Below are positions 1 through 64,000 of a stretch of DNA of 64,000 bases, in pieces (position 1 is the stretch's first letter; the number at the start of each line of letters is the position of its first letter). The position numbers were made by a program, and so were the translations under genes. The notes below the pieces were generated by a model. The model was not told the origin of the DNA, made no database searches, and saw nothing but the letters and a program-made list of their open reading frames with translations. The stretch is from Pedobacter soli. Lineage in GTDB: Bacteria > Bacteroidota > Bacteroidia > Sphingobacteriales > Sphingobacteriaceae. The stretch covers positions 62,001 through 126,000 of the forward strand of contig NZ_FMZH01000003.1 in assembly GCF_900101435.1 (NCBI RefSeq), in the 5' to 3' direction.

Positions 1-119
1 AACTTACACACGTACATCCTTCACACCAAAAACTGAGCCGAATATTTGCCCGTTTAGATTTTAAAAGCCTCCAGGTAGAACGCAACGGACATAACACCTT
101 GATTACATTTAATAAGTAG
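1..119 (+). CDS. 3' end of an unidentified protein (partial)
   Basis: An open frame runs in from the left edge and stops at the TAG at 117-119, giving about 39 residues that end RNGHNTLITFNK. It has no internal start codon, so it is probably the C-terminus of a gene that begins outside the window. The downstream DUF6702 gene is 43 nt away on the same strand, so the two could share a transcript, although a -7-like box lies between them. The tail is too short to assign a family. Confidence 0.5.
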   Translation, partial: LTHVHPSHQKLSRIFARLDFKSLQVERNGHNTLITFNK

Positions 120-132
120 CCAATTTATCTTT

Positions 133-140
133 TAACTTTG
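133..140 (+). promoter_or_regulatory. -7 box for the DUF6702 gene
   Basis: TAACTTTG fits the Bacteroidota housekeeping -7 consensus TAnnTTTG and lies 22 nt before the ATG. A TTTA at 108-111 is at a plausible -33 spacing but is not the usual TTTG. Confidence 0.45.
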
Positions 141-162
141 CGTTAAAGTCAAAAATATACCC

Positions 163-669
163 ATGCGTAAATTAAAATTTGTTGTGCTGCTCTTGTGTTG
201 TACCTTTTTTGTGGTTGAGGCAGGTGTTAGGCACCCTTTACACGTAAGTACTACCGAAGTAAACTTTAATGCAAAAGACAAAACGCTTGAGATAAGCTGT
301 AAGATTTTTTCGGATGATTTTGAATCGATTTTAGCCAGATTATACAAACAAAAAACAGACCTGAGCAATCCCAATATGAAAACAGCGATGGATGAACTGG
401 TTAAAAAATATTTGCTATCACATTTACAGGTTAAAGCCAATGGAAAAGCAACAACCTTGAATTATATAGGCTTTGAAATAGATCACGAGGCCACTAATAT
501 TTACCTGGAAGTTGAAAAAGTATCAGCTGTAAGATCTATTGAAGTTAACAATACCATTCTCTACGACCTGTTTGATGACCAAATGAGTATTGTACATATT
601 GTGAAAGGTGCTACCCGTAAAAGCAGTAAGATCCTTTACCCCGAAAAAAGGTTTGTGGCAAACTTTTAA
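163..669 (+). CDS. DUF6702 family secreted protein
   Basis: This 168-residue protein has an N-terminal signal peptide (residues 1-20, hydrophobic core VVLLLCCTFFVV). Right after it comes HPLHVSTTEV, which resembles the start of the mature region in DUF6702 proteins of Bacteroidota. That family is exported, small and has no known activity; in other genomes it often sits near peptidase genes, which cannot be checked here. The rest is a mixed alpha/beta sequence with no catalytic motif, no cysteines in the mature part and no membrane segment. The ATG is chosen because the signal peptide starts there. Confidence 0.75.
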   Translation: MRKLKFVVLLLCCTFFVVEAGVRHPLHVSTTEVNFNAKDKTLEISCKIFSDDFESILARLYKQKTDLSNPNMKTAMDELVKKYLLSHLQVKANGKATTLNYIGFEIDHEATNIYLEVEKVSAVRSIEVNNTILYDLFDDQMSIVHIVKGATRKSSKILYPEKRFVANF

Positions 670-802
670 CTGTAATTTTTGTATTAGATAATGGTTAGAT
701 GTTAAATTACCATTAATTTTAATAGCTATATTATTTAAGTTAATATGAGCTGAGGACTATTTCTTGTTATCTTTTTTTAAATCCGTGTTGTTAAAATAAG
801 TT

Positions 803-2071
803 ATGCACCTAATCATCTTCTCCAACATATTAACGCCTCGGATTAAGTATATTTTCAGTTTTATTTTTAAAGATATCCTGAAAGCGGAAGTGGAATTTAC
901 AGGCAATAGTCAGCATTTTCTGCAAAGCGATCAGGTAAAAATCAGCTATGGGGATGAAGCCCTGGGTGATGAGCTTTTCTTTAAAAGTACACCACTGCTT
1001 TTTTCAAAAAAGCTCGAAGAAATCAAACTTAAAAGCATTCCTTTTGGCGATTACCTGGTTCCATTTGCGGTTGAAGGCTCTGCGCTGACTTTTGATGTTT
1101 TTGCAGCTTCGTTTTTTATCATCAGCAGATATGAAGAATATCTTCATCAAAAAACATCGGCAGCTGATTTTAACCCTGCTAAAAGCAGGCAGCACAAGTG
1201 GCGGGTTTTAAACCGACCAGTTATCGACGAGTGGGCGCTGATTATCAAAAGCATGATCCGGAAAAAGTATCCGCACTTCAAGTTTCATGAAAAAAATTTC
1301 CATCATCAGCCAACCATTAATTTTAACATTTCGCCCAAAATGCCGAAAGGTGTTTTAAATAAGACGAGATTTATTTTTAGTTCGGTTTTTAAAAAAGAAA
1401 ACGGCTACTTCCGTTCAAAATTTGATCAGTTAACGGGTGTTGGGGTTAAAAGCGAGGATGTATTGGTTCAGATAAATCAATTATTCCGTACTAAAAAGCA
1501 CCAGCCACTTTATTTTGTTGATTTCCCGGCCGTACCGCTAACGCATAGCAATGTAAACGGTGTCGCAAAAGCACTTACAGCTAAAGCCGTTGGGTTATTA
1601 AGGCCATGTGCCGGCGACAAACAAAAAATAAACGAAATTAAAGACGGCCTGTCCAAACTGAAGAAAATTCGCCCGAATGTTTCTCCTTTAAGTAGTCAGC
1701 AACTGGAAGTTTTAAAATTCCCAATCTGTTATTTAAATATTCTGAACTCGGGTATCACTACCGATTACTCGATGGGCTACAGCAATGTACCTGGTTTCAG
1801 GGCAGGAACCTGTACTCCCTTTAACTGGTACGATTTACAGCTCGAAAAGGTTACACCTTTAACCGTAAATCCTTATTGCTTAACCGATCATGTGTTAAAG
1901 TATTTACCTACCGATGCCGCAATAAAAACGGTAAACCAATATGTAGATGCTGTAAAAGTAGTTAACGGTACTTTTTACAGCAGCTGGCAGTTAAAAAGCT
2001 TATCTGAAAACCCAAAATATAAAAAACTAAAAAAGGTATTTAACGAGATGCTTAATTACGCAGGTAATTGA
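803..2071 (+). CDS. polysaccharide-deacetylase-fold protein lacking catalytic residues
   Basis: The 422-residue protein resembles the Bacteroidota deacetylases with an N-terminal DUF7033-like part (about 1-165) and a NodB-like part (about 170-420). The strongest landmark is DYSMGYSNVPGFRAGT (321-336) followed by PFNWYDL. As I recall the family, the first metal-binding motif is FDxD, but here it reads FNIS (174-177). GLHPS is replaced by GLLRPCA (264-270), and the late HN motif by SSWQ (393-396). It is therefore probably a pseudoenzyme. There is no signal peptide. The gene stands alone, 93 nt before upp. The family call is fairly firm; the loss of activity is inferred. Confidence 0.7.
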   Translation: MHLIIFSNILTPRIKYIFSFIFKDILKAEVEFTGNSQHFLQSDQVKISYGDEALGDELFFKSTPLLFSKKLEEIKLKSIPFGDYLVPFAVEGSALTFDVFAASFFIISRYEEYLHQKTSAADFNPAKSRQHKWRVLNRPVIDEWALIIKSMIRKKYPHFKFHEKNFHHQPTINFNISPKMPKGVLNKTRFIFSSVFKKENGYFRSKFDQLTGVGVKSEDVLVQINQLFRTKKHQPLYFVDFPAVPLTHSNVNGVAKALTAKAVGLLRPCAGDKQKINEIKDGLSKLKKIRPNVSPLSSQQLEVLKFPICYLNILNSGITTDYSMGYSNVPGFRAGTCTPFNWYDLQLEKVTPLTVNPYCLTDHVLKYLPTDAAIKTVNQYVDAVKVVNGTFYSSWQLKSLSENPKYKKLKKVFNEMLNYAGN

Positions 2072-2164
2072 TTTTAGTTTAAATTTTAAGCTTAAAATTG
2101 TTAAATTTAGGGCAGAAAACCTGTTATCGTCTATCTTTAAACAGGGTACAGCAAAACCAACATT

Positions 2165-2809
2165 ATGATTTTCGATCTAAGCAAAACCCAATCTATCGCC
2201 AATACTTTTATTGCCGAACTTCGGGATGAAAATATCCAGAAGGATTCGATGCGTTTTCGCAAAAATATGGAGCGCGTTGGGGAGTTTTTTGCTTATGAGA
2301 TCAGTAAATCACTTAAATACACTTCGACAGAAGTTACTACTCCGCTTGGCATATCTAAATGCGAAGTATTAACCGATCAGCCTGTACTGGCAACCATACT
2401 CCGGGCCGGTTTGCCCCTACAGCAGGGTTTGCTTAACATTTTTGATAAAGCCGAATGCTGCTTCATTTCGGCCTACCGGAAGGTAAAAAAGAGTGGCGAT
2501 TTTATTATCCAGATGGATTATGTTTCTACGCCCGATCTGGATAGCAGGGTACTGATTATGGCCGACCCTATGCTGGCAACAGGCCAAAGCATGGTGATGT
2601 GCTGTAAAGAGCTCATTAACCGTTATAAAATTGCCGAACTACACATTGTTGCCGCCATAGCCAGCAGTGAAGGGGTAGCCCATGTCAGGGCTAATTTACC
2701 TAAAGCAAAGCTTTGGCTGGGCGCTATTGATGAAGAAATGACAAGCAAATCATACATCGTTCCTGGTTTGGGCGATGCCGGCGACCTGGCTTATGGAGAA
2801 AAGGTTTAA
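2165..2809 (+). CDS. upp: uracil phosphoribosyltransferase
   Basis: UPRTase converts uracil and PRPP to UMP in pyrimidine salvage in the cytosol. The 214-residue length is normal. The PRPP-binding loop is MADPMLATGQS (132-142), preceded by the conserved ATILRAGLP (76-84). The uracil-binding region near the C-terminus reads YIVPGLGDAGDLAYG. It has its own 93-nt leader with a TATCTTTA box near 2133. The small phosphatase gene follows after 45 nt and may be cotranscribed. Confidence 0.95.
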   Translation: MIFDLSKTQSIANTFIAELRDENIQKDSMRFRKNMERVGEFFAYEISKSLKYTSTEVTTPLGISKCEVLTDQPVLATILRAGLPLQQGLLNIFDKAECCFISAYRKVKKSGDFIIQMDYVSTPDLDSRVLIMADPMLATGQSMVMCCKELINRYKIAELHIVAAIASSEGVAHVRANLPKAKLWLGAIDEEMTSKSYIVPGLGDAGDLAYGEKV

Positions 2810-2854
2810 TTCTCAGAAGTCTCTGGCCCGAAACCTTCTAATTTTACAAAGCAA

Positions 2855-3172
2855 TTGAATATTCTTTTTGTATGCAGCAGAAATAAATGGCGTAGTGCCA
2901 CTGCCGAAACACTTTATAAAAACCATCCCGATCACGAAATCCGGTCAGCAGGTACGGCACCATCGGCCAGGATCAAAATAAATGCAAAGCTTATTTTATG
3001 GGCTGATGCGATTTTTGTGATGGAGAAAAGACACAAACAAATCTTAACAGAGCGTTTCGAAACAGAACTTATGGAAAAAGAGCTTGTGATCCTCAACATC
3101 CCCGACGATTACGAATATATGGATGAAGAACTTATAGAAGAGATTCAATCAAAAATGACGGCTTATTTATAA
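2855..3172 (+). CDS. low-molecular-weight protein tyrosine phosphatase-like protein
   Basis: This 105-residue protein starts at a TTG and opens with a beta strand running straight into the P-loop CSRNKWRS (residues 7-14), which fits the CX5R(S/T) phosphatase signature. The family is normally about 150 residues with an acid DP pair near the C-terminus. Here that region reads NIPDDYEYMDEEL, so the general acid may be one of its aspartates. The protein is a short variant common in Bacteroidota and annotated only as phosphatase-like. Its substrate is unknown. The TTG start is forced because an ATG would remove the P-loop strand. Confidence 0.75.
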   Translation: MNILFVCSRNKWRSATAETLYKNHPDHEIRSAGTAPSARIKINAKLILWADAIFVMEKRHKQILTERFETELMEKELVILNIPDDYEYMDEELIEEIQSKMTAYL

Positions 3173-3191
3173 TTCCAGTAGTAATAGGAAC

Positions 3192-3199
3192 TACCTTTG
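3192..3199 (+). promoter_or_regulatory. -7 box for the HAD nucleotidase gene
   Basis: TACCTTTG matches TAnnTTTG exactly and lies 20 nt before the ATG at 3220, in the 47-nt gap after the phosphatase gene. No convincing -33 element is visible. Confidence 0.45.
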
Positions 3200-3219
3200 C
3201 AAAAACTACAATTACATTA

Positions 3220-3909
3220 ATGAAAAAACATATCTTCTTCGATCTCGATCATACCATCTGGGATTTTGACCGCAATGCCGAAGAAACCCTGAAAGAGCTT
3301 TACCAAACCTATCAATTAGATGCATTGGGTATTAAATCCTGCAGCGATTTCATTAGTATTTACACAGAAAACAATCATTTGCTGTGGGCCGATTATCATT
3401 TAGGAAAAATCACTAAAGATTTTTTAAGGGCAGAGCGATTCAGTAAAACTTTTATTCAAATGGGCATCCATCCTGATGCAGTGCCACACCAGTTTGAAAC
3501 CGATTACGTAAACATTTCGCCAACTAAAACCAACTTATTTGCAGGCGCTGAACAGGTTTTAGCCTATCTGCAACAAAAATATACACTGCACATCATTTCG
3601 AATGGCTTTAAAGAAACAACTTTAACCAAAATGAATTTATCGAAGTTGAATCCTTATTTCGAAAATGTAATTATCTCGGAAGATGTAGGCGTTAACAAAC
3701 CTAATCCGATTATTTTCGAATATGCACTTGATAAAGCAAAAGCATTAAAAGCAGAAAGCATTATGATTGGCGATAGCCTTGAGGCTGATATTTACGGAGC
3801 ACAAAACTTTGGTATGGAAGCCATATTTTTCAACCCAATGCAAAAGGAAAAACCCGAAGATGTGAAACACCAAATTGTACATCTTGAAGAATTATTAAAA
3901 CTTTTTTAG
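3220..3909 (+). CDS. YjjG-family noncanonical pyrimidine nucleotidase
   Basis: A HAD-superfamily hydrolase of 229 residues. Motif I is FFDLDHTIWDFD (D8 and D10 as nucleophile and acid/base). Motif II is the serine in HIISNGF, motif III is the lysine in GVNKPNP, and motif IV is MIGDSLEADI. The DHTIWDFD variant and the overall length are typical of the YjjG/YfnB group, which dephosphorylates noncanonical pyrimidine nucleotides and so cleans the nucleotide pool. The neighbouring upp is also a pyrimidine gene, which fits but proves nothing. Confidence 0.85.
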   Translation: MKKHIFFDLDHTIWDFDRNAEETLKELYQTYQLDALGIKSCSDFISIYTENNHLLWADYHLGKITKDFLRAERFSKTFIQMGIHPDAVPHQFETDYVNISPTKTNLFAGAEQVLAYLQQKYTLHIISNGFKETTLTKMNLSKLNPYFENVIISEDVGVNKPNPIIFEYALDKAKALKAESIMIGDSLEADIYGAQNFGMEAIFFNPMQKEKPEDVKHQIVHLEELLKLF

Positions 3910-3986
3910 CCATACACTGTTTTTGTTTGATTTTGGCATTGCTTTGGCAAGGTTTCAGTACACACACAAATGAAACCTTAATTAAC

Positions 3987-4691
3987 ATGAAAAAAACCAT
4001 CTTTTTAGGTCTGGCAATGCTCTTTGCTACCCTAAGTTTTGCTCAAAACAACCGCAGCACAGCTGAAGTATTCCTTCAAATTACCAAACCGGGCAAGTAT
4101 ACGGTGTATTTAGACGATGAACTGGTAAGTTCTGCCACAGGCAGGTTCCGTTTTTACGATGTATACAATTCCAAACCTATGTTGTCTATAATGCAGGGCA
4201 ATAGATTGATGCTGAAAGAACAGCTTAATGTAAACGCTCAGGAACGACTCATTGTAGGTTTCGATAATGGCAGGTTGAATGTAATTAAGCAACTTAGTCT
4301 GTTCCGCAACAATCAATATGCATTAGACGATTTTTATGGTTATAGCGAGCCCTACAACACTGGTATTTCGCCAAGGCCAGACAGAGGTCCTGTAAGGAAT
4401 TATACTTTAATGTCGCCTGAGGCTTTTTATCAATTTTTTAGTTTGTACAAAAAAGAAAGGTTCGATGATGGCAGATCGCGGTTAATCAAAGCCACAGGCA
4501 AAAATGCTTCTTTCAGTACCGAACAGATCAGATACTTGCTTAAAGAGTTTTCTTTTGATGATCAGCGTTTAGAAACTGCAAAATATCTTTATGCTAAAAC
4601 TATAGATACACAGAACTACACGCTATTGGCCGAGACATTTAGATTTTCTTCAAGCAAAGATGATTTTTTGAATTTCATTGCTAAAGAATAA
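3987..4691 (+). CDS. DUF4476 domain exported protein
   Basis: An open frame begins at 3927, but the ATG at 3987 gives a clean signal peptide (MKKTIFLGLAMLFATLSFAQ), so the protein is taken as 234 residues. The C-terminal part, from about residue 135 (LMSPEAFYQFFSLYKK onward), matches the DUF4476 pattern of helices with LLKEFSFDDQRLETAKYLY. The N-terminal half looks like a small beta domain (PGKYTVYLDDELV). DUF4476 proteins are Bacteroidota secreted or periplasmic proteins of unknown function. There are no catalytic motifs. Confidence 0.75.
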   Translation: MKKTIFLGLAMLFATLSFAQNNRSTAEVFLQITKPGKYTVYLDDELVSSATGRFRFYDVYNSKPMLSIMQGNRLMLKEQLNVNAQERLIVGFDNGRLNVIKQLSLFRNNQYALDDFYGYSEPYNTGISPRPDRGPVRNYTLMSPEAFYQFFSLYKKERFDDGRSRLIKATGKNASFSTEQIRYLLKEFSFDDQRLETAKYLYAKTIDTQNYTLLAETFRFSSSKDDFLNFIAKE

Positions 4692-4709
4692 TTCGCTTAT
4701 CTTTATGAT

Positions 4710-5228
4710 ATGAGGGCTGCAAAAATAAAGGCATCGATACACAAAACTGTCGATGCCTATAAATCGAAACTATCTGCTTATGCTGATGATATTTTTCAGC
4801 AACAACCGCCTATAGCCGGCTGGAGTTACAGCGAAGTATATTCGCATATTTTTGATTCGAGCCTGTTATCGCTCATCGCCTTAGAACATGCAGCAAAAGG
4901 CAAAGGAGAAGATAAACCCACTGCTTTTGCCGTCAGGCTTATACTTTTATTGGGTGCTTTGCCACCGGCAAGGCAATATAAAGTACCCCAAAGACTGGCT
5001 GACCGGGTAAAAAAAATAAGCAAAACCGAAGCGCTCGATTTTATTCTAGAGTTTGAAGAGGCTTTAACCGACAATTATCCTTTGGTGGGTTTAGCAACGG
5101 CTACCTGCAAGACAAAACACCCGCGTTTAGGATACTTAAACGCCAAACAATGGTTAAGATTTATCGAAATTCATTTAAAGCACCACCTCAAACAGCTGGA
5201 AAGAATAGAAAAGAGCTTTCAGGCGTAA
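4710..5228 (+). CDS. DinB-like four-helix protein
   Basis: The 172 residues are mostly helical and follow the DinB/YfiT layout. There is an early helix ending AGWSYSEVYSHIFDSS, where the histidine may be a metal ligand, and a late helix IEIHLKHHLKQLERI with the HxxxH-type histidines usual for this superfamily. Members are metal-dependent or thiol-transferase-like cytosolic proteins and often have no assigned role. The name comes from a DNA-damage-induced Bacillus gene and is unrelated to DNA polymerase IV. The gene starts 18 nt after the DUF4476 gene and is probably cotranscribed with it. Confidence 0.7.
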   Translation: MRAAKIKASIHKTVDAYKSKLSAYADDIFQQQPPIAGWSYSEVYSHIFDSSLLSLIALEHAAKGKGEDKPTAFAVRLILLLGALPPARQYKVPQRLADRVKKISKTEALDFILEFEEALTDNYPLVGLATATCKTKHPRLGYLNAKQWLRFIEIHLKHHLKQLERIEKSFQA

Positions 5229-5271
5229 ATTAATTTCGCCATATTTGGGTAATACTTAACACTCAACCCTC

Positions 5272-5889
5272 ATGAAGAACGCTTTTTATCTGTTAGTCAT
5301 CGCTTTATGTTTCGCCTGCAAGGGCGAAAAAAAAGAACCTGCTCAGGTTATGATCCCAACGCCTGCAGGAATACAAGGATTACAAAAAGGTAATGCAGCA
5401 GCTACCCCGGCAGCAAGTACAAAGAGCAATCTTATTTTTAATCCGCCACATGGCGAAGCAGGGCATACCTGCGCTTTGGCTGTGGGCGCGCCTTTAAACA
5501 GAACAGCACCCGCGCAACCAAAACCAGCGGCTGTAACACAACCCGCACCAGCCCCTGCTGTAACAGCAGCCGGTAATTCTGGTAAAAAATTAAATCCTAA
5601 ACATGGCGAGCCTGGCCACCGCTGCGATATTGCTGTGGGCGCTCCGTTAGATTCTAAACCTATTGCAGTAGCAAAAACAGCTCCCACTCAACCTACAGTT
5701 ACCCAAGTTTCGAACGTTAAAGTGGGCAAGGGTATGAATCCTCCGCACGGTCAACCCAACCACCGTTGCGATATTGCCGTTGGCGCTCCTTTAAACAGCA
5801 AACCCGCACAAACGGTAATTGCTCCAGCAGCTGCAGAAACCAAAACACCCGAAAGCAAAGCCGTTGAGGCTAAAAGCGAGGGGAAATAA
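5272..5889 (+). CDS. lipoprotein with three HX4HXC repeats
   Basis: A lipobox (LCFAC, Cys16) follows a short hydrophobic signal, so the mature 190-residue chain should be lipid-anchored. It carries three near-identical 20-residue blocks at about 57-76, 108-127 and 156-175. Each has the pattern NPxHGxxxHxCxxAVGAPL, separated by Pro/Ala/Thr-rich linkers. The histidines and cysteine (for example H60, H65 and C67) form an HX4HXC motif that could bind a metal, but this is inference. I recall single copies of the same block in uncharacterised Bacteroidota proteins. No enzyme domain is present. Confidence 0.75.
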   Translation: MKNAFYLLVIALCFACKGEKKEPAQVMIPTPAGIQGLQKGNAAATPAASTKSNLIFNPPHGEAGHTCALAVGAPLNRTAPAQPKPAAVTQPAPAPAVTAAGNSGKKLNPKHGEPGHRCDIAVGAPLDSKPIAVAKTAPTQPTVTQVSNVKVGKGMNPPHGQPNHRCDIAVGAPLNSKPAQTVIAPAAAETKTPESKAVEAKSEGK

Positions 5890-5953
5890 CCGCTTACACA
5901 ATTTGAATTTTCAATATGGCGCTTAACGCACATTTTTTTACATCTTTGCGTTA

Positions 5954-7273
5954 ATGAAATTACCCGCCATAAAAGGTTTTGACGAAGAAGCATTTAACAA
6001 GTATTTTAAAAATACGGGTTGGGTGATGTTTGGGAAGATTCTCAGCATGATTGTTGGCTTTGTAGTAGCCCGATTCCTTGGACCAATTTCTTTCGGCGAT
6101 TTAAGCTTTGCCGATGCCTTTACAGCAATTGCGGCAGCTATTGGTGCCCTGGGGCTGGACACTTTCATCATCAGAGAAATACTAAATGATCCTACTAAAA
6201 AAGATGAAATTTTAGGCACCTCATTATTATTAAGGTTAAGTGTTAACTTATTATTGATCCCAATTTCGATCGGTTTATATCTTCTATTTCACAAATTATC
6301 TGATAATCCCGGCGAACCATTAACCTATGTAGTAGCTTTACTATCCTTTGCTGCGTTTTTTAAATCCTTTAATGTAATCGATTCCTATTTCCAATCGCAG
6401 GTACAATCTAAATATGTAGTACATATCCAGAATATATGCGTAATTGTTTCAGCTCTTGTCAAAATATTACTTGTTGTTTTACACATGCGTGTAATCTGGT
6501 TTGCCTGGGCATTGGTTTTTGATGGTTTTATTTTAGCCTTTGGACTCATTTTACTTTATCAAAACAAGGGTTTTAATTTATTTGACCTGCACTTTAAAAA
6601 AGAGCGCGCAAAATCGCTTTTGAAACAATCTGCTCCATTAATCTTATCAGCAGTTATGGTATCTATTTACATGAAAATAGATCAGGTTATGTTAAAAACA
6701 GTGGGCAGTAGCGCTGTTGGAATTTACAGTGCAGTTGCAAAAATCAGCGAGGCCTGGTATTTTATCCCCGTGGCTATTGTAACATCAGTTTTCCCAGCAT
6801 TAATAAATGCCCGCAAAACCGACCATCAACGCTACATTAAACGGTTACAAAATTTATACGACTTGTTAGTTGCTATAAGTTTGCCTGTTGCAATAGTTGT
6901 TACTTTTGCGTCAACCCTCATTATCCATATTATTTACAATAATCGCTTTGAAGGTGCCGAGCACATGCTCCCAATACACATCTGGTCTGGTGTTTTTGTA
7001 TTTTTAGGAAGTGCCAGTTCCCAATACTTACTGGCTGAAGGATTTACAAAAATTTCCTTTTATCGAACTGCTTTTGGAGCACTAATCAATATTCTCTTAA
7101 ATCTTTGGTTAATACCACTATATGCCGGTATTGGCGCATCAATTGCAACCTTAATTGCATGTGCCAGTTCTGCGTTTTATATTTTATTAATCCCTAAAAC
7201 CCGGCAACAGGGTATAATGATGTTAAAATCATTACTTTTGGTAACAGCATTTCAAAAAATATTTAAACGTTGA
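5954..7273 (+). CDS. oligosaccharide flippase (Wzx/MOP superfamily)
   Basis: This 439-residue polytopic membrane protein has about 12-14 hydrophobic segments spread along its length. The opening WVMFGKILSMIVGFVVARFLGP is typical of polysaccharide-biosynthesis flippases. These move undecaprenyl-linked glycans across the inner membrane. The next gene, a methyltransferase, overlaps its stop by 4 nt, so the two are translationally coupled. A CATCTTTG box ends 5 nt before the ATG, hinting at a very short leader. The nearby methyltransferases and glycosyltransferase support a surface-glycan role. Confidence 0.88.
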   Translation: MKLPAIKGFDEEAFNKYFKNTGWVMFGKILSMIVGFVVARFLGPISFGDLSFADAFTAIAAAIGALGLDTFIIREILNDPTKKDEILGTSLLLRLSVNLLLIPISIGLYLLFHKLSDNPGEPLTYVVALLSFAAFFKSFNVIDSYFQSQVQSKYVVHIQNICVIVSALVKILLVVLHMRVIWFAWALVFDGFILAFGLILLYQNKGFNLFDLHFKKERAKSLLKQSAPLILSAVMVSIYMKIDQVMLKTVGSSAVGIYSAVAKISEAWYFIPVAIVTSVFPALINARKTDHQRYIKRLQNLYDLLVAISLPVAIVVTFASTLIIHIIYNNRFEGAEHMLPIHIWSGVFVFLGSASSQYLLAEGFTKISFYRTAFGALINILLNLWLIPLYAGIGASIATLIACASSAFYILLIPKTRQQGIMMLKSLLLVTAFQKIFKR

Positions 7274-7917
7274 GTACTCTTAAAGCATTAACAACACTAA
7301 TTGCTAAGCCAAACAGGCTTAAGGCATTATTATCATACGGACATAAAGGATACTTAAACAGCATTGGCTGGTTTACGGCCTTTGATAAAAAACAGGCCGT
7401 AGATGGAAATGGGAAGGCATTACCCTGGGTAACCTATTCTTTTATCGATTTCATTAAAGAACGGATCAACAAAACACAACATATTTTCGAATATGGATCA
7501 GGCAGTTCTACACTATTTTATGCAGAGCGGGCAGGTTCAGTTACTTCGGTAGAGCATGATAAAGGTTGGTACGATAATGTAAAAAATACCAGTCCGGCCA
7601 ATGCCGAAATGATATTTTGTGAACTGCAAAAAGACGGCGAATATGCAAAAAAAGCAACCTTACTTAACCGCAAATTCGATATTATTATTGTTGATGGCCG
7701 CGACCGCGTAAATTGTTGCAAGTATAGTGTAGATGCATTATCGGCAAATGGCGTGTTGGTTTTAGATGATAGCGAGCGCGAAGTTTACCACCCGGCACGC
7801 GTGCTGTTAAAAGCGCAAGGTTTCAAAGAAATCAGTTTCAGCGGAATCTCGCCGGGCTTATTCTACGAAAAGGCGACTTCGGTTTTTTATAAAGAAAACA
7901 ACTGTTTAGGCATTTAA
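7270..7917 (+). CDS. class I SAM-dependent methyltransferase-like protein
   Basis: It starts at a TTG whose last two bases are in the TGA stop of the flippase gene. The 215 residues contain a SAM-binding motif I FEYGSGSST (about 75-83), an acidic strand end in VEHDKGW, and a DIIIVDGRDR strand followed by VLDDSE. This matches the small Rossmann proteins found in polysaccharide loci. Substrate is unknown; a sugar or lipid carrier is plausible from context. There is no signal peptide or membrane segment. Confidence 0.75.
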   Translation: MSTLKALTTLIAKPNRLKALLSYGHKGYLNSIGWFTAFDKKQAVDGNGKALPWVTYSFIDFIKERINKTQHIFEYGSGSSTLFYAERAGSVTSVEHDKGWYDNVKNTSPANAEMIFCELQKDGEYAKKATLLNRKFDIIIVDGRDRVNCCKYSVDALSANGVLVLDDSEREVYHPARVLLKAQGFKEISFSGISPGLFYEKATSVFYKENNCLGI

Positions 7918-7930
7918 TCGTATTCATGTT

Positions 7931-8692
7931 ATGCTAAGCGAAGAAGTAAAAACGGCCTACGATAATTTTTATACCAATAGTGATGTAGCCTGGCGCATGC
8001 TTGGAGCCAAATATAAAGCACAAAATATTGTTGATGTTTGCAAAGGCATTAAACCCCAAAAAGTTTTAGAAGTTGGCGCAGGAGATGGCAGTATTCTACA
8101 TTTTTTAAATGAATGGAGCTTCTCACCTGAACTTTATGCCCTGGAAATTGCACAAAGCGGTGTCGATATTATTAAAGAACGTAAGCTCCCTAAACTGAAA
8201 GAAGCACAGACTTTTGATGGTTATAAAATACCTTACGCAGATGATACTTTCGACCTGGTGATTTTAGCGCACGTTTTAGAGCATGTAGAACACGAACGTA
8301 TCCTGATCCGGGAGTTAAAACGGGTTGCTAAATACATTGTGGTAGAAGTTCCAAAAGATTATCGTTTCGGTGTAGATAAACGCATGAAACACTTTCTGGA
8401 TTACGGACACATTAACATGTACACCCCAACTTCGCTCAGGTTTTTATTACAAAGTGAAGGTCTGGAGATTTTAGCTGATAAAACTTCGATGACTGCCACC
8501 GAAACCGTAAAATTTAATGAGTTTATTAACCGGAAAGCACCAAAAACCTTTACTAAGAATTTAAAAATAGAACTGGAATACCGGATTAAAAAAGCTTTAG
8601 GTAATTTATTGGGAAAGAAAAAACAAGAACAGTTTGCTAATGCTTATACCGTACTCACGCAAAAATCAGATCATAACCTGCATATATTTTAG
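7931..8692 (+). CDS. class I SAM-dependent methyltransferase
   Basis: A 253-residue methyltransferase with a clear motif I VLEVGAGDGS (about 46-55), an acidic residue at the end of strand 2 (ALEIAQSG), and the post-motif strand FDLVILAHVLEHVEH typical of Methyltransf_11/25 enzymes. It begins 13 nt after the preceding methyltransferase and probably shares its transcript. The group suggests methylation of a glycan or its precursor. Downstream the operon is interrupted by the GxxExxY unit. Confidence 0.85.
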   Translation: MLSEEVKTAYDNFYTNSDVAWRMLGAKYKAQNIVDVCKGIKPQKVLEVGAGDGSILHFLNEWSFSPELYALEIAQSGVDIIKERKLPKLKEAQTFDGYKIPYADDTFDLVILAHVLEHVEHERILIRELKRVAKYIVVEVPKDYRFGVDKRMKHFLDYGHINMYTPTSLRFLLQSEGLEILADKTSMTATETVKFNEFINRKAPKTFTKNLKIELEYRIKKALGNLLGKKKQEQFANAYTVLTQKSDHNLHIF

Positions 8693-8710
8693 TTTAAATT
8701 AATATATTTA

Positions 8711-9278
8711 ACCATATAAGGCATAATTAGATAATATAAGCTTAGTTAAATTTTGCCTAAACCCCTATAATTGCAAGTTAAAATCATCCCGAATTAATTG
8801 TTAATTTAATTTATAAAGGGAATGTTATTAACAAAAAATTATTTAAAAGACCTTGTTTATAAGGTAAATGGAGCAGCCATTGAAGTACATAAAGCACTAG
8901 GCCCAGGTTTGTTAGAAGGCACTTATCACAAATGTATGGTGCATGAACTTAGCTTAAGAAACATTAAATTCAAATCTGAGCTCATTATTCCCATAAATTA
9001 TAAGGGACTGGAAATTGATGCAAATTTAAGGTGCGATTTATTAATTGAAGATTCTCTAGTCGTTGAACTTAAATCCGTAGAAAATGTATCTCCAATTCAC
9101 GTTGCCCAGCTTCTAACTTATATGAAGCTTCTACATATTCCGATTGGATTAATCATAAATTTCAATTGCTCACACATATTTACTGAGGGGCAGAAAACAT
9201 ATGTGAATGAAATATATGAATCAATTGCTTAATATTGTCTCCACATAACTTAAATGGAACTTACTTGCCTTATATGGT
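8711..9278. mobile_element. candidate GxxExxY mini-element bounded by 13-bp inverted repeats
   Basis: ACCATATAAGGCA at 8711-8723 is repeated in perfect inverted orientation at 9266-9278, enclosing 568 bp with one gene. Both ends continue inward over a further 17 bases with partial similarity, each ending TAAG. The unit lies between a methyltransferase and a glycosyltransferase that would otherwise be neighbours in a glycan group. There is no transposase, and no target-site duplication is obvious in the AT-rich flanks. The mobile nature is inferred from symmetry and position only. Confidence 0.4.
8822..9232 (+). CDS. GxxExxY protein (PD-(D/E)XK nuclease-like)
   Basis: The 136-residue protein carries the signature GLLEGTYHKC, which contains GxxExxY. 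A later acid pair lies in RCDLLIEDSLVVELKSVE, where D...ExK fits a PD-(D/E)XK nuclease core. The family is widespread in Bacteroidota, cyanobacteria and others as lone genes, and its function is unknown. It lies between inverted repeats (8711-8723 and 9266-9278), with AT-rich leaders of 129 and 108 nt on either side, unlike the tightly packed glycan genes around it. Confidence 0.88.
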   Translation: MLLTKNYLKDLVYKVNGAAIEVHKALGPGLLEGTYHKCMVHELSLRNIKFKSELIIPINYKGLEIDANLRCDLLIEDSLVVELKSVENVSPIHVAQLLTYMKLLHIPIGLIINFNCSHIFTEGQKTYVNEIYESIA

Positions 9279-9340
9279 GAATAAAATATAGTATTGGATA
9301 AGGCACATAAACCAATCTTTCTTTAATAGTAAAAACTAAC

Positions 9341-10258
9341 ATGCACAAACTTGCCCCAATAGCCCTTTTCGTTTATAACCGCCCGCAGCATACCGAGCGT
9401 ACCTTAAACTTTTTGCAGCAAAATGAGCTGGCGGCCGACAGTCAGTTATATATTTTTTCTGATGGTGCAAAAACTCCGTTCGATGAGGAAAAGGTTAAGG
9501 AGGTAAGGGCTATCATCAATAAAGTTAAAGGTTTCAAATCAGTTAAAGTAACTGAGCGGCAGGAAAATGCAGGTTTGGCCAATTCGGTAATTGCCGGTGT
9601 AAGCCAACTGGTGGCCGAATACGATCAGGTAATTGTTTTTGAAGATGATCTTATTACTTCACCACATACCTTAGCCTATTTTAACGATGCATTAAATCGC
9701 TACCGCGACGAGGAAAAAGTAATGCATATCGGTGCATACATGTACCCGCTTGAGGGCGAAAAGCTACCACAATCGTTTTTTTACCGCGCTGCAACCAGTT
9801 GGGGTTGGGCTACCTGGGGAAGGGCCTGGAAAAACTTTGAACCCGATATCAACCTGCTGATCAAACAATTCGACAAGAAAAAGAGGAAAGCATTTTCGAT
9901 CGATCATACCATGAATTTCTGGAAACAAATGCTCGAATTCAAAAAGGGTAAAAACAATAGCTGGGCCATCAGGTGGTATGCTTCCATTTTCTTAAAAGAT
10001 GGCTTAACGCTTAACCCATCGCAATCCCTGGTCAACAATATTGGTCATGATGGAACCGGCGTACACTCAGGCATAAACGATATATACAACGTAGTTATCA
10101 ACCCTAAACCCATTATAGAATTTCCAACGGTAATTGCCGAAGATGCTTTAGCCTATAAATCAATAAAGAAGTTTTTAGCCAAACGGAAAGGTAATATGGT
10201 TACACGGGTCAGGCGTTTCGTGAAAGAAAAACTGGCGCAATACTTCTCTAAAAAATAA
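9341..10258 (+). CDS. glycosyltransferase family 2-like (GT-A fold)
   Basis: The 305-residue protein begins IALFVYNRPQHTERTLNFL, a typical nucleotide-binding start for GT-A enzymes. It then has YIFSDGAK and the metal-binding acidic motif VFEDDLITSP (about 104-113, EDD). A conserved aromatic stretch TSWGWATWGRAW follows; I know it from Bacteroidota sugar transferases of this type. It should add a sugar to a surface glycan intermediate in the cytosol. It follows the GxxExxY unit and probably belonged to the same cluster as the flippase. Confidence 0.85.
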   Translation: MHKLAPIALFVYNRPQHTERTLNFLQQNELAADSQLYIFSDGAKTPFDEEKVKEVRAIINKVKGFKSVKVTERQENAGLANSVIAGVSQLVAEYDQVIVFEDDLITSPHTLAYFNDALNRYRDEEKVMHIGAYMYPLEGEKLPQSFFYRAATSWGWATWGRAWKNFEPDINLLIKQFDKKKRKAFSIDHTMNFWKQMLEFKKGKNNSWAIRWYASIFLKDGLTLNPSQSLVNNIGHDGTGVHSGINDIYNVVINPKPIIEFPTVIAEDALAYKSIKKFLAKRKGNMVTRVRRFVKEKLAQYFSKK

Positions 10259-10372
10259 TTTCAGCAAATATTTTCAGTTATAGCCTCTTGTTGTGAGCTA
10301 TTTAAAAAATGACAAACCTTTTTTTAATGGCTCCTGTTCTTTTTATACATCAAAACTATAAAAAATAACAAC

Positions 10373-10828
10373 ATGAAAACAGCAACAGCAACTGCAGAAG
10401 TACTTAACGATCTCATCTTAATTAATAACGACCGTATTGAAGGCTATGAAAGAGGTCGCAAGGAATTAAAAGATGGTGACGCCGATTTAAAATCACTCTT
10501 TTTAAACATGATTAGCGAAAGCCAGAAATATAAAATGGCTTTAGCTACTGAAGTATCGGCCTTAGGCGAAGATATTGAAACCGGAACCACCAATTCGGGC
10601 AAAATTTACAGGGTTTGGATGGATGTTAAGGCTATGTTTACCGGCAACGACCGCCAAACTGTTTTAAACAATTGCGAATTTGGTGAAGACGCAGCGCAAA
10701 ACGCCTATAAAATGGCTTTAGAGGAAGAAGATCTGCCATCGAACATTAGAGAGTTAATTTCGGATCAGAAGGCATCATTAAGAACCTCGCACGATGAAAT
10801 AAAAAGGTTGCGCGATGCACAGGCATAA
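10373..10828 (+). CDS. PA2169/DUF2383 four-helix-bundle protein
   Basis: A 151-residue all-helical protein. The pattern LNDLILINNDRIEGYERG and later AYKMALEEEDLPSNIRELISDQ is characteristic of the PA2169 family (DUF2383, ferritin-like four-helix bundle). The function is unknown; members are often stress- or stationary-phase-induced in other bacteria. It is monocistronic and followed at once by a strong terminator. There is no signal peptide and there are no cysteines apart from one in NNCEFG. Confidence 0.85.
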   Translation: MKTATATAEVLNDLILINNDRIEGYERGRKELKDGDADLKSLFLNMISESQKYKMALATEVSALGEDIETGTTNSGKIYRVWMDVKAMFTGNDRQTVLNNCEFGEDAAQNAYKMALEEEDLPSNIRELISDQKASLRTSHDEIKRLRDAQA

Positions 10829-10850
10829 TGGAATAACTTATATAAAAACG

Positions 10851-10887
10851 AAAAACTCCCCTGGTTTATAACGAGGGGAGTTTTTTT
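10851..10887. terminator. bidirectional terminator between the PA2169-family gene and cphA
   Basis: A 12-bp perfect stem (10851-10862 with 10874-10885) has an 11-nt loop. A T-run follows on the plus strand and an A-run precedes it, so it can stop transcripts from both sides. The genes are convergent. Confidence 0.85.
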
Positions 10888-10899
10888 ATGATATAATTC

Positions 10900-10993
10900 C
10901 GTCATGCTGAACTTGTTTCAGGATATATTAGCCCCTGAAATACCCGTCTGACCAGCCGGGCAGAAATCCGATAGCTATCAGATCAGGGTGACG
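10900..10993. repeat. REP-like element, CGTCA...TGACG type
   Basis: The segment opens CGTCATGCTGA and ends TCAGGGTGACG, an imperfect inverted repeat. Within it is GATAGCTATC, a perfect 10-bp palindrome. Similar half-elements occur at 26924 and 31953 in this window. Such sequences are dispersed in Bacteroidota genomes. Confidence 0.55.
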
Positions 10994-11009
10994 ATGTTTT
11001 TTTAAAATT

Positions 11010-13625
11010 TTACGCTTCCAACTCCTTATCCAGATGTTCGGTAACCCGCTGAATGGTATTATCAATCGTATTACTCAAAATTGTTAAATAAGAACCTTTC
11101 TTAGCTGTATCAATCGCAATTTGCAAACATTCGGTACTCTTATGATTGATAATGACTTCTTTGTTAGGATCAACTTCGTAAATACCTTTCAAAAGTAAAT
11201 CGACTAAATCTTGCTGCTGGCGTCCGCGCAGGTATTTTTCCTGGCAGATGTAAATTTTATCGAACATTTGCGCCGAAATTCGGGCAGTTTCCATAATATC
11301 TGAATCTCTTCTGTCGCCTGTTGCAGAAATAATCCCTACATGTTCAGTTGCCTCTACGCCTTGCAAGAAACCTTTAACCCCGTTAAAACCATCAGGATTA
11401 TGTGCAAAATCTACCAGCACTTTAAAATCTTTGAATCTGAAAACATTCATCCTTCCCGGTGTGTGGGCCGCAGAAGGAATAAAAGTTTCTAATGCCAGGC
11501 GGATATCTTCAGGTTTATAGCCCCATAAATAGGTTGCAAGCGTTGCTGCAAGCACATTCTGGATCATAAAGTTTACTGACCCACCAAAAGTTAGCGGAAT
11601 GTGAGTGGCTTTATCTACCCTTAGTTTCCAGTCGCCTGTTTTAATGGTAATATATCCGTTTTCATAAATCGCGGCAATGCCTCCTTTTTTGCAGTGCTCT
11701 TTTACTACGGGATTATTTTCATCCATGCTAAAGTAAGCCACATTGCAGCGGGCATCTTTGGCAATACGTACGCAATATCCATTATCAGCATTTAATACCG
11801 CCCAGCCCTTGCGCCTAACCGCACCAATTACCACAGCTTTTACACGGGTTAAATCATCGAGATTATGAATATCAGAAATGCCAAGGTGATCTTCCTGAAT
11901 ATTAGTTACTACGCCAATATCACATGCATTAAAGCCTAATCCGGCTCTTAAAATACCCCCACGGGCGGTTTCAAGCACAGCAAACTCTACTGTAGGGTCT
12001 TTCAAAATAAACTCAGCACTCACTGGTCCGGTGGTATCGCCCTTCATCAGCATGGTATTGTGTACATACACCCCATCACTGGTAGTAAAACCTACCCGTT
12101 TACCGTTACTGCGGATAATATGTGCTATCAGCCGCGTAGTAGTGGTTTTTCCATTGGTTCCGGTTACGGCAATAATCGGAATTTGCGATAACTTACCTTG
12201 CGGATAAAGCATATCAATTACCGGGGCAGCCACATTTCGTGGTAAACCTTCACTCGGAGCTAAGTGCATTCTGAAACCAGGGGCAGCATTTACTTCCAAA
12301 ACAACACCTCCGTTTTCGGTTAGGGGCTGGGTAAGGTTTTGCGCCATAATGTCTATTCCGCAAATATCCAGACCAATTACCCTCGAAATTCTTTCGCAGA
12401 TAAATATATTTTGTGGATGTACAATATCGGTTACGTCGATAGATGTACCGCCGGTACTCAAATTAGCGGTCGATTTTAAATAAACAATCTCGCCCTTTTC
12501 CGGAATGGTTTCCAAAGTATAATCTTTCTTGGCCAATAAATCCAGCGTATCCCTGTCCACTGCAATTTCGGTTAATACATTCTCATGTCCGTAACCACGA
12601 CGTGGATCTTCATTCTCCTGATCAATCAGCTCCTGAATGGTGTGGATTCCGTTGCCCCTTACATGTGCCGGATCGCGCTGGGCAGCAGCTACCACTTTAT
12701 GGTCGATTACCAGTACCCTAAAATCATATCCGGTAATAAATCTTTCAATAATTACCCTTCTCGAGTAGGTTTTGGCATATTCGAAAGCGGCGATGGCAGC
12801 CTCCATCGTTTTCACATTAATGGTAGCACCCTTGCCGTGGTTACCATCTAAAGGCTTAAATACCAGTGGGAAACCCACTTTTTTAACCGAAGCTTCTAAA
12901 TCATCGATATTTGAGATGGTTACACCAGCTGCCACCGGAATGGCTGCCTCAGTAAGCAAACGCTTGGTTTCTTCTTTGTTACTGGCAATATCTACAGCTA
13001 TGCTGCTCGTTTTTTCGGTCATGGTAGCCCTGAAACGCACCTGATTTTTACCGTAGCCCAACTGCACCAGCGAACTTTTGTTCAGCCTGATCCAAGGAAT
13101 ACTTCTGCTCACAGCTTCTTCAACGATGGATGCGGTACTTGGCCCCAATGCTTCCAGTTCTCTGATTTCCCTCATCCTGCGGATATCGTGCTCCAAATCG
13201 TACTCTTTGTTATCAATGAGCGCTTCAGCAATCCGAACTGCAGCTTCGGCAGCATAAACGCCTACTTTTTCTTCCAGGTAACTGAATACCACGTTGTAAA
13301 CCCCTTCAGTTTTGGTCATGCGCGTGCGGCCAAAGCCAGTATCCATGCCCGCAAGGGTCTGAATTTCTAAAGCAATGTGCTCAATTACGTGCCCCATCCA
13401 GGTTCCTTCCTTTACGCGGGTAAAAAAGCCCCCTTCAACACCTTTAGAGCAGCGGTGAGTGAACATACTGGGTAGCAATTTCTCAATCCTTTCACTAAAT
13501 CCTTCTATCACGCTGGTTGGCTTCTGCTCCATATCCTCCAAATCCAACCGCATCTGAATTAATTTTTTCCGGTTAATCGACCAAATATTTGGCCCTCTTA
13601 ATACTTGTATGTTTGATATTTTCAT
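11010..13625 (-). CDS. cphA: cyanophycin synthetase
   Basis: CphA polymerises aspartate and arginine into cyanophycin (multi-L-arginyl-poly-aspartate), using ATP, in the cytosol. The 871-residue length is standard for CphA1. There is an N-terminal domain (1-160), an ATP-grasp domain with KPLDGNHGKG (257-266) and EVNAAPG (444-450), and a Mur-ligase-like domain with P-loop TGTNGKTTT (488-496). The two ATP sites add Asp and Arg respectively. The gene is divergent from cphB with a 293-nt shared control region and ends near a strong terminator. Both catalytic halves look intact. Confidence 0.95.
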   Translation of the reverse strand: MKISNIQVLRGPNIWSINRKKLIQMRLDLEDMEQKPTSVIEGFSERIEKLLPSMFTHRCSKGVEGGFFTRVKEGTWMGHVIEHIALEIQTLAGMDTGFGRTRMTKTEGVYNVVFSYLEEKVGVYAAEAAVRIAEALIDNKEYDLEHDIRRMREIRELEALGPSTASIVEEAVSRSIPWIRLNKSSLVQLGYGKNQVRFRATMTEKTSSIAVDIASNKEETKRLLTEAAIPVAAGVTISNIDDLEASVKKVGFPLVFKPLDGNHGKGATINVKTMEAAIAAFEYAKTYSRRVIIERFITGYDFRVLVIDHKVVAAAQRDPAHVRGNGIHTIQELIDQENEDPRRGYGHENVLTEIAVDRDTLDLLAKKDYTLETIPEKGEIVYLKSTANLSTGGTSIDVTDIVHPQNIFICERISRVIGLDICGIDIMAQNLTQPLTENGGVVLEVNAAPGFRMHLAPSEGLPRNVAAPVIDMLYPQGKLSQIPIIAVTGTNGKTTTTRLIAHIIRSNGKRVGFTTSDGVYVHNTMLMKGDTTGPVSAEFILKDPTVEFAVLETARGGILRAGLGFNACDIGVVTNIQEDHLGISDIHNLDDLTRVKAVVIGAVRRKGWAVLNADNGYCVRIAKDARCNVAYFSMDENNPVVKEHCKKGGIAAIYENGYITIKTGDWKLRVDKATHIPLTFGGSVNFMIQNVLAATLATYLWGYKPEDIRLALETFIPSAAHTPGRMNVFRFKDFKVLVDFAHNPDGFNGVKGFLQGVEATEHVGIISATGDRRDSDIMETARISAQMFDKIYICQEKYLRGRQQQDLVDLLLKGIYEVDPNKEVIINHKSTECLQIAIDTAKKGSYLTILSNTIDNTIQRVTEHLDKELEA

Positions 13626-13918
13626 GTAATGTTTTGCTCGCTATTTTAATGTTAAACAAGGCTTTGGGAAGGCCTATTCCTGCTCAATTTAAAGCATAAA
13701 ATATTGTCTGTAAATTATGCATTTATTCTCAGATTTGCCCCAGCCATTGGTTAAATCAATTTTAAAGGGTATTTGTTTTATTTTTAGGCACAAGCATGTT
13801 AATTTTATGTTATCTTATTTCAACTTTTGTTAATAAGTTAGATAATATTGACAAAAAAAGTCGCGTTTTTTATCATAAGCCTATATATTTGGAGTTTTTG
13901 ATATCAAACACACAAAAA
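13626..13918. promoter_or_regulatory. divergent control region between cphA and cphB
   Basis: This 293-nt AT-rich gap must hold the promoters of both genes. A TATATTTG at 13884-13891 fits the -7 consensus for cphB, but the -33 element is unclear. An open frame in the cphB phase extends back to 13796, but it is AT-rich and lacks conserved features, so it is treated as leader. No operator palindrome was recognised. Confidence 0.4.
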
Positions 13919-14794
13919 ATGGTTCCGGAAGGTAAACTCATCATTATTGGCGGCGCAATTAATACAGGCAGTTTTGCCGAAACGCAATTTGGATTGCCCG
14001 ATAACATGAACTTTTTTGAACGTGGAATTTTAAAGCGGATTACAACCGAATCGGTAAAAGATACCCAATCACGTTTTGAAATTATCACTACAGCATCGCT
14101 AATGCCAGAAAAAGTTGGCGAAGAATACATTAAAGCTTACGCACAATTAGATGTGCACAATGTGGGCGTGCTAAACATCACCAACAGAGAAGAAGCCAAT
14201 GCCGATGAAAACTACGCACGTATTCAGGCAGCAGAAGTAATTATTTTTACCGGTGGCGATCAGTTGCGCCTTTCCTCTATTTTTGGAGGCACTAAAATCC
14301 ATCAGCTTCTGCTCGAAAAATACCGTACAGAACCCGTGGTAATTGCTGGTACCTCGGCCGGCGCAGCAGCCAGTTCAAAAAACATGATTTATCAGGGCAG
14401 CAGTAAAGATGCCTTGTTGAAAGGTGAGGTGAAAATTACCGGCGGACTTGGCTTTATTGACGATGTAATTGTAGATACGCACTTTGTGCAAAGAGGTAGA
14501 ATTGGTCGTTTATTATATGCAGCAGCCAGTAACCCCGGTATTTTAGGTATTGGTCTGGGCGAAGATACCGGTCTTTTCATTTCCGATGGTCATATTATGG
14601 AAGCCATTGGCTCAGGCATGGTTATTTTAGTAGATGGCCGTACCATGGCCGATACCAATTTAACAGATGTTGAAATGGGTCAGCCGGTATCGATTAAGAA
14701 TATGGTGGTACATGTAATGTGCGATGGTGATGTTTATGACCTGAACGACCATAGTTTGGTGATCCAGCATCCGAAAGTAGCACCAATAGCATAG
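13919..14794 (+). CDS. cphB: cyanophycinase
   Basis: CphB is a serine exopeptidase that cuts cyanophycin into beta-Asp-Arg dipeptides. The nucleophile motif GTSAGAA follows FTGGDQLRL, as in the peptidase S51 family. The chain opens GKLIIIGGAIN. The start is placed at the ATG giving MVPEGKLII (291 residues, a normal length); the frame is open upstream to 13796 but the extra 41 residues look like leader. No signal peptide is seen, so this is the intracellular type. The dipeptidase gene follows after 57 nt. Confidence 0.92.
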   Translation: MVPEGKLIIIGGAINTGSFAETQFGLPDNMNFFERGILKRITTESVKDTQSRFEIITTASLMPEKVGEEYIKAYAQLDVHNVGVLNITNREEANADENYARIQAAEVIIFTGGDQLRLSSIFGGTKIHQLLLEKYRTEPVVIAGTSAGAAASSKNMIYQGSSKDALLKGEVKITGGLGFIDDVIVDTHFVQRGRIGRLLYAAASNPGILGIGLGEDTGLFISDGHIMEAIGSGMVILVDGRTMADTNLTDVEMGQPVSIKNMVVHVMCDGDVYDLNDHSLVIQHPKVAPIA

Positions 14795-14851
14795 TTCGGT
14801 TAATAATGATTAACTTGTACTTTAAATCGTCCTGTTTAATATCCCTACAAA

Positions 14852-15694
14852 ATGAAATTAATTATACACGGAGGTTTTTTTAGCGAATCGTCTACCAATC
14901 AGGAAACCAAAAAAGCGAAGCAAGATGCTTTGGCCAAAATTGTTACCCTTGGCCATTCCTATTTACAGCAGCATAGTGCTTTGGAAACTGTAGTTTATAC
15001 CGTTGCCTTACTCGAAGATAATGAGCTGTTTAATGCCGGCATTGGTTCGCAGATTCAGAGCGATGGAAAGGTGCGGTTAAGTTCGGCTTTAATGGACGGT
15101 AAAACTGAAAAATTCAGTGGCGTAATTAATGTCGAAGATGTAAAAAACCCCATCAAAATTGCGCAAAACCTGCTAACTTATGATGACCGCGTTTTAAGCG
15201 GACAAGGTGCTCAGGATTTTGCCCGTAAAAACGGATTCGAATATTTTAACCCCATCACGGTACAACGCCAGGCGGAATACGAAGCCAAACTAAATCAAAA
15301 AAACAACAAAGGTACCGTTGGCTGTGTAGCGCTTGATGCAAACGGAAATATAGCAGCGGCGACTTCTACCGGAGGTAAAGGTTTCGAAATTCCTTGCCGG
15401 GTAAGCGATTCGGCAACTGTGGCCGGCAATTTTGCCAATGCACATGCTGGCATTTCGTGCACAGGTGTTGGCGAAGATATTGTAAGTGGCGCACTGGCAG
15501 CCAAAATTGTAACACGCGTTACCGATGGCTTTTCTTTAAAAGATGCTGCCGATAAATCTTTCGCCGAATTGAAGGCATTTGATGGCTTTGCGGGCATTGT
15601 AGGTATATCTTCAACCGGTGAAATATACCACTGCGATTCTCATCCCTACATGGTTTGGGCATCTTTCGATGTTAATTTACAGGTATTTAGCTGA
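14852..15694 (+). CDS. iaaA: isoaspartyl peptidase / type III L-asparaginase
   Basis: An Ntn-hydrolase of 280 residues that would split beta-Asp-Arg dipeptides to Asp and Arg, completing cyanophycin breakdown. The chain opens with IIHGG (4-8) and has NAGIGS (61-66). The autocleavage site precedes Thr155 in KGTVGCVALD, which becomes the N-terminal nucleophile of the beta subunit. STGG and RVSDSAT follow, as expected. It is slightly shorter than E. coli IaaA. Its position behind cphB strongly supports the dipeptidase role over a general asparaginase. Confidence 0.88.
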   Translation: MKLIIHGGFFSESSTNQETKKAKQDALAKIVTLGHSYLQQHSALETVVYTVALLEDNELFNAGIGSQIQSDGKVRLSSALMDGKTEKFSGVINVEDVKNPIKIAQNLLTYDDRVLSGQGAQDFARKNGFEYFNPITVQRQAEYEAKLNQKNNKGTVGCVALDANGNIAAATSTGGKGFEIPCRVSDSATVAGNFANAHAGISCTGVGEDIVSGALAAKIVTRVTDGFSLKDAADKSFAELKAFDGFAGIVGISSTGEIYHCDSHPYMVWASFDVNLQVFS

Positions 15695-15711
15695 AATTAA
15701 AATTAAAGTAT

Positions 15712-15719
15712 TATTTTTG
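15712..15719 (+). promoter_or_regulatory. -7 box immediately before the TPR gene
   Basis: TATTTTTG matches TAnnTTTG and ends only 4 nt before the ATG at 15724. If used, the transcript would be nearly leaderless. The -33 element is unclear. Confidence 0.3.
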
Positions 15720-15723
15720 TTGC

Positions 15724-16407
15724 ATGACCAGGATTGTATTGGCTTTAATTGGCCTTTTTGCATCAGTACAACTACAAGCTCAAAACATCGATAAACCGGA
15801 AATCCAGGAACCAAACGGAGGTAACGCAATCAATATTGCCGTATCTAAATTTGAGCTGGAAGATGGCAATTCTTTTTTTGAGGAAGCAGAAGATTTAGAG
15901 CGAAAAGGCGACTACAACGAAGCACTAACCCTATTTGGTAAGGCAGCATTTGAGTATAACGCGGTAAAGAATTTTAACCGCTATGGCCAGGCTGTGATCA
16001 AAATGAGCAATATGCACTACCAGTTGGGCCGTTTTTCAGATGCAGAACAAATCCTCTTAAACGTGGCGTTAAAAAATTACTCCAAAACCGGAAACCGGGT
16101 GGGAGTGATGAATACCTACAGCCTTTTGGGCAAAGTTTACCTGGCCAATACCAAATATACCCAATCCATGTGGTTCTACACCCAGCAGGGCATATTGGCT
16201 AAACAACTCAAAAGCAACAACTCCTATATCGAATCGATGCTCGGCATTGTACAGGTTAAAATTAAAAAGAAAGATTTTACCCTTGCCCTTCGCGACTTAA
16301 AATCGGCCGAATGGTTTGCCAATTCTGTTAAAACCACTCAATACCGGAGCCAGATTAAAGATGCCCGCGATGTGATTGCCAGTAAAACCGCTGCAAAAAA
16401 AGGCTAA
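15724..16407 (+). CDS. exported tetratricopeptide-repeat protein
   Basis: A signal peptide (MTRIVLALIGLFASVQLQAQ) precedes about 200 residues of helical repeats. At least three TPR-like units are visible, for example GDYNEALTLFGKAAFEYNAV, GRFSDAEQILLNVALKNYSK and TKYTQSMWFYTQQGILAKQL. TPR proteins act as protein-binding scaffolds; the partner here is unknown. The gene follows the cyanophycin dipeptidase by 29 nt but has its own -7-like box, so a link to cyanophycin is not implied. Confidence 0.75.
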   Translation: MTRIVLALIGLFASVQLQAQNIDKPEIQEPNGGNAINIAVSKFELEDGNSFFEEAEDLERKGDYNEALTLFGKAAFEYNAVKNFNRYGQAVIKMSNMHYQLGRFSDAEQILLNVALKNYSKTGNRVGVMNTYSLLGKVYLANTKYTQSMWFYTQQGILAKQLKSNNSYIESMLGIVQVKIKKKDFTLALRDLKSAEWFANSVKTTQYRSQIKDARDVIASKTAAKKG

Positions 16408-16706
16408 GCAGCACTTTTTCAACCCGATTTAAATATTCAGAACCTTATTCAGCAGCTTTTTTTGAGGAAAAAGGGCGCTAAACCGGCTATTTATCGTCTG
16501 CAAATAGTCAAATTTCAACTCCTGTTTAAAACAAAAAATAAGCGCTAACGTTCTCCTATTGTTATTGTTAAATAAAAAGCTTTTAGCTAGATTTGATAAG
16601 TTTTAACAAGAGACGGTAATAATGCTGTCTCTTTTTTGTTTTTTTGCTAAAATGGTATCATATTGGCTATATAGAATTGGAAATGGATTTTAAATCATTT
16701 AAAGAG
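16408..16706. other. 299-nt intergenic region upstream of the tail-specific protease
   Basis: It holds the terminator hairpin at 16608-16637 and otherwise AT-rich sequence with no open frame worth calling. The frame of the downstream protease is open back to a TTG in the T-run of that hairpin, which cannot be a real start. Any promoter for the protease must lie between about 16637 and 16690. Confidence 0.5.
16608..16637 (+). terminator. rho-independent terminator after the TPR gene
   Basis: A 9-bp stem (AAGAGACGG with CTGTCTCTT, one G-U pair) has an 8-nt loop and is followed by TTTTG and a further T-run. Confidence 0.7.
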
Positions 16707-18881
16707 ATGTTAAGAAGAATATTTTTTGTAATTTTTACTGCAGCAGTACTTGCTTGTCATGCTGCACCTAAAACTCAGCCAATGGTTGAGGGTGTTACGA
16801 ATGTGAAACCTGATGAGCAACAGCAACTCGTTATTAAAGAAGTTGTAAACCTAATTGAGAGCTACAATTACAAAAAAATTCAGGTCAACGATTCTATATC
16901 CTCGCTTATTTTAGATAAGTATATCAAATCTTTAGATCCGGGGAGAAATTATTTCCTGGCTACAGACATTAAAGAATTTGAGAAGTATAGATATACCCTT
17001 GATGATGACTTTAAAAACGGCGATTTAAGTGCTCCGTTTTACATCTATAACGTTTATGCCAAAAGATTAAACGAGTATTTCACTTATTCTTTGGCACAGA
17101 TTAAAACCAAATTCGATTTTAACCAAACCGACAGCTACGTTTACGACCGCGAAAAAATGCCTTGGGCAGCTACTTCAACAGCTCTGAACGATACCTGGAA
17201 AAAACGTGTTAAATACGAACTGGTTAATTTAAACCTGGCCGGCACAGCCGAAGCTAAAAACGTAGAAACTTTAACCAAGCGTTACCAGAACCTGCAGTCG
17301 CAAACCTCGAAAACCAATAATCAGGACGTTTTCCAAATTCTGATGGATGCCTTTACCGAGTCTATCGATCCGCATACCAATTATTTTGTACCAGCAAGGG
17401 CTACAGAATTTAACGAAGAAATGGCACGCTCTTTCGAAGGTATTGGCGCCCGTTTACAACTCGAAAACGAGGTGGTTAAAATTTCAGAAATTATCCCTGG
17501 TGGACCAGCATTTAAAGGCAAACAGTTAAGCGCAGGCGACAGGATTATTGCTGTTGCACAAGGCGATGGAGAGTTTGTTGATGTGATTGGATGGAGACTT
17601 GATGTGACCGTAACCAAAATTAAAGGTCCTAAAGGCACAAAAGTGCGTCTGAAAGTAATTCCGGTAGGAAAAGAAATGTCGTCTAAACCGGTAATTATTG
17701 AGCTTGTAAGAGAGAAAATAATTCTTGAAGATCAGTCGGCTAAGAAAAAAGTTAAAACCATTAACTCAAACGGTAAAGATTATAAAATTGGTATCATTTC
17801 GGTACCTGCATTTTATGCAGATTTTAAAGCGGCAAATGCTGGTGATAAAAACTACAAAAGCACTACCCGTGACGTTAGAAAACTAATCGATTCACTAAAA
17901 AACATCGATAAAGTAAATGCCATTGTAATGGATTTACGTGGAAACGGTGGTGGTTCTTTAGTTGAAGCGATTTCGTTAACCGGTTTGTTTATCGATAAAG
18001 GACCTGTAGTTCAGGTAAAAGATTTACGCGGTAAAATAGAGGTAGATGAAGATGAGAACGCTGGTGTAGCCTGGAATGGTCCGTTTGGTGTAATGGTTGA
18101 TCGTTTAAGCGCTTCGGCATCCGAAATTTTTGCCGGTGCAATTCAGGATTATGGCCGAGGTATTGTAATGGGTAGCCAAACTTATGGTAAAGGTACTGTT
18201 CAATCTTCTATCGATTTAAACAAGCTGGTAAACCCTAACATGTTACAGCGGATTGCCGGGTTGATCTCTAAAGATAAAACCATTGGTACTTCTCCAAGTT
18301 CAGCCAACCCTGCTGATATTAACTTAGGTCAGATTAACTTAACCATGGCTAAATTTTACCGTGTTGCAGGTAGCAGTACACAACACAAAGGCGTAACGCC
18401 AGATATAGTTTTCCCTTCAGTTTACCCGATGGATAAAATTGGAGAAGATACTGAACCATCTGCCTTACCTTGGGATGTAATTGCCAGCTCTAACTTTAAA
18501 CCTGTAGCTAATTTAGCTGCTGTTAAAGCACAACTGATTAAAAACAGTGAGCAACGCGTTGCCAACTCTTTGGATTTTAAATACCTTAAACAAGATATTG
18601 CTGACCTTAAGAAACGCGATGCAGAGGTTTCAGTAACTTTAAACGAGGCTAAACTGAAAGCAGAGCGCGATGCGCAGGAAGCTAAATCGCTGGCCAGACA
18701 GAATGAATTAAGAGCTTTAAGAGGCTTACCTGCTATTAAAAAGGGCGATAAAGTTACCAAGCAGGATGTTTTCGATTTTATTGAAGATGAATCGCTAAAA
18801 GTAATGGGCGATTTTATGCAGCAATCAGGTAATTATGTAATGAACCTGGGTATTCCTGCAGCAGAGAAAATAAACAAGTAG
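16707..18881 (+). CDS. prc: carboxy-terminal (tail-specific) processing protease, lipoprotein
   Basis: A peptidase S41 enzyme of the Prc/Tsp type that trims or degrades envelope proteins. From the ATG at 16707 it has a lipoprotein signal, MLRRIFFVIFTAAVLAC; an ATG at 16683 is a possible alternative. Domains are an N-terminal helical region, a PDZ domain (FEGIGARLQLEN...IIPGGPA), the S41 catalytic core with SASASEIFAGAIQDYGRG (Ser nucleophile) and GSQTYGKGTVQ (Lys base), and a C-terminal DUF3340-like region with a coiled coil. About 724 residues, as expected for Bacteroidota members. Confidence 0.92.
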   Translation: MLRRIFFVIFTAAVLACHAAPKTQPMVEGVTNVKPDEQQQLVIKEVVNLIESYNYKKIQVNDSISSLILDKYIKSLDPGRNYFLATDIKEFEKYRYTLDDDFKNGDLSAPFYIYNVYAKRLNEYFTYSLAQIKTKFDFNQTDSYVYDREKMPWAATSTALNDTWKKRVKYELVNLNLAGTAEAKNVETLTKRYQNLQSQTSKTNNQDVFQILMDAFTESIDPHTNYFVPARATEFNEEMARSFEGIGARLQLENEVVKISEIIPGGPAFKGKQLSAGDRIIAVAQGDGEFVDVIGWRLDVTVTKIKGPKGTKVRLKVIPVGKEMSSKPVIIELVREKIILEDQSAKKKVKTINSNGKDYKIGIISVPAFYADFKAANAGDKNYKSTTRDVRKLIDSLKNIDKVNAIVMDLRGNGGGSLVEAISLTGLFIDKGPVVQVKDLRGKIEVDEDENAGVAWNGPFGVMVDRLSASASEIFAGAIQDYGRGIVMGSQTYGKGTVQSSIDLNKLVNPNMLQRIAGLISKDKTIGTSPSSANPADINLGQINLTMAKFYRVAGSSTQHKGVTPDIVFPSVYPMDKIGEDTEPSALPWDVIASSNFKPVANLAAVKAQLIKNSEQRVANSLDFKYLKQDIADLKKRDAEVSVTLNEAKLKAERDAQEAKSLARQNELRALRGLPAIKKGDKVTKQDVFDFIEDESLKVMGDFMQQSGNYVMNLGIPAAEKINK

Positions 18882-18897
18882 TCAATACTTAATCCAC

Positions 18898-18936
18898 AAA
18901 AAAGCCTATCAGAGATAAATGCTGATAGGCTTTTTT
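18898..18936. terminator. terminator after prc, usable from both strands
   Basis: A 15-bp perfect stem (18898-18912 with 18922-18936) has a 9-nt loop and ends in six Ts. The next gene is convergent and ends at 18991, so the hairpin may serve both. Confidence 0.85.
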
Positions 18937-18990
18937 ATTGAGAAAATTTTAAAGGATATAAACTGAATGATCAGTAATCTCCGAATTCAG

Positions 18991-19923
18991 CTATGCCTTT
19001 TTAGCTGTATTTTGCGATTGCTGCATGGCCATCATCTCTTTCATCGTTTTATTCATGCCTTCGGTACTGCCATCTAAAAAGATCACATTACCCTCACTAT
19101 ACTCAGCAAATTGTTTAATCGCCTCTGTCCACATGGTGAATAAAATTACCGAAGTATCTAAATTGGCCTGTTGCATTTCGTGTGCAGCATTGGTCATACC
19201 CTTTGCTACCTCTTCTCTAAACAAAGCAATACCTTGTCCGCGTAACTGGGCAGCTTCACGCTCTGCAGTTGCAGCAATTTTAATGGCATTACCATCGGCT
19301 TCGGCAGCTTTGGTTTTGGTAATTAATAAAGCCTGTCCTTCGTTTTCTGCAGCAGCTTTTAAGTTGTTCGATGCCACTACGCGGCTCATTGAGCGCATAA
19401 TTTCTTCATCAAAAGTAATATCGTTTAACTGAAGATCTTGCAGGTGATAACCCCAGCCATCTAAAACCTGATCGATCTGCTCTTTAACGTGCAGTACAAT
19501 TTCGTTACGCTGTGCCAATACATTGGCTTGCTTTTGTGTGGCTACATAAGCCCTTATCGAGCCCTCAATGGTTCTGATCAAAGCCTGCATTAAGTTGGTT
19601 GCATCTACGAATTTAAAGGCAACATTTTTAATCGTCTCTTCGTCCTGGTTAATAACCGAGTATAAAAGCATGGCTTTAAAATATACATTGGCCTGATCTT
19701 GTGTAACCGCCTGGAATGATAATTCTACCGAACGGTTCTGGATCGAAATACGCGAGTAGATCTGCTCAATTAAAGGAATTTTCAGGTTTAATCCGGGTCT
19801 TAATAATCTTTGATATTTGCCGAAAACGGTTACTACGGCAATGGTTCCCTGTTTAACGGTTACAAATGAGCTTAACAGGATAATTACCCCGAGCGCAATG
19901 AGAATGTAAAGTGTGTATTGCAT
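18991..19923 (-). CDS. SPFH/Band 7 (stomatin-like) membrane protein
   Basis: The 310-residue protein starts with one transmembrane helix (YTLYILIALGVIILLSSFVTV). The band 7 domain follows, opening with VFGKYQRLLRPGLNLKIPLIEQIYSR. After it comes a long Ala/Glu-rich coiled coil (AAENEGQALLITKTKAAEADGNA) that drives oligomerisation. It resembles QmcA and stomatin-like slipins, which form ring assemblies in the inner membrane and associate with proteases or lipid domains. A partner NfeD gene, frequent beside slipins, is not present here. It is monocistronic. Confidence 0.88.
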   Translation of the reverse strand: MQYTLYILIALGVIILLSSFVTVKQGTIAVVTVFGKYQRLLRPGLNLKIPLIEQIYSRISIQNRSVELSFQAVTQDQANVYFKAMLLYSVINQDEETIKNVAFKFVDATNLMQALIRTIEGSIRAYVATQKQANVLAQRNEIVLHVKEQIDQVLDGWGYHLQDLQLNDITFDEEIMRSMSRVVASNNLKAAAENEGQALLITKTKAAEADGNAIKIAATAEREAAQLRGQGIALFREEVAKGMTNAAHEMQQANLDTSVILFTMWTEAIKQFAEYSEGNVIFLDGSTEGMNKTMKEMMAMQQSQNTAKKA

Positions 19924-19999
19924 AATTAGATTTTTTTATGAAGTTATAAAAAATAAATGCAATAACACATGCTGGCAAAACGCAGCATTCTAAAACAGC

Positions 20000-21232
20000 C
20001 TAGGGGCTATACACAAAATCATAGGGTAGTTGTTCCGCAAGCCGCCGGTTGCCCATATTGCCAGTCATCACTAAATCACTGGAAGTTACGTAACCTGCCG
20101 GATCGATCACTACCCCTTCCTTATTGTTTAAAGATATAAGTGTTTTCAGCATAAAGACTGAGGTTTGACCGAATTTATAAGCCAGACTCGATTGTGCCAG
20201 CTTTTCAAGTACTTTTTCGTCGCGTTTATAAACCACCATCAGCGTGTCGCTAAATTTGAAGTACATTTTATTTGCCACTGGATCGAAGGTGAGATACTTT
20301 TTATAATCAACCCGGGTAGTATCCCATTTCAAAACATCTTGCTGTCTCAGTACCCTTTCATAATACCGGGCAGAATCGGGGTTATCGGCTAGTTTCGATA
20401 GGGTTATGCCTGCGGCCATTTTACTTGCCTTATATTGCTGAACGGTTTTTAAAACATTTTGCTTTTCAACATTTTTAACAGAAGTATAGCGGTACACCTG
20501 AAAGTTCTCCGTTTCGAGTGTTTTTGCATATAAACTCCTGAAAAAGTGCATTTGAGAACCCAGGTAATTAACAGCGAAGGCCATCTTTTTCTTTTTATTT
20601 GGGTTGTTATTAAACTTTTCATAGTAAGAAAAAGTGCTGTAAGTAATATTGTCGTTGTCAAAGCTATATCCAAATTCGCGCAGATCAACATGCAGCTCGC
20701 AATCCATGATACTGTTCCGGATTAAAATAGGCTTACTGGCTATAGCTTCGAGGTAATGTTCATTTTCATTGTAAAAGAACTTAATATCTTCGGGGTTCAG
20801 AATTTTACAGTAAAGCTTATAACGGGGGTCATTCCCCAATAAAAGTCCCGAAAAGAAACTGCCCCACTTTTTCCAATCGTTTTTTCCTGTGCTCACCGTA
20901 ACTTCCATAAGGTTATTTGCCTGTTCGCTTAAAAGTATGGTATAACTCTTATTATTATCCTCAATAGTGATAACCTTGGTCTGATAGCCAACAGCCGAAA
21001 TGATGAGGTCGTTATAAAGCCTTTTTGCCGATATTTTAAACACCCCATTATTGTTGGTAGCTTCGCCGATTTGGGTATTGTTAAAATATACACTTGCGCC
21101 GGGTATGGGCTGTTTGGTGGCAGCATCTAAAACCTTACCAGCTACGGTAATTTGGGCAAAAGCGAGCTGAATAATGGTAAAATAGCAGAAGAAAACGCAT
21201 AAAGCGCTTTTTTTGATAAGCGTGTAATTCAT
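20000..21232 (-). CDS. exported protein with CarboxypepD_reg-like domain
   Basis: A signal peptide (to about residue 27, ending AFAQ) is followed by an Ig-like CarboxypepD_reg-2 domain. Its typical motif is VAGKVLDAATKQPIPGASVYFNNTQIG and it extends to about residue 110. The remaining 300 residues are of unknown fold. The domain is the same module found at the start of SusC-type TonB receptors, but no plug or barrel follows, so this is not a receptor. Such proteins in Bacteroidota are cell-surface or periplasmic with no assigned function. Lone gene. Confidence 0.75.
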   Translation of the reverse strand: MNYTLIKKSALCVFFCYFTIIQLAFAQITVAGKVLDAATKQPIPGASVYFNNTQIGEATNNNGVFKISAKRLYNDLIISAVGYQTKVITIEDNNKSYTILLSEQANNLMEVTVSTGKNDWKKWGSFFSGLLLGNDPRYKLYCKILNPEDIKFFYNENEHYLEAIASKPILIRNSIMDCELHVDLREFGYSFDNDNITYSTFSYYEKFNNNPNKKKKMAFAVNYLGSQMHFFRSLYAKTLETENFQVYRYTSVKNVEKQNVLKTVQQYKASKMAAGITLSKLADNPDSARYYERVLRQQDVLKWDTTRVDYKKYLTFDPVANKMYFKFSDTLMVVYKRDEKVLEKLAQSSLAYKFGQTSVFMLKTLISLNNKEGVVIDPAGYVTSSDLVMTGNMGNRRLAEQLPYDFVYSP

Positions 21233-21337
21233 GAGAAAATAAATTGGTTAGTGTTTTATTCATTTGTGTACAGAAAATTACGATTTTAATTGGCAAACAA
21301 AAAGGTTTATTTTTTTGTCTTATCTAAAAAACAGATC

Positions 21338-21523
21338 ATGAACGTAAAACGAACCTTCGGAACGATATTAACCATTTTAGGAATTATCGGCTTAATTTAT
21401 GCCGGATATGGCTTTGTTAACCACAGTCAAAACAACAGGGGATTGCTGGTTTATGGAGTAATCGGATTGATTTTCTTTGTATCCGGAATCGGGTTGGTAA
21501 AGAATACGAAGGATGAGAGTTAG
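21338..21523 (+). CDS. small two-helix membrane protein
   Basis: From the ATG at 21338 it is 61 residues: a basic N-terminus (MNVKRTFG), then two hydrophobic segments (TILTILGIIGLIYAGYGFV and GLLVYGVIGLIFFVSGIGLV) joined by a short polar loop. A longer reading from a TTG at 21290 would prepend a charged stretch and is less likely. No family assigned with certainty. It ends 1 nt from the stop of the convergent 41-residue small protein gene. Confidence 0.55.
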   Translation: MNVKRTFGTILTILGIIGLIYAGYGFVNHSQNNRGLLVYGVIGLIFFVSGIGLVKNTKDES

Positions 21524-21524
21524 G

Positions 21525-21650
21525 TTATCCCTTCCTGCTAAACTTTTTCGACAAAATAAACAAGGCAATTGCTGCCGCTACGGCTATGCCCAGATAAATA
21601 CCATCTTTAAAATTATCGGCTTTGGTGGCCTGCAGAATAAAAGTAAGCAT
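21525..21650 (-). CDS. 41-residue small membrane protein
   Basis: A short open frame on the minus strand from the ATG at 21648-21650 to the stop at 21525. It encodes MLTFILQATKADNFKDG followed by one hydrophobic helix (IYLGIAVAAAIALFIL) and a basic tail SKKFSRKG, consistent with an N-out single-pass protein. It begins one base after the stop of the 60-residue small membrane gene at 21652, so the two look translationally coupled. No family is recognised. The operon-like placement and membrane profile are the only evidence that it is real. Confidence 0.5.
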   Translation of the reverse strand: MLTFILQATKADNFKDGIYLGIAVAAAIALFILSKKFSRKG

Positions 21651-21651
21651 A

Positions 21652-21834
21652 TTATTGTTTCTTCTTTTGCTTAATTATCTGGTACTGGCTAAAAGCCACC
21701 AGGCAACCTGCCAGAATAATAATACCTGCTGATAATAAATTCTTTGGGTTTTGCTGAATATAATATGCTGCAGCCAATACGAGTATTACTGCTGCTATAC
21801 CAATTATGTAATGAAGTATTAATCCCTTTTTCAT
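21652..21834 (-). CDS. 60-residue two-helix membrane protein
   Basis: It encodes MKKGLILHYIIGIAAVILVLAAAYYIQQNPKN, then a second hydrophobic stretch LLSAGIIILAGCLVAFSQYQI and a basic tail IKQKKKQ. Both ends are predicted cytosolic by the positive-inside rule. It is the first gene of a two-gene unit with the 41-residue protein downstream. No family is recognised. Confidence 0.6.
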   Translation of the reverse strand: MKKGLILHYIIGIAAVILVLAAAYYIQQNPKNLLSAGIIILAGCLVAFSQYQIIKQKKKQ

Positions 21835-21962
21835 CCGGATATAAATAATTTTAAAGGTGATGAAACGATCTTACTTTTTCGTCCCACTGTGTGGCTTGAA
21901 AAATTATGATGGTTTCATACCACAAATATTCTGAAATTAACTGAGATTGATGTCGCAGAAAA

Positions 21963-23063
21963 CTAATCTTTTAAACTGATTTTGTTATCCTCGAATTTAA
22001 GCTGGTGACCAATAAAATCAAGATCAGTTAATTCTTTGATTCGTTTAAAAGCCCTGTGATTATCGTCAACAGTTAAGCGATTAATTTTATCCTGCTGTAT
22101 GGAAACTACATTGGCATACAAAAAATCACCCTTCGCATTAATTTTGAGTTGAAGCAAAGGCGCAATTCCGTTATTTCCTTTTAAACTAAACATGCCATAG
22201 GTGCAAAAATTACCGAGACTGTAGGCAATGAATTTGTTCTTGTACACCTCAACAGCCCGGGTTACATGAGGTCCGTGCCCTAAAACTACATCTGCTCCGG
22301 CATCAATCACCGCATGTGCAAAAGCATATACATTACCGCGGTTTTCTTTATAAAAGATCTCGTTTTTACGTGTTACATGCTCAAAGTGGGCACCTTCACC
22401 ACCACCATGAAACGACACAATTACAATATCGGCCATTGTTTTTAAACGGGCCACCAGCGCTTTAGCACTATCAACTTTATTTATCGATACCGTATTTTCG
22501 TTCGGTGCAAAAGCACAGAAACCATATTTAATGCTGTCTTTTTCAAAAACCTCGAAGGGTTTGTTTACCTGCCCGGCATAATGGATCTGCAAAGAGTCTA
22601 AAATCCTGGCCGTATTTTTTCTTCCCCTGGCATCAAAATCGCCCACGTGGTTATTGGCAATACTTAACATATTAAATCCCGCTTTTTTATATATCCCCGC
22701 ATATCGCTCAGGCATCCTGAACGCATAGCAGTTATTAGGATTAATACCGTTGCATTTATTGGAGCTACCCGAATTGAGAAAACAGCCTTCCAGGTTTCCA
22801 AAAACAATATCACCTTTAAGCAGGCTATCTACAGCCTGAAAACTGTTTACGGCATCATCGGGCGGAAGGTTTGTTTTTGTAGGAAAAGCTGAGCCCAGCA
22901 TAATATCACCAACAGCAGTAATTGCAATAGTATCTTTTAACTTTCTAATCACCGTATCATGTTTAACCGCAACAGGGGTAACTACCTGTGCATTGTTGCT
23001 CGTACAGCTGATTGAAATAATTATAACAAAGGGAAGGATTAAAACGGTATTGATGAGCTTCAT
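21963..23063 (-). CDS. CapA-like (PGA_cap) metallophosphatase-fold lipoprotein
   Basis: The start is set at the second in-frame ATG, which gives MKLINTVLILPFVIIISISC, a lipoprotein signal, and 366 residues in all. The core has the calcineurin-like motifs ITAVGDIMLGSAF, DIVFGNLEGC, SIANNHVGDFDARG, IVSFHGGGE and GHGPHVTRAVE, which define the PGA_cap family (poly-gamma-glutamate capsule CapA, COG2843). No capB or capC gene is nearby, so a role in poly-gamma-glutamate is doubtful; it may act on another cell-envelope polymer. It is not the unrelated CapA of sulfonolipid synthesis. Confidence 0.85.
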   Translation of the reverse strand: MKLINTVLILPFVIIISISCTSNNAQVVTPVAVKHDTVIRKLKDTIAITAVGDIMLGSAFPTKTNLPPDDAVNSFQAVDSLLKGDIVFGNLEGCFLNSGSSNKCNGINPNNCYAFRMPERYAGIYKKAGFNMLSIANNHVGDFDARGRKNTARILDSLQIHYAGQVNKPFEVFEKDSIKYGFCAFAPNENTVSINKVDSAKALVARLKTMADIVIVSFHGGGEGAHFEHVTRKNEIFYKENRGNVYAFAHAVIDAGADVVLGHGPHVTRAVEVYKNKFIAYSLGNFCTYGMFSLKGNNGIAPLLQLKINAKGDFLYANVVSIQQDKINRLTVDDNHRAFKRIKELTDLDFIGHQLKFEDNKISLKD

Positions 23064-23112
23064 TAGGTATTCATTTTTTGTAGCGACAAAGGACAAGTGC
23101 CAAAAATAAAAA

Positions 23113-23138
23113 ATCCTCCAAAATTGCTTTAGGAGGAT
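23113..23138 (-). terminator. terminator after the NlpC/P60 gene
   Basis: A 7-bp GC-rich stem (ATCCTCC with GGAGGAT) has a 12-nt loop and is followed on the minus strand by a run of Ts (A-rich tract at 23101-23112). Confidence 0.7.
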
Positions 23139-23178
23139 CGTGTATATTTTTAACTGTTAACTGAAATTGTCAACTGAT

Positions 23179-23736
23179 TTATTCTACTTCAAATTCTTTC
23201 TTAAACGATTCTAACACACGCCCGCCCTTGTAAAAATAGCGACTGTAGTAAGGCTCGTTCAGGTTACTGATTACCACCCCGCGAGAACTCGATGCGTGTG
23301 CAAATCTGTTATCGCCCAGATAGATACCAACATGTGAAATACTTCTGCTTTTGATCTTAAAGAAAACCAGATCGCCTTCTTTTAAATCTTCTTTTGATAG
23401 GGGATCTACCATGCTAAAAATATCACGCGAATTTCTTCTGATGGTAGTGTTGAAAACTTTATCGTAAATCGCTTTAGTAAAAGCCGAGCAATCAATGCCT
23501 CTTTTAGTATTTCCACCATAACTATATGGTGTTCCGATCCATTCGTATATAAATTTGTATAGCTTTAAATTCGAAGTCGCATCTACTGCAACACCCATTA
23601 CCTGCGAGAAATACTGCGATGCAAGATTATCAGGGTCATTTAATTCTTTACCAGATTCTTTTGTTTTAGTTTGCGCAAATGCGGTTGAGAGCGTGCAAAT
23701 AGCGATTAGAGTAGAAAACAAAAATTTTTTAATCAT
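23179..23736 (-). CDS. NlpC/P60 (C40) peptidoglycan endopeptidase
   Basis: The 185-residue exported protein has a signal peptide (1-21, ending AFAQ) and one NlpC/P60 domain. The catalytic Cys83 is in RGIDCSAF, with His135 in ISHVGIYL and the polar third residue His147 in RFAHASS. Members cut the gamma-D-Glu to diamino acid bond of cell-wall peptides. A GDLVFF motif before the histidine strand is canonical. It has its own promoter and a terminator, so it is monocistronic. Confidence 0.9.
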   Translation of the reverse strand: MIKKFLFSTLIAICTLSTAFAQTKTKESGKELNDPDNLASQYFSQVMGVAVDATSNLKLYKFIYEWIGTPYSYGGNTKRGIDCSAFTKAIYDKVFNTTIRRNSRDIFSMVDPLSKEDLKEGDLVFFKIKSRSISHVGIYLGDNRFAHASSSRGVVISNLNEPYYSRYFYKGGRVLESFKKEFEVE

Positions 23737-23804
23737 GTTATACAGTTATGTTTGGGTATTCACTTACACATTAACGTACACCACATGGGCTTATTGTTGG
23801 TTGC

Positions 23805-23836
23805 CAAAAGTATTAATTATACAAATGTTATCCAAA
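23805..23836 (-). promoter_or_regulatory. promoter of the NlpC/P60 gene
   Basis: Read on the minus strand, TTTG (23836-23833), a 20-nt spacer and TACTTTTG (23812-23805) fit the Bacteroidota -33/-7 promoter. The start codon is 68 nt downstream. Confidence 0.6.
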
Positions 23837-24211
23837 TGTTAGCTGTTAAAAAGTAAAAGTTATTAACATTTTAATTTTACAACCCTTACTTTTCGGTTAA
23901 ATAATTCAAAGAAAATCAGCTTTTGTCACAAAAATTTTTCCTTTCTACGGGTAGGCAAAAGAACCAAAAACAGCACTATTTTAAATTATGCAAATAAGGT
24001 TCTATGCAAAATTAAATTTTAGAATAATTTAATTCGAGATTACGATAAAGGGCGTTGTTTTAATTATAAAAAATCAGGATTAAATCTGTCGGAAAACAGA
24101 AAAGGCGATTCCCGATCCTATTCAATTGTAAAACAAGTGTTAAATGTAATTTTATGGCCGGGAATATGATGTTTTTCCACCCGAAAGTGCCAAAAATTAC
24201 AATAAAAAAAT

Positions 24212-24219
24212 TAGATTTG
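24212..24219 (+). promoter_or_regulatory. -7 box for pdhA
   Basis: TAGATTTG matches TAnnTTTG and lies 27 nt before the chosen ATG at 24247. It falls inside the longer open frame, which supports the shorter protein. Confidence 0.4.
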
Positions 24220-24246
24220 CTGTCGCAAAAAAACAAATACCCTAAA

Positions 24247-25242
24247 ATGAGTGCAGTAGAAATAAATAAAGATACCTGGTTAAAGTGGTTTGAGTCGATG
24301 TTGCTGATGCGCAAATTCGAAGAAAAAACTGGCCAGTTATACGGACAACAAAAAATACGTGGCTTTTGTCATTTATACATTGGACAAGAAGCTGTAGTTG
24401 CAGGTGCTATATCTGCAATGCAAAAAGGCGATTCGATGATTACCACTTACCGTGATCACGCTCACGCTTTGGCTTTAGGCGTTAGTGCAGATAGCATTAT
24501 GGCCGAAATGTATGGTAAAGCTACCGGCTGTTCTAAAGGTAAAGGTGGTTCAATGCACATGTTCAGTAAAGAGCATAACTTTTATGGTGGCCACGCCATT
24601 GTTGGAGGTCAGATTCCACTAGGTGCTGGTGTTGCTTTTGCAGAAAAATATAAAGGAACAGACAATGTTAATATTTGTTATATGGGCGATGGCGCTGTAC
24701 GTCAGGGTGCATTAAACGAAACATTTAACATGGCCATGTTGTGGAAATTACCTGTAATTTTTGTTTGCGAAAACAATGGTTACGCAATGGGTACTTCAGT
24801 ACAACGTACTACCAACATGACCGATATCTATAAAATTGGTTTAGGTTTCGATATGCCTTGTGCACCTGTTGACGGTATGGATCCGGTTGCAGTTCACAAT
24901 GCTATGGACGAAGCCATTCAACGTGCACGTAAAGGTGAAGGACCAACTTTCTTAGAAATGAGAACTTACCGTTACCGCGGTCACTCAATGTCAGATCCGG
25001 CAAAATACCGTACTAAAGAAGAGTTAGAAGATTACAAAGCAAAAGATCCTGTAGAATTAGCCAGAGAAACTATTTTGAAAGAAAAATATGCAGATCAGGC
25101 CTGGATTGAAGAAGTAGAAGCTAAAGTTAAAGCTACAGTAGATCAGGCAGTGAAATTTGCCGAAGAATCTCCTTGGCCAGATGCATCTGAGTTATACAAA
25201 GATGTATATGTAACTGAGAACTACCCTTACGTAATGGACTAA
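24247..25242 (+). CDS. pdhA: pyruvate dehydrogenase E1 component, alpha subunit
   Basis: E1 alpha binds thiamine diphosphate and decarboxylates pyruvate as part of the PDH complex. The ThDP motif runs from GDGAVRQGALNE to the NN in VCENNGYAMGT, spaced as expected. The phosphorylation-loop-like RYRGHSMSDP is also present. The ATG at 24247 gives a normal 331 residues; an upstream ATG would add 31 low-conservation residues that overlap the promoter. The E2 gene follows after 30 nt. The beta subunit gene is not here, so it must be elsewhere. Confidence 0.95.
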   Translation: MSAVEINKDTWLKWFESMLLMRKFEEKTGQLYGQQKIRGFCHLYIGQEAVVAGAISAMQKGDSMITTYRDHAHALALGVSADSIMAEMYGKATGCSKGKGGSMHMFSKEHNFYGGHAIVGGQIPLGAGVAFAEKYKGTDNVNICYMGDGAVRQGALNETFNMAMLWKLPVIFVCENNGYAMGTSVQRTTNMTDIYKIGLGFDMPCAPVDGMDPVAVHNAMDEAIQRARKGEGPTFLEMRTYRYRGHSMSDPAKYRTKEELEDYKAKDPVELARETILKEKYADQAWIEEVEAKVKATVDQAVKFAEESPWPDASELYKDVYVTENYPYVMD

Positions 25243-25272
25243 TATTAATAAGATTTCAATTAATTAGATATA

Positions 25273-26919
25273 ATGGCTGATGTAATTAAAATGCCCAAAA
25301 TGAGCGACACCATGACCGAAGGGGTTTTGGCGAAGTGGCATAAAAAAGTGGGCGATAAAGTGAAAAGCGGCGATGTTTTGGCAGAAGTAGAAACTGACAA
25401 AGCAACAATGGATATGGAATCTTATTGGGATGGTACCCTTTTATACGTTGGTGTAGAAGAAGGTCAGGCTGTTCCGGTTGATGCCATCATGGCCGTTATT
25501 GGTAAAGAAGGCGAAGATTATAAAGCAGCTTTAGCGGCTGAGCAAGGTGCATCAGCTCCTGCAGCAGAAAGCGAAGCTCCAAAAGCAGAAGAGAAAAAAG
25601 AAGAAGCTGCTCCTGCTCAGGGTGGTGGCTTAAGCGAAGAAGAATTAGCAGCAAAAGGTGTAACGGTAATCCGCATGCCTTTGTTAAGCGATACCATGAC
25701 TGAAGGCGTAATTGCTGAATGGCATAAAAAAGTTGGCGATAAAGTAAAGGATGATGATGTTTTAGCTGATGTAGAAACCGATAAGGCTACTATGGAAGTT
25801 ATGGGTTATGCAACTGGTAATTTATTACACATTGGCGTTGAAAAAGGCCAGGCTGCCAAAGTAAACGGAATTATCGCTATTGTAGGCCCTGAAGGTACTG
25901 ACGTTAGCGGTATTTTAGCTGGTGGTTCTACTCCGGCAGCTGCAAAAGCTGAAGCTCCGAAAGAAGAAAAACAAACCACAACCGCTGATGCAGGTTCATC
26001 TGCACCAGTTGCTCAGAGCTCATCGTCTGATAGCCGCGTAAAAGCATCTCCTTTGGCAAAGAAAATTGCTAAAGATAAAGGAATCGACTTATCGCAGGTT
26101 TCAGGTAGCGCAGAAGGTGGCCGTATCATTAAAAAAGATATCGAGAACTTCAAACCAGCTGCTGCACCTCAGGCAGAAGCACCAAAAGCAGGAAGCGCAC
26201 CAGCTGCAGCTCCGGTAATTCCAACTTTTGTTGGTGAAGTTAAATTTACTGAACAACCTGTTTCGCAAATGCGTAAAGTAATTGCAAAACGTTTGGCTGA
26301 AAGTTTATTTACAGCTCCGCATTTCTATTTAACCATTAGCATTGATATGGATAACGCAATGGCTGCCCGCACGGCAATCAATGCAGTTGCTCCTGTTAAA
26401 GTTTCTTTCAACGATATCGTAATTAAAGCGGTTGCTGTTGCATTGAAAAAACACCCTGCTGTTAACTCATCATGGGGTGGCGATAAAATCCGTTTCAACG
26501 AGCATACTAACATCGGTGTAGCTATGGCTGTTGAAGATGGTTTATTGGTACCTGTAGTGCGTTTCGCAGATGGCAAATCATTATCTCACATCTCTGCAGA
26601 AGTGAAAGATTTTGGTGCTAAAGCCAAAGCTAAAAAATTACAACCGGCAGATTGGGAAGGATCTACTTTCACTGTTTCTAACTTAGGTATGTTTGGTATC
26701 GATGAGTTTACCTCAATTATCAACTCTCCTGACGGTGCAATTTTATCAGTTGGTGCTATTCAGGCCATTCCTGTAGTTAAAAATGGTGCTGTTGTTCCAG
26801 GTAACGTAATGAAATTAACTTTAGGTTGCGATCACCGCGTGGTTGATGGTGCAACCGGAGCAGCTTTCTTACAAACTTTAAAAGGTTTACTGGAAGAACC
26901 AATCAGATTGTTAGCGTAA
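25273..26919 (+). CDS. pdhC: dihydrolipoamide acetyltransferase, PDH E2 component
   Basis: The 548-residue E2 has two lipoyl domains with lipoylated lysines in ETDKATMDME (K43) and ETDKATMEVM (K171). They are joined by Ala/Pro/Glu-rich flexible linkers. A peripheral subunit-binding domain (about 256-293, VKASPLAKKIAKDKGID...GGRIIKKDI) follows, then the acyltransferase domain with the catalytic CDHRVVDGATG. It forms the core of the complex and passes acetyl groups to CoA. It is cotranscribed with pdhA. Confidence 0.95.
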   Translation: MADVIKMPKMSDTMTEGVLAKWHKKVGDKVKSGDVLAEVETDKATMDMESYWDGTLLYVGVEEGQAVPVDAIMAVIGKEGEDYKAALAAEQGASAPAAESEAPKAEEKKEEAAPAQGGGLSEEELAAKGVTVIRMPLLSDTMTEGVIAEWHKKVGDKVKDDDVLADVETDKATMEVMGYATGNLLHIGVEKGQAAKVNGIIAIVGPEGTDVSGILAGGSTPAAAKAEAPKEEKQTTTADAGSSAPVAQSSSSDSRVKASPLAKKIAKDKGIDLSQVSGSAEGGRIIKKDIENFKPAAAPQAEAPKAGSAPAAAPVIPTFVGEVKFTEQPVSQMRKVIAKRLAESLFTAPHFYLTISIDMDNAMAARTAINAVAPVKVSFNDIVIKAVAVALKKHPAVNSSWGGDKIRFNEHTNIGVAMAVEDGLLVPVVRFADGKSLSHISAEVKDFGAKAKAKKLQPADWEGSTFTVSNLGMFGIDEFTSIINSPDGAILSVGAIQAIPVVKNGAVVPGNVMKLTLGCDHRVVDGATGAAFLQTLKGLLEEPIRLLA

Positions 26920-26923
26920 CTAC

Positions 26924-26957
26924 TTTGTCATCCTGAGCTTTGCAAAGGATCTCATGA
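26924..26957. repeat. REP-like half element, GTCATCCTGAG type
   Basis: TTTGTCATCCTGAGC followed by TTTGCAAAGGATCTCATGA belongs to the same class as the element at 10900. TTTGCAAA is a perfect 8-bp palindrome within it. Confidence 0.45.
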
Positions 26958-26964
26958 AATAATT

Positions 26965-26994
26965 AAAGCCATCCTTTCCGGGATGGCTTTTTTT
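26965..26994 (+). terminator. terminator of the pdhA-E2 transcript
   Basis: A 10-bp perfect stem (26965-26974 with 26981-26990) has a 6-nt loop and runs into a T-tract. Confidence 0.85.
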
Positions 26995-27032
26995 GCTTTT
27001 GGCCCGGTTTACAAAATGGTGTTTAAATTTAT

Positions 27033-27040
27033 TATTTTTG
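27033..27040 (+). promoter_or_regulatory. -7 box for the DUF885 gene
   Basis: TATTTTTG fits TAnnTTTG, 23 nt before the ATG. A TTTA at 27008-27011 is at plausible -33 distance. Confidence 0.45.
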
Positions 27041-27063
27041 ATTAAACACTAAACTTAAACTCT

Positions 27064-28842
27064 ATGAAGAGAATACTTCTTTTTGCAGCATGCATTGCTT
27101 CCTTATCGGCCTGCAAACAGCGAACCAAATCAGATTCAACGTCAGAAAACAAAGCTTTTGCCAGCATGTGTGAGCAATACTACCAGGACGGCTTGAAGCT
27201 TAACCCAATTAGCGCTACTTATATTGGAGACGAACGCTACGATGATCTCCTGCCAAATGATGGATCACAAGCTTACCTTAAGGAATATAAAGCATTTAAC
27301 CAACGCTACCTTGACAGTTTAGGTAAGTACAATAGGGAAAGCCTTGATGACAATGATAAACTCTCTTTCGACTACCTTAAAGATCAGCTGAGCATCAATT
27401 TAGAGGGTTTAAAATATCATTCAGAATATCTGCCCTTTAACCAGATGTTTGCTTTACCCTTAACCATTGGGCAGTTAGGGTCGGGTACGGGCGCTCAGCC
27501 TTTTAAAACCGTAAAAAACTACGAAAACTGGCTAAAACGTGCTGCTGCCTTTTCTGTTTGGGCCGATACAGCCATTGCCAACTTTAGAAAAGGTGAGGCC
27601 TCAGGTATTGTTTTGCCAAAGGCATTGGTAGTTAAAATGATTCCGCAAATGCAGAGCATGGTGGTAAGCAGTCCTGAAAAAAGTTTGTTTTATGGACCAA
27701 TCAATTCATTACCGGCAAGTTTTTCTGCTGCCGATAAGCAGAAACTAACTGAAACATACCGCAATGCCATCACTACTGTTATTGTACCAACTTATAAAAA
27801 ACTAGGCGATTTTCTTCAAAATGAATACCTGCCAAAAGCGAGAACCAGCTCTGGTTGGTCTGCTATGCCGGGCGGTCTGGAGTGGTATACTTACCTGGTA
27901 AAACAACAAACTACCACCAATAAAACGCCGGAAGAGATTTATCAGACTGGCTTAAAAGAAGTAGCCCGGATAAAAGGACAAATGGATAGCATCAAGAACC
28001 TGGTTGGTTTTAAAGGCGATTTGAAGGCATTTTTCGAATACATGAAAACTGACAAAAAATTCATGCCTTACAAAACGCCAAAAGAAGTTTTAGCTGCTTT
28101 CGAAGACATCCACCAGCGGATGAAACCCAATTTGAAAAAAATGTTTGATGTGGAGCCGAAAACACCTTTCGAAATCCGCCAGACAGAAGCTTTCAGGGCT
28201 GCATCTGCGAGCGCAGAATACAATCAGGGTTCGGCCGATGGTAAACGTCCGGGAATCTTTTATGTGCCTATCCTGGATGCCAAAACATTCAATACCACAT
28301 CCGGAATGGAATCTCTTTTCCTACACGAGGCTATTCCTGGTCACCATTACCAGATTTCACTAACCCAGGAAAACAAAGCGTTACCTAATTTCCGCCGTTT
28401 TGGTGGTCATAATGCCTATGTTGAAGGCTGGGCACTTTATTGCGAATCGCTAGGCAAAGAGCTGGGGCTATATCAGGATCCATATCAGCACATGGGTGCA
28501 TTGGGCGATGAAATGCATCGTGCCATTCGCCTGGTAGTTGATGTGGCCATTCATACCAAAAACATGACCCGCGAACAAGCCATTAAATACATGACCGATA
28601 ACGAAGCCATCAGTACTGAAGGCGCAACAGCCGAAATTGAGCGTTATATGGGTATCCCGGCACAAGCGCTTGGTTATAAAACCGGAGCCATGAAAATAAG
28701 GGAACTAAGAAGTAAATATGAAAAGGAACTTGGACCAAAGTTCAAATTATCGGCCTTTCATACCGCCGTTTTAAAAGATGGCTCTTTCCCGCTATCGGTT
28801 TTCGAAGCTAAAATGGATGCCTGGGCAGCAAGCCAGAAATAA
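27064..28842 (+). CDS. DUF885 family metallopeptidase-like lipoprotein
   Basis: A lipobox (SLSAC) puts the 592-residue protein on the envelope. Most of the chain is the helical DUF885 domain. Its zinc motif is in LFLHEAIPGHHYQ (HExxxGH pattern, near residue 423), followed by the glutamate in YVEGWALYCESLG. These match carboxypeptidase-like thermophilic M32/M2-related enzymes. DUF885 proteins are thought to be peptidases, but substrates are undefined. The gene stands alone behind the PDH terminator. Confidence 0.85.
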   Translation: MKRILLFAACIASLSACKQRTKSDSTSENKAFASMCEQYYQDGLKLNPISATYIGDERYDDLLPNDGSQAYLKEYKAFNQRYLDSLGKYNRESLDDNDKLSFDYLKDQLSINLEGLKYHSEYLPFNQMFALPLTIGQLGSGTGAQPFKTVKNYENWLKRAAAFSVWADTAIANFRKGEASGIVLPKALVVKMIPQMQSMVVSSPEKSLFYGPINSLPASFSAADKQKLTETYRNAITTVIVPTYKKLGDFLQNEYLPKARTSSGWSAMPGGLEWYTYLVKQQTTTNKTPEEIYQTGLKEVARIKGQMDSIKNLVGFKGDLKAFFEYMKTDKKFMPYKTPKEVLAAFEDIHQRMKPNLKKMFDVEPKTPFEIRQTEAFRAASASAEYNQGSADGKRPGIFYVPILDAKTFNTTSGMESLFLHEAIPGHHYQISLTQENKALPNFRRFGGHNAYVEGWALYCESLGKELGLYQDPYQHMGALGDEMHRAIRLVVDVAIHTKNMTREQAIKYMTDNEAISTEGATAEIERYMGIPAQALGYKTGAMKIRELRSKYEKELGPKFKLSAFHTAVLKDGSFPLSVFEAKMDAWAASQK

Positions 28843-28850
28843 TTCCTTTA

Positions 28851-28878
28851 ATGGCCTTGGGTTTAAACCCAAGGCCAT
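28851..28878. repeat. 28-bp perfect palindrome
   Basis: The sequence begins ATGGCCTTGG and is fully self-complementary around GTTTAAAC. It lies 9 nt after the DUF885 stop. It has no T-run, so it is not a standard terminator. Confidence 0.85.
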
Positions 28879-28895
28879 ATAATTGCAATCTCTTA

Positions 28896-28917
28896 GCGAT
28901 GAGTTTAAACCCATCGC
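28896..28917. repeat. 22-bp palindrome with the same GTTTAAAC core
   Basis: GCGATG and CATCGC arms flank the same GTTTAAAC core as the palindrome 17 nt to the left, with one symmetric mismatch. Confidence 0.8.
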
Positions 28918-28979
28918 AAAGAAAGAATTTTCTAAACCCTTTCGCCCTTGTATTGTTAATTAAATAAAACTCCCCAACC

Positions 28980-29531
28980 ATGGACAAAGAAAAACTAATA
29001 CAGGAAGCCTATTTAGTGGCACATAAAATTGAAGAAAACGGGAACTTCCCGAACAATCCGGTTTTACCACTAATGGTTTACAAAGGCGCACTCAGACTTC
29101 ATCCTGATGATGGTGATGAGGTAATTAAAAAGGTTTTTGCACAAAACGGCTATACAAATGCCTGGGTTGATGGTATTTTCGATTATCATCACTACCACAG
29201 CAATACGCACGAAGTAATGGGTGTATTTTGTGGCAAGGCAGACGTACAGTTTGGTGGCGATCATGGTGTTTGCATTGAACTCGATAAAGGTGACGTAATT
29301 ATCATCCCGGCAGGTGTAGCGCACAAAAAACTTAACTCATCTGATGACTTCACCGTAGTGGGTGCTTATCCGAATGGTTCCGATTACAACATGAAATATG
29401 GCAGGGCAGGTGAGCGGCCCGAAGCAGATGAAGAGATTGCGAAAGTGAAAAATCCAGATAGCGACCCGGTTTATGGCAGCAAAGGACATTTATTTGAATG
29501 CTGGTACAATCAAAATTGCGAAAATGTGTAA
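28980..29531 (+). CDS. cupin-domain protein
   Basis: The 183-residue protein has a single cupin fold. Motif 1 is HYHSNTHEVMGVFCGKADVQFGG, with metal-ligand histidines and glutamate. Motif 2 is DKGDVIIIPAGVAHKKL. The C-terminal part ends in a polar tail CWYNQN. Cupins range from sugar isomerases to dioxygenases; the substrate cannot be told from sequence. No signal peptide, so cytosolic. The start ATG at 28980 directly follows the AT-rich leader after the two palindromes. Confidence 0.8.
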   Translation: MDKEKLIQEAYLVAHKIEENGNFPNNPVLPLMVYKGALRLHPDDGDEVIKKVFAQNGYTNAWVDGIFDYHHYHSNTHEVMGVFCGKADVQFGGDHGVCIELDKGDVIIIPAGVAHKKLNSSDDFTVVGAYPNGSDYNMKYGRAGERPEADEEIAKVKNPDSDPVYGSKGHLFECWYNQNCENV

Positions 29532-29599
29532 AACTCTTTCGTTGTAACCGTCTAAAATTCTTTAATTTTCGGGTTTTAAATATAGTTTACCCGATATAA

Positions 29600-30832
29600 A
29601 TGAATTTTCGATATATATGCTCAGCATTAGCCCTCTCTGCAACTTTACTAACCGCTTGTTCAAGCAAAAAATCTGAAGAGAAAAAGGCGGCTGAAAAAAA
29701 AATACGCACCAAAGAAGACGATAAAGCAGATAGCCTGTTACTGGTGTATAATCCACAAAAAGGAGATAAATGGATTGCCGATTTTGTAGATAACCTGCAC
29801 AAAAAGTTCAATTTTAACGGCAATATGCTGGTGGCCAAAGACGGAAAAATTCTTTACGAAAAAGCCGTTGGCTGGGCCGATTACCTACACCGCGACAGTT
29901 TAACCATTAACTCAGAATTTGAGCTGGCCTCCATCACTAAAACGTTTACAGGTACCGCCATTATGCAATTGGTTGAGGCCGGTAAACTTTCCTTAAATGA
30001 TGACGTAAAAAAATTCTACCCCAATTTCCCTTACGATGGCATCACAGTAAAACTCCTGCTTTCGCACCGCAGTGGTATGATGAACTACGTTTATTTCATT
30101 GATGATATCTGGCGTAAAGAAAAACGCAACATGAAAAAGGGTGTAACCAACCAGGAGGTAATGAATGTAATTGCCGAAAGAAAGCCTAATCCATACACCA
30201 AACCCGATAACCGTTTTCATTATAACAACTCGAACTTTATGGTGTTAGGTGCCATTATCGAAAAAGTTACCGGTCAGCGTTACTCTCAATATATGATGGA
30301 GCATGTTTTTAAACCTGCAGGTTTAAAGCATACGCATGTGTACAGCACTACTGAATACGAAAAAATACCGGTTGATGTGGTTGGTCATGACCGTAATAGC
30401 TTTAGGTACTCAGTTGCCCAAAACTTTTTAGATGGGCCGGTTGGCGATAAAGGAATTTACAGTACCGTTCACGATTTGGTACTGTTTGATAAATATCTTA
30501 AAAATGGCAGGTTGTTAACCAAAAAGAGTCTGGATTCTGCCTATGTAGGGCGTAATAAACCTATTAATGGTCATTTTAACTATGGCTACGGCTGGAGGAT
30601 GTTTGACGGAGAAAACATGGATAAAGTAGTTTACCATACCGGGTGGTGGCACGGTTTTCGACATATTTACGTTAGAGATTTAAGTAAAAATATCGTAATT
30701 ATATTTTTAGGCAACTTAACCAATGGCAGTTTAATGCATTTGGATGACCTTTACAAACATTTGGATATGCCAATAATCCGTAAAGGGGCCTACCATGGCA
30801 ACGGAAGCCTGCCGGGAAGCGACGAAGATTAG
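29600..30832 (+). CDS. serine beta-lactamase-like hydrolase, lipoprotein
   Basis: A lipobox LLTAC at the N-terminus is followed by a Lys/Glu-rich spacer and a class C beta-lactamase/DD-peptidase-like domain. The active-site SxxK is in LASITKTF (Ser nucleophile), the YxN motif is in FHYNNSNF, and a KTG-equivalent HTG lies in YHTGWWHG near the C-terminus. Proteins like this are usually esterases or peptidases rather than resistance enzymes. The Ser-Lys-Tyr set is complete. 410 residues. Confidence 0.88.
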   Translation: MNFRYICSALALSATLLTACSSKKSEEKKAAEKKIRTKEDDKADSLLLVYNPQKGDKWIADFVDNLHKKFNFNGNMLVAKDGKILYEKAVGWADYLHRDSLTINSEFELASITKTFTGTAIMQLVEAGKLSLNDDVKKFYPNFPYDGITVKLLLSHRSGMMNYVYFIDDIWRKEKRNMKKGVTNQEVMNVIAERKPNPYTKPDNRFHYNNSNFMVLGAIIEKVTGQRYSQYMMEHVFKPAGLKHTHVYSTTEYEKIPVDVVGHDRNSFRYSVAQNFLDGPVGDKGIYSTVHDLVLFDKYLKNGRLLTKKSLDSAYVGRNKPINGHFNYGYGWRMFDGENMDKVVYHTGWWHGFRHIYVRDLSKNIVIIFLGNLTNGSLMHLDDLYKHLDMPIIRKGAYHGNGSLPGSDED

Positions 30833-30922
30833 TGACTGGTAGTAAGCCTTTTAGATCAATAAAAAAGCATTAACATTAAAACAATTTGGGAATAATTTCC
30901 TTTATTATAAAAATACAAAGCT

Positions 30923-31228
30923 ATGTTCGATAAATTATTCGCGGCACAACAAAAAGCCGAAGAAATTAAAAAGCGTTTAGATACCATATCGGTATATGGT
31001 GAAGTTGAAAACGGTGCCATTAAAATTACTGCAACAGCAAATAAAGCCATTACAGGCATTGCTATTGACGAAGATTTTTTGAAGGGCGCCGACAAAGAAG
31101 AGCTGGAAGAACTGCTCCTCACGGCCATTAATAAAGCCTTAGCCAGTGCCGAACAAGTGAGTGCAGCCGAAATGCAGGCCTCAGCACAAGATATGTTGGG
31201 TGGCCTGAGCGGCATGTTCGGACAATAA
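30923..31228 (+). CDS. YbaB/EbfC-family nucleoid-associated protein
   Basis: A 101-residue DNA-binding protein that forms tweezer-like dimers. It has an N-terminal helix (FDKLFAAQQKAEEIKKRLD), a central beta sheet (SVYGEVENGAIKITATANKAITGIAID) and a C-terminal helix with Ala/Met-rich tail. In many bacteria ybaB lies beside dnaX and recR; here it is alone, between a hydrolase and a metallohydrolase. The next gene starts 33 nt downstream. Confidence 0.85.
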   Translation: MFDKLFAAQQKAEEIKKRLDTISVYGEVENGAIKITATANKAITGIAIDEDFLKGADKEELEELLLTAINKALASAEQVSAAEMQASAQDMLGGLSGMFGQ

Positions 31229-31261
31229 GAAAATTATCTGTTAATACTTGTACCAACAATT

Positions 31262-31939
31262 ATGAAATATACCTATTATGGCCAATCTTGTTTTTTGCTC
31301 GAAACTACAAGCAAAAAACTTTTATTCGATCCTTTCATTTCGCACAATCCGCTGGCCAAAAACATCGATATCAAGGCTATTGAAGCCGATTATATTTTGG
31401 TAAGTCATGGTCATGGCGATCACGTAGCCGATTTAGTAGCTTTAGCCAAACAAACCCAGGCTACGGTAATTGCGATGCCCGAGGTAACCGATTGGGCTGC
31501 TAAACAGGGTGTAGAGAAAGTACACGGCATGAACTTTGGCAAGTTTACCTTTGATTGGGGAGCAGTGCGCATGGTACCTGCCACACATTCATCGGGCTTA
31601 CCTGATGGAAGTTATGGCGGTAACCCCGCTGGCTTTGTGCTGGAAGTAGACGGTAAACAAATTTACTTCGCAGGCGATACCGGCCTAACCATTGAAATGA
31701 AGGTTTTAGCTGACATTTACAACTTAGATTATGCTATTTTACCCATTGGCGGTAACTACACCATGGATGTAGATGATGCTTTGGTAGCTACCAAATATTT
31801 TGATTGCGATAAAGTGATCGGTGTGCATTACAATACTTTCCCTGTTATTGCAATTGATACAGCAGTAGCACTTGATAAATTTAAGCGTGAAAATAAAACC
31901 TTGTTGTTACCAGAGATTGGAGAAACGATCAGTTTATAG
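31262..31939 (+). CDS. UPF0173-type metallo-beta-lactamase-fold hydrolase
   Basis: The 225-residue protein has the zinc motif SHGHGDHVAD, an aspartate in FAGDTGL and a late histidine in GVHYNTFPV, all at normal MBL-fold spacing. It opens with KYTYYGQSCFLLET, as in the UPF0173 family of metal-dependent hydrolases. Substrate unknown. No signal peptide. The gene ends just ahead of a REP-like repeat. Confidence 0.88.
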   Translation: MKYTYYGQSCFLLETTSKKLLFDPFISHNPLAKNIDIKAIEADYILVSHGHGDHVADLVALAKQTQATVIAMPEVTDWAAKQGVEKVHGMNFGKFTFDWGAVRMVPATHSSGLPDGSYGGNPAGFVLEVDGKQIYFAGDTGLTIEMKVLADIYNLDYAILPIGGNYTMDVDDALVATKYFDCDKVIGVHYNTFPVIAIDTAVALDKFKRENKTLLLPEIGETISL

Positions 31940-31952
31940 TTTTCAAGCAGAT

Positions 31953-32058
31953 CGTCATTGTAAGATTGCTTTTTCAGCCGACAAAGCAATCTTACAACGA
32001 TGACTGTTAACGTACGCTAAAGAGATTGCTTCGTCGTCCCTTCTCGCAATGACGAACT
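31953..32058. repeat. REP-like element with a 15-bp hairpin
   Basis: A perfect 15-bp stem (31958-31972 with 31983-31997) with a 10-nt loop lies next to GAGATTGCTTCGTCG and CGCAATGACG. These match the CGTCATTGCGA family seen in many Bacteroidota. One reading frame through it yields the typical junk peptide IARRDDEAISLA. Confidence 0.6.
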
Positions 32059-32074
32059 TACGGTACAAAACAAA

Positions 32075-32107
32075 AAAGGGCCTCCGATTTTTCACCGGAG
32101 ACCCTTT
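32075..32107 (-). terminator. terminator of the DGTPDMR-repeat gene
   Basis: A stem of AAAGGG-CTCCG with CGGAG-CCCTTT arms contains one internal mismatch and a 9-nt loop. On the minus strand it runs into TTTTTTG. Confidence 0.7.
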
Positions 32108-32126
32108 CAAATTATAAAACCTAAAC

Positions 32127-32468
32127 CTAGTTCTTTTTAGCAGCTTCTTTGTTTGCTTTATAGCGCATATCAGCTGTACCGTCTTTTTTAGTAGGACCAG
32201 CAACTTTAGTTACTGCTTTTGCTTTATTTTCTTTAAAACGCATATCTGGCGTACCATCTGCTTTCATTTTAGCAGCTGTATTAGTGGTTTTAGTTTCTAC
32301 TTTTTTCGCTTCTTGCTTAACACCTGCTTTAACAGGAGCAGTCGTAGTTTTAACTTCTTTTTTAACTACAGTTTTAGCTTTAGCTGGTGCTGTAGTAGCT
32401 GGGGTTTGAGCAAATGCTGTTGTTAAACCAAATGCTGCGATTGCGATTAAACTCAATAACTTTTTCAT
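32127..32468 (-). CDS. secreted Lys/Ala/Thr-rich protein with two DGTPDMR repeats
   Basis: The signal peptide (1-21, ending AFAQ) precedes a low-complexity, strongly basic chain of 92 residues rich in K, A and T. The C-terminus carries two copies of a motif of about 14 residues, KADGTPDMRFKENK (69-82) and KDGTADMRYKANK (96-108). The repeat is familiar in small exported proteins of Sphingobacteriaceae, but its function is unknown. There are no cysteines and no membrane segment. The gene is monocistronic, with the terminator just after its stop. Confidence 0.65.
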   Translation of the reverse strand: MKKLLSLIAIAAFGLTTAFAQTPATTAPAKAKTVVKKEVKTTTAPVKAGVKQEAKKVETKTTNTAAKMKADGTPDMRFKENKAKAVTKVAGPTKKDGTADMRYKANKEAAKKN

Positions 32469-32613
32469 AATCTTTGATTTTGTTTTTTAAATGGTTAGAA
32501 GCATCTTCGTTTTACTCCGAGGTTTCGTCCCTTTCGATTTTTGTTTTACTCGTTTATTTTGTTGATATAAAGTTCATTAATCGGAATGAAGATTTAATGA
32601 AGATAAGAAAAAA

Positions 32614-33507
32614 TTAGTGATATATAGTTTTCCCTATCGTAAAGTCGACATTGATATTGAACTGCATCGCTGTAGGTCTACCTAACATTGTACCGGGAAT
32701 CCACTTTGGTAAGTATTTCAAAACGCGCATTGCCTCTTCTCCTAAACTGGGATATGGAGCTCTGATTAACTGAATATTGCTTAGTTCCCCAGACTCGCCT
32801 ACCGTAAAAGACAGAAAAACTTTTCCCTGAGCGCTAATTCTTAAAGCATCTTCGGGATATTTAAGTTCTTTAGCGATTAACTCATATAGCTTTTTTATTC
32901 CACCGGGATATTGTGGAAGTATAATTATCGTTTGACTTAAAGTTACATTCCCTTCCTGATCAAAATAGGCGCTATCAATCAGTTGGCCTTTATCATCAAA
33001 CACCTCTTTTAAAGCCAGGTTTCCATTCTGATAAAACAACTTCCTTTCGCCAACTTCCCTATCATTCACATACTCTTTCTGTTCAAAAACTGCAGAATTT
33101 GGCCAATATGAAACATACAATCCATTCAATAAGTTAAATGCATACACTTTAGTTTCAATTGCATTTGATTCATTTCCATATGTAATCCAAGTCCCTGCTT
33201 TCTCATTATTAAGATATGTACCTTTTATATGCGGTTTTCCATTCTTGTACAAAGTATAGGTTCCATACAGATTTGTCAAGGTCGAATCAGAAAATGTTTC
33301 TCTTTTGAGCGGCATGAAATTCTTGTCAGAAGTGATTCTTATCCAGGTTACACTATCCTGTTTAAATACTTTATACAATGAAGTTGCTTTATTAAGCTTT
33401 GTGGTTGGTTTGCCTCCAAAGTTATACGTAATCAAAGTATCACTCTGCTGAGCTATACACCCAACCGATATCGAAAAGCATAAAAAGAATAGGTAGAACG
33501 CTTTCAT
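32614..33507 (-). CDS. exported protein with MORN-like repeats and TonB C-terminal domain
   Basis: The ATG at 33505-33507 begins a signal peptide (MKAFYLFFLCFSISVGCIAQ). It is preferred over the upstream ATG, which would overlap polA. The middle has toxin-antitoxin/MORN-like repeats, for example YKNGKPHIKGTYLNNEKAGTW. The last 90 residues are a TonB_C domain (PEDALRISAQGKVFLSFTV...LRAPYPSLGEEAMRVL). There is no N-terminal anchor or proline-rich linker, so it is not a classical TonB. It follows polA by one base and is probably cotranscribed. Confidence 0.78.
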   Translation of the reverse strand: MKAFYLFFLCFSISVGCIAQQSDTLITYNFGGKPTTKLNKATSLYKVFKQDSVTWIRITSDKNFMPLKRETFSDSTLTNLYGTYTLYKNGKPHIKGTYLNNEKAGTWITYGNESNAIETKVYAFNLLNGLYVSYWPNSAVFEQKEYVNDREVGERKLFYQNGNLALKEVFDDKGQLIDSAYFDQEGNVTLSQTIIILPQYPGGIKKLYELIAKELKYPEDALRISAQGKVFLSFTVGESGELSNIQLIRAPYPSLGEEAMRVLKYLPKWIPGTMLGRPTAMQFNINVDFTIGKTIYH

Positions 33508-33508
33508 C

Positions 33509-36313
33509 TTAGTGTGCAGCCAGCCAGTTATCACCTTCACCAATCTCTACAACAATAGGTACGGTAAGTTTAATGGCATTGGTCATTTTATCCTGAATAA
33601 TTGCTTTCATGGCCTCTTTTTCCGTTTTCAGCACATCAAAAACCAACTCATCATGCACCTGCATGGTCATGGTCGATTTTAAATTTTGTGCCTTCATCTC
33701 TTTATGGATATTGATCATCGCAATTTTGATCATATCAGCAGCAGAGCCCTGTATAGGCGCGTTAATGGCATTTCGTTCTGCAAATCCCCTTACGGTTTGG
33801 TTGGCCGAATTAATGTCTCTTAAATAGCGTCTTCTGCCCATGATCGTTTCCACAAAACCATTCTCGCGGGCAAAGTTCATGGTATCGCTCATGTATTGTT
33901 TAATGCCCGGATATTGTGTAAAATATTGTTCGATAATTTCTGCAGCCTCTTTACGCGGAATGCCCAGGTTTTGCGATAAACCAAAAGCCGACTGACCATA
34001 AATGATACCAAAGTTTACCGCCTTGGCATTTCTGCGCTGCGTTCCGTCTACTTCCTCTATACTTACTCCATATACTTTGGCAGCCGTTGCGGTATGGATA
34101 TCGATACCTTTGTTAAACGCATCGAGCATATTTTGTTCTTTACTGATTTCGGCAATGATACGCAATTCGATCTGCGAATAATCGGCCGATAACAAAATGT
34201 GGTTTTCATCGCGTGCGATAAAAGCCTTACGTACTTCGCGGCCACGCTCGGTACGGATTGGAATATTTTGCAGGTTCGGGTTGTTAGAACTTAAACGACC
34301 TGTAGCGGCTACAGCCTGGTTGTAAGAGGTGTGCACCCTTCCGGTTTTGGGGTTAACCATGAGCGGCAGCGCATCTACATAAGTTGATTTAAGCTTTTGC
34401 AGCTGGCGGAAATCGAGGATATCTTGTACAATATCACTTTTGCTGGCCAAAGCAGTTAAAACATCTTCTCCGGTTTGATACTGACCGGTTTTGGTTTTCT
34501 TCGCTTTCGGATCGAGCTGAAGTTTATCAAATAAAACCTCGCCCAATTGTTTTGGCGAAGCCAGGTTAAATTTAATTCCGGCCTTATCGTAAACATTCTG
34601 CTCAAATTTGATGATATCTTTTTCCAGCTCGGCCGAATAGGATTTTAAGGTCTCGATATCAATGCGTACTCCTTCTTTTTCGATATCGGCTAGTACATAA
34701 ACCAAAGGATTTTCAATTTCTGCAGCCAGTTTAGCAGCATTTAGTTCCGTTAATTTAGGTTCGAACACCTGTGCCAGCTGCAAAGTAACATCTGCATCTT
34801 CTGCAGCATAATCTACCACATCAATTACAGCCACATCGCGCATGTTCAACTGCCCTTTTCCTTTTGGTCCAATTAATTTGGTAATGGATATGGGTGAATA
34901 ACCGAGGTAATTTTCAGATAATACATCCATTCCATGGCGGGTATCCGGATCAATTAAATAGTGTGCCAGCATGGTATCAAAAAGTTTTCCTTTCACTTCT
35001 ACACCATACCATTTCAGCACTAAAATATCGTATTTGGTATTTTGGCCAATCTTTTCGATGTTTTCATCTTCCAGTACTACCCTGAATTCATCTACAATGG
35101 CCTGTGCTTCTTCGCGTGCAGCAGGCACCGGGATATAATAACCTGTACCCGGCTTTACTGAGAATGACAAGCCTACCAGATCTACCATATTGGCATCGGT
35201 ACCTGTTGTTTCGGTATCAAACGAAATCCGTTTCTCAGCTTGTAAAAGTTTAATTAGTGCGGCACGCTGTTCTGCTGTATCTACCAGCTGATAATCGTGC
35301 GTAGTATTTTCGATGCTTTTAGCCGGTAGTTTTTCTGCCGGTTCTTCTTCAAGGGTATTGGTATATTGAATGACCTCGCCTGGCTGGTTGCCAAATAAAT
35401 CAGTTTGTGTACCCTCCTGAAACTTAGCTGTGGTAACCGAAAATTCATCGCCAAAAACCCTGCGACCCAGCGTTCTGAATTCTAATTCGGTAAACAAAGG
35501 TTCCAGTAAATCACGACTCGGATCGCAAAGTTCTAAACCGGCTTCATCCAGCTCAACCGGAACATCCAATAAAATGGTTGCCAGTTTTTTAGAAATCAGC
35601 CCCTGTTCGGCAAAATTTTCCACATTTTCACGTTGTTTGCCTTTTAACTCGTGCGAGTTGGCAATGATATTTTCCATGGTACCGTATTGCTTAATTAAAA
35701 GCTTGGCTGTTTTTTCGCCAATACCCGGAATACCCGGAATATTATCTACGGCATCGCCCCATAAGCCTAAAATATCAATAACCTGATCTACGCGTTCAAT
35801 TTCCCACTTCGCCAATATTTCTTTTACGCCCAAAATCTCCATATCATTGCCCATGCGTGCAGGTTTGTAAATAAAAATGTTTTCGGATACCAACTGTCCG
35901 AAATCCTTATCCGGTGTCATACAATACACCTGATAGCCTTTTTTCTCGGCTTTTTTAGCCAGCGTACCAATAATATCATCGGCCTCGTAGCCATCAGAAG
36001 TAATAACCGGAATATTAAAGCCTGTGATTAACTTAACCACATAAGGCATGGCCGCAGCCAAATCTTCGGGCATAGCCTGGCGCTGTGCTTTGTATGCTTC
36101 AAAAGCGGTATGCCTTTCGGTAGGGGCCTCGGTATCGAAAACCACCGCAATATGTGTGGGTTTCTCTTTCTTTAAAATATCGAGCAGGGTATTGGTAAAG
36201 CCCATTACCGCCGAGGTATTGATTCCTGTTGAAGTAAAACGTGGATTTTTACTTAATGCAAAATGCGCCCTGTACATAAGCGCCATACCGTCTAGAAGAA
36301 AGAGTTTTTTCAT
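33509..36313 (-). CDS. polA: DNA polymerase I
   Basis: The 934-residue protein has all three domains: a 5' nuclease (1-290), a 3'-5' exonuclease with SFDTETTG (364-371), and the polymerase. Motif A is LLSADYSQIELR (D711), motif B is RRNAKAVNFGIIYG (760-773) and motif C is MQVHDE (884-889). The DxE pair of the proofreading site is intact, unlike Taq, and the phenylalanine in motif B marks the usual discrimination against dideoxynucleotides. It fills gaps in repair and removes RNA primers. Confidence 0.97.
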   Translation of the reverse strand: MKKLFLLDGMALMYRAHFALSKNPRFTSTGINTSAVMGFTNTLLDILKKEKPTHIAVVFDTEAPTERHTAFEAYKAQRQAMPEDLAAAMPYVVKLITGFNIPVITSDGYEADDIIGTLAKKAEKKGYQVYCMTPDKDFGQLVSENIFIYKPARMGNDMEILGVKEILAKWEIERVDQVIDILGLWGDAVDNIPGIPGIGEKTAKLLIKQYGTMENIIANSHELKGKQRENVENFAEQGLISKKLATILLDVPVELDEAGLELCDPSRDLLEPLFTELEFRTLGRRVFGDEFSVTTAKFQEGTQTDLFGNQPGEVIQYTNTLEEEPAEKLPAKSIENTTHDYQLVDTAEQRAALIKLLQAEKRISFDTETTGTDANMVDLVGLSFSVKPGTGYYIPVPAAREEAQAIVDEFRVVLEDENIEKIGQNTKYDILVLKWYGVEVKGKLFDTMLAHYLIDPDTRHGMDVLSENYLGYSPISITKLIGPKGKGQLNMRDVAVIDVVDYAAEDADVTLQLAQVFEPKLTELNAAKLAAEIENPLVYVLADIEKEGVRIDIETLKSYSAELEKDIIKFEQNVYDKAGIKFNLASPKQLGEVLFDKLQLDPKAKKTKTGQYQTGEDVLTALASKSDIVQDILDFRQLQKLKSTYVDALPLMVNPKTGRVHTSYNQAVAATGRLSSNNPNLQNIPIRTERGREVRKAFIARDENHILLSADYSQIELRIIAEISKEQNMLDAFNKGIDIHTATAAKVYGVSIEEVDGTQRRNAKAVNFGIIYGQSAFGLSQNLGIPRKEAAEIIEQYFTQYPGIKQYMSDTMNFARENGFVETIMGRRRYLRDINSANQTVRGFAERNAINAPIQGSAADMIKIAMINIHKEMKAQNLKSTMTMQVHDELVFDVLKTEKEAMKAIIQDKMTNAIKLTVPIVVEIGEGDNWLAAH

Positions 36314-36376
36314 ATTATGATTACACCGATTTAATGATTGTACCGATAAATGAATTTACCGGATGATAAAAGTAAC

Positions 36377-36384
36377 CAAAGTTA
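36377..36384 (-). promoter_or_regulatory. -7 box for polA
   Basis: On the minus strand this reads TAACTTTG, a match to TAnnTTTG, 64 nt before the start codon. A TTG 23 nt further upstream could be the -33 element, somewhat widely spaced. Confidence 0.4.
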
Positions 36385-36473
36385 ATCATATCGGTAAAAT
36401 GCTTTTTCAACAAAAATGATTTTTCATTATTGAAATCAGCCGGTTATTGCATCATGATAATAAAAAACGCTTT

Positions 36474-37247
36474 ATGAAAACACTTTTTACTTTACTGCTT
36501 TGCTTAACAATTGGCTTTGTTAAAGCTCAATTACCCGCTAACGAACTGATAAACAACATTACTTTCGAAAATTTAAAAGGTTATGCTGATGGTTACGGAA
36601 CTTCGCTCGAAAATCCCTTATGCTCCGGCGCTTTTAAAAATATAGCCGATAAAAACGCGATTCAAGTCAGGATGATTAAACTTAAAAATACTTATCGCTG
36701 GCCAGATGGCTCAACAATAGACTTTTCTAAACGAGGAAGCACCATGGGCAAAACCGGTATAGTTGACCGTTATACTTTAGAAAATCCGGCCACCAAAGAA
36801 ATTGTAACACTTTATGTAGACCCTTATAAAACTGACTCAATTTTTTATATCCCGAAAGGTCTGATCGCTATCAATCAGGAAATTTTAGCAAAAGAAATCG
36901 CCCCGTACCTAAGCACTATTGATGAGATAAACAATGCCAGGGATGCTTATAGGGAGCAGAAAGAAGCCATGAATAAAGCTTCAAATTATATAGCTTCAAG
37001 TATAGGTATCAGTAATTTTGTAGACCGTGATAATTTATTAAAGGTAATGACAGACACCCAGGCTACTACAGACCTGAAAAGTTATCTTTTTGGCATTTAT
37101 ATTTTGAATAAATTTTATGCTATGGGCAAAAACATAACTAACCCGAAAGAATATGCTTTAAACAAAATGAAAACAGCTTTTGTAAATTTTCAAAAATCTA
37201 ATCCGGAAGTTGAAACCGGTAATATCAAAATTAACCTGAATGAGTAA
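36474..37247 (+). CDS. secreted protein of unknown function
   Basis: The ATG at 36474 gives a good signal peptide (MKTLFTLLLCLTIGFVKAQ); the frame is open upstream to 36447. The 257-residue protein has no motif I can place. It starts with an alpha/beta part containing GYADGYGTSLENPLC, then YTLENPATKEIVTLYVDPY, then a helical C-terminal half. There is one cysteine in the mature chain. The second secreted unknown follows 45 nt later, suggesting a two-gene unit. Confidence 0.6.
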   Translation: MKTLFTLLLCLTIGFVKAQLPANELINNITFENLKGYADGYGTSLENPLCSGAFKNIADKNAIQVRMIKLKNTYRWPDGSTIDFSKRGSTMGKTGIVDRYTLENPATKEIVTLYVDPYKTDSIFYIPKGLIAINQEILAKEIAPYLSTIDEINNARDAYREQKEAMNKASNYIASSIGISNFVDRDNLLKVMTDTQATTDLKSYLFGIYILNKFYAMGKNITNPKEYALNKMKTAFVNFQKSNPEVETGNIKINLNE

Positions 37248-37292
37248 GATTCGGAATTTAGTTCCGTTATTTGTGAAAAGCATTTTCGAACT

Positions 37293-37973
37293 ATGAAATT
37301 TCTGTTTTCCGTTTTCCTGCTATTCTTTGCCTTAAATAAACTTTCTGCCCAGGATTTTATCGTTAAAAACAATGACGAGGTAATCCGTGGTACCATAAAG
37401 GGCACCGATTACTTTTCAGTTTTCATCAGTGCCAATGATGAGGCTGATGTGATATTGCCGGCAAAAGACATTAAGAATTTTTTCTGGAACGGCGATAGCT
37501 TTGTAAGCAAAGGTTTTGCCAACGGACGTAATTTCGAGTACCGCTTTGTAAAGGTAATAGAAATGGGCACGGTTAACCTCTATTCTTTTGGTGGCGGCAC
37601 CCTTGTTCCACCGGTGAAAGAAAAGAAAGTGAAATTCAGGCCTTCAATCGGTATTGGTACCGGTACCGGAGGTTATGGTGGCATGGGCATGGGTGGTGGC
37701 ATCAGCATTGGAGGCGGCAACAATTCAGCTCCCGAAAGACCTGCTGGCGCTCCGGCAATACGTTACTTTATAGAAAAACCTGGAGCCGGCCCCTTACAGG
37801 AAGTACCAATGAAAGCGATAACAGATGATGCTAAAAAAACTGAGGTAAAAAATATCCTGTTGCAAAAAATGGGCGATCAACCTGCCTTAAAAGCCAAAGT
37901 AGAAACCAGTGCCGAATTTAACAGCCGTGATGTAATTAACTTTGTAAAAGAATATAATGCGATTAAGAAATAG
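37293..37973 (+). CDS. secreted protein with Gly-rich segment
   Basis: A signal peptide (MKFLFSVFLLFFALNKLSAQ) is followed by a beta-rich stretch (DFIVKNNDEVIRGTIKGTDYF) that resembles proteins acting as small envelope beta domains. A glycine/methionine-rich run lies around residues 120-145 (GTGTGGYGGMGMGGG), and a helical C-terminus follows. No catalytic motif is present. Together with the preceding gene it forms a pair of exported unknowns. Confidence 0.6.
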   Translation: MKFLFSVFLLFFALNKLSAQDFIVKNNDEVIRGTIKGTDYFSVFISANDEADVILPAKDIKNFFWNGDSFVSKGFANGRNFEYRFVKVIEMGTVNLYSFGGGTLVPPVKEKKVKFRPSIGIGTGTGGYGGMGMGGGISIGGGNNSAPERPAGAPAIRYFIEKPGAGPLQEVPMKAITDDAKKTEVKNILLQKMGDQPALKAKVETSAEFNSRDVINFVKEYNAIKK

Positions 37974-37980
37974 CAGTACA

Positions 37981-38514
37981 CTATTCCGAAATTTTCTTTT
38001 CGTAAACTTCTAAACTGATTGGATTATCATTTTTAATCTCGCAATTCCATAAGGTCTTCTGATAAATAAAGTCTAGCTTTTTCAGTATTTTTTTACTGTT
38101 ATTGTTCTCTGTTTCAACCAGTGCAACAATTGTCGCCAGATTTAACACTTTCGATGCATAACCAAGCACTGCAGAGGCTGCTTCTTTTATTATGCCCTGG
38201 CCCCAATATTCTGGCAATAACCAGAAGCCAATTTCAGCCTCTTGTTCTATTTTCTTCAAATCATTAAATCCTATCGCGCCTAATAAATTAAGCGTTGCTT
38301 TATCGCAAATGGCCCACCATATACCTGTTTCATTTTCCTGGATCTCATTAAACCAAATCAGTTGTTCATTGGTTTCATCAAGGGTAGAATAGTTTACACC
38401 ATAATAGCGGATTACATCAGGGTTAGATAATCCTTTAAAAACAAAGGGCAAATCTTCAACACAAAACTGCCTCAGTAAAAACCTTTCAGTATATAACCTG
38501 GCTGAAGCAATCAT
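37981..38514 (-). CDS. GNAT-family N-acetyltransferase (RimJ/RimL type)
   Basis: A 177-residue GNAT protein. It opens with RLYTERFLLRQF, contains the acetyl-CoA region LLPEYWGQGIIKEAASAVLGYA and ends with LDFIYQKTLWN, all typical of the Acetyltransf_3 group that acetylates protein N-termini or small molecules. Its ATG overlaps the stop of tag by one base, so it is translated with the base-excision gene. Substrate unknown. Confidence 0.85.
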   Translation of the reverse strand: MIASARLYTERFLLRQFCVEDLPFVFKGLSNPDVIRYYGVNYSTLDETNEQLIWFNEIQENETGIWWAICDKATLNLLGAIGFNDLKKIEQEAEIGFWLLPEYWGQGIIKEAASAVLGYASKVLNLATIVALVETENNNSKKILKKLDFIYQKTLWNCEIKNDNPISLEVYEKKISE

Positions 38515-39101
38515 TACCTTGCGCAGCAGTTCAATAAATGATCGTTCACCATACCAGTGGCCTGCATGTGGGCATAACAGATGGTGGTGCCGAAAAATTT
38601 GAACCCCCGTTTCTTCATATCTTTACTAATGCGGTCTGATAGTTCTGTACGCGGAGGTACATCACTCATTTTTTCGATGTGATTTAAAATGGGTTTCCCA
38701 TCGGGCACGAAACTCCACATATACTTAGAGAAACTGCCAAATTCTTGCTGAATTTCGATAAACAGCCTGGCATTGGTAATGGCACCATTTACTTTTAAGC
38801 GGTTACGGATAATCCCCTCATCATTCATCAACCTTTCAACATCCTGTTCCGTAAAAGCAGCAACCTTTTGTACCTCAAAATTGGCAAAGGCCTTACGGTA
38901 ATTTTCACGCCTGCGAAGAATGGTAATCCAGCTCAAACCTGCCTGCGCACCTTCCAGTATCAAAAACTCGAACAGAATCTTGTCGTCATAAACCGGTTTA
39001 CCCCACTCTTCATCGTGATATTTGATGTATAGCGGATCTGATCCTGCCCAGGTACAGCGTATTGAGTTTGGAGTTTTCAGCTGGGAGTTTGGAGTTTCCA
39101 T
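38514..39101 (-). CDS. tag: DNA-3-methyladenine glycosylase I
   Basis: Tag removes 3-methyladenine from alkylated DNA. It has the zinc-ligand start RCTWAGSDPLYIKYHDEEWG and the late CYAHMQATGMVNDHLLNC. The helix segment GAQAGLSWITILRRRENYRKAF holds the catalytic region. The core is the usual length, but the first 13 residues (METPNSQLKTPNS) are encoded by an AACTCC-type simple repeat and no other good start is nearby. The gene overlaps the GNAT gene, and the S23 unit lies immediately upstream. Confidence 0.93.
   Translation of the reverse strand: METPNSQLKTPNSIRCTWAGSDPLYIKYHDEEWGKPVYDDKILFEFLILEGAQAGLSWITILRRRENYRKAFANFEVQKVAAFTEQDVERLMNDEGIIRNRLKVNGAITNARLFIEIQQEFGSFSKYMWSFVPDGKPILNHIEKMSDVPPRTELSDRISKDMKKRGFKFFGTTICYAHMQATGMVNDHLLNCCAR
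39064..39099. repeat. left AACTCC-type repeat, inside the 5' end of tag
   Basis: On the minus strand it reads as alternating AAACTCC and GAAAACTCC units. It encodes the unusual N-terminus of Tag. A similar tract in opposite orientation is at 39568-39594. Confidence 0.7.
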
Positions 39102-39107
39102 AAAATA

Positions 39108-39482
39108 CTAAACAGATTTAACAAAAAACTTTTCAGGATTATTCATCATATAAACAAGCAATTTAGCAACTTCTTCTACCTGGTTATTCAACATTTCAAA
39201 TTCATGATCTGAGATGTAACTACAAGCTAAAGCAAATTCCAGCCATGTCTGAGTTTCGCCGTTTTCGGTATCGGCATCAGAAAATTTACTTACAAAATGA
39301 TTAGGATATTTTCGCTTTCTATAGGCTTCAGCTATGTTTGCGCAAACACTTCTGGAACATCTTCGTATCTGATCGGTTAAACTATACTTTTCCTCAGGTG
39401 GGAATCTTTTAGAAATATGAAATATTTCCATAGCAAGTTTAAACCCTTTTTGATAAGCCAGTAGATCCTTTATTGTTCCCAT
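39108..39482 (-). CDS. four-helix-bundle protein, S23/IVS family
   Basis: The 124-residue helical protein starts IKDLLAYQKGFKLAMEIFHISKRFPPEEKYSLTDQIRRCSRSV, the standard pattern of S23 (23S rRNA intervening sequence) proteins. These were first found in rRNA insertions and now occur as lone genes in many Bacteroidota; relatives include the bAvd proteins of diversity-generating retroelements. Function unknown. It sits between tag and the AhpD-like gene, with inverted simple repeats on both sides, and probably entered as a unit. There is no reverse transcriptase nearby. Confidence 0.85.
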   Translation of the reverse strand: MGTIKDLLAYQKGFKLAMEIFHISKRFPPEEKYSLTDQIRRCSRSVCANIAEAYRKRKYPNHFVSKFSDADTENGETQTWLEFALACSYISDHEFEMLNNQVEEVAKLLVYMMNNPEKFFVKSV

Positions 39483-39567
39483 TTTAATAAATATAAGAAC
39501 ATTGCACGAAATAGCCTAGTGAATATGGTTACTCATAACTCGACACATTATACGGCAAATGCAAGGC

Positions 39568-39594
39568 GACTCCCAACTCTAAACTCCCAACTCC
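39568..39594. repeat. right AACTCC-type repeat, inside the 3' end of the AhpD-like gene
   Basis: It reads ACTCCCAACTCT and AACTCCCAACTCC on the plus strand. It encodes the last residues (SELGV) and stop of the AhpD-like gene on the minus strand. It is inverted relative to the tract at 39064-39099. Confidence 0.7.
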
Positions 39595-39932
39595 GAACCC
39601 AATTCATCCCAATACTCCACAGCTCTTCTATAATGCGGGATGACAATACTACCGCCCACTAAATTGGCGATCATAAAAATTTCGTTCATTTCATCGTTGT
39701 TCACGCCGGCATCGAAACATTTTCCGAGGTGGTATTTGATGCAATCATCGCAACGAAGTACCATTGAGGCTACCAGGCCTAACATCTCCTTGGTTTTTAC
39801 ATCAAGTGCACCATCAGCATAGGAAGTGGTATCGAGTGCAAAAAAACGCTTGATGTTGGTATTGGCGGTTTCCATGATCCTATCGTTCATTTTTTCGCGA
39901 TAGCTATTAAATTCTTCTACTAACTTTCCCAT
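39579..39932 (-). CDS. carboxymuconolactone decarboxylase / AhpD-like protein
   Basis: The 117-residue protein has the AhpD core CDDCIKYHLGKCFDAG, where the CxxC and histidine form a thiol redox site. The family covers alkyl-hydroperoxide reductase partners and decarboxylases, and small single-domain members with CxxC are usually peroxide-related. The C-terminus lies in the AACTCC-type repeat. It is on the same strand as tag and was probably adjacent to it before the S23 unit entered. Confidence 0.85.
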   Translation of the reverse strand: MGKLVEEFNSYREKMNDRIMETANTNIKRFFALDTTSYADGALDVKTKEMLGLVASMVLRCDDCIKYHLGKCFDAGVNNDEMNEIFMIANLVGGSIVIPHYRRAVEYWDELGSELGV

Positions 39933-39990
39933 GTATCCTAATTATTGAATTTTAAATAAGTGAATGCGCATTAACGTTAAATCAATGCGT

Positions 39991-40326
39991 TTAGTCGAGG
40001 TTGATTTCTTCCAGCGGATTCCAGAATACTTTTTTAAAGTTAACTACCTTATCGTTTTTAACTTCCACGCCTTCTTTTTTCAAGAGTTCTTCCATCAATT
40101 CGGGTGGTTTAAAATGGAATTTTCCGGTAAGCAGTCCGCTGCTGTTTACTACCCGGTGAGCAGGTACTTTTGGATGGGCAGTACCTGCATAAAGCATCGC
40201 ATGCCCAACCATCCGCGACGATTTTGCTGCGCCTAAACTTTTAGCAATGGCCCCATAAGATGTCACCCTTCCTTGCGGAATGAGCCGTACAACCTCATAA
40301 ACCTGTTCGTAAAAGTTGGTGTCCAT
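39991..40326 (-). CDS. alkyltransferase-like (ATL) protein, MGMT family
   Basis: The 111-residue protein has the MGMT DNA-binding helix RVTSYGAIAKSLG and the motif PAHRVVN at residues 55-61. In true MGMT this is PCHRV, where the cysteine accepts the alkyl group. Here Ala56 replaces it, as in ATL proteins that bind O6-alkylguanine and hand it to nucleotide excision repair. There is no N-terminal domain. Its position one gene from tag supports an alkylation-damage neighbourhood. Its ATG overlaps the trmB stop by one base. Confidence 0.9.
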   Translation of the reverse strand: MDTNFYEQVYEVVRLIPQGRVTSYGAIAKSLGAAKSSRMVGHAMLYAGTAHPKVPAHRVVNSSGLLTGKFHFKPPELMEELLKKEGVEVKNDKVVNFKKVFWNPLEEINLD

Positions 40327-40976
40327 TATTCAAAAGAAAACTGAATATAGTTAATATTCTTATCGTGTAATAAATATTTCTTCTCGTAATAAGTCTTGAT
40401 CGATAATACCTCATCAACCAGATCGGAAGTGTAGAGCTGATCGGTGTTTTTATGCACGATTAAGCCTAGTTCTGCTACTTTTTCGCAGGTATAGGCGTAT
40501 AATTGGTCATTATCTGTTTTTAAATTAACGCAGCCTCCAGGCTTCAATACCTGTTTGTACCGGCTTAAAAATACCGGAAAAGTAAGGCGCTTTTTCTCGC
40601 GGCTATCCTGTGGCTGAGGATCTGGAAAAGTAATCCAGATTTCATCAACTTCACCTTCATTAAAGTAATCGAGCAGGTTTTCAATCTGGATCCTTAAAAA
40701 AGCTACATTATCAATGCCGTCTTCTATGGCTGTTTTGGCACCTCGCCAGATGCGGTTTCCTTTATAATCGACCCCGATAAAATTCTTTTCAGGGAATAAA
40801 CGCGCCAGGTTTACAGAATACTCGCCTTTTCCACAGGCCAGCTCCAGTACAACCGGATTATTATTTTTAAAATGTGTTGCAGCCCAGTTACCTTTTAAGG
40901 CTTTTCCTTCATCTAATTGGTATACGTTTGCAAATGTTTCTATCTCTGCAAAACGTCTAAGTTTATCTTTGCCCAA
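40326..40976 (-). CDS. trmB: tRNA (guanine-N7)-methyltransferase
   Basis: TrmB methylates G46 in tRNA variable loops using SAM. Motif I is VLELACGKGEYSVNLA, the FIGVDYKGNRI strand follows, and the conserved WITFPDPQPQDSREKKRLT marks the family. 216 residues, a normal size. It has a divergent promoter from fcl: TAAATTTG on the minus strand at 40993-41000 is 17 nt upstream. Confidence 0.95.
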   Translation of the reverse strand: MGKDKLRRFAEIETFANVYQLDEGKALKGNWAATHFKNNNPVVLELACGKGEYSVNLARLFPEKNFIGVDYKGNRIWRGAKTAIEDGIDNVAFLRIQIENLLDYFNEGEVDEIWITFPDPQPQDSREKKRLTFPVFLSRYKQVLKPGGCVNLKTDNDQLYAYTCEKVAELGLIVHKNTDQLYTSDLVDEVLSIKTYYEKKYLLHDKNINYIQFSFE

Positions 40977-40992
40977 GTTTTCTTTTTTGAGA

Positions 40993-41000
40993 CAAATTTA
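40993..41000 (-). promoter_or_regulatory. -7 box for trmB
   Basis: Minus-strand TAAATTTG fits TAnnTTTG, 17 nt before the start. Confidence 0.45.
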
Positions 41001-41064
41001 CAATTAAATCATTTAGCAATTTGTTTTTTCGGCTGATAACTCGTCTGTTTTCATGAATCAATCG

Positions 41065-41072
41065 TATTTTTG
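41065..41072 (+). promoter_or_regulatory. -7 box for fcl
   Basis: TATTTTTG matches TAnnTTTG and overlaps the TTG at 41070. Translation therefore most likely begins at the next TTG (41094). Confidence 0.45.
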
Positions 41073-41093
41073 CAGGCTATAAAGAAACAGACC

Positions 41094-42020
41094 TTGGAAA
41101 AAAGTGCTAAAATATACGTTGCAGGCCATCGCGGAATGGTAGGTTCGGCCATTTACCGCAAACTGCAAAAAGAAGGATACACCAATATACTCACCAGAAC
41201 TTCTGCTGAACTGGATTTACGTAACCAACAGGCCGTAACCGATTTTTTCGCAGCAGAAAAACCCGATTATGTATTTTTGGCAGCAGCTAAAGTAGGCGGC
41301 ATTGTTGCCAACAACACCTACCGGGCCGATTTCCTTTACGAAAACCTGGCGATCCAGAATAATGTAATCCACAATGCTTATGTAAACGGCGTTAAAAAAT
41401 TAATGTTTCTGGGTTCGAGTTGTATTTACCCTAAAATGGCTCCTCAGCCTTTAAAAGAAGATTACCTTTTAACAGGTACTTTAGAGCATACCAACGAACC
41501 TTATGCCATTGCCAAAATTGCGGGCATTAAAATGTGCGATGCTTACCGCGACCAATATGGCTGTAACTTCATTTCGGTAATGCCAACCAATCTTTATGGT
41601 TATAACGATAACTACCACCCTCAAAATTCGCACGTTTTACCGGCTTTAATCCGTAAAGTGCATGAAGCCAAGGCAAACAATGAAAAAGAAGTGGTAGTAT
41701 GGGGTTCGGGCACACCTATGCGCGAATTTTTATTTGCCGATGATTTGGCGGATGCCTGTTATTTCTTAATGCAAAACTATAGTGAACCTAACCTGATTAA
41801 TATTGGTACCGGGCACGATTTAACCATTAAAGACCTGGCTTTGCTGATAAAAGAGGTATTGGGTTATGAAGGCGAACTGATATTTGATGCCAGCAAACCA
41901 GATGGCACTCCGCGCAAGTTAATGGATGTAAGTAAACTCCATAACCTGGGCTGGAAACATAAAATTGAGCTTAAAGAAGGTATTGCCCTGGCTTATCAAG
42001 ATTTTGAAAGCAGATACTAA
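41094..42020 (+). CDS. fcl: GDP-L-fucose synthase
   Basis: This SDR enzyme (WcaG) epimerises and reduces GDP-4-keto-6-deoxymannose to GDP-L-fucose, a glycan precursor. The NADP-binding motif is [10 protein letters not shown], with catalytic Ser in GSSCIYP and YxxxK in YAIAKIAG. The frame is open from a TTG at 41070, but that codon overlaps the promoter, so the TTG at 41094 ([14 protein letters not shown]) is preferred. 308 residues. A gmd gene is not in the window. Confidence 0.92.
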
Positions 42021-42034
42021 AATACATTTCTATG

Positions 42035-42065
42035 GTGCGCAGGATAAAAACTCCTGCGCACTTTT
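42035..42065. terminator. terminator between fcl and the GH130 gene
   Basis: A 10-bp perfect stem (GTGCGCAGGA with TCCTGCGCAC) has a 7-nt loop followed by TTTTG. The genes are convergent. Confidence 0.85.
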
Positions 42066-42074
42066 GTTTATGTC

Positions 42075-43202
42075 TTATTTTTTAGCAGCAGGATCATAAA
42101 TGGCTACAGCCACCCGGCTATCGGCACAGCCATAATATAAAAACCATTTCTTTTTGAAATAAACCAGGCCTTCGATAAAAACTGTACCCGAAGGATATTG
42201 CCCGCTCTTTTCGAAAGGTGCAGTAGGCACAAAAAATGGCTCATCAAGCCTCGCTATTACTTTCGAAGGATTTCTAAGATCGAATAACACCTGCCCGGCC
42301 GAATAGGTATTGGCCACGTAATTGGTATCTCTTTCGGCATCACCTCTGTTCTTTCCATTATATAAAACCAAAATGCCCTTATCTGTAACAATTGCCGGCG
42401 GACCGCACTCAGTCAAATCGCTATCAAAATAACGTTTTCTGGGCTTTATAATCAAATCCAAATCACCATTTGCGTTTAGAGCGGGTTCCCAGTTGATAAG
42501 ATCGGCAGAAGTAGCAATATTCATAAACCTCTCGCCCCAGTACATCATATACCTGCCGTTTATTTTGGCAATTACCTGTTTACCATTTTCAATTTTGGTT
42601 ACAATAGAACCAGATTTACATTTGAGATCCTGAAATTTACCATTATAGGCCTTACTAAACGCAGCACCGTGTTTGGTCCAGTGTTTCAAATCTTTGGAAG
42701 TGGACACAGCCAGGCGGAAAATATTCCGGTTCCATTGGGTATAGAGCATTACATACAATCCTTCTTCAGTAACTGCAATTCGTGGGTCTTCGCAACCACC
42801 CGGCCATTCGTATGCTTTCTGATTGTCTTCATCAGGATAGAGCACCGGCTCCGGGTTCCGCTTCATTTTAATGCCATCATTACTTTCGGCAAGGCCTATT
42901 CTGGAGGTACGCTTGCCAATACCTACTCCCGATCGGTCTTCGCTCCGGTAAAGCACATATATTTTATTTTTGCTTACCACTGCCGCCGGATTAAACACAT
43001 CGCTCGCTTCCCAGGCAATTTTTTGTTTGCTCATCGGATCGAAGAAAAGGCTTTCGGCATTTGGCGAAATAATGGGATTAACACTTTCAGGCCGTACAAA
43101 TGGTCCCAGTGCCCATTCGGGCAACTGCCCCTGGGCATTGGCTGCAAAGGCCAGCGGAAGAAAAAATACAAGCAGGAATAAGCGTAACGCGATTTTGTTC
43201 AT
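42075..43202 (-). CDS. GH130-like glycoside hydrolase/phosphorylase, exported
   Basis: A signal peptide (MNKIALRLFLLVFFLPLAFAANAQ) is followed by a five-bladed beta-propeller sequence. The conserved PGGCEDPRIAV motif places it in or near GH130, which phosphorolyses or hydrolyses beta-mannosides. Further blades show RIGLAESNDG and LTECGPPAIVTDKGILVLYNG. Most GH130 enzymes are intracellular phosphorylases; this one is exported, which suggests a hydrolase of the type seen in Bacteroides. No other mannan genes are adjacent. 375 residues. Confidence 0.82.
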   Translation of the reverse strand: MNKIALRLFLLVFFLPLAFAANAQGQLPEWALGPFVRPESVNPIISPNAESLFFDPMSKQKIAWEASDVFNPAAVVSKNKIYVLYRSEDRSGVGIGKRTSRIGLAESNDGIKMKRNPEPVLYPDEDNQKAYEWPGGCEDPRIAVTEEGLYVMLYTQWNRNIFRLAVSTSKDLKHWTKHGAAFSKAYNGKFQDLKCKSGSIVTKIENGKQVIAKINGRYMMYWGERFMNIATSADLINWEPALNANGDLDLIIKPRKRYFDSDLTECGPPAIVTDKGILVLYNGKNRGDAERDTNYVANTYSAGQVLFDLRNPSKVIARLDEPFFVPTAPFEKSGQYPSGTVFIEGLVYFKKKWFLYYGCADSRVAVAIYDPAAKK

Positions 43203-43394
43203 AAAGCTAAAATACCTAATAAAGCGGGTAATGGTTAGATTACTCCTAATTAAATCAATCGTATTGAAATATGCTATTCAACTTTTTGTCTAAACGTCTC
43301 ATTTTTAAATGAGAATTTCATGGCTCAAATCTTTCTAAATTCAACCACTCTTTCCTTCTTAACCTCAGTCATTTTTTATTATAGTTAAAATTGA

Positions 43395-43402
43395 TATATT
43401 TG
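43395..43402 (+). promoter_or_regulatory. -7 box for oxyR
   Basis: TATATTTG matches TAnnTTTG, 24 nt before the ATG at 43427. Confidence 0.5.
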
Positions 43403-43426
43403 ATATTATAAATAAATTTTAGCTAT

Positions 43427-44359
43427 ATGACTTTAGTTCAGCTCGAATATGTGGTTGCCGTAGATACCTACAGAAGCTTTGTTACCGCTGCAGATAAGTG
43501 TTTTGTTACGCAGCCAACGCTCAGTATGCAGGTACAAAAACTGGAAGAATTGCTCAACGTTAAAATCTTCGACAGGAGCAAGCAACCCGTAAGTCCTACC
43601 GAAATTGGCGTACAGATTATTGCACAAGCCAGAATTGTTTTGCAGGAAAGTGGTAAAATCAAAGAGTTGATCAGCAGTCAGCAACAAGATGTTTTAGGAG
43701 AGCTGAAGATCGGCGTAATCCCTACCATTGCACCTTACTTATTGCCCGAAGTTATTTCGGCTATGTTAGAGAAATACCCTGAACTTAAACTGCTCATTTG
43801 GGAATATACCACCGAAGATATTATCCACCACCTTAAAACAGGGGTATTGGATTGCGGCATTTTAGCCACCCCTTTAACCGACCCCAACATAAACGAAACA
43901 CCGTTATACTACGAAAATTTTGTAAGCTACATTAGTAAAAGCAGCAAATTGTATAAAAAGAAAGCTGTAGATGCCGAAGATTTAAACGACGAAAATATCT
44001 GGCTACTCAACGAAGGGCACTGCATGCGTAATCAGGTACTAAACATTTGCCGTTCAACCAAAAACAACCGGCTGCAGGGGCTGGAATACAACACCGGTAG
44101 TGTAGAAACACTGGTTAGAATGGTTGATTTAAATGGCGGCGCTACTTTATTGCCCGAATTAGCTATTGCCGAGCTTAATGCGAAACAAACCAGTAAAATA
44201 CGTCATTTCAAATCGCCCGAACCCGTACGCGAAATCAGTCTGGTAACACATAAAAACTTCATTAAAAAGCGGATGCTGAATGCTTTAAAAGAAGAAATTT
44301 TAGAAATTATCCCTAAAGCCATGAAGCAAAAAAAGAAAAAGGATATTGTTGGAATTTAG
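43427..44359 (+). CDS. oxyR: OxyR-type hydrogen-peroxide regulator (LysR family)
   Basis: The 310-residue protein has a LysR helix-turn-helix (MTLVQLEYVVAVDTYRSF..., TLSMQVQKLEELL). The peroxide-sensing pair is Cys199 and Cys208 in EGHCMRNQVLNIC, at the same numbers as in E. coli OxyR; disulfide formation there switches on catalase and peroxiredoxin genes. The AhpD-like and superoxide dismutase genes are in the same 6-kb neighbourhood. It stands alone on the plus strand, and its end overlaps the small membrane gene by 4 nt. Confidence 0.92.
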   Translation: MTLVQLEYVVAVDTYRSFVTAADKCFVTQPTLSMQVQKLEELLNVKIFDRSKQPVSPTEIGVQIIAQARIVLQESGKIKELISSQQQDVLGELKIGVIPTIAPYLLPEVISAMLEKYPELKLLIWEYTTEDIIHHLKTGVLDCGILATPLTDPNINETPLYYENFVSYISKSSKLYKKKAVDAEDLNDENIWLLNEGHCMRNQVLNICRSTKNNRLQGLEYNTGSVETLVRMVDLNGGATLLPELAIAELNAKQTSKIRHFKSPEPVREISLVTHKNFIKKRMLNALKEEILEIIPKAMKQKKKKDIVGI

Positions 44360-44586
44360 CTTAATTCCCCTTCCTTGCCTACACGATCGGCCAGCTTATA
44401 GCCTGCTGTATCCGGGTTTTTATCTTCTAAAAAGATAAGGATAAACAATGAAATAACGGGGATTAAAAAAGAGATAAAAAACCAGAACCAGAATTTACGG
44501 CCGGTTCTTTTGGCCAGGAATCCTGCCAATAACTGTGGCGACAACAATAGCCCCAGTACTACCGCGCCAACGAGTATTTCTGGCAT
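44356..44586 (-). CDS. small membrane protein
   Basis: 76 residues with two hydrophobic segments (ILVGAVVLGLLLSPQLLAGFLA and FWFWFFISFLIPVISLFILIFL) joined by a basic loop KRTGRK, and a hydrophilic, acidic tail. No family assigned. The gene overlaps the oxyR stop by 4 nt in convergent orientation, so the two mRNAs would be complementary there. Confidence 0.6.
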   Translation of the reverse strand: MPEILVGAVVLGLLLSPQLLAGFLAKRTGRKFWFWFFISFLIPVISLFILIFLEDKNPDTAGYKLADRVGKEGELS

Positions 44587-44629
44587 CTGTTTAAATTAAT
44601 GAGCGATTGAAAAAAAGGAAAGCTAAGCC

Positions 44630-45082
44630 TTATTGGTTTTGCTTTTCAACCGGTGGTGCAGACAGCAATCCTTTAATATCGCTCTCAACCTCTTCCTCGC
44701 CTTTTTTCTTTTTCTTGTTTTTCTGGCTTTTTCCGCTTAAACGCTCCTCAATAACCTTATCATATTCAAGCTGCTGCTCAGGTCTTAAAACATTGCGGAT
44801 ATTTTTGCTGGTCTCGTTCTGAAGTTTATAGAATTTATCTACATCTTCTTCTTTCGAGTTACCGGCCTGTTGCCTTTTAATTAACTCGGCTTGTTCTTTA
44901 GCCTGGTTATAGGTAAAACTGTAAATCACACTTTTTTGTGTGCCATTTAATTTTAACCTTTTATCCAGTTCATCTACATTTTTTTGTGCAATTTCTGTAG
45001 GTGTGGGCATTTTATTCTGCTGCGCGCTCACCAAACCGTTTACCCCAACCAGAATTAAAAATAAAATTACAAGCCTTTTCAT
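44630..45082 (-). CDS. exported helical protein, Spy/LTXXQ-like
   Basis: The ATG at 45080-45082 gives the signal MKRLVILFLILVGVNGLVSAQ; the frame opens 3 codons earlier. The mature 130 residues are helical, rich in Gln, Lys and Glu. LNGTQKSVIYSFTYNQAKEQAEL and NVLRPEQQLEYDKVIEERL resemble LTxxQ motifs of Spy/CpxP-like periplasmic chaperones. The tail has a KKKKK-rich stretch. The assignment is a weak pattern match. Confidence 0.55.
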   Translation of the reverse strand: MKRLVILFLILVGVNGLVSAQQNKMPTPTEIAQKNVDELDKRLKLNGTQKSVIYSFTYNQAKEQAELIKRQQAGNSKEEDVDKFYKLQNETSKNIRNVLRPEQQLEYDKVIEERLSGKSQKNKKKKKGEEEVESDIKGLLSAPPVEKQNQ

Positions 45083-45127
45083 ATCAAACATTTAATATCT
45101 GCGAAGTTACTTAATTATCTTAAAACA

Positions 45128-45156
45128 AGAAAGTCCCGGTTATGCCGGGACTTTCT
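45128..45156 (-). terminator. terminator of the superoxide dismutase gene
   Basis: A 12-bp perfect stem (45128-45139 with 45145-45156) has a 5-nt loop. On the minus strand it is followed by TTGTTTTA. Confidence 0.85.
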
Positions 45157-45176
45157 AAAATTTTATTGGGTTTTAA

Positions 45177-45785
45177 TTACAATGCTTTTTTGTAAAGCTC
45201 AGCAACGGCATCCCAGTTAATCACGTTCCAGATTGCAGCTAAGTAATCCGGACGTTTGTTTTGATATTTTAAGTAGTAAGCGTGCTCCCAGACATCAATA
45301 CCTAAAATTGGTGTACCTTTTACTTCAGCAATATCCATTAAAGGGTTATCCTGGTTTGGAGTAGAAGAAACCTGAAGTTTTTTATCAGCACCTACTGATA
45401 ACCAGGCCCAACCTGAACCAAAACGGGTTGCACCGGCTTCCTGTAATTTAGTTTTAAGTTCTGCAAACGAACCGAAAGTTTCGTTAATCGCTTTAGCTAA
45501 ATCGCCGGTTGGCTCGCCACCTTTATTTGGACCTAAAATGTTCCAGAATAAAGAGTGGTTATAGTGACCACCACCATTGTTTCTAACAGCAGCAGGGAAT
45601 TTTGAAATATTTTTTACAACGTCTTCAATTTTTGCAGTTGCTTCAGGTTTACCTTCCAAAGCTTTGTTTAGGTTGGTAACATAAGCCTGGTGGTGTTTAT
45701 CATGGTGGATTTCCATGGTAGTTTTATCAATATGCGGTTCTAATGCATCGGTTGCGTAGTGTAACGCAGGTAATTCAAAAGCCAT
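45177..45785 (-). CDS. superoxide dismutase (Fe/Mn)
   Basis: The 202-residue enzyme converts superoxide to peroxide in the cytosol. The metal ligands lie in [13 protein letters not shown], in the helix NHSLFWNIL, and in [21 protein letters not shown], which contains the Asp and His. The GSGWAWL strand is also conserved. Iron and manganese forms cannot be separated by eye. It is monocistronic with a perfect terminator, near oxyR. Confidence 0.95.
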
Positions 45786-45823
45786 AATGTTTTATGTTTA
45801 AGATTTAAAAATGTTTCTTGTAG

Positions 45824-45831
45824 CAAATATA
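45824..45831 (-). promoter_or_regulatory. -7 box for the superoxide dismutase gene
   Basis: Minus-strand TATATTTG matches TAnnTTTG exactly, 39 nt before the start codon. Confidence 0.5.
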
Positions 45832-45947
45832 ACATTAGAACGTTAAGATTTGTTCATGTTATTATCATCAAATGGTTTTCTCTGTATCAGTATTGCTTGA
45901 AAGTTTTAATAATCAATACAATAACAGTCATTTCAATAGCGCAAAAA

Positions 45948-46050
45948 ATGGTTAATGGTTAATGGTTTATAGTTGATAGTCAGATTGGTCTAGTTGATGT
46001 CATCAATTGGCCTTCTTACCATTAACTATCGGCTATTAACCATAAACTAT
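45948..46050. repeat. ATGGTTAAT-type repeats in inverted pair
   Basis: A left tract (45948-45983: ATGGTTAATGGTT, then TATAGTTGATAG) and a right tract (46018-46050) are inverted with respect to each other. The right tract read in reverse matches a piece at 48780-48813 (TTAATAGCC). The right tract touches the 3' end of tadA. Confidence 0.55.
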
Positions 46051-46514
46051 CTCTTTTTCGCAAAGAACCCTTTCATTAACGCAGCACATTCTTCTGCCAT
46101 TACGCCACCTTTCAATACCGTTTTAGGATGTAACAAATTTGCTCCTTTAGAAATAAAGCCTCTTTTCTCTTCCCTGGCACCGTAAACAATGCGACCAATC
46201 TGCGTCCAGTAACTCGCACCGGCGCACATTACACAAGGCTCAATGGTTACATAAAGTGTACAGTCTTTTAAATACTTACCGCCTATGGTTTGCGCCGCCG
46301 AAGTAAAAGCCTGCATCTCGGCATGGGCTGTAACATCGTTAAAACGCTCGGTTAAATTGTAGCCGCGACCAATAACCCGGTTTTTACTGACCACAATTGC
46401 TCCAATGGGGATTTCATCATCGGCCAAAGCTTTTTTAGCTTCTTCAATGGCTAGTTTCATATAATGAATATCTTCTGCTTCGGGATCGGTATCTTCGAAA
46501 TTATAAAAACTCAT
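46047..46514 (-). CDS. tadA: tRNA-specific adenosine deaminase / nucleoside deaminase
   Basis: A 155-residue cytidine-deaminase-fold enzyme with the zinc motif HAE (64-66) and PCVMC (93-97). It opens with an acidic extension and DIHYMKLAIEEAKKAL. It most likely makes inosine at the tRNA-Arg wobble position; guanine deaminase is the alternative in this family. The -7 box ends 4 nt upstream, so the leader is very short. Confidence 0.85.
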   Translation of the reverse strand: MSFYNFEDTDPEAEDIHYMKLAIEEAKKALADDEIPIGAIVVSKNRVIGRGYNLTERFNDVTAHAEMQAFTSAAQTIGGKYLKDCTLYVTIEPCVMCAGASYWTQIGRIVYGAREEKRGFISKGANLLHPKTVLKGGVMAEECAALMKGFFAKKR

Positions 46515-46518
46515 AGGG

Positions 46519-46526
46519 CAAAGATA
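46519..46526 (-). promoter_or_regulatory. -7 box for tadA
   Basis: Minus-strand TATCTTTG matches TAnnTTTG and lies immediately before the start codon, implying an almost leaderless mRNA. No -33 element is obvious. Confidence 0.4.
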
Positions 46527-46558
46527 GGGTTATAATGCGTAAAGACTTCAGCAGTTTT

Positions 46559-46694
46559 GAAACGTAGACCTGAGCGGCCTGACAGGAGAAAAGTTTTTTG
46601 AAGCGCAATGTTGGTGCTAATCGGCTACTACAGTCCTGCTTTCCACTCCAAGTCCTCTCCCAATGAAAAATCGGGATTGCGGGCTTTACGTTTC
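46559..46694. repeat. intergenic element bounded by GAAACGTA / TACGTTTC
   Basis: An 8-bp perfect inverted repeat bounds 136 bp within the 272-nt gap between tadA and csaA. The interior contains CCCAAT and AATCGGGATTG hairpin-like parts and is more GC-rich than its flanks. It encodes nothing convincing. I recall similar text (CTACAATCAGGGCTA) in related genomes, but this needs a search. Confidence 0.4.
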
Positions 46695-46786
46695 AATCAG
46701 GGCTAATTTTGCAAGGCCTGTGCGCAAACTCACGCATTTCCAATCGGAGGTGTGTCGACAACACTCATTAAGTCGGCCAAAAACGA

Positions 46787-47122
46787 TTAAACTAACTTAC
46801 TGCCATTCGGCACCTTGCGCTCTACAGCCGTGAGTACAATATCACCATTTTCATCGGCAAAGCCGGTAACCAAAAACTCCGACATAAATTTCCCAATCTG
46901 TTTTTTCGGAAAATTCGTTACCGCTACAATCTGTCTGCCTGGAAGTTCGGCTAAGGTATAATGTTTGGTAATTTGTGCACTGCTCATTTTAATGCCAAAC
47001 TCACCAAAATCGACCTTAACTTTATAAGCGGGCCTGCGGGCTTCGGGGAACTCGAAGGCTTCCAAAATGGTACCAACCCTTAATTCAACTTTTTCGAAAT
47101 CATCCCAGCTAATCTCTTGCAT
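46787..47122 (-). CDS. csaA: tRNA-binding protein, CsaA-like
   Basis: The 111 residues form a single OB-fold like the C-terminal domain of methionyl-tRNA synthetase. It starts DFEKVELRVGTILEAFEFPEARRPAYKVKVDFG and contains SSAQITKHYTLAELPGRQIVAVTNFPKKQIGKFMSEFLV. CsaA binds tRNA and has been linked to export or chaperone roles. Its stop lies at the start of the repeat-bearing gap; a -7 box (TATTTTTG) is 27 nt upstream. Confidence 0.9.
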   Translation of the reverse strand: MQEISWDDFEKVELRVGTILEAFEFPEARRPAYKVKVDFGEFGIKMSSAQITKHYTLAELPGRQIVAVTNFPKKQIGKFMSEFLVTGFADENGDIVLTAVERKVPNGSKLV

Positions 47123-47148
47123 AGCTTAATTTTAAAATGTATAAAAAA

Positions 47149-47156
47149 CAAAAATA
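47149..47156 (-). promoter_or_regulatory. -7 box for csaA
   Basis: Minus-strand TATTTTTG, 27 nt before the start codon. Confidence 0.4.
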
Positions 47157-47241
47157 TAAATTCCATCGAAAATCTTTAATCATTCCCTAAGCATATAGCA
47201 TCGGGATTTTATAAAAAATTTGCGTTTTATATTTTATCAGC

Positions 47242-47267
47242 TATCTTTATGCAACCGTTTGCATAAA
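47242..47267 (+). promoter_or_regulatory. LacI-type operator overlapping the xylose operon promoter
   Basis: TTTATGCAA and TTGCATAAA (47246-47254, 47259-47267) form a perfect inverted repeat around CCGT. This is the form bound by LacI/GalR-family regulators. A -7-like TATCTTTA (47242-47249) overlaps the left arm, so binding would block transcription. It is 25 nt before xylB. No LacI-family gene is in the window. Confidence 0.7.
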
Positions 47268-47292
47268 CCAAATATAAAATTAGCTAAAAACC

Positions 47293-48777
47293 ATGTATTT
47301 ATTAGGGATTGATTTAGGTACCTCATCTATAAAAGTTGCGCTTGTAGAAATTGCAACACAAAAAAATATAGCTACAGCCCAATACCCCGAAGAAGAAACC
47401 CATATCAAATCATTAAAACCTGGCTGGGCAGAACAATCGCCCAACGAATGGTGGCAAAATGTACAGCAGGCTATTTTAAAATTAAATGCAACCGGCTTAT
47501 TCAACCCGAAAGATATCAGTGCCATCGGTATTGCCTACCAGATGCATGGCCTGGTGGTGGTAGATAAAGATCAAAAAGTACTGCGTGACAGCATTATCTG
47601 GTGCGATAGCAGGGCCGTTGAACTGGGTAACCAGGCTTTTGATAGTATTGGCCATGAGAAATCATTAAAACACTTGCTTAATTCACCGGGTAATTTTACC
47701 GCCTCAAAGCTGGCCTGGGTAAAGGCAAACGAACCCGAAATTTACGCTCAGATAGATAAAATCATGCTCCCCGGCGATTTTATTGCGATGAACTTAACCG
47801 GAGCCATTACCACCAGTATCTCTGCCCTTTCTGAAGGTATTTTTTGGGATTTTGAACAGCACGAAATCTCGAAAGATGTAATGAATTATTATGGTCTGAG
47901 CAATAACCTGATTCCAGAAATAAAGCCACTGTTCTCAAGTCACGGGGCTTTAAAAGCAGATATTGCCAACAACCTTGGCTTAAGTCCGGGTATTCCGGTG
48001 GCCTACAAATCTGGCGACCAGCCCAATAACGCACTTTCTTTAAACGTATTAAAACCTGGCGAGGTGGCCGCAACTGCCGGTACATCGGGTGTTATTTATG
48101 GCGTAAGCGATGATTTGACCTGCGATCAACAATCCAGAGTAAACACCTTTGCACACGTAACTTATACCGAGACTCAAAAACATACTGGCGTTTTGCTCTG
48201 CATTAATGGTACTGGCAGCATGTACAGGTGGGCAAAGCATACTTTTGCGCCGCAATCAACCTACGCAGCATTAAACAGCCTCGCAGCTACTGCTCCAATT
48301 GGCAGCAACGGTTTAAAAGTGCTTGCCTTTGGCAACGGAGCCGAACGCATGCTAAACAATCAATATACCGGCGCACAACTTTTGGGTATCGATTTAAATA
48401 TTCACACCCAGGCTGATATTTTCAGGGCCGTACAAGAAGGCATAGCCTTTTCTTTCCGTTATGGCCTCGATATTATGAGAGCGAACGGCATGAAACCGCA
48501 GGTAATCAGGGCTGGCCGCGCTAATCTTTTTTTAAGTGATGTTTTTGCCCAAACCTTTGTCGATGTAACAGGTATTCCGGTAGAACTCTACGAAAACGAC
48601 GGCAGTGTTGGTGCAGCCTTAGGGGCAGGCATTGGTGCCGGCATTTTCAGCAGTGCTGAAGAAGCTTTTAAACAACATGCTCCAATTAAAACCTTACAGC
48701 CACAAAACAGCGAAGTATACGAACCAATTTATCAGGATTGGAAAAACATATTAGTAAAACAAATTAACAGGAAATAG
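47293..48777 (+). CDS. xylB: xylulokinase
   Basis: An FGGY-family kinase of 494 residues that phosphorylates D-xylulose to xylulose 5-phosphate. It opens YLLGIDLGTSSIKVALVE (phosphate-1 motif). MHGLVVVD and SIIWCDSRA form the sugar-binding site, and the ATP-binding region includes GTSGVIYG and the late VQEGIAFSFRYGLDIM with RAGRANLFL. First gene of the xyl operon; xylA follows after 63 nt. Confidence 0.93.
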   Translation: MYLLGIDLGTSSIKVALVEIATQKNIATAQYPEEETHIKSLKPGWAEQSPNEWWQNVQQAILKLNATGLFNPKDISAIGIAYQMHGLVVVDKDQKVLRDSIIWCDSRAVELGNQAFDSIGHEKSLKHLLNSPGNFTASKLAWVKANEPEIYAQIDKIMLPGDFIAMNLTGAITTSISALSEGIFWDFEQHEISKDVMNYYGLSNNLIPEIKPLFSSHGALKADIANNLGLSPGIPVAYKSGDQPNNALSLNVLKPGEVAATAGTSGVIYGVSDDLTCDQQSRVNTFAHVTYTETQKHTGVLLCINGTGSMYRWAKHTFAPQSTYAALNSLAATAPIGSNGLKVLAFGNGAERMLNNQYTGAQLLGIDLNIHTQADIFRAVQEGIAFSFRYGLDIMRANGMKPQVIRAGRANLFLSDVFAQTFVDVTGIPVELYENDGSVGAALGAGIGAGIFSSAEEAFKQHAPIKTLQPQNSEVYEPIYQDWKNILVKQINRK

Positions 48778-48779
48778 AC

Positions 48780-48813
48780 AATGGTTAATCGTTAATAGCC
48801 TGACTGACTATCA
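48780..48813. repeat. ATGGTTAAT-type repeat copy
   Basis: Between xylB and xylA, ATGGTTAATCGTTAATAGCC is followed by TGACTGACTATCAAC. It matches the tracts at 45948-46050. Confidence 0.55.
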
Positions 48814-48840
48814 ACAAAAAACCAGCAATAAAAAAACACC

Positions 48841-50172
48841 ATGACAAAAGTAGTAACAGGAGCCAAGGAATTTTTCAAAGGCATTGATCAGATTCAATTC
48901 GAGGGTTTAACAAGCGATAACCCTTTAGCATTTAGGTGGTACGATGCCAATAAAGTAGTGGCAGGCAAAACCATGAAAGAGCATTTTAAATTTGCCTGTG
49001 CCTACTGGCATTCTTTTAATGGCAATGGCGCTGATCCTTTTGGCGGTGCAACACATATTTTTCCGTGGGATGAAAAGAAAGATGCCATAGAAAGAGCAAA
49101 AGATAAAATGGATGCGGCTTTCGAATTTATTACCAAAATGCAGATTCCGTACTACTGTTTTCACGATGTGGATGTGGTAGATTATACCGATGATATTGCC
49201 GAAAATGAGCGCAGGCTTGAAACCTTAGTGGACTACGCCAAGCAAAAACAAGCCGAAAGCGGTGTAAAGCTACTTTGGGGAACAGCCAATTTATTTAGCC
49301 ATAAACGCTACATGAATGGTGCGGCTACCAATCCTGATTTTCATGTACTGGCACACGGTGCGGCACAGGTTAAAGCTGCACTTGATGCTACCATTGCACT
49401 TGGGGGCGAAAATTATGTTTTCTGGGGTGGCAGAGAAGGTTACATGAGTCTGCTCAACACCAATATGAAACGCGAGCAGGAGCATTTGGCCAGATTTTTA
49501 CATACTGCTAAAGATTATGCGCGTAAACAGGGTTTTAAAGGCACTTTCTTTATCGAGCCTAAGCCATGCGAGCCATCTAAACACCAGTACGATTACGATG
49601 CAGCCACAGTGAGGGGCTTTTTACAGCAATACGACTTGTTAAACGACTTTAAATTAAACCTGGAGGTTAACCATGCAACCCTTGCCGGACATACTTTCCA
49701 GCACGAACTGCAGGTTGCCGTAGATAACGGATTATTAGGTTCAATTGATGCCAACCGCGGCGATTACCAGAACGGCTGGGATACCGATCAGTTTCCGAAT
49801 GATATTAACGAACTGACAGAAACGATGCTGATTATTTTAGAAGGTGGCGGCTTGCAAGGCGGTGGCGTAAACTTCGATGCCAAGATCCGCCGTAATTCTA
49901 CCGATCCGAAAGATTTATTTTATGCACATGTGGGTGGCATGGATATTTTTGCCAGAGCGTTGGTAACTGCCGATGCCATTTTACAGCAATCTGATTACAA
50001 GAAAGTAAGGACTGAGCGTTATGCTTCGTTCGACGGTGGCAAGGGGGCCGAGTTTGAGCAGGGTAAACTAAGTTTAGAAGATTTAAGAAATTATGCAGCA
50101 GAAAACGGCGAACCAGAAGTACGCAGTGGTAAACAAGAGTATCTGGAAAATTTAATTAACAGATACATCTAA
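48841..50172 (+). CDS. xylA: xylose isomerase
   Basis: This TIM-barrel enzyme converts D-xylose to D-xylulose. The catalytic His-Asp lies in [10 protein letters not shown], the metal-binding Glu is in [17 protein letters not shown], and further metal ligands are in [13 protein letters not shown] and [19 protein letters not shown]. At 443 residues it belongs to the longer class II isomerases typical of Bacteroidota. It is the second gene of the operon. Confidence 0.97.
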
Positions 50173-50236
50173 TTGCAGGCTAAAAGATTAGGTTACAAAA
50201 TAATAAATGTCAATTTAACATTTTATAACAAAAAAA

Positions 50237-50269
50237 TTTGATATTTAACTAATGATTTTACTACATTTA
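50237..50269 (+). promoter_or_regulatory. possible own promoter of the sugar symporter
   Basis: TTTG (50237-50240), a 21-nt spacer and TACATTTA (50262-50269) are near the -33/-7 consensus. The start codon is 28 nt downstream. Confidence 0.4.
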
Positions 50270-50297
50270 GCCTTCTAAACCAAATAACTTATCTTAA

Positions 50298-51965
50298 ATG
50301 AAAGTCACAGATTACATTATTTTTCTAGCCTACTTTGCCATAGTAGCAATTTATGGTTTTTGGATTTACCATCGTAAGAAGCAAACCCAGATGAGCAGTA
50401 AGGATTATTTCCTTGCAGAAGGTTCACTTACCTGGTGGGCAATTGGTACATCGTTAATTGCTTCGAACATTAGTGCTGAGCAATTTGTAGCCATGAGTGG
50501 TGACGGATTTAAAATGGGATTAGCTATTTCTACTTATGAATGGATGGCGGCTGCTACCCTGGTAATTGTGGCTACATTTTTTATTCCGGTATATCTTAAA
50601 AATAAGATTTACACCATGCCGCAATTTTTAAGTCAGCGCTATAATGGTACTGTAGCCATGATTATGGCAGTGTTTTGGTTGTTATTATACGTTGTTGTTA
50701 ACTTAACCTCAATCTTATACTTAGGTGCACTGGCCGTAAGCAGTATTTCGGGCATTGGTTTCTGGTATTGTATGATGGGCTTAGCCATTTTTGCTGTAAT
50801 TATCGCATTAGGCGGTATGAAAGTAATTGGTTATACCGATGTAATCCAGGTAGCATTCTTAATTTTCGGTGGTTTAGCCACTACTTATTTAGCACTTAAT
50901 TTGGTTAGTGATCATTTTGGCGGCCATGGAGTGCTGGATGGTTTAGCCTTCTTAAGGGAAAAAGCCCCTGATCACTTCCACATGATTTTCAAAAAAGATA
51001 GTGCCAATTATGCTTCATTACCTGGTATGACGGTATTGCTTGGTGGTATGTGGATTGTAAACTTAAACTATTGGGGTTGTAACCAGTACATTACCCAGCG
51101 TGCTTTAGGTGCCGATTTAAAAACGGCCAGGGCAGGTATTTTATTTGCAGCCTTTTTAAAGCTTTTAATGCCTCTAATCGTGGTTTTACCGGGTATTGCA
51201 GTTTACATGTTGTATCAGGAAAAAACTGGTATTGATGTAAATTCGATGATGCCAGGCGGCGAACTTCGTCCGGACAGGGCTTACCCTACTTTATTGAATA
51301 TCCTGCCTACAGGACTAAAAGGATTATCATTTGCGGCCTTAACTGCGGCAATTGTGGCTTCTTTAGCTGGTAAAATCAACAGTATCTCTACTATCTTTAC
51401 CTTGGATATCTTTAAAAAACACATTAATACCGAAGCCAATGAGCTTAAACTGGTAAGAACCGGTCGTTGGGTGGTAATTGTTGCAATGGGTATCGCAATC
51501 GCCATTTCACCATTCTTAGGTATTGATAAAAAAGGTGGTTTCGAATTTATTCAGGAGTATACAGGTTTTGTAAGCCCTGGTATTTTTGCCATGTTTATTT
51601 TAGGTTTCTTCTGGAAAAAAACCACTTCAAATGCAGCATTATTTGCTACCATTGGTGGTTTCGGTTTATCTGTACTGTTAAAATTCTTACCAGGCATGAT
51701 GGATCTTTCTTTCCTGCATAATTTCGGTTTCTCAGTAGCCAATGCAGATGGAATTTACGAAATACCTTTCTTAGATAGAATGGGCTTGGTATTCGTAATC
51801 TGTATTGTGGTAATGTATGCCATTAGTATGTTCGAGAACAGCAAAGGCGACAAATCGCATGGTTTAGAAGTAGATACGAGTATGTTTAAAGTTCATCCTT
51901 CATTTGCTGTTGGATCGCTGTTAGTGTGCGGAATTTTAGTTGCACTTTACTCGATTTTCTGGTAA
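50298..51965 (+). CDS. sodium:sugar symporter (SSS family)
   Basis: A 555-residue inner-membrane transporter with about 14 hydrophobic segments. The SSS pattern is seen in WAIGTSLIASNISAEQFVAMSGDGF, MPQFLSQRYN, and NYWGCNQYITQRALGA. It is related to sodium/glucose and sodium/xylose carriers; its position after xylB and xylA argues for xylose uptake. It has a separate promoter candidate 28 nt upstream and a terminator after its stop. Confidence 0.9.
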   Translation: MKVTDYIIFLAYFAIVAIYGFWIYHRKKQTQMSSKDYFLAEGSLTWWAIGTSLIASNISAEQFVAMSGDGFKMGLAISTYEWMAAATLVIVATFFIPVYLKNKIYTMPQFLSQRYNGTVAMIMAVFWLLLYVVVNLTSILYLGALAVSSISGIGFWYCMMGLAIFAVIIALGGMKVIGYTDVIQVAFLIFGGLATTYLALNLVSDHFGGHGVLDGLAFLREKAPDHFHMIFKKDSANYASLPGMTVLLGGMWIVNLNYWGCNQYITQRALGADLKTARAGILFAAFLKLLMPLIVVLPGIAVYMLYQEKTGIDVNSMMPGGELRPDRAYPTLLNILPTGLKGLSFAALTAAIVASLAGKINSISTIFTLDIFKKHINTEANELKLVRTGRWVVIVAMGIAIAISPFLGIDKKGGFEFIQEYTGFVSPGIFAMFILGFFWKKTTSNAALFATIGGFGLSVLLKFLPGMMDLSFLHNFGFSVANADGIYEIPFLDRMGLVFVICIVVMYAISMFENSKGDKSHGLEVDTSMFKVHPSFAVGSLLVCGILVALYSIFW

Positions 51966-51986
51966 AAGAAAAAATCAATAATATGC

Positions 51987-52019
51987 AAAAGGCTCGCAAT
52001 GAAAATTGTGAGCCTTTTT
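51987..52019 (+). terminator. terminator of the xylose operon
   Basis: A 14-bp stem with one G-U pair (51987-52000 with 52005-52018) has a GAAA tetraloop and ends in Ts. Confidence 0.85.
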
Positions 52020-52028
52020 GTTTGCGTC

Positions 52029-52154
52029 CTGGTTGGTGTCTCCACCAACCAGCTTTATTCATTTATTTCAGTCGGTGAGGACACCAACCGATAGATTAAA
52101 GACACCAGCCGATAGATTAATGCATGTATATATGGTTCGTGCAGACACGAACCA
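52029..52154. repeat. cluster of GGTTGGTG / GGTTCGTG hairpins
   Basis: A perfect 10-bp hairpin at 52029-52052 has loop TCTC. A related imperfect one lies at 52072-52092 and another perfect 9-bp hairpin at 52133-52154 (loop CAGA). The CGATAGATTAA spacer occurs twice between them. No T-runs follow, so they are not standard terminators. Confidence 0.65.
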
Positions 52155-52178
52155 GTGCGTTTGAAAGGGATATTTTAA

Positions 52179-52562
52179 TTATTGTGCACAAGGCCCATCA
52201 GGAATTTCCTTGCTGATTTTTAACACCTTGGTAACCACCAGTGTCGAATCAAAATCAGCCGAAACACTGGCAGTATCTGATTTGGCGAAGAAACCTTCCA
52301 GTTCTACGTATACAGGCTCATAAGGCTTTTCGAAACCCAGGTTGCTGTAAGAAAGTTCGAGTGTTTTTACACTGTCTTTAACCCAGTACTCCCGACCATC
52401 TTCGCAGAGCGTAAATGATTTCATTTCCGGACCAAAACTATACAAACCCTTAACCGTTTTCAGGTTACTATTCTCTCCCTCGGCTTTATCATTTCTATTA
52501 CAAGCGGTAACCGCTACGCCAAGGAGCACAACAAATACAAAAGCTTGCTTAAATAACTTCAT
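52179..52562 (-). CDS. small lipoprotein, possible NlpE-like OB domain
   Basis: A lipobox (AVTAC) puts this 127-residue protein on the envelope. GLYSFGPEMKSFTLCEDGREYWVKDS resembles the C-terminal OB-like domain of NlpE (CutF), which in other bacteria signals surface stress and copper load. The resemblance is short and may be structural only. It starts one base after the end of the LolC/E-type permease gene and is probably cotranscribed with it. Confidence 0.5.
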   Translation of the reverse strand: MKLFKQAFVFVVLLGVAVTACNRNDKAEGENSNLKTVKGLYSFGPEMKSFTLCEDGREYWVKDSVKTLELSYSNLGFEKPYEPVYVELEGFFAKSDTASVSADFDSTLVVTKVLKISKEIPDGPCAQ

Positions 52563-52563
52563 C

Positions 52564-53796
52564 TTATATGGTTTGATTTATTTGATCGATCTTTTTAACA
52601 CTTAAATTGGACGACAAAGCAGATGCCAAAAATGAGAAGATGCCTACAGTAACAAAAACTAAAACAAAATCTTTCCATTTTAATCCTATGGGATAAGCAT
52701 TTACTAGCGTTTTATTCTCTTCGCCCATTTTTATAAAGCCATAGGTGTGTTGGAAATAGTAGAAAATAATTCCGATTATTAAGCCAAGTACACAGCCCGA
52801 CATGGTAATCATCATCCCTTCGAATAAAAATATGCGTTTTATTAACTTTTTCCCGGCACCCAAACTACTCAAAATAGCCACATCTTTTACCTTATCTATC
52901 ACCAGCATGGTTAACGACCCTATGATATTAAATATAGCAATAATCAGGATAAAAGTAAGAATAATATATACGGCCCATTTTTCGGTATTTAAGATGTGGT
53001 AGAGCGATTTATTCTGCTCTGCCTGGTTCCTGACTTCATAATCTTTCCCAGCTTTTTCAATCACTTCCTTTTGAAAGCGGTCTACATCGGTGCCGGGCTG
53101 CAGATTAATCTCAATGGCCGACACTTTTTTATCTTCGCCCAGCAGCTCACGGGCAAAATCGAGTGGAACAATAATACCATTATCGAAATCCTGCTGCACT
53201 TCGAAAACACCGCTTACCCGGATGCTTTTTGATATAAAATCGTCGGCCGGATTGATATTGCTTACTGAAATATCCTTTTTGGGTGAATAAATTTCCAGCT
53301 CGGTAAAGGGATCGACAGTATTAACAGCCAGATAACTCTGTAAAGCAGAACCCATAACGGCACTTGCACCACTGCTGTTGTGCAATACAAAACGACCTTC
53401 TTTTATCGTACTATCGAGCTTGCCATTTTTTAAATAATCGAAACTTACTCCCTTAACCACGCCAACAGCCTGTTTATTGTTGTATTTTAACAAGGCATTT
53501 TCTTGCAACACTTCAGTAAAAGCATATACAGCCTTGTTTTGCCTTAACTGATTAAAATAGGTTGTATTTGGATCGAAAGTTTTACCCTTAGCCGGGGTAA
53601 TGGCTATTTGCGGGGTAATGGTATCGAACATACTCAATACCACCGTTTCCAAGCCGTTAAAAACCGACAAAATAATAATTAATGCAGCACTACCCACCAT
53701 TACACCCACCATCGAAATACCCGAAATCAGGTTGATGGCATTGGTAGACTTTTTGGCAAAAAGGTACCTTTTGGCGATATAGAAAGATGTGTTCAC
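52564..53796 (-). CDS. LolC/LolE-type ABC transporter permease
   Basis: The 410-residue membrane protein has the FtsX-fold layout: an N-terminal helix (INLISGISMVGVMVGSAALIIILSVFNGLE), a large periplasmic domain, and three C-terminal helices (WAVYIILTFILIIAIFNIIGSLTMLVIDK). A conserved DVAILSSLGAG coupling motif is present. In Bacteroidota this is annotated as part of the lipoprotein-releasing complex. The LolD ATPase gene is not adjacent. The downstream lipoprotein gene begins 1 nt after its stop. Confidence 0.85.
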   Translation of the reverse strand: MNTSFYIAKRYLFAKKSTNAINLISGISMVGVMVGSAALIIILSVFNGLETVVLSMFDTITPQIAITPAKGKTFDPNTTYFNQLRQNKAVYAFTEVLQENALLKYNNKQAVGVVKGVSFDYLKNGKLDSTIKEGRFVLHNSSGASAVMGSALQSYLAVNTVDPFTELEIYSPKKDISVSNINPADDFISKSIRVSGVFEVQQDFDNGIIVPLDFARELLGEDKKVSAIEINLQPGTDVDRFQKEVIEKAGKDYEVRNQAEQNKSLYHILNTEKWAVYIILTFILIIAIFNIIGSLTMLVIDKVKDVAILSSLGAGKKLIKRIFLFEGMMITMSGCVLGLIIGIIFYYFQHTYGFIKMGEENKTLVNAYPIGLKWKDFVLVFVTVGIFSFLASALSSNLSVKKIDQINQTI

Positions 53797-53890
53797 TGCG
53801 GTAAAGATAATAAAAGGTTAAAGGTTTAATGGAAGAAGGCATAAGGTTGTATACCGTTACAATTAAATACTTTACAAAAAATAGCCAATA

Positions 53891-54529
53891 CTAAAAAAAC
53901 GGGTTATGCTGCTTTTCGAAACCTATACTGGTTGCTGGTCCGTGGCCAGGATAAACCTTAGTTTCATCTGGTAAGACAAAAAGTTTATCGGTAATGTTTT
54001 GAATTAATTGCTGATGGTTACCACCGGGCAAATCGGTACGGCCAATACTGCCATAAAAAAGCACATCGCCACCCATTAAAATATGATCGGCTGCACTGTA
54101 AAAGCACAAATGAGCAGGCGAATGACCCGGTGCAAAAATTAAGCTCAATGTACTGTTACCAAAACTGATGGTTCCGGTTTCGGGCAAAAAAGTATCGGGT
54201 TCTGGCGAAAGTTCGTAATGGCTGAAGCCCATTTGCGGCGCATAGCCAGGCACGGCCTGTAATATCGGCAATTCGCCTTTGTTAAACTGCGGCTTTAGGC
54301 CATAAGTATCGAAAACAAACTTGTTGCCAAAAACGTGGTCTAAATGGCAATGCGTATTCAGCAACAAAACAGGTTTAAGATTATTTTCTTTGATAAACGA
54401 AACCAGTTCATTCTGCTCATAGCCTTCATACATTCCCGGGTCGATAATTACGCACTTGCCGGTTTCATCATATAAAACGTATGTATTTTCGCTGTACGCG
54501 TTAAAAGTTAATGTTTTTACTGTAATCAT
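53891..54529 (-). CDS. MBL-fold metallohydrolase (glyoxalase II-like)
   Basis: The 212-residue enzyme has the full zinc motif THCHLDHVFGN and GHSPAHLCFY, and GGDVLFYGSIGRTDLPGG for the later ligands. It ends in VYPGHGPATSIGFEKQHNP, as in hydroxyacylglutathione hydrolase-like proteins. The substrate is not set by sequence; glutathione-free Bacteroidota use such enzymes on other thioesters. It is 7 nt downstream of gldD. Confidence 0.9.
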   Translation of the reverse strand: MITVKTLTFNAYSENTYVLYDETGKCVIIDPGMYEGYEQNELVSFIKENNLKPVLLLNTHCHLDHVFGNKFVFDTYGLKPQFNKGELPILQAVPGYAPQMGFSHYELSPEPDTFLPETGTISFGNSTLSLIFAPGHSPAHLCFYSAADHILMGGDVLFYGSIGRTDLPGGNHQQLIQNITDKLFVLPDETKVYPGHGPATSIGFEKQHNPFF

Positions 54530-54536
54530 ATGGTTT

Positions 54537-55124
54537 TTAGTTTTTCCATCTAAAGGTGGAAATCAATTTATCAATATCTTTTTTAATGAAATTGATAACG
54601 GGCGCAATCGAGTCGTATTGCGGACGTTCGTTAAAATATAATGCCCCCCTGAAATAGTGCTTAACACTGTCGGTTAAAAAAAATTGCACAGATGAGGCGG
54701 TATTCCCTTCAATGGCATAATAAATTCCATATACCTTATGATCGGGATAGTTGATGAGTTTCTGATCTATAGCGCTTGCCTTGATGGTGTGTTTAAAAGC
54801 GAGTTTTCTGGCGTCTTCTACCATTTCATTGTACTCGTTCTTGCCAGACACATCGTAATAAGTTAAATGCAAATAACCGTTAAATTGTTTAAAATGCAGG
54901 TTATACCAATCTTTTTGGGCATCGCGACTTTTATCCTGCTCTATGCTCGCATATACCGGGTACTCAAAACCAAAAGGCACCGGCGCAATGAAGGATTTAT
55001 ATTCTTTTTTGGGGAACTCAATCCTGAAGTAAGCTTTAGGCTTAGGGCTATAATCGTGGTTTTGGCAGGCTGTTATACATAAAAGCAGTGCAAAGGGTAA
55101 AAAAATCAGCTGTTTTAGTTTCAT
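54537..55124 (-). CDS. gldD: gliding motility lipoprotein GldD
   Basis: The 195-residue lipoprotein (lipobox CITAC) is a component linked to gliding motility and type IX secretion in Bacteroidota. PKAYFRIEFPKKEYKSF and YYDVSGKNEYNEMVEDARKLAFKHTIKASAI are strongly conserved in GldD, and YFRGALYFNERPQYDSIAPV is close to the family ending. Other gld genes are absent from this window. The presence of GldD supports the phylum assignment. Confidence 0.92.
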   Translation of the reverse strand: MKLKQLIFLPFALLLCITACQNHDYSPKPKAYFRIEFPKKEYKSFIAPVPFGFEYPVYASIEQDKSRDAQKDWYNLHFKQFNGYLHLTYYDVSGKNEYNEMVEDARKLAFKHTIKASAIDQKLINYPDHKVYGIYYAIEGNTASSVQFFLTDSVKHYFRGALYFNERPQYDSIAPVINFIKKDIDKLISTFRWKN

Positions 55125-55170
55125 TCCTCGGGAGATTGCTTAATGGTTAACAGGATAAAGATAGGCCAAA

Positions 55171-55914
55171 TTATTTATTCCAAATGGCCCAGGCTTTTTC
55201 AGCCTGCTGATGCAACATTTCGAGTCCGTTTTTAGTTTTTGCGCCTTCAGCTGCAGCTTTAACCAGAAATGCAGTTTCGAGCGGATTGTAAACCAGATCG
55301 TATGCCAAATGTTCAGGTCCAACCAAACTGTAATCGATATCCGGAAAGGTATCTACATTTGGCGACATGCCCAATGGTGTGGTATTGATTAATAATTTAT
55401 GCGAGGCTAGAATTTCAGGAGTAATCTCCGCATATAAAATGGCTCCTTCAGTTGCCTTACGCACCACTACCTGATATTCGATATTCAGCTTTTCTAAAAT
55501 ATACTTTACAGCTTTAGCCGCGCCACCATCGCCAAAAACCAGGGCTTTGGTATGCTGTGGTTCTAACAAGGGGCTTAACGACGATTCGAAACCATAAGCA
55601 TCTGTATTATAGCCTTTTAAATAGTTTTTCCCTTCAAAGTTTTTAATCGAAATGCAGTTTACCGCACCAATTTTATCGGCAGCTTCATCTACCTCGTTTA
55701 AATAGCAAAGTACATTTACTTTATGCGGAATGGTTACATTTAATCCCTGCAACGATGGGTTATCGTTCAGTAAATCGGGCAGCGCTTTAATATCTTCAAT
55801 TGGAAAAAGCTCGTATTGATGATCGGCAATGCCTTCATTTATAAACTTTTCGGTAAAATATTTTTTAGAGAAAGAGTGAGAGAGCGGATAACCAATCAGG
55901 CCGTAAGTTTTCAT
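55171..55914 (-). CDS. aroE: shikimate dehydrogenase
   Basis: AroE reduces 3-dehydroshikimate with NADPH in aromatic amino acid synthesis. The ATG at 55912-55914 gives MKTYGLIGYPLSHSFSKKYF, the family start, rather than the first ATG of the open frame. NVTIPHK holds the catalytic lysine, VFGDGGAAKAVKYIL is the NADP motif and NTTPLGM is conserved. 247 residues. A hairpin repeat separates it from the phosphosulfolactate synthase gene upstream. Confidence 0.95.
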   Translation of the reverse strand: MKTYGLIGYPLSHSFSKKYFTEKFINEGIADHQYELFPIEDIKALPDLLNDNPSLQGLNVTIPHKVNVLCYLNEVDEAADKIGAVNCISIKNFEGKNYLKGYNTDAYGFESSLSPLLEPQHTKALVFGDGGAAKAVKYILEKLNIEYQVVVRKATEGAILYAEITPEILASHKLLINTTPLGMSPNVDTFPDIDYSLVGPEHLAYDLVYNPLETAFLVKAAAEGAKTKNGLEMLHQQAEKAWAIWNK

Positions 55915-55929
55915 AAGCATATATACATT

Positions 55930-55977
55930 CATTGCGAAGCAGTACTTCCCCAATAGGGTAAGCAACGCTTCGCAATG
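55930..55977. repeat. CATTGCGAAGC hairpin repeat
   Basis: CATTGCGAAGC (55930-55940) and its exact complement GCTTCGCAATG (55967-55977) form an 11-bp stem with a 26-nt loop. It matches the CATTGCGA family seen near 32050. Confidence 0.65.
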
Positions 55978-55990
55978 CAGAAATTTTATA

Positions 55991-56758
55991 TTATTTCCCT
56001 AAGTTTAAGAAATGATCGAAGGTATCGCCCCTTAAACCCAAACGAATGGTTTCTAAAGGAATAACTTCGGCAGGGGCAATATTACCCAGGTTTACATTGG
56101 CTCCAATGAGTTTTATAAACCAAACCTGCTGCTCTTTTTGGGGTGCTTCCCAAATAATGGTTTCTTCGGGTATCTGGGTCAGGATTTCATCTACCAATCC
56201 TTCGCGTACCTCACCGCTTCCGCGGTAAATACCCACATTACCACCTTCGCGTGCTTCGGCAATAACTTTCCACGAGCCGGCTTCGATTTCGGCCTGCATC
56301 AGTTTAATCCACTTGTATGGCGCAAATATTTTGGCAGCATCTTTACTACCAACTTCCGAAATTACGGTAACCTGTTTGGCCAGTTCGCTGATAAAAGCGC
56401 ACTTTTTATCGTGTTCAATATCTACCGAACCGTCTGAAACCTCGGCATACTCCATTCCGTACTGATCAAGCACGCGCTGGTAATCTGAAAACTGGTTACG
56501 GATAATAAAGGCTTCAAATAGTGTTCCGCCAAAATAAGTCGGAATACCTGCACTTTTGTATAAAGCTAACTTTTCTTTAAGGTTTGGTGTTACGTGTGAG
56601 GTAGCCCAACCCAATTTTACGATATCTGTATGTACACCTGCCACATCAATAAAATCTTCAACCTGGCGCAGGCTTAATCCCTTATCCATAACCATTGTTA
56701 AGCCTTTTTGGCGTGGTTTAGCTGGACGTTCGGGAACGTTTAATAATGGATAATTCAT
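55991..56758 (-). CDS. comA: phosphosulfolactate synthase
   Basis: ComA adds sulfite to phosphoenolpyruvate, giving phosphosulfolactate, the first step of coenzyme M synthesis in methanogens and of sulfolactate in bacteria. KGLTMVMDKGLSLRQVEDF, KLGWATSHVTP, FGGTLFEAFIIRNQ and MQAEIEAGSWKVIAEAREGGNVGIY are diagnostic. In Bacteroidota it may feed cysteate for sulfonolipids, which is an inference. 255 residues. The ComB and ComC genes are not adjacent. Confidence 0.92.
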   Translation of the reverse strand: MNYPLLNVPERPAKPRQKGLTMVMDKGLSLRQVEDFIDVAGVHTDIVKLGWATSHVTPNLKEKLALYKSAGIPTYFGGTLFEAFIIRNQFSDYQRVLDQYGMEYAEVSDGSVDIEHDKKCAFISELAKQVTVISEVGSKDAAKIFAPYKWIKLMQAEIEAGSWKVIAEAREGGNVGIYRGSGEVREGLVDEILTQIPEETIIWEAPQKEQQVWFIKLIGANVNLGNIAPAEVIPLETIRLGLRGDTFDHFLNLGK

Positions 56759-56818
56759 ATGCCTACAAAAGTGAAAAAAATTTTCAGATTTATTTGTTAA
56801 ATTTTTCTCACAAGGTCG

Positions 56819-58222
56819 TTACCTGATATATCGGTTTATTACGTTCAAAATGGCACTATTATCTTGTAATTGTGGCAAATATTCGAATAAAATATAATGT
56901 TTTTCGGGGTCAGTTGTTAAAGCAGTTTCCAGATATCCCAATGCATCAGCATAACTGCCAAGTGCAAAAAGGTAAGCTACCATACGGTAATACAGTTCGG
57001 CAGCTTCGGGATTATTTTTAATGGCCTCGGCCATGGTTTCTGATGCTTCAAGCAGTTTACCCTGCTCATACAATACGGTACTGAAATCTAACCAGGCCTC
57101 AATATCAAGCGGATTAAATTCCAAAACTTTCTCGTAAGCCTCGATTGATTCGTCAATCTGGTTTAGTTTGTAATAGGCATCGGCCAGTGCAAACCAGAAA
57201 TCGGCATTTTCGGCTTCTAAATCGATCGCTTTTTTATAAAAATGAAGCGATTCGAAATAACGTTCTTCAAAATTCAGTGTAACACCAATCCCAAACCAGG
57301 CATCAGCCATTTTAGGATCCATTTTTACCGATTTTTTATAATAAGAACGGGCTTCGTCCATCTTCTCGAGCTTTTCGTAACATTCGCCAATGGCACAATA
57401 CGTATCGGCATTGGGTGGTTCGTACTCAAAAGTTTGTTTATAAACCTCTATCGCTTCGTTATACTTATCTAACTGTACCAGCGCATTGCCTTTGTTAAAA
57501 TAAGCCGAACTGAAATCTTCTTTAATCAGAATGGCATAATCGTAAGCATCAATTGCCTTTTCGAAAAGATTTATCTTATGGAAACTGTTGCCCAGGTTGT
57601 ACCAGGCCGCATAAGAATACGGATCGGTATCGATATATTGCTGATAAAACTTGATGCTTTCTTCCTGCTTGTCCAACACATCGTAACAGAAAGCCAGTTC
57701 GTATAAACCATCCTGGTTTTCCATATTCTGCTCTAAACTGAGTTTGATGTAAGTAATGGCATTTTCGTAATCAGACATGCTCTGGTAAACGTAGGCCATT
57801 TGCAGTAAAATCTCGTCGGTGCTTTCGGCCAGGCCCAAAGCTTTTTCATAATTCTCTAAAGCTTCGTCAAAGCGCTCGGTATTCTGAAAAATATTACCAC
57901 GAAGCAAATAAATATCCGGTTCTGATGGTTCCAGTAATTCGGCCTTTTGCAAAGCGATAAAAGCCTGTTCGTGGTTGTTGGTTAAAATGTACAGATGAGC
58001 CTGTTTAATTAAGAAAACAGTTGCGTAGGGGTGTTGACTGATTGCAAAATCAACTACCTGCAAAGCTTTGACCGGATCATTTTTCTCAATGTAGAAATCT
58101 ACAATGTATTCAAAAGCGCCTGCATCGAAGAAATATTGGTCCTGATTGCGGAGCATTTCTTCGTAACGTTCTACTGAGCGTTGTGCGTCTTCGTTGGATT
58201 CAAAAAAGAATTCTTCTTCCAT
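56819..58222 (-). CDS. large tetratricopeptide-repeat protein
   Basis: 467 residues, essentially all TPR units from about residue 40 to 440. Repeats include AWYNLGNSFHKINLFEKAIDAYDYAILI and AYFNKGNALVQLDKYNEAIEVYKQ. There is no signal peptide or membrane segment, so it is cytosolic. The acidic N-terminus (MEEEFFFESNEDAQ) is notable. Such proteins in Bacteroidota are scaffold-like, with no defined partner. It is the minus-strand gene upstream of the phosphosulfolactate synthase. Confidence 0.88.
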   Translation of the reverse strand: MEEEFFFESNEDAQRSVERYEEMLRNQDQYFFDAGAFEYIVDFYIEKNDPVKALQVVDFAISQHPYATVFLIKQAHLYILTNNHEQAFIALQKAELLEPSEPDIYLLRGNIFQNTERFDEALENYEKALGLAESTDEILLQMAYVYQSMSDYENAITYIKLSLEQNMENQDGLYELAFCYDVLDKQEESIKFYQQYIDTDPYSYAAWYNLGNSFHKINLFEKAIDAYDYAILIKEDFSSAYFNKGNALVQLDKYNEAIEVYKQTFEYEPPNADTYCAIGECYEKLEKMDEARSYYKKSVKMDPKMADAWFGIGVTLNFEERYFESLHFYKKAIDLEAENADFWFALADAYYKLNQIDESIEAYEKVLEFNPLDIEAWLDFSTVLYEQGKLLEASETMAEAIKNNPEAAELYYRMVAYLFALGSYADALGYLETALTTDPEKHYILFEYLPQLQDNSAILNVINRYIR

Positions 58223-58471
58223 ATATTATACTATTAAAGAACCGTGCCAATTAGCAGGAAAACACATTATAATTTTACTACTTTTAATTATCCGTTTTTA
58301 AAATAATTATTAACATCTGCTATTTAAAACGACGTAAATAGCTGAATATAAAGCTTATTAACTGTTATTAAGATGTGTGGATAATCAATAGATTTTTGCA
58401 ACATCGCGGTTCCTTTTCCCTTCTTTCACAAAAATACTATAAATTTATGACACAAACGTAATGAAGAAGTC

Positions 58472-58927
58472 ATGAAAGGAACAGTCATTTTTGCCCTGTT
58501 TTTGGTCTGCTTTGGCTTACAGGCCTTTGCGCAAAACGATGAAGAAAGCGCCATTAAAAAAGCAGTAAACAATCTTTTTACCGGCATGAAAACCAGCGAC
58601 AGCACCTTAGCGCGTAGTGCCTTCGCAACTGGTGCTGTAATGCAAACCATTGTGAACAAAGAAGGGAAAGTAAGTGTGCGCAACGAGTCGGTTGATAATT
58701 TTATCAAATTAATTGGCACACCTCATAAAGACCAATATGACGAGCGGATTGTGTTTAGCAAAATATTAATAGACGGACCACTGGCATTGGTTTGGACAGA
58801 TTATAAATTTTATCTGGGCGATAAATTCAGCCACTGCGGTGTGAATTCCTTTCAGCTGGTAAAAGGCGATAATGGCTGGCAGATTGTTTATATTATTGAT
58901 ACGAGAAGAAAAGACGGCTGTAATTAG
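58472..58927 (+). CDS. exported NTF2-like (lumazine-binding type) protein
   Basis: The signal peptide (MKGTVIFALFLVCFGLQAFAQ) is followed by a single NTF2/SnoaL-like cone fold of 130 residues. A helix (ESAIKKAVNNLFTGMKTSDSTL) precedes the curved sheet ending HCGVNSFQLVKGDNGWQIVYIIDTRR. No catalytic residues can be assigned. Small exported members are common in Bacteroidota. It has no close partner genes on this strand. Confidence 0.8.
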   Translation: MKGTVIFALFLVCFGLQAFAQNDEESAIKKAVNNLFTGMKTSDSTLARSAFATGAVMQTIVNKEGKVSVRNESVDNFIKLIGTPHKDQYDERIVFSKILIDGPLALVWTDYKFYLGDKFSHCGVNSFQLVKGDNGWQIVYIIDTRRKDGCN

Positions 58928-58933
58928 GATATT

Positions 58934-58955
58934 GACTTTGGCTTAAGCCTAAGTC
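58934..58955. repeat. 22-bp palindrome, GGCTTAAGCC core
   Basis: GACTT and AAGTC arms flank the 10-bp palindrome GGCTTAAGCC, with one symmetric T/T mismatch. It is similar in design to the pair at 28851-28917. Confidence 0.6.
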
Positions 58956-58980
58956 TCCAAAGCTTAGATATGCCAAAAAT

Positions 58981-59016
58981 AAGGCCGGTCATGTTTTTCA
59001 TGCCGGCCTTTATTTA
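58981..59016. terminator. bidirectional terminator
   Basis: AAGGCCGG (58981-58988) and CCGGCCTT (59003-59010) form the outer stem, with an inner CATG pair and a TTTTT loop. It lies between convergent genes and is flanked by A and T tracts. Confidence 0.8.
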
Positions 59017-59032
59017 TTCAAATTTGTTTTGC

Positions 59033-61540
59033 TTATTCTTTGCCTAAATCGGCGGCTCCTTTTTTAAACAAATCTGCCTGTTTGTTCAGGTTATCTTTAG
59101 CGGTACCGGTAGCCGCAGCAGCCTGTTTTTGCTTAGCCTGCACAGTTGCGGTATAAGCACCTGCCAATTGTTTGTTTAAGTAAGCCTGCAGTTTTAATCT
59201 TTCAATAGCATTATTAATATTTTTGATTCCTTTTTCGGTAACCACCGGATTAGTATTGGCCCTTAAATACTGAAAATACTGGCCAATGGTGGCAAAAATT
59301 TTATTTCTGTCGCCAGTAGCCATAACATTCTCGTAAAAAGCCTGATGCTCATCTCTCGGGTCGCTGATGTATAAAGTTGCAACCGAACCTGCAATGTGAT
59401 CTTTGGTATCTGCATCTAGGGCCGATAATGCCGCAGAACCTTCCTGAGGAGCCAATCTAGCTAAGCCACCGAGTCCGGCAGCAATTACCTTGTACGAGCG
59501 GTCTTTTAAACTTTCGCTCATTAGCGCTTTATAGGTTTGATCGCCGGTTTCGGCAAGCTTGCTTATCGCGGCCGATCGTACTTCGGTATCTTTATCGCTT
59601 TTAGCCAATTGCAGCAGAATTGGCAGGGCCGCAGCTTTAATCTGGGCATCTTCTAAATTCAAACCATCAATGCTCAGCGCACGCAAATCGGCCGATTTAT
59701 CTTTCAATCCGGCTAACAGTACCTGCTGACCGCTGTTGGCTTTGCTTTGCATAATAAACTGCAGTGCTTCGATCCTGTTGGCATAACTTGGCGCATTTTT
59801 ATACTGGAAGTAATAGTTTTCGGCTGTTTTATTGTCGTTGGTTTCGCCTACCACAATTTTATCTGCATCAAAATCGATCAGATCAGGCTTAGTGCTTACA
59901 TCGAAACTAAAGCTTTGTTCGCGGCTGTTGATCAGGATTTCTTTTCTGATTTTTTGTCCACCTGCATAAATATCTACTTTAACCGGTAGGGTAAAAGTCT
60001 GTACGCTGGCATCCTGCGTTTGTTTAACTTTAATGGTTGCTTTACCATTTTCGTAGCCATAATCGATGCTTAAAATAGGGTGACCACCATTGTAATACCA
60101 CTGATTAAAATAAGGGCTCCAGTCTTTACCGGTTACCTCTTCCATAGCCAGACGCAACTGATGTGTTTCGCCATTTTTAAAAGCATTGGTAGTTAAATAA
60201 CGGTTAAGCGATTTGTAAAAAGCAGCATCACCCATCTGGTTTTTCAATGCATAAAGAATAATCGACCCTTTGGCATAGCTGATGTTATCGAACATATCTT
60301 CCTTATCGTTGTAGTGGAAACGAGCCAACACCGGACTTTCGCCATTTTTAGTTGAGCCAAGATAAGATTGCAATTTTTCGTAACGCGATTTATCTTCAGC
60401 ATCCTGACCGGCGTCGTGCCCGTGCCAGATCACCTCGCCAAAGGTGGCAAAAGATTCGTTCATCGTTAAATTAGACCACGATTCGGCCGTTACATAATCG
60501 CCAAACCATTGGTGGAAAAGCTCATGTGCAATGGTGCCTTCTTCATTTCCATCCAACAGCTCACGGTCTGTTTTTTGCACATGTTCGCCATGTAAAGTTG
60601 CAGTGGTATTCTCCATTGCTCCCGAAACGTAATCGCGGCCCACCACCTGCGAATATTTGTTCCATGGATAATCTACGCCAAGCAAATTGCTGTAAAACTG
60701 AATCATATCAGGTGTTTTACCAAAAATCTGCTTCGCATAAGGCGCGTATTTAGGTTCCAGGTAATAGCTTACTTCTTTACCTTTATAACTGTCTTTGGTC
60801 ACTTTAAACTCACCTACAGCCATCATAAACAAGTATGGAGAGTGCGGCAAATCCATTTTCCAGGTATCTGTTCTGGTACCATCGGTATTGGGCTTCTGAC
60901 TAACCAGTTTTCCGTTTGACAGAGTGGTGTATTTCGATTTTACCGTCATCGAAATTTCCTGTGTTGTTTTCTGATCAGGTTTATCGATTGTAGGAAACCA
61001 GGCTGAAGAAGATTCGGTTTCACCTTGCGTCCAGATTTGCGTTGGTTTGTTTTTATCGCTACCATCTGGATTAATAAAATACAATCCTTTGGCATCAGTT
61101 ATGGCCGCGCTTCCTTTCACCTTTAACTCATCGGGCTTAGCTGTATAAGCAATATACACTGTATATTTTTCGGTGTTGGTGTACTTTTTATTTAAGTTGA
61201 TGTACAACTTATTATCGTTATAGGTGTATTTAAGCGGGGTATTCCCTTTTACACCAACCAGTGCAACTGTTTTAATGTCCATGCCTTGCGCATCAAGCGT
61301 TAGCGAATCGGTGGTGTAAAAATGAGGTTTTAAAGTTATCCATGCCTTACCGTAGAGGTATCGCTTTGCATAATCAAAAGAAACATCGAGTTTGGTATGT
61401 ACCAGATCGTTAACCTTGGTTGCAGTTACTCTGTAAACGCCAAGATTAGATTTTTCAGCAGCTTGTTCCTGTGCGGAAAGTGAATTGGTTGCAAAAACAG
61501 CAGCCAGCATTACCCCACAGACAATAAATTTTTTATTCAT
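59033..61540 (-). CDS. M1-family zinc aminopeptidase, exported
   Basis: The 835-residue exported protein has a signal peptide (residues 1-23, ending LSAQ). It has the M1 substrate motif GAMEN (307-311), the zinc motif HELFH (339-343) and the downstream Glu362 in NESFA. The C-terminal 300 residues contain HEAT-like helices, as usual for this family. It releases N-terminal residues from peptides outside the inner membrane. A box at 61572-61596 upstream is nearly the same as that before the TraB gene. Confidence 0.93.
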   Translation of the reverse strand: MNKKFIVCGVMLAAVFATNSLSAQEQAAEKSNLGVYRVTATKVNDLVHTKLDVSFDYAKRYLYGKAWITLKPHFYTTDSLTLDAQGMDIKTVALVGVKGNTPLKYTYNDNKLYINLNKKYTNTEKYTVYIAYTAKPDELKVKGSAAITDAKGLYFINPDGSDKNKPTQIWTQGETESSSAWFPTIDKPDQKTTQEISMTVKSKYTTLSNGKLVSQKPNTDGTRTDTWKMDLPHSPYLFMMAVGEFKVTKDSYKGKEVSYYLEPKYAPYAKQIFGKTPDMIQFYSNLLGVDYPWNKYSQVVGRDYVSGAMENTTATLHGEHVQKTDRELLDGNEEGTIAHELFHQWFGDYVTAESWSNLTMNESFATFGEVIWHGHDAGQDAEDKSRYEKLQSYLGSTKNGESPVLARFHYNDKEDMFDNISYAKGSIILYALKNQMGDAAFYKSLNRYLTTNAFKNGETHQLRLAMEEVTGKDWSPYFNQWYYNGGHPILSIDYGYENGKATIKVKQTQDASVQTFTLPVKVDIYAGGQKIRKEILINSREQSFSFDVSTKPDLIDFDADKIVVGETNDNKTAENYYFQYKNAPSYANRIEALQFIMQSKANSGQQVLLAGLKDKSADLRALSIDGLNLEDAQIKAAALPILLQLAKSDKDTEVRSAAISKLAETGDQTYKALMSESLKDRSYKVIAAGLGGLARLAPQEGSAALSALDADTKDHIAGSVATLYISDPRDEHQAFYENVMATGDRNKIFATIGQYFQYLRANTNPVVTEKGIKNINNAIERLKLQAYLNKQLAGAYTATVQAKQKQAAAATGTAKDNLNKQADLFKKGAADLGKE

Positions 61541-61571
61541 TTTTTAAGATTTTATAAGTCAGTTTCTTGAT

Positions 61572-61596
61572 GGCAAGGTATTAAGAATTGCGGTAA
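61572..61596 (-). promoter_or_regulatory. conserved upstream box of the M1 aminopeptidase gene
   Basis: On the minus strand it reads TTACCGCAATTCTTAATACC followed by TTGCC. It differs by 3 of 25 bases from 62526-62550. TACCTTG within it resembles a -7 box. It lies 32 nt before the start codon. Confidence 0.5.
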
Positions 61597-61620
61597 TTAC
61601 CAGCTAATTTTACATTATGC

Positions 61621-62499
61621 CTAATTGGTTGTTATCGGTTTTAAGATGTAACCTTTAACCTGCAAGCCTTTTATCAAACCTTCATCTCCCACCAAATGAC
61701 CAGCACCAACGGCTATAAACAACGATTCTTTTTCCATTAAAGCAGGGAGTTGATCGAGCCAGCGTTGATTCCGGTTTTTGAGCATTTCAGTCATAAACTC
61801 TTTGGTTTCTTCATCCTGCGTTTTAAAAAAATCAGTTAATTTATCAATATCCTGAGCCAGGTAATAGGCGGTTAGCTCTTTTATTTTAAGTTTATTTTTA
61901 TCCGATTCCCGAACTGATTTAAGCAAGGCCTTTTTCTGTTTTTCCAGATCGCCGTCAAACAAAAGTGCGCCCTGATATTCAGCAGTTTCTAAGCCGTGTA
62001 TCGATTTTGCATTGCTTTTGGCATATTGCTGAAAGCTATCGTCTATCCCATCGGCCATATCTTTTATCTCCGGGTTATCCAGCAGCATCAGTAGCACGCC
62101 AACCATAGCGGGCTTAAATCTGTTCAATTGTTTTAAATTAACTTTTGGGTTTTTAGCTTTAATGTAATCGTCAACCTCTTTGTATTCTGCGGGTGTAAAT
62201 AAACTATCGAGGGTGTTGTTTTTCATGGTTAAAAACGGAGCCATTCGCATTTGTACCGTGCTATCCATTACAATCTCGCCCACTACACCATCAACCGATT
62301 TCAGTTTTTGTTGCAAAACCCGCATGGTATCGGCAAATTTCCTGCTTGTAAAATGGTGTGTTCCAAATAAATAAGATGGCTTCTGTATTCCATTGCCTGA
62401 AATTTCCCAGAGGAGTGTGTTGGTAGCCTTTTTGGTTTGTGCGTTAAGGCTGAGCCCAAAACCTAAAATGGCGATGAGTAATAGTTTAAAGTTTCTCAT
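61621..62499 (-). CDS. TraB/GumN-family protein, exported
   Basis: 292 residues with a signal peptide (MRNFKLLLIAILGFGLSLNAQ). The two GX2H motifs of the TraB/PrgY/GumN family are both present: YLFGTHHFTSRKFAD near residue 48 and VGAGHLVGDEGLI near residue 270. They are expected to form a metallohydrolase-like active site. The substrate is unknown. Family members are linked to pheromone control and polysaccharide loci elsewhere. The gene lies upstream of the M1 aminopeptidase on the same strand. Confidence 0.85.
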   Translation of the reverse strand: MRNFKLLLIAILGFGLSLNAQTKKATNTLLWEISGNGIQKPSYLFGTHHFTSRKFADTMRVLQQKLKSVDGVVGEIVMDSTVQMRMAPFLTMKNNTLDSLFTPAEYKEVDDYIKAKNPKVNLKQLNRFKPAMVGVLLMLLDNPEIKDMADGIDDSFQQYAKSNAKSIHGLETAEYQGALLFDGDLEKQKKALLKSVRESDKNKLKIKELTAYYLAQDIDKLTDFFKTQDEETKEFMTEMLKNRNQRWLDQLPALMEKESLFIAVGAGHLVGDEGLIKGLQVKGYILKPITTN

Positions 62500-62525
62500 T
62501 GAGTAGTCGTTTTTAGTAAAATCAG

Positions 62526-62550
62526 GGCAAGATATTAAGAATTGTGATAA
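62526..62550 (-). promoter_or_regulatory. conserved upstream box of the TraB gene
   Basis: On the minus strand it reads TTATCACAATTCTTAATATC followed by TTGCC, 27 nt before the start codon. It differs at 3 of 25 positions from the box before the neighbouring M1 gene. It includes TATCTTG, a -7-like element. Confidence 0.5.
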
Positions 62551-62616
62551 AGTTAAGTGCGCCGTGTACCTCGCATTCCTTTATTTTTTTGTTTTTTTGT
62601 GTAAACCGATAGAGAT

Positions 62617-64000
62617 ATGACTACAGATATTCAATCCATTTTAAACAAATTGGGCATAAATGCCGATAATGCAGCATTTAGCACAGGGAGCCATTGGGGA
62701 GGAACTGCTAATGTAAAAACGCTGGAAAGTTTTTCTCCTGTAAACGGAAAACGAATTGCTTCGGCCAGGGTGGCTACCAGTGTCGATTATGAAGCAGTGG
62801 TGCTACAGGCGCAGGCTGCTTTTACCGAATGGCGCAACGTTCCTGCTCCTAAAAGAGGTGAAATTGTACGCCAGTTTGGCGATGCCCTGCGCGAAAACAA
62901 ATCGGACTTGGGCGCACTGGTTTCATACGAAATGGGAAAAAGCTTACAGGAAGGTCTTGGCGAAGTACAGGAAATGATTGATATCTGTGATTTTGCTGTG
63001 GGTTTATCGCGCCAGCTATATGGCTTAACCATGCACAGCGAACGCCCAAACCACCGCATGTACGAGCAGTGGCACCCGCTGGGTATTGTAGGCATTATTT
63101 CGGCCTTTAATTTCCCGGTTGCGGTTTGGAGCTGGAATGCAGCACTAGCCCTGGTTTGTGGCAATGTATGTATCTGGAAACCATCAGAAAAAACGCCTTT
63201 AACCGCTATAGCCTGTCAGCATATTATTGCGAAGGTTTTTAAAAAAAATGCGGTTACAGAAGGTGTATGCAGTTTAATTCTAGGCGATAAAGAAGTAGGT
63301 GAACTGATGACCAATGACGGACGTGTTCCTTTGGTTTCGGCAACCGGATCAACCCGAATGGGGAAAGCGGTTGCCGCTGCTGTGGGCGCACGTTTAGGCA
63401 AAAGTTTACTCGAACTGGGCGGAAACAATGCCATTATTATTTCGGAACATGCCGATTTAGATATGAGTTTAATTGGTGCTGTATTTGGTGCTGTGGGCAC
63501 TGCAGGGCAAAGATGTACTTCAACCCGCAGGCTGATTATTCACGAAAGTGTTTACGATACTTTTACCGCAAAACTGGTTAATGCCTACGGGCAACTGCGC
63601 ATTGGCGATCCTTTAGATCAAAACAACCATGTTGGTCCGTTGATTGATACTGATGCGGTTGCAGCCTATCTCGATTCGATTGAAAAATGCAAAGCTGAAG
63701 GTGGCCGTTTTGTGGTAGAAGGTGGTGTATTATCGGGCGAAGCATACCAGAGCGGCTGTTATGTAAAACCCTGTATAGCCGAAGTAAAAAACGAGTTTAA
63801 AATTGTACAGCACGAAACATTTGCTCCGATTTTATATTTAATCAAATACAAAACACTTGATGAGGCCATTGCTTTGCAAAACGGTGTTCCACAAGGGCTT
63901 TCATCGGCCATTATGACTTTAAACCTGAGAGAAGCTGAACAATTTTTATCTGCCAGCGGATCGGATTGCGGTATAGCCAATGTAAATATTGGTACCTCAG
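62617..64000 (+). CDS. ALDH7-type aldehyde dehydrogenase (3' end outside the window)
   Basis: The frame is open from the ATG at 62617 to the window end, 461 codons, so about 50 residues are missing. NAD-binding Asn165 is in SAFNFPVAVWSWN, SATGSTRMG is the cofactor loop, the general base Glu266 is in LLELGGNN, and the catalytic Cys300 is in TAGQRCTST. The close match is to ALDH7A1/AmaB, aminoadipate semialdehyde dehydrogenase in lysine breakdown. The substrate is not proved by sequence alone. Confidence 0.93.
   Translation, partial: MTTDIQSILNKLGINADNAAFSTGSHWGGTANVKTLESFSPVNGKRIASARVATSVDYEAVVLQAQAAFTEWRNVPAPKRGEIVRQFGDALRENKSDLGALVSYEMGKSLQEGLGEVQEMIDICDFAVGLSRQLYGLTMHSERPNHRMYEQWHPLGIVGIISAFNFPVAVWSWNAALALVCGNVCIWKPSEKTPLTAIACQHIIAKVFKKNAVTEGVCSLILGDKEVGELMTNDGRVPLVSATGSTRMGKAVAAAVGARLGKSLLELGGNNAIIISEHADLDMSLIGAVFGAVGTAGQRCTSTRRLIIHESVYDTFTAKLVNAYGQLRIGDPLDQNNHVGPLIDTDAVAAYLDSIEKCKAEGGRFVVEGGVLSGEAYQSGCYVKPCIAEVKNEFKIVQHETFAPILYLIKYKTLDEAIALQNGVPQGLSSAIMTLNLREAEQFLSASGSDCGIANVNIGTS

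Follow-up and report, generated by a model that had tools for sequence, protein, structure and literature searches.

An S23 four-helix-bundle gene between inverted heptad tracts at the ahpD-like/tag junction of Pedobacter soli, a probable copy of a compact single-gene element

According to passages of PMC4990558, RNase III excises the intervening sequence of Coxiella, in which S23p is preceded by tandem heptamers of variable number, and the Coxiella S23p copy is undergoing reductive evolution. The same passages report a homopentamer for an S23-family protein of Xanthomonas. Passages of PMC10053308 note PF05635, the profile of this family, as Avd-like. Heptamer repeats (TAACTGA) are described in passages of PMC4679880 for Beggiatoaceae, Cyanobacteria and Bacteroidetes, where they are intergenic and often located at start codons; neither "23S rRNA" nor "four helix" occurs in that paper. 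A general arrangement of S23 genes with inverted 7-mers was not found stated in the literature searched, which consisted mostly of papers outside subscription. The heptad repeats of Nostoc and Xanthomonas are reportedly dispersed 7-nt tandem units. REP/RAYT transposases are represented by few genes with inverted-repeat flanks and by many solo copies. We consider it likely that the feature described here represents a single-gene element of compact build, present here in one copy, in which an S23 gene lies between mirror-oriented 7-mer tracts at an operon junction and in the transcribed direction.

The window, the whole stretch of 64,000 nt that was analysed, is part of the 6.0 Mb genome of Pedobacter soli. 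It contains an S23 gene between an AhpD-like gene and tag, and all three genes are on the minus strand. The features are as follows, with arms named in the sense of S23:

38514 to 39101, minus strand: tag, DNA-3-methyladenine glycosylase I (PF03352, TIGR00624)
39064 to 39100, minus strand: downstream arm, ACT-N4 heptads (ACTCCAA ACTCCCA GCTGAAA ACTCCAA ACTC)
39108 to 39482, minus strand: gene of the S23 / 23S rRNA-intervening-sequence-protein family, 124 amino acids, four-helix bundle (PF05635, TIGR02436, structure model)
39568 to 39596, minus strand: upstream arm, AGT-N4 heptads (AGTTGGG AGTTTAG AGTTGGG AGTC)
39579 to 39932, minus strand: AhpD/carboxymuconolactone-decarboxylase-like (CMD) gene (PF02627)
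39064 to 39596, minus strand: proposed element of arm, S23 and inverted arm, about 0.53 kb, at the ahpD-like/tag junction

The upstream arm codes for the final codons and the stop of the AhpD-like gene, whose SELGV-stop end falls within this right tract, and the downstream arm codes for residues 2-13 of Tag, which begins METPNSQLKTPNS within the left tract. The left tract holds two copies of GAGTTTGGAGTTTYCA at a spacing of 21 nt. An inverted pair of 18 nt (39079-39096 and 39575-39592, 478 nt apart) was 89% complementary, and the observed inverted score of 17 was equalled in 1 of 4000 random placements with the same spacing within the window. AACTCCCAACTC with up to two mismatches was found 7 times in the window compared with 3.4 expected, a count that was reached in 9 of 100 shuffles and is not unusual alone, yet all 7 copies were within the two tracts. 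The 6.0 Mb genome had 9 exact copies of AACTCCVAACTCC, including two at the S23 locus, while the reversed control gave 0. The first-pass annotation had placed the S23 gene between inverted tracts at this junction, and its coordinates and coding assignments hold when the sequence is read again. The unit lies outside a 23S rRNA gene, and its inverted repeats are able to form a predicted stem around the insert.

A profile search against Pfam and NCBIfam identified S23, Tag as its left neighbour and CMD/AhpD as its right neighbour. S23 was the only ORF of at least 60 amino acids between the arms, where no transposase was found, and S23 itself matched no transposase family in the profile search. 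It matched PF05635 and TIGR02436 with E-values of 9.1e-33 and 8.3e-30 and with 113.1 and 103.2 bits (cut-offs of 33.8 and 24), respectively. The monomer model showed four helices with a pLDDT of 96, and its best folds in the PDB were 2gsc and 2rld with TM-scores of 0.87 and 0.81, respectively, followed by the Avd structure 4dwl. The model also matches Avd of the retroelement reverse-transcriptase complex, with Foldseek TM-scores (query) of 0.78-0.80 and E-values of 0.008-0.019 for 4dwl, 8ub7 and 8ube. Against the Avd profiles S23 stayed below the cut-offs, reaching 31.9 of 80 bits for NF033474 (DivGenRetAVD) and 38.9 of 40 bits for bAvd.

S23 relatives were found in at least 87 and Tag in 112 of 145 genomes of the genus, and the closest named relatives of the S23 protein among the matches listed were from Pedobacter. 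The AhpD-like/tag junction was read in 81 of the 112 Tag-matching genomes (80 and the window, with 31 lower-scoring ones left out). Sixteen junctions carried an S23 like that of the window with AACTCC-type tracts (class A), and another 16 (class B) had a different S23, flanked by tracts of a different sequence (GACTTAAGACTC type). Among the matches listed, this S23 was about 56-64% identical to that of the window where full length; class B includes three partial S23 matches (G131, G090 and G078). In 17 junctions there was a gap between the genes and no S23 (class C), in 19 AhpD and Tag abutted and the whole element including the arms was absent (class E), and 13 had no AhpD match. The Tag starts at the empty sites were unrelated to the arm-coded start, for example MDNIIRC in G074. 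The median dN/dS of S23 was 0.037 in class A (largest 0.23; 23 of 28 pairs, the remainder being saturated) and 0.035 in class B (28 pairs), which shows purifying selection on the S23 protein.

Among the 32 S23 carriers of the 81, a 7-mer tract was present upstream in 29 (14/16 of class A and 15/16 of class B) and downstream in 31 (15/16 and 16/16, respectively); the class A genome G026 had no AhpD match, so it was unscored and counts among the carriers missing tracts. The median inverted score at the junction was 20, 18.5 and 10 for classes A, B and C, respectively. Arms taken from different genomes matched within a class (A/A and B/B, median 18-19) but not when the classes were crossed (9-12). 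By a stricter spaced count, class C junctions had an upstream tract in 6/17 and a downstream tract in 6/17, and in 11 of these 17 S23-less gapped junctions, all 11 from close relatives, the AhpD end still had one GGAGTT or more. On the Tag tree, built from a short protein and with a bootstrap that had not settled, classes A, B and C were intermixed in a close clade, and 17 of the 19 abutting sites were outside that clade (G074 and G089 were the exceptions). Because the S23-less junctions are intermixed with carriers on this tree, the simpler reading of their tracts is that they are putative leftover ends; the tree pattern could alternatively reflect repeated loss or recombination between species.

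Close relatives without S23, G042, G031 and G077 among them, had a heptad-like AhpD end and, in place of S23, a hairpin repeat of CGTCATGCTGAA type. Palindromic repeats of the CGTCATGCTGAA...TTCAGGGTGACG type were seen where S23 was missing, at the tag junction (several of L124-L152) and between folP and dacA (L382, L383 and L387), as if one dispersed repeat were replacing another at two junctions lacking S23.

The first-pass annotation had interpreted the S23 gene as an insertion that carried its repeats with it and gave new coding ends to both neighbours. The junction comparison supports this interpretation, since 19 of 81 junctions abut without S23 or repeats. An origin of both tracts independent of S23 is weakened by the same abutting sites. 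The annotation had also named the opposite outcome, repeats at both sites in genomes without S23, and this was seen in part, as some S23-less junctions keep tracts.

Neighbours of S23 were called from plain ORFs of at least 90 amino acids, and both were called at 151 loci. Both neighbours were co-directional with S23 at 120 of these loci compared with 39 of 102 control genes, and the median gap at the 120 loci was 66 nt on the upstream side and 37 nt on the downstream side. The 151 loci comprised 82 distinct neighbour pairs; counted once per gene context, 56 of 82 were co-directional (p = 6e-5), a weaker bias than that per locus. The commonest contexts were the tag site (26 loci) and the site before folD (23 loci, three of which had FolD-like proteins by eye). 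The latter, a conserved site, is a sign of long residence and not of frequent movement. In passages of PMC5524665 a four helix bundle gene lies between the genes for guanylate kinase and nicotinate-nucleotide adenylyltransferase, which is a further operon-like site; those passages do not comment on repeats.

The genome of P. soli itself contains at least eight S23 genes, including thyA-S23-folA and folP-S23-dacA (gene names assigned by eye), and these two junctions were compared in 17 genomes, namely 16 relatives and its own. The thyA-folA junction was filled with S23 in 8/17. Both arms were kept without a scorable S23 in G067, the right arm was kept in G006 and G077, and short gaps were present in G031, G122 and G081. 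G087, G046 and G121 (L366, L368 and L378) had other ORF-sized inserts, and the insert ends of G046 and G121 resembled a small antitoxin-toxin pair by eye. The folP-dacA junction was filled with S23 in 4/17; G006 had both arms and a stretch resembling the first bases of S23, and the other 12 genomes had gaps of 106-275 nt and no S23. At three operon junctions, counting that of tag, the unit was present in some relatives and absent in others, and at two junctions internal deletions had left arms behind. Transposition was not observed in these junction comparisons. The arms were shown to be capable of providing the stop codon of the gene before the unit and the start codon of the gene after it.

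Heptad tracts overlapped the start codons of Tag, folA and a bioA-like gene. This overlap would suit a regulatory module, in which S23, as an autoregulator that binds RNA, would recognise the heptads and so tune the translation of neighbours. The fold that S23 has in common with Avd would suit it as well, Avd being one subunit of a reverse transcriptase that is a ribonucleoprotein. The neighbour genes vary widely across the 82 contexts, close relatives have the same operon without the unit and the arm letters change freely, all of which speak against binding sites of this kind, and we regard such a module as unlikely.

Arrays were also found far from S23. AACTCCVAACTCC occurred in at least 63 of 145 genomes of the genus, with the reversed control at no more than 4 per genome, and the own genome had 241 four-unit ACT arrays compared with 31 for the reversed control, both among the matches listed. 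In addition, 864 kb of the own genome was scanned in non-random stretches, including contigs C5 and C13, one stretch of C18 and eight stretches of C12, which were picked for known arrays or S23 genes. Arrays of at least five units in the 864 kb numbered 14 for ACT and 11 for AGT compared with 0 for TCA and 1 for TGA. At three units the excess was small (37 and 42 compared with 29 and 17), and at four units TTT and AAA outnumbered ACT. Adjacent arrays no more than 700 nt apart were arranged AGT-to-ACT in 12 cases, ACT-to-AGT in 0 and in the same sense in 12. Of the 12 AGT-to-ACT pairs, nine were tight hairpins with loops below 150 nt, too short for S23, two enclosed S23 and one enclosed another ORF with unmatched arms. 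This HAD-phosphatase-like ORF (by eye) was the one case in 864 kb of another gene bracketed by AGT-to-ACT arrays.

Heptad arrays formed the N-termini of biotin-carboxylase-like, bioA-like and esterase-like ORFs at L006 1474, L012 1478 and L010 1482, respectively (by eye), and N-termini of this kind may be misannotated or array-derived. The window contains a 42-nt hairpin at 45943-46055, 74% complementary, with ATGGTTA-type heptads and a 29-nt loop that leaves no room for a gene, which looks like a repeat of this type in a form lacking S23. Because S23-less arrays far outnumber S23 genes in the own genome, the arms may be able to exist independently of S23. The first-pass annotation had proposed measuring whether the AACTCC tract tracks with S23; strict tracking was not observed, as solo arrays without S23 exist. 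Since the own genome has dispersed arrays and hairpins without S23 and many arrays have no S23 nearby, a claim that the letters belong to S23 is not supported.

The tight hairpins could also be short forms of a non-autonomous DNA element with inverted ends, mobilised by a transposase in trans and carrying S23 as cargo. The inverted ends, the nine hairpins with no ACT-to-AGT pair in the 864 kb and the internal deletions with arms kept would all agree with this. On the other side, the ends differ in sequence and length within one genome, unlike the ends of one transposase, and the unit is biased towards the transcribed orientation inside operons. Such a bias is unusual for DNA transposition. No target duplication was evident by eye at the tag, thyA-folA and folP-dacA junctions, where the empty sites were too diverged, and we find a DNA element of this type improbable.

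The reading of the unit as a compact single-gene element of S23 and mirror-oriented arms was supported by the flanks of many loci. In 101 S23 loci, AGTN4AGT was found within 150 nt upstream in 92% compared with 1% for ACTN4ACT, and within 150 nt downstream ACTN4ACT was found in 91% compared with 4% for AGTN4AGT. A letter-free flank test compared 159 non-redundant S23 loci with 238 genes neighbouring S23 at these loci; loci with short flanks or duplicated by protein end had been removed, many loci were still related, and L027, L053 and L102 had no S23 ORF passing. An inverted score of at least 14 was reached by 122 of 159 S23 loci (median 18) and by 42 of 238 neighbour genes (median 10); 37 of 159 S23 loci were below 14. 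The median was 10 both for S23 flanks in direct orientation and for mismatched pairs, in which the upstream flank of one locus was combined with the downstream flank of another. The nominal p-values of the test were 4e-34 and 3e-45, with related loci included. Because many of the 159 loci are related, the test was repeated with one locus per gene context (n = 82), which gave a median of 18 with 80% at 14 or above, compared with 16% for controls taken once per locus (nominal p = 2e-19). Flank self-similarity peaked at a lag of 7 on both sides, at 0.37 and 0.36 compared with 0.29 in controls. A score of at least 14 was reached by 91% of genus loci, 72% of those from close relatives, 73% of plasmid-borne loci, 69% of best PF05635 matches and 83% of own-genome and low-scoring PF05635 loci, so that the effect was present in all five subsets, with controls at 0-22%. 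No PF05635 match was found among the matches listed in 14 control genomes. These results show that the two arms at a locus are matched, with letters that vary from locus to locus.

Plasmid S23 matches were mostly cyanobacterial (35 records). Twelve such S23 regions were read by eye, and nine had mirror-image short tandem tracts on both sides, with units that in cyanobacteria were often not exact 7-mers. The exceptions were L266 with no tracts, L269 with G-rich tracts in the same, non-mirror orientation, and L263, which was G-rich with an inverted score of 8. At L271, on a plasmid of Azospirillum lipoferum 4B, S23 lies inside an LSU rRNA gene with heptad arms on both sides that form a 36-nt inverted array, and this unit is a classical S23 intervening sequence. 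In a type III-B CRISPR operon on a Picosynechococcus plasmid, an S23 unit (L273 1989-2345) separates cas10 from a cmr3-family gene. Phages gave one distant S23 match only.

S23 and its arms go together across several phyla. The element letters are AGT-N4 upstream and ACT-N4 downstream in most of the Bacteroidota loci examined, and other letters are found elsewhere. AACTCC was rejected as the defining sequence, because the class B S23 genes of the tag junction are flanked by different letters, as are most distant S23 loci. The inverted tracts noticed at first stand, and what the loci have in common is a 7-nt step, with an ACT/AGT core in Bacteroidota, rather than AACTCC. The possibility that S23 genes elsewhere lack such flanks proved true for the AACTCC letters in most other genera and false for the arrangement. 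The observation made at the P. soli locus was confirmed and is wider than first thought.

That the heptads are ordinary dispersed 7-mer repeats piling up at operon junctions, with S23 merely resident there, would account for the many arrays away from S23 (AACTCCVAACTCC across the genus, the 241 four-unit ACT arrays against 31) and for those forming N-termini of unrelated genes (biotin carboxylase, bioA-like), but this idea was already weakened by the matched-arm test and is very unlikely, given that neighbour genes at the same loci lack the inverted match, AGT precedes ACT in a fixed orientation at 92% and 91% of loci, an arm matches its partner at the locus but not arms of another flavour, and cyanobacteria and a 23S rRNA insert show the pattern again.

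In predicted transcripts of 70 loci, the mean number of arm-to-arm pairs was 33, compared with 18 for a foreign arm and 12 for length-matched segments; the foreign arm still paired better than random segments, as shared low complexity would lead one to expect. From these models, the arms probably pair together in the operon transcript and would form a long stem enclosing the S23 frame in the operon mRNA. RNase III cuts the corresponding stem of S23 intervening sequences in 23S rRNA, and by analogy this stem might be cleaved, and if it is cut in the same way, the insertion would be tolerated and S23 freed as its own message. More tentatively, the S23 protein, as an Avd relative, might bind the stem or aid in spreading or keeping the element. 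The unit may have spread as an element, and the S23-less hairpins would then be its internally deleted derivatives.

The similar arrangement around most S23 genes examined suggests one widespread kind of single-gene insert, and the best reading of the 23S rRNA intervening sequence is that it is one case of a single-gene element bounded by inverted 7-mers. A bolder proposal is that S23 genes represent widespread intervening elements at the RNA level that invade operon mRNA and rRNA, with the interchangeable 7-mer arms as the excision stem, the Avd-like S23 assisting in their copying or spread, perhaps alongside a reverse transcriptase acting in trans, and the dispersed heptamers of Bacteroidota and Cyanobacteria as S23-less footprints; we hold this to be possible but doubtful. 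Intervening sequences and dispersed heptamer repeats, two loose puzzles, would become one testable element with defined parts. The odd N- and C-termini of Tag, the AhpD-like protein and DHFR are explained as array-encoded, so they should not be taken as conserved protein sequence.

Compared with known systems, the unit resembles the REP/RAYT transposases in that genes flanked by inverted repeats are few and solo copies are many, but S23 has no transposase match and its flanks are 7-mer arrays of changing letters and not one palindrome. It shares the four-helix-bundle fold with Avd of diversity-generating retroelements, although S23 is below the cut-offs of the Avd profiles. Like the dispersed heptamer repeats in the passages of PMC4679880, it has 7-nt tandem units that are intergenic and frequently at start codons; unlike the repeats as described there, the arrays here are paired and inverted around one gene. 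In arrangement it is like the S23-encoding 23S rRNA intervening sequence, with an S23 frame inside an inverted-repeat stem (predicted here), and like that of Coxiella, with heptamers upstream of S23p according to the passages of PMC4990558. In contrast to the 23S rRNA intervening sequence, the unit is located between protein genes of operons at many different sites, and in contrast to the Coxiella copy, for which those passages report reductive evolution, S23 here is under strong purifying selection.
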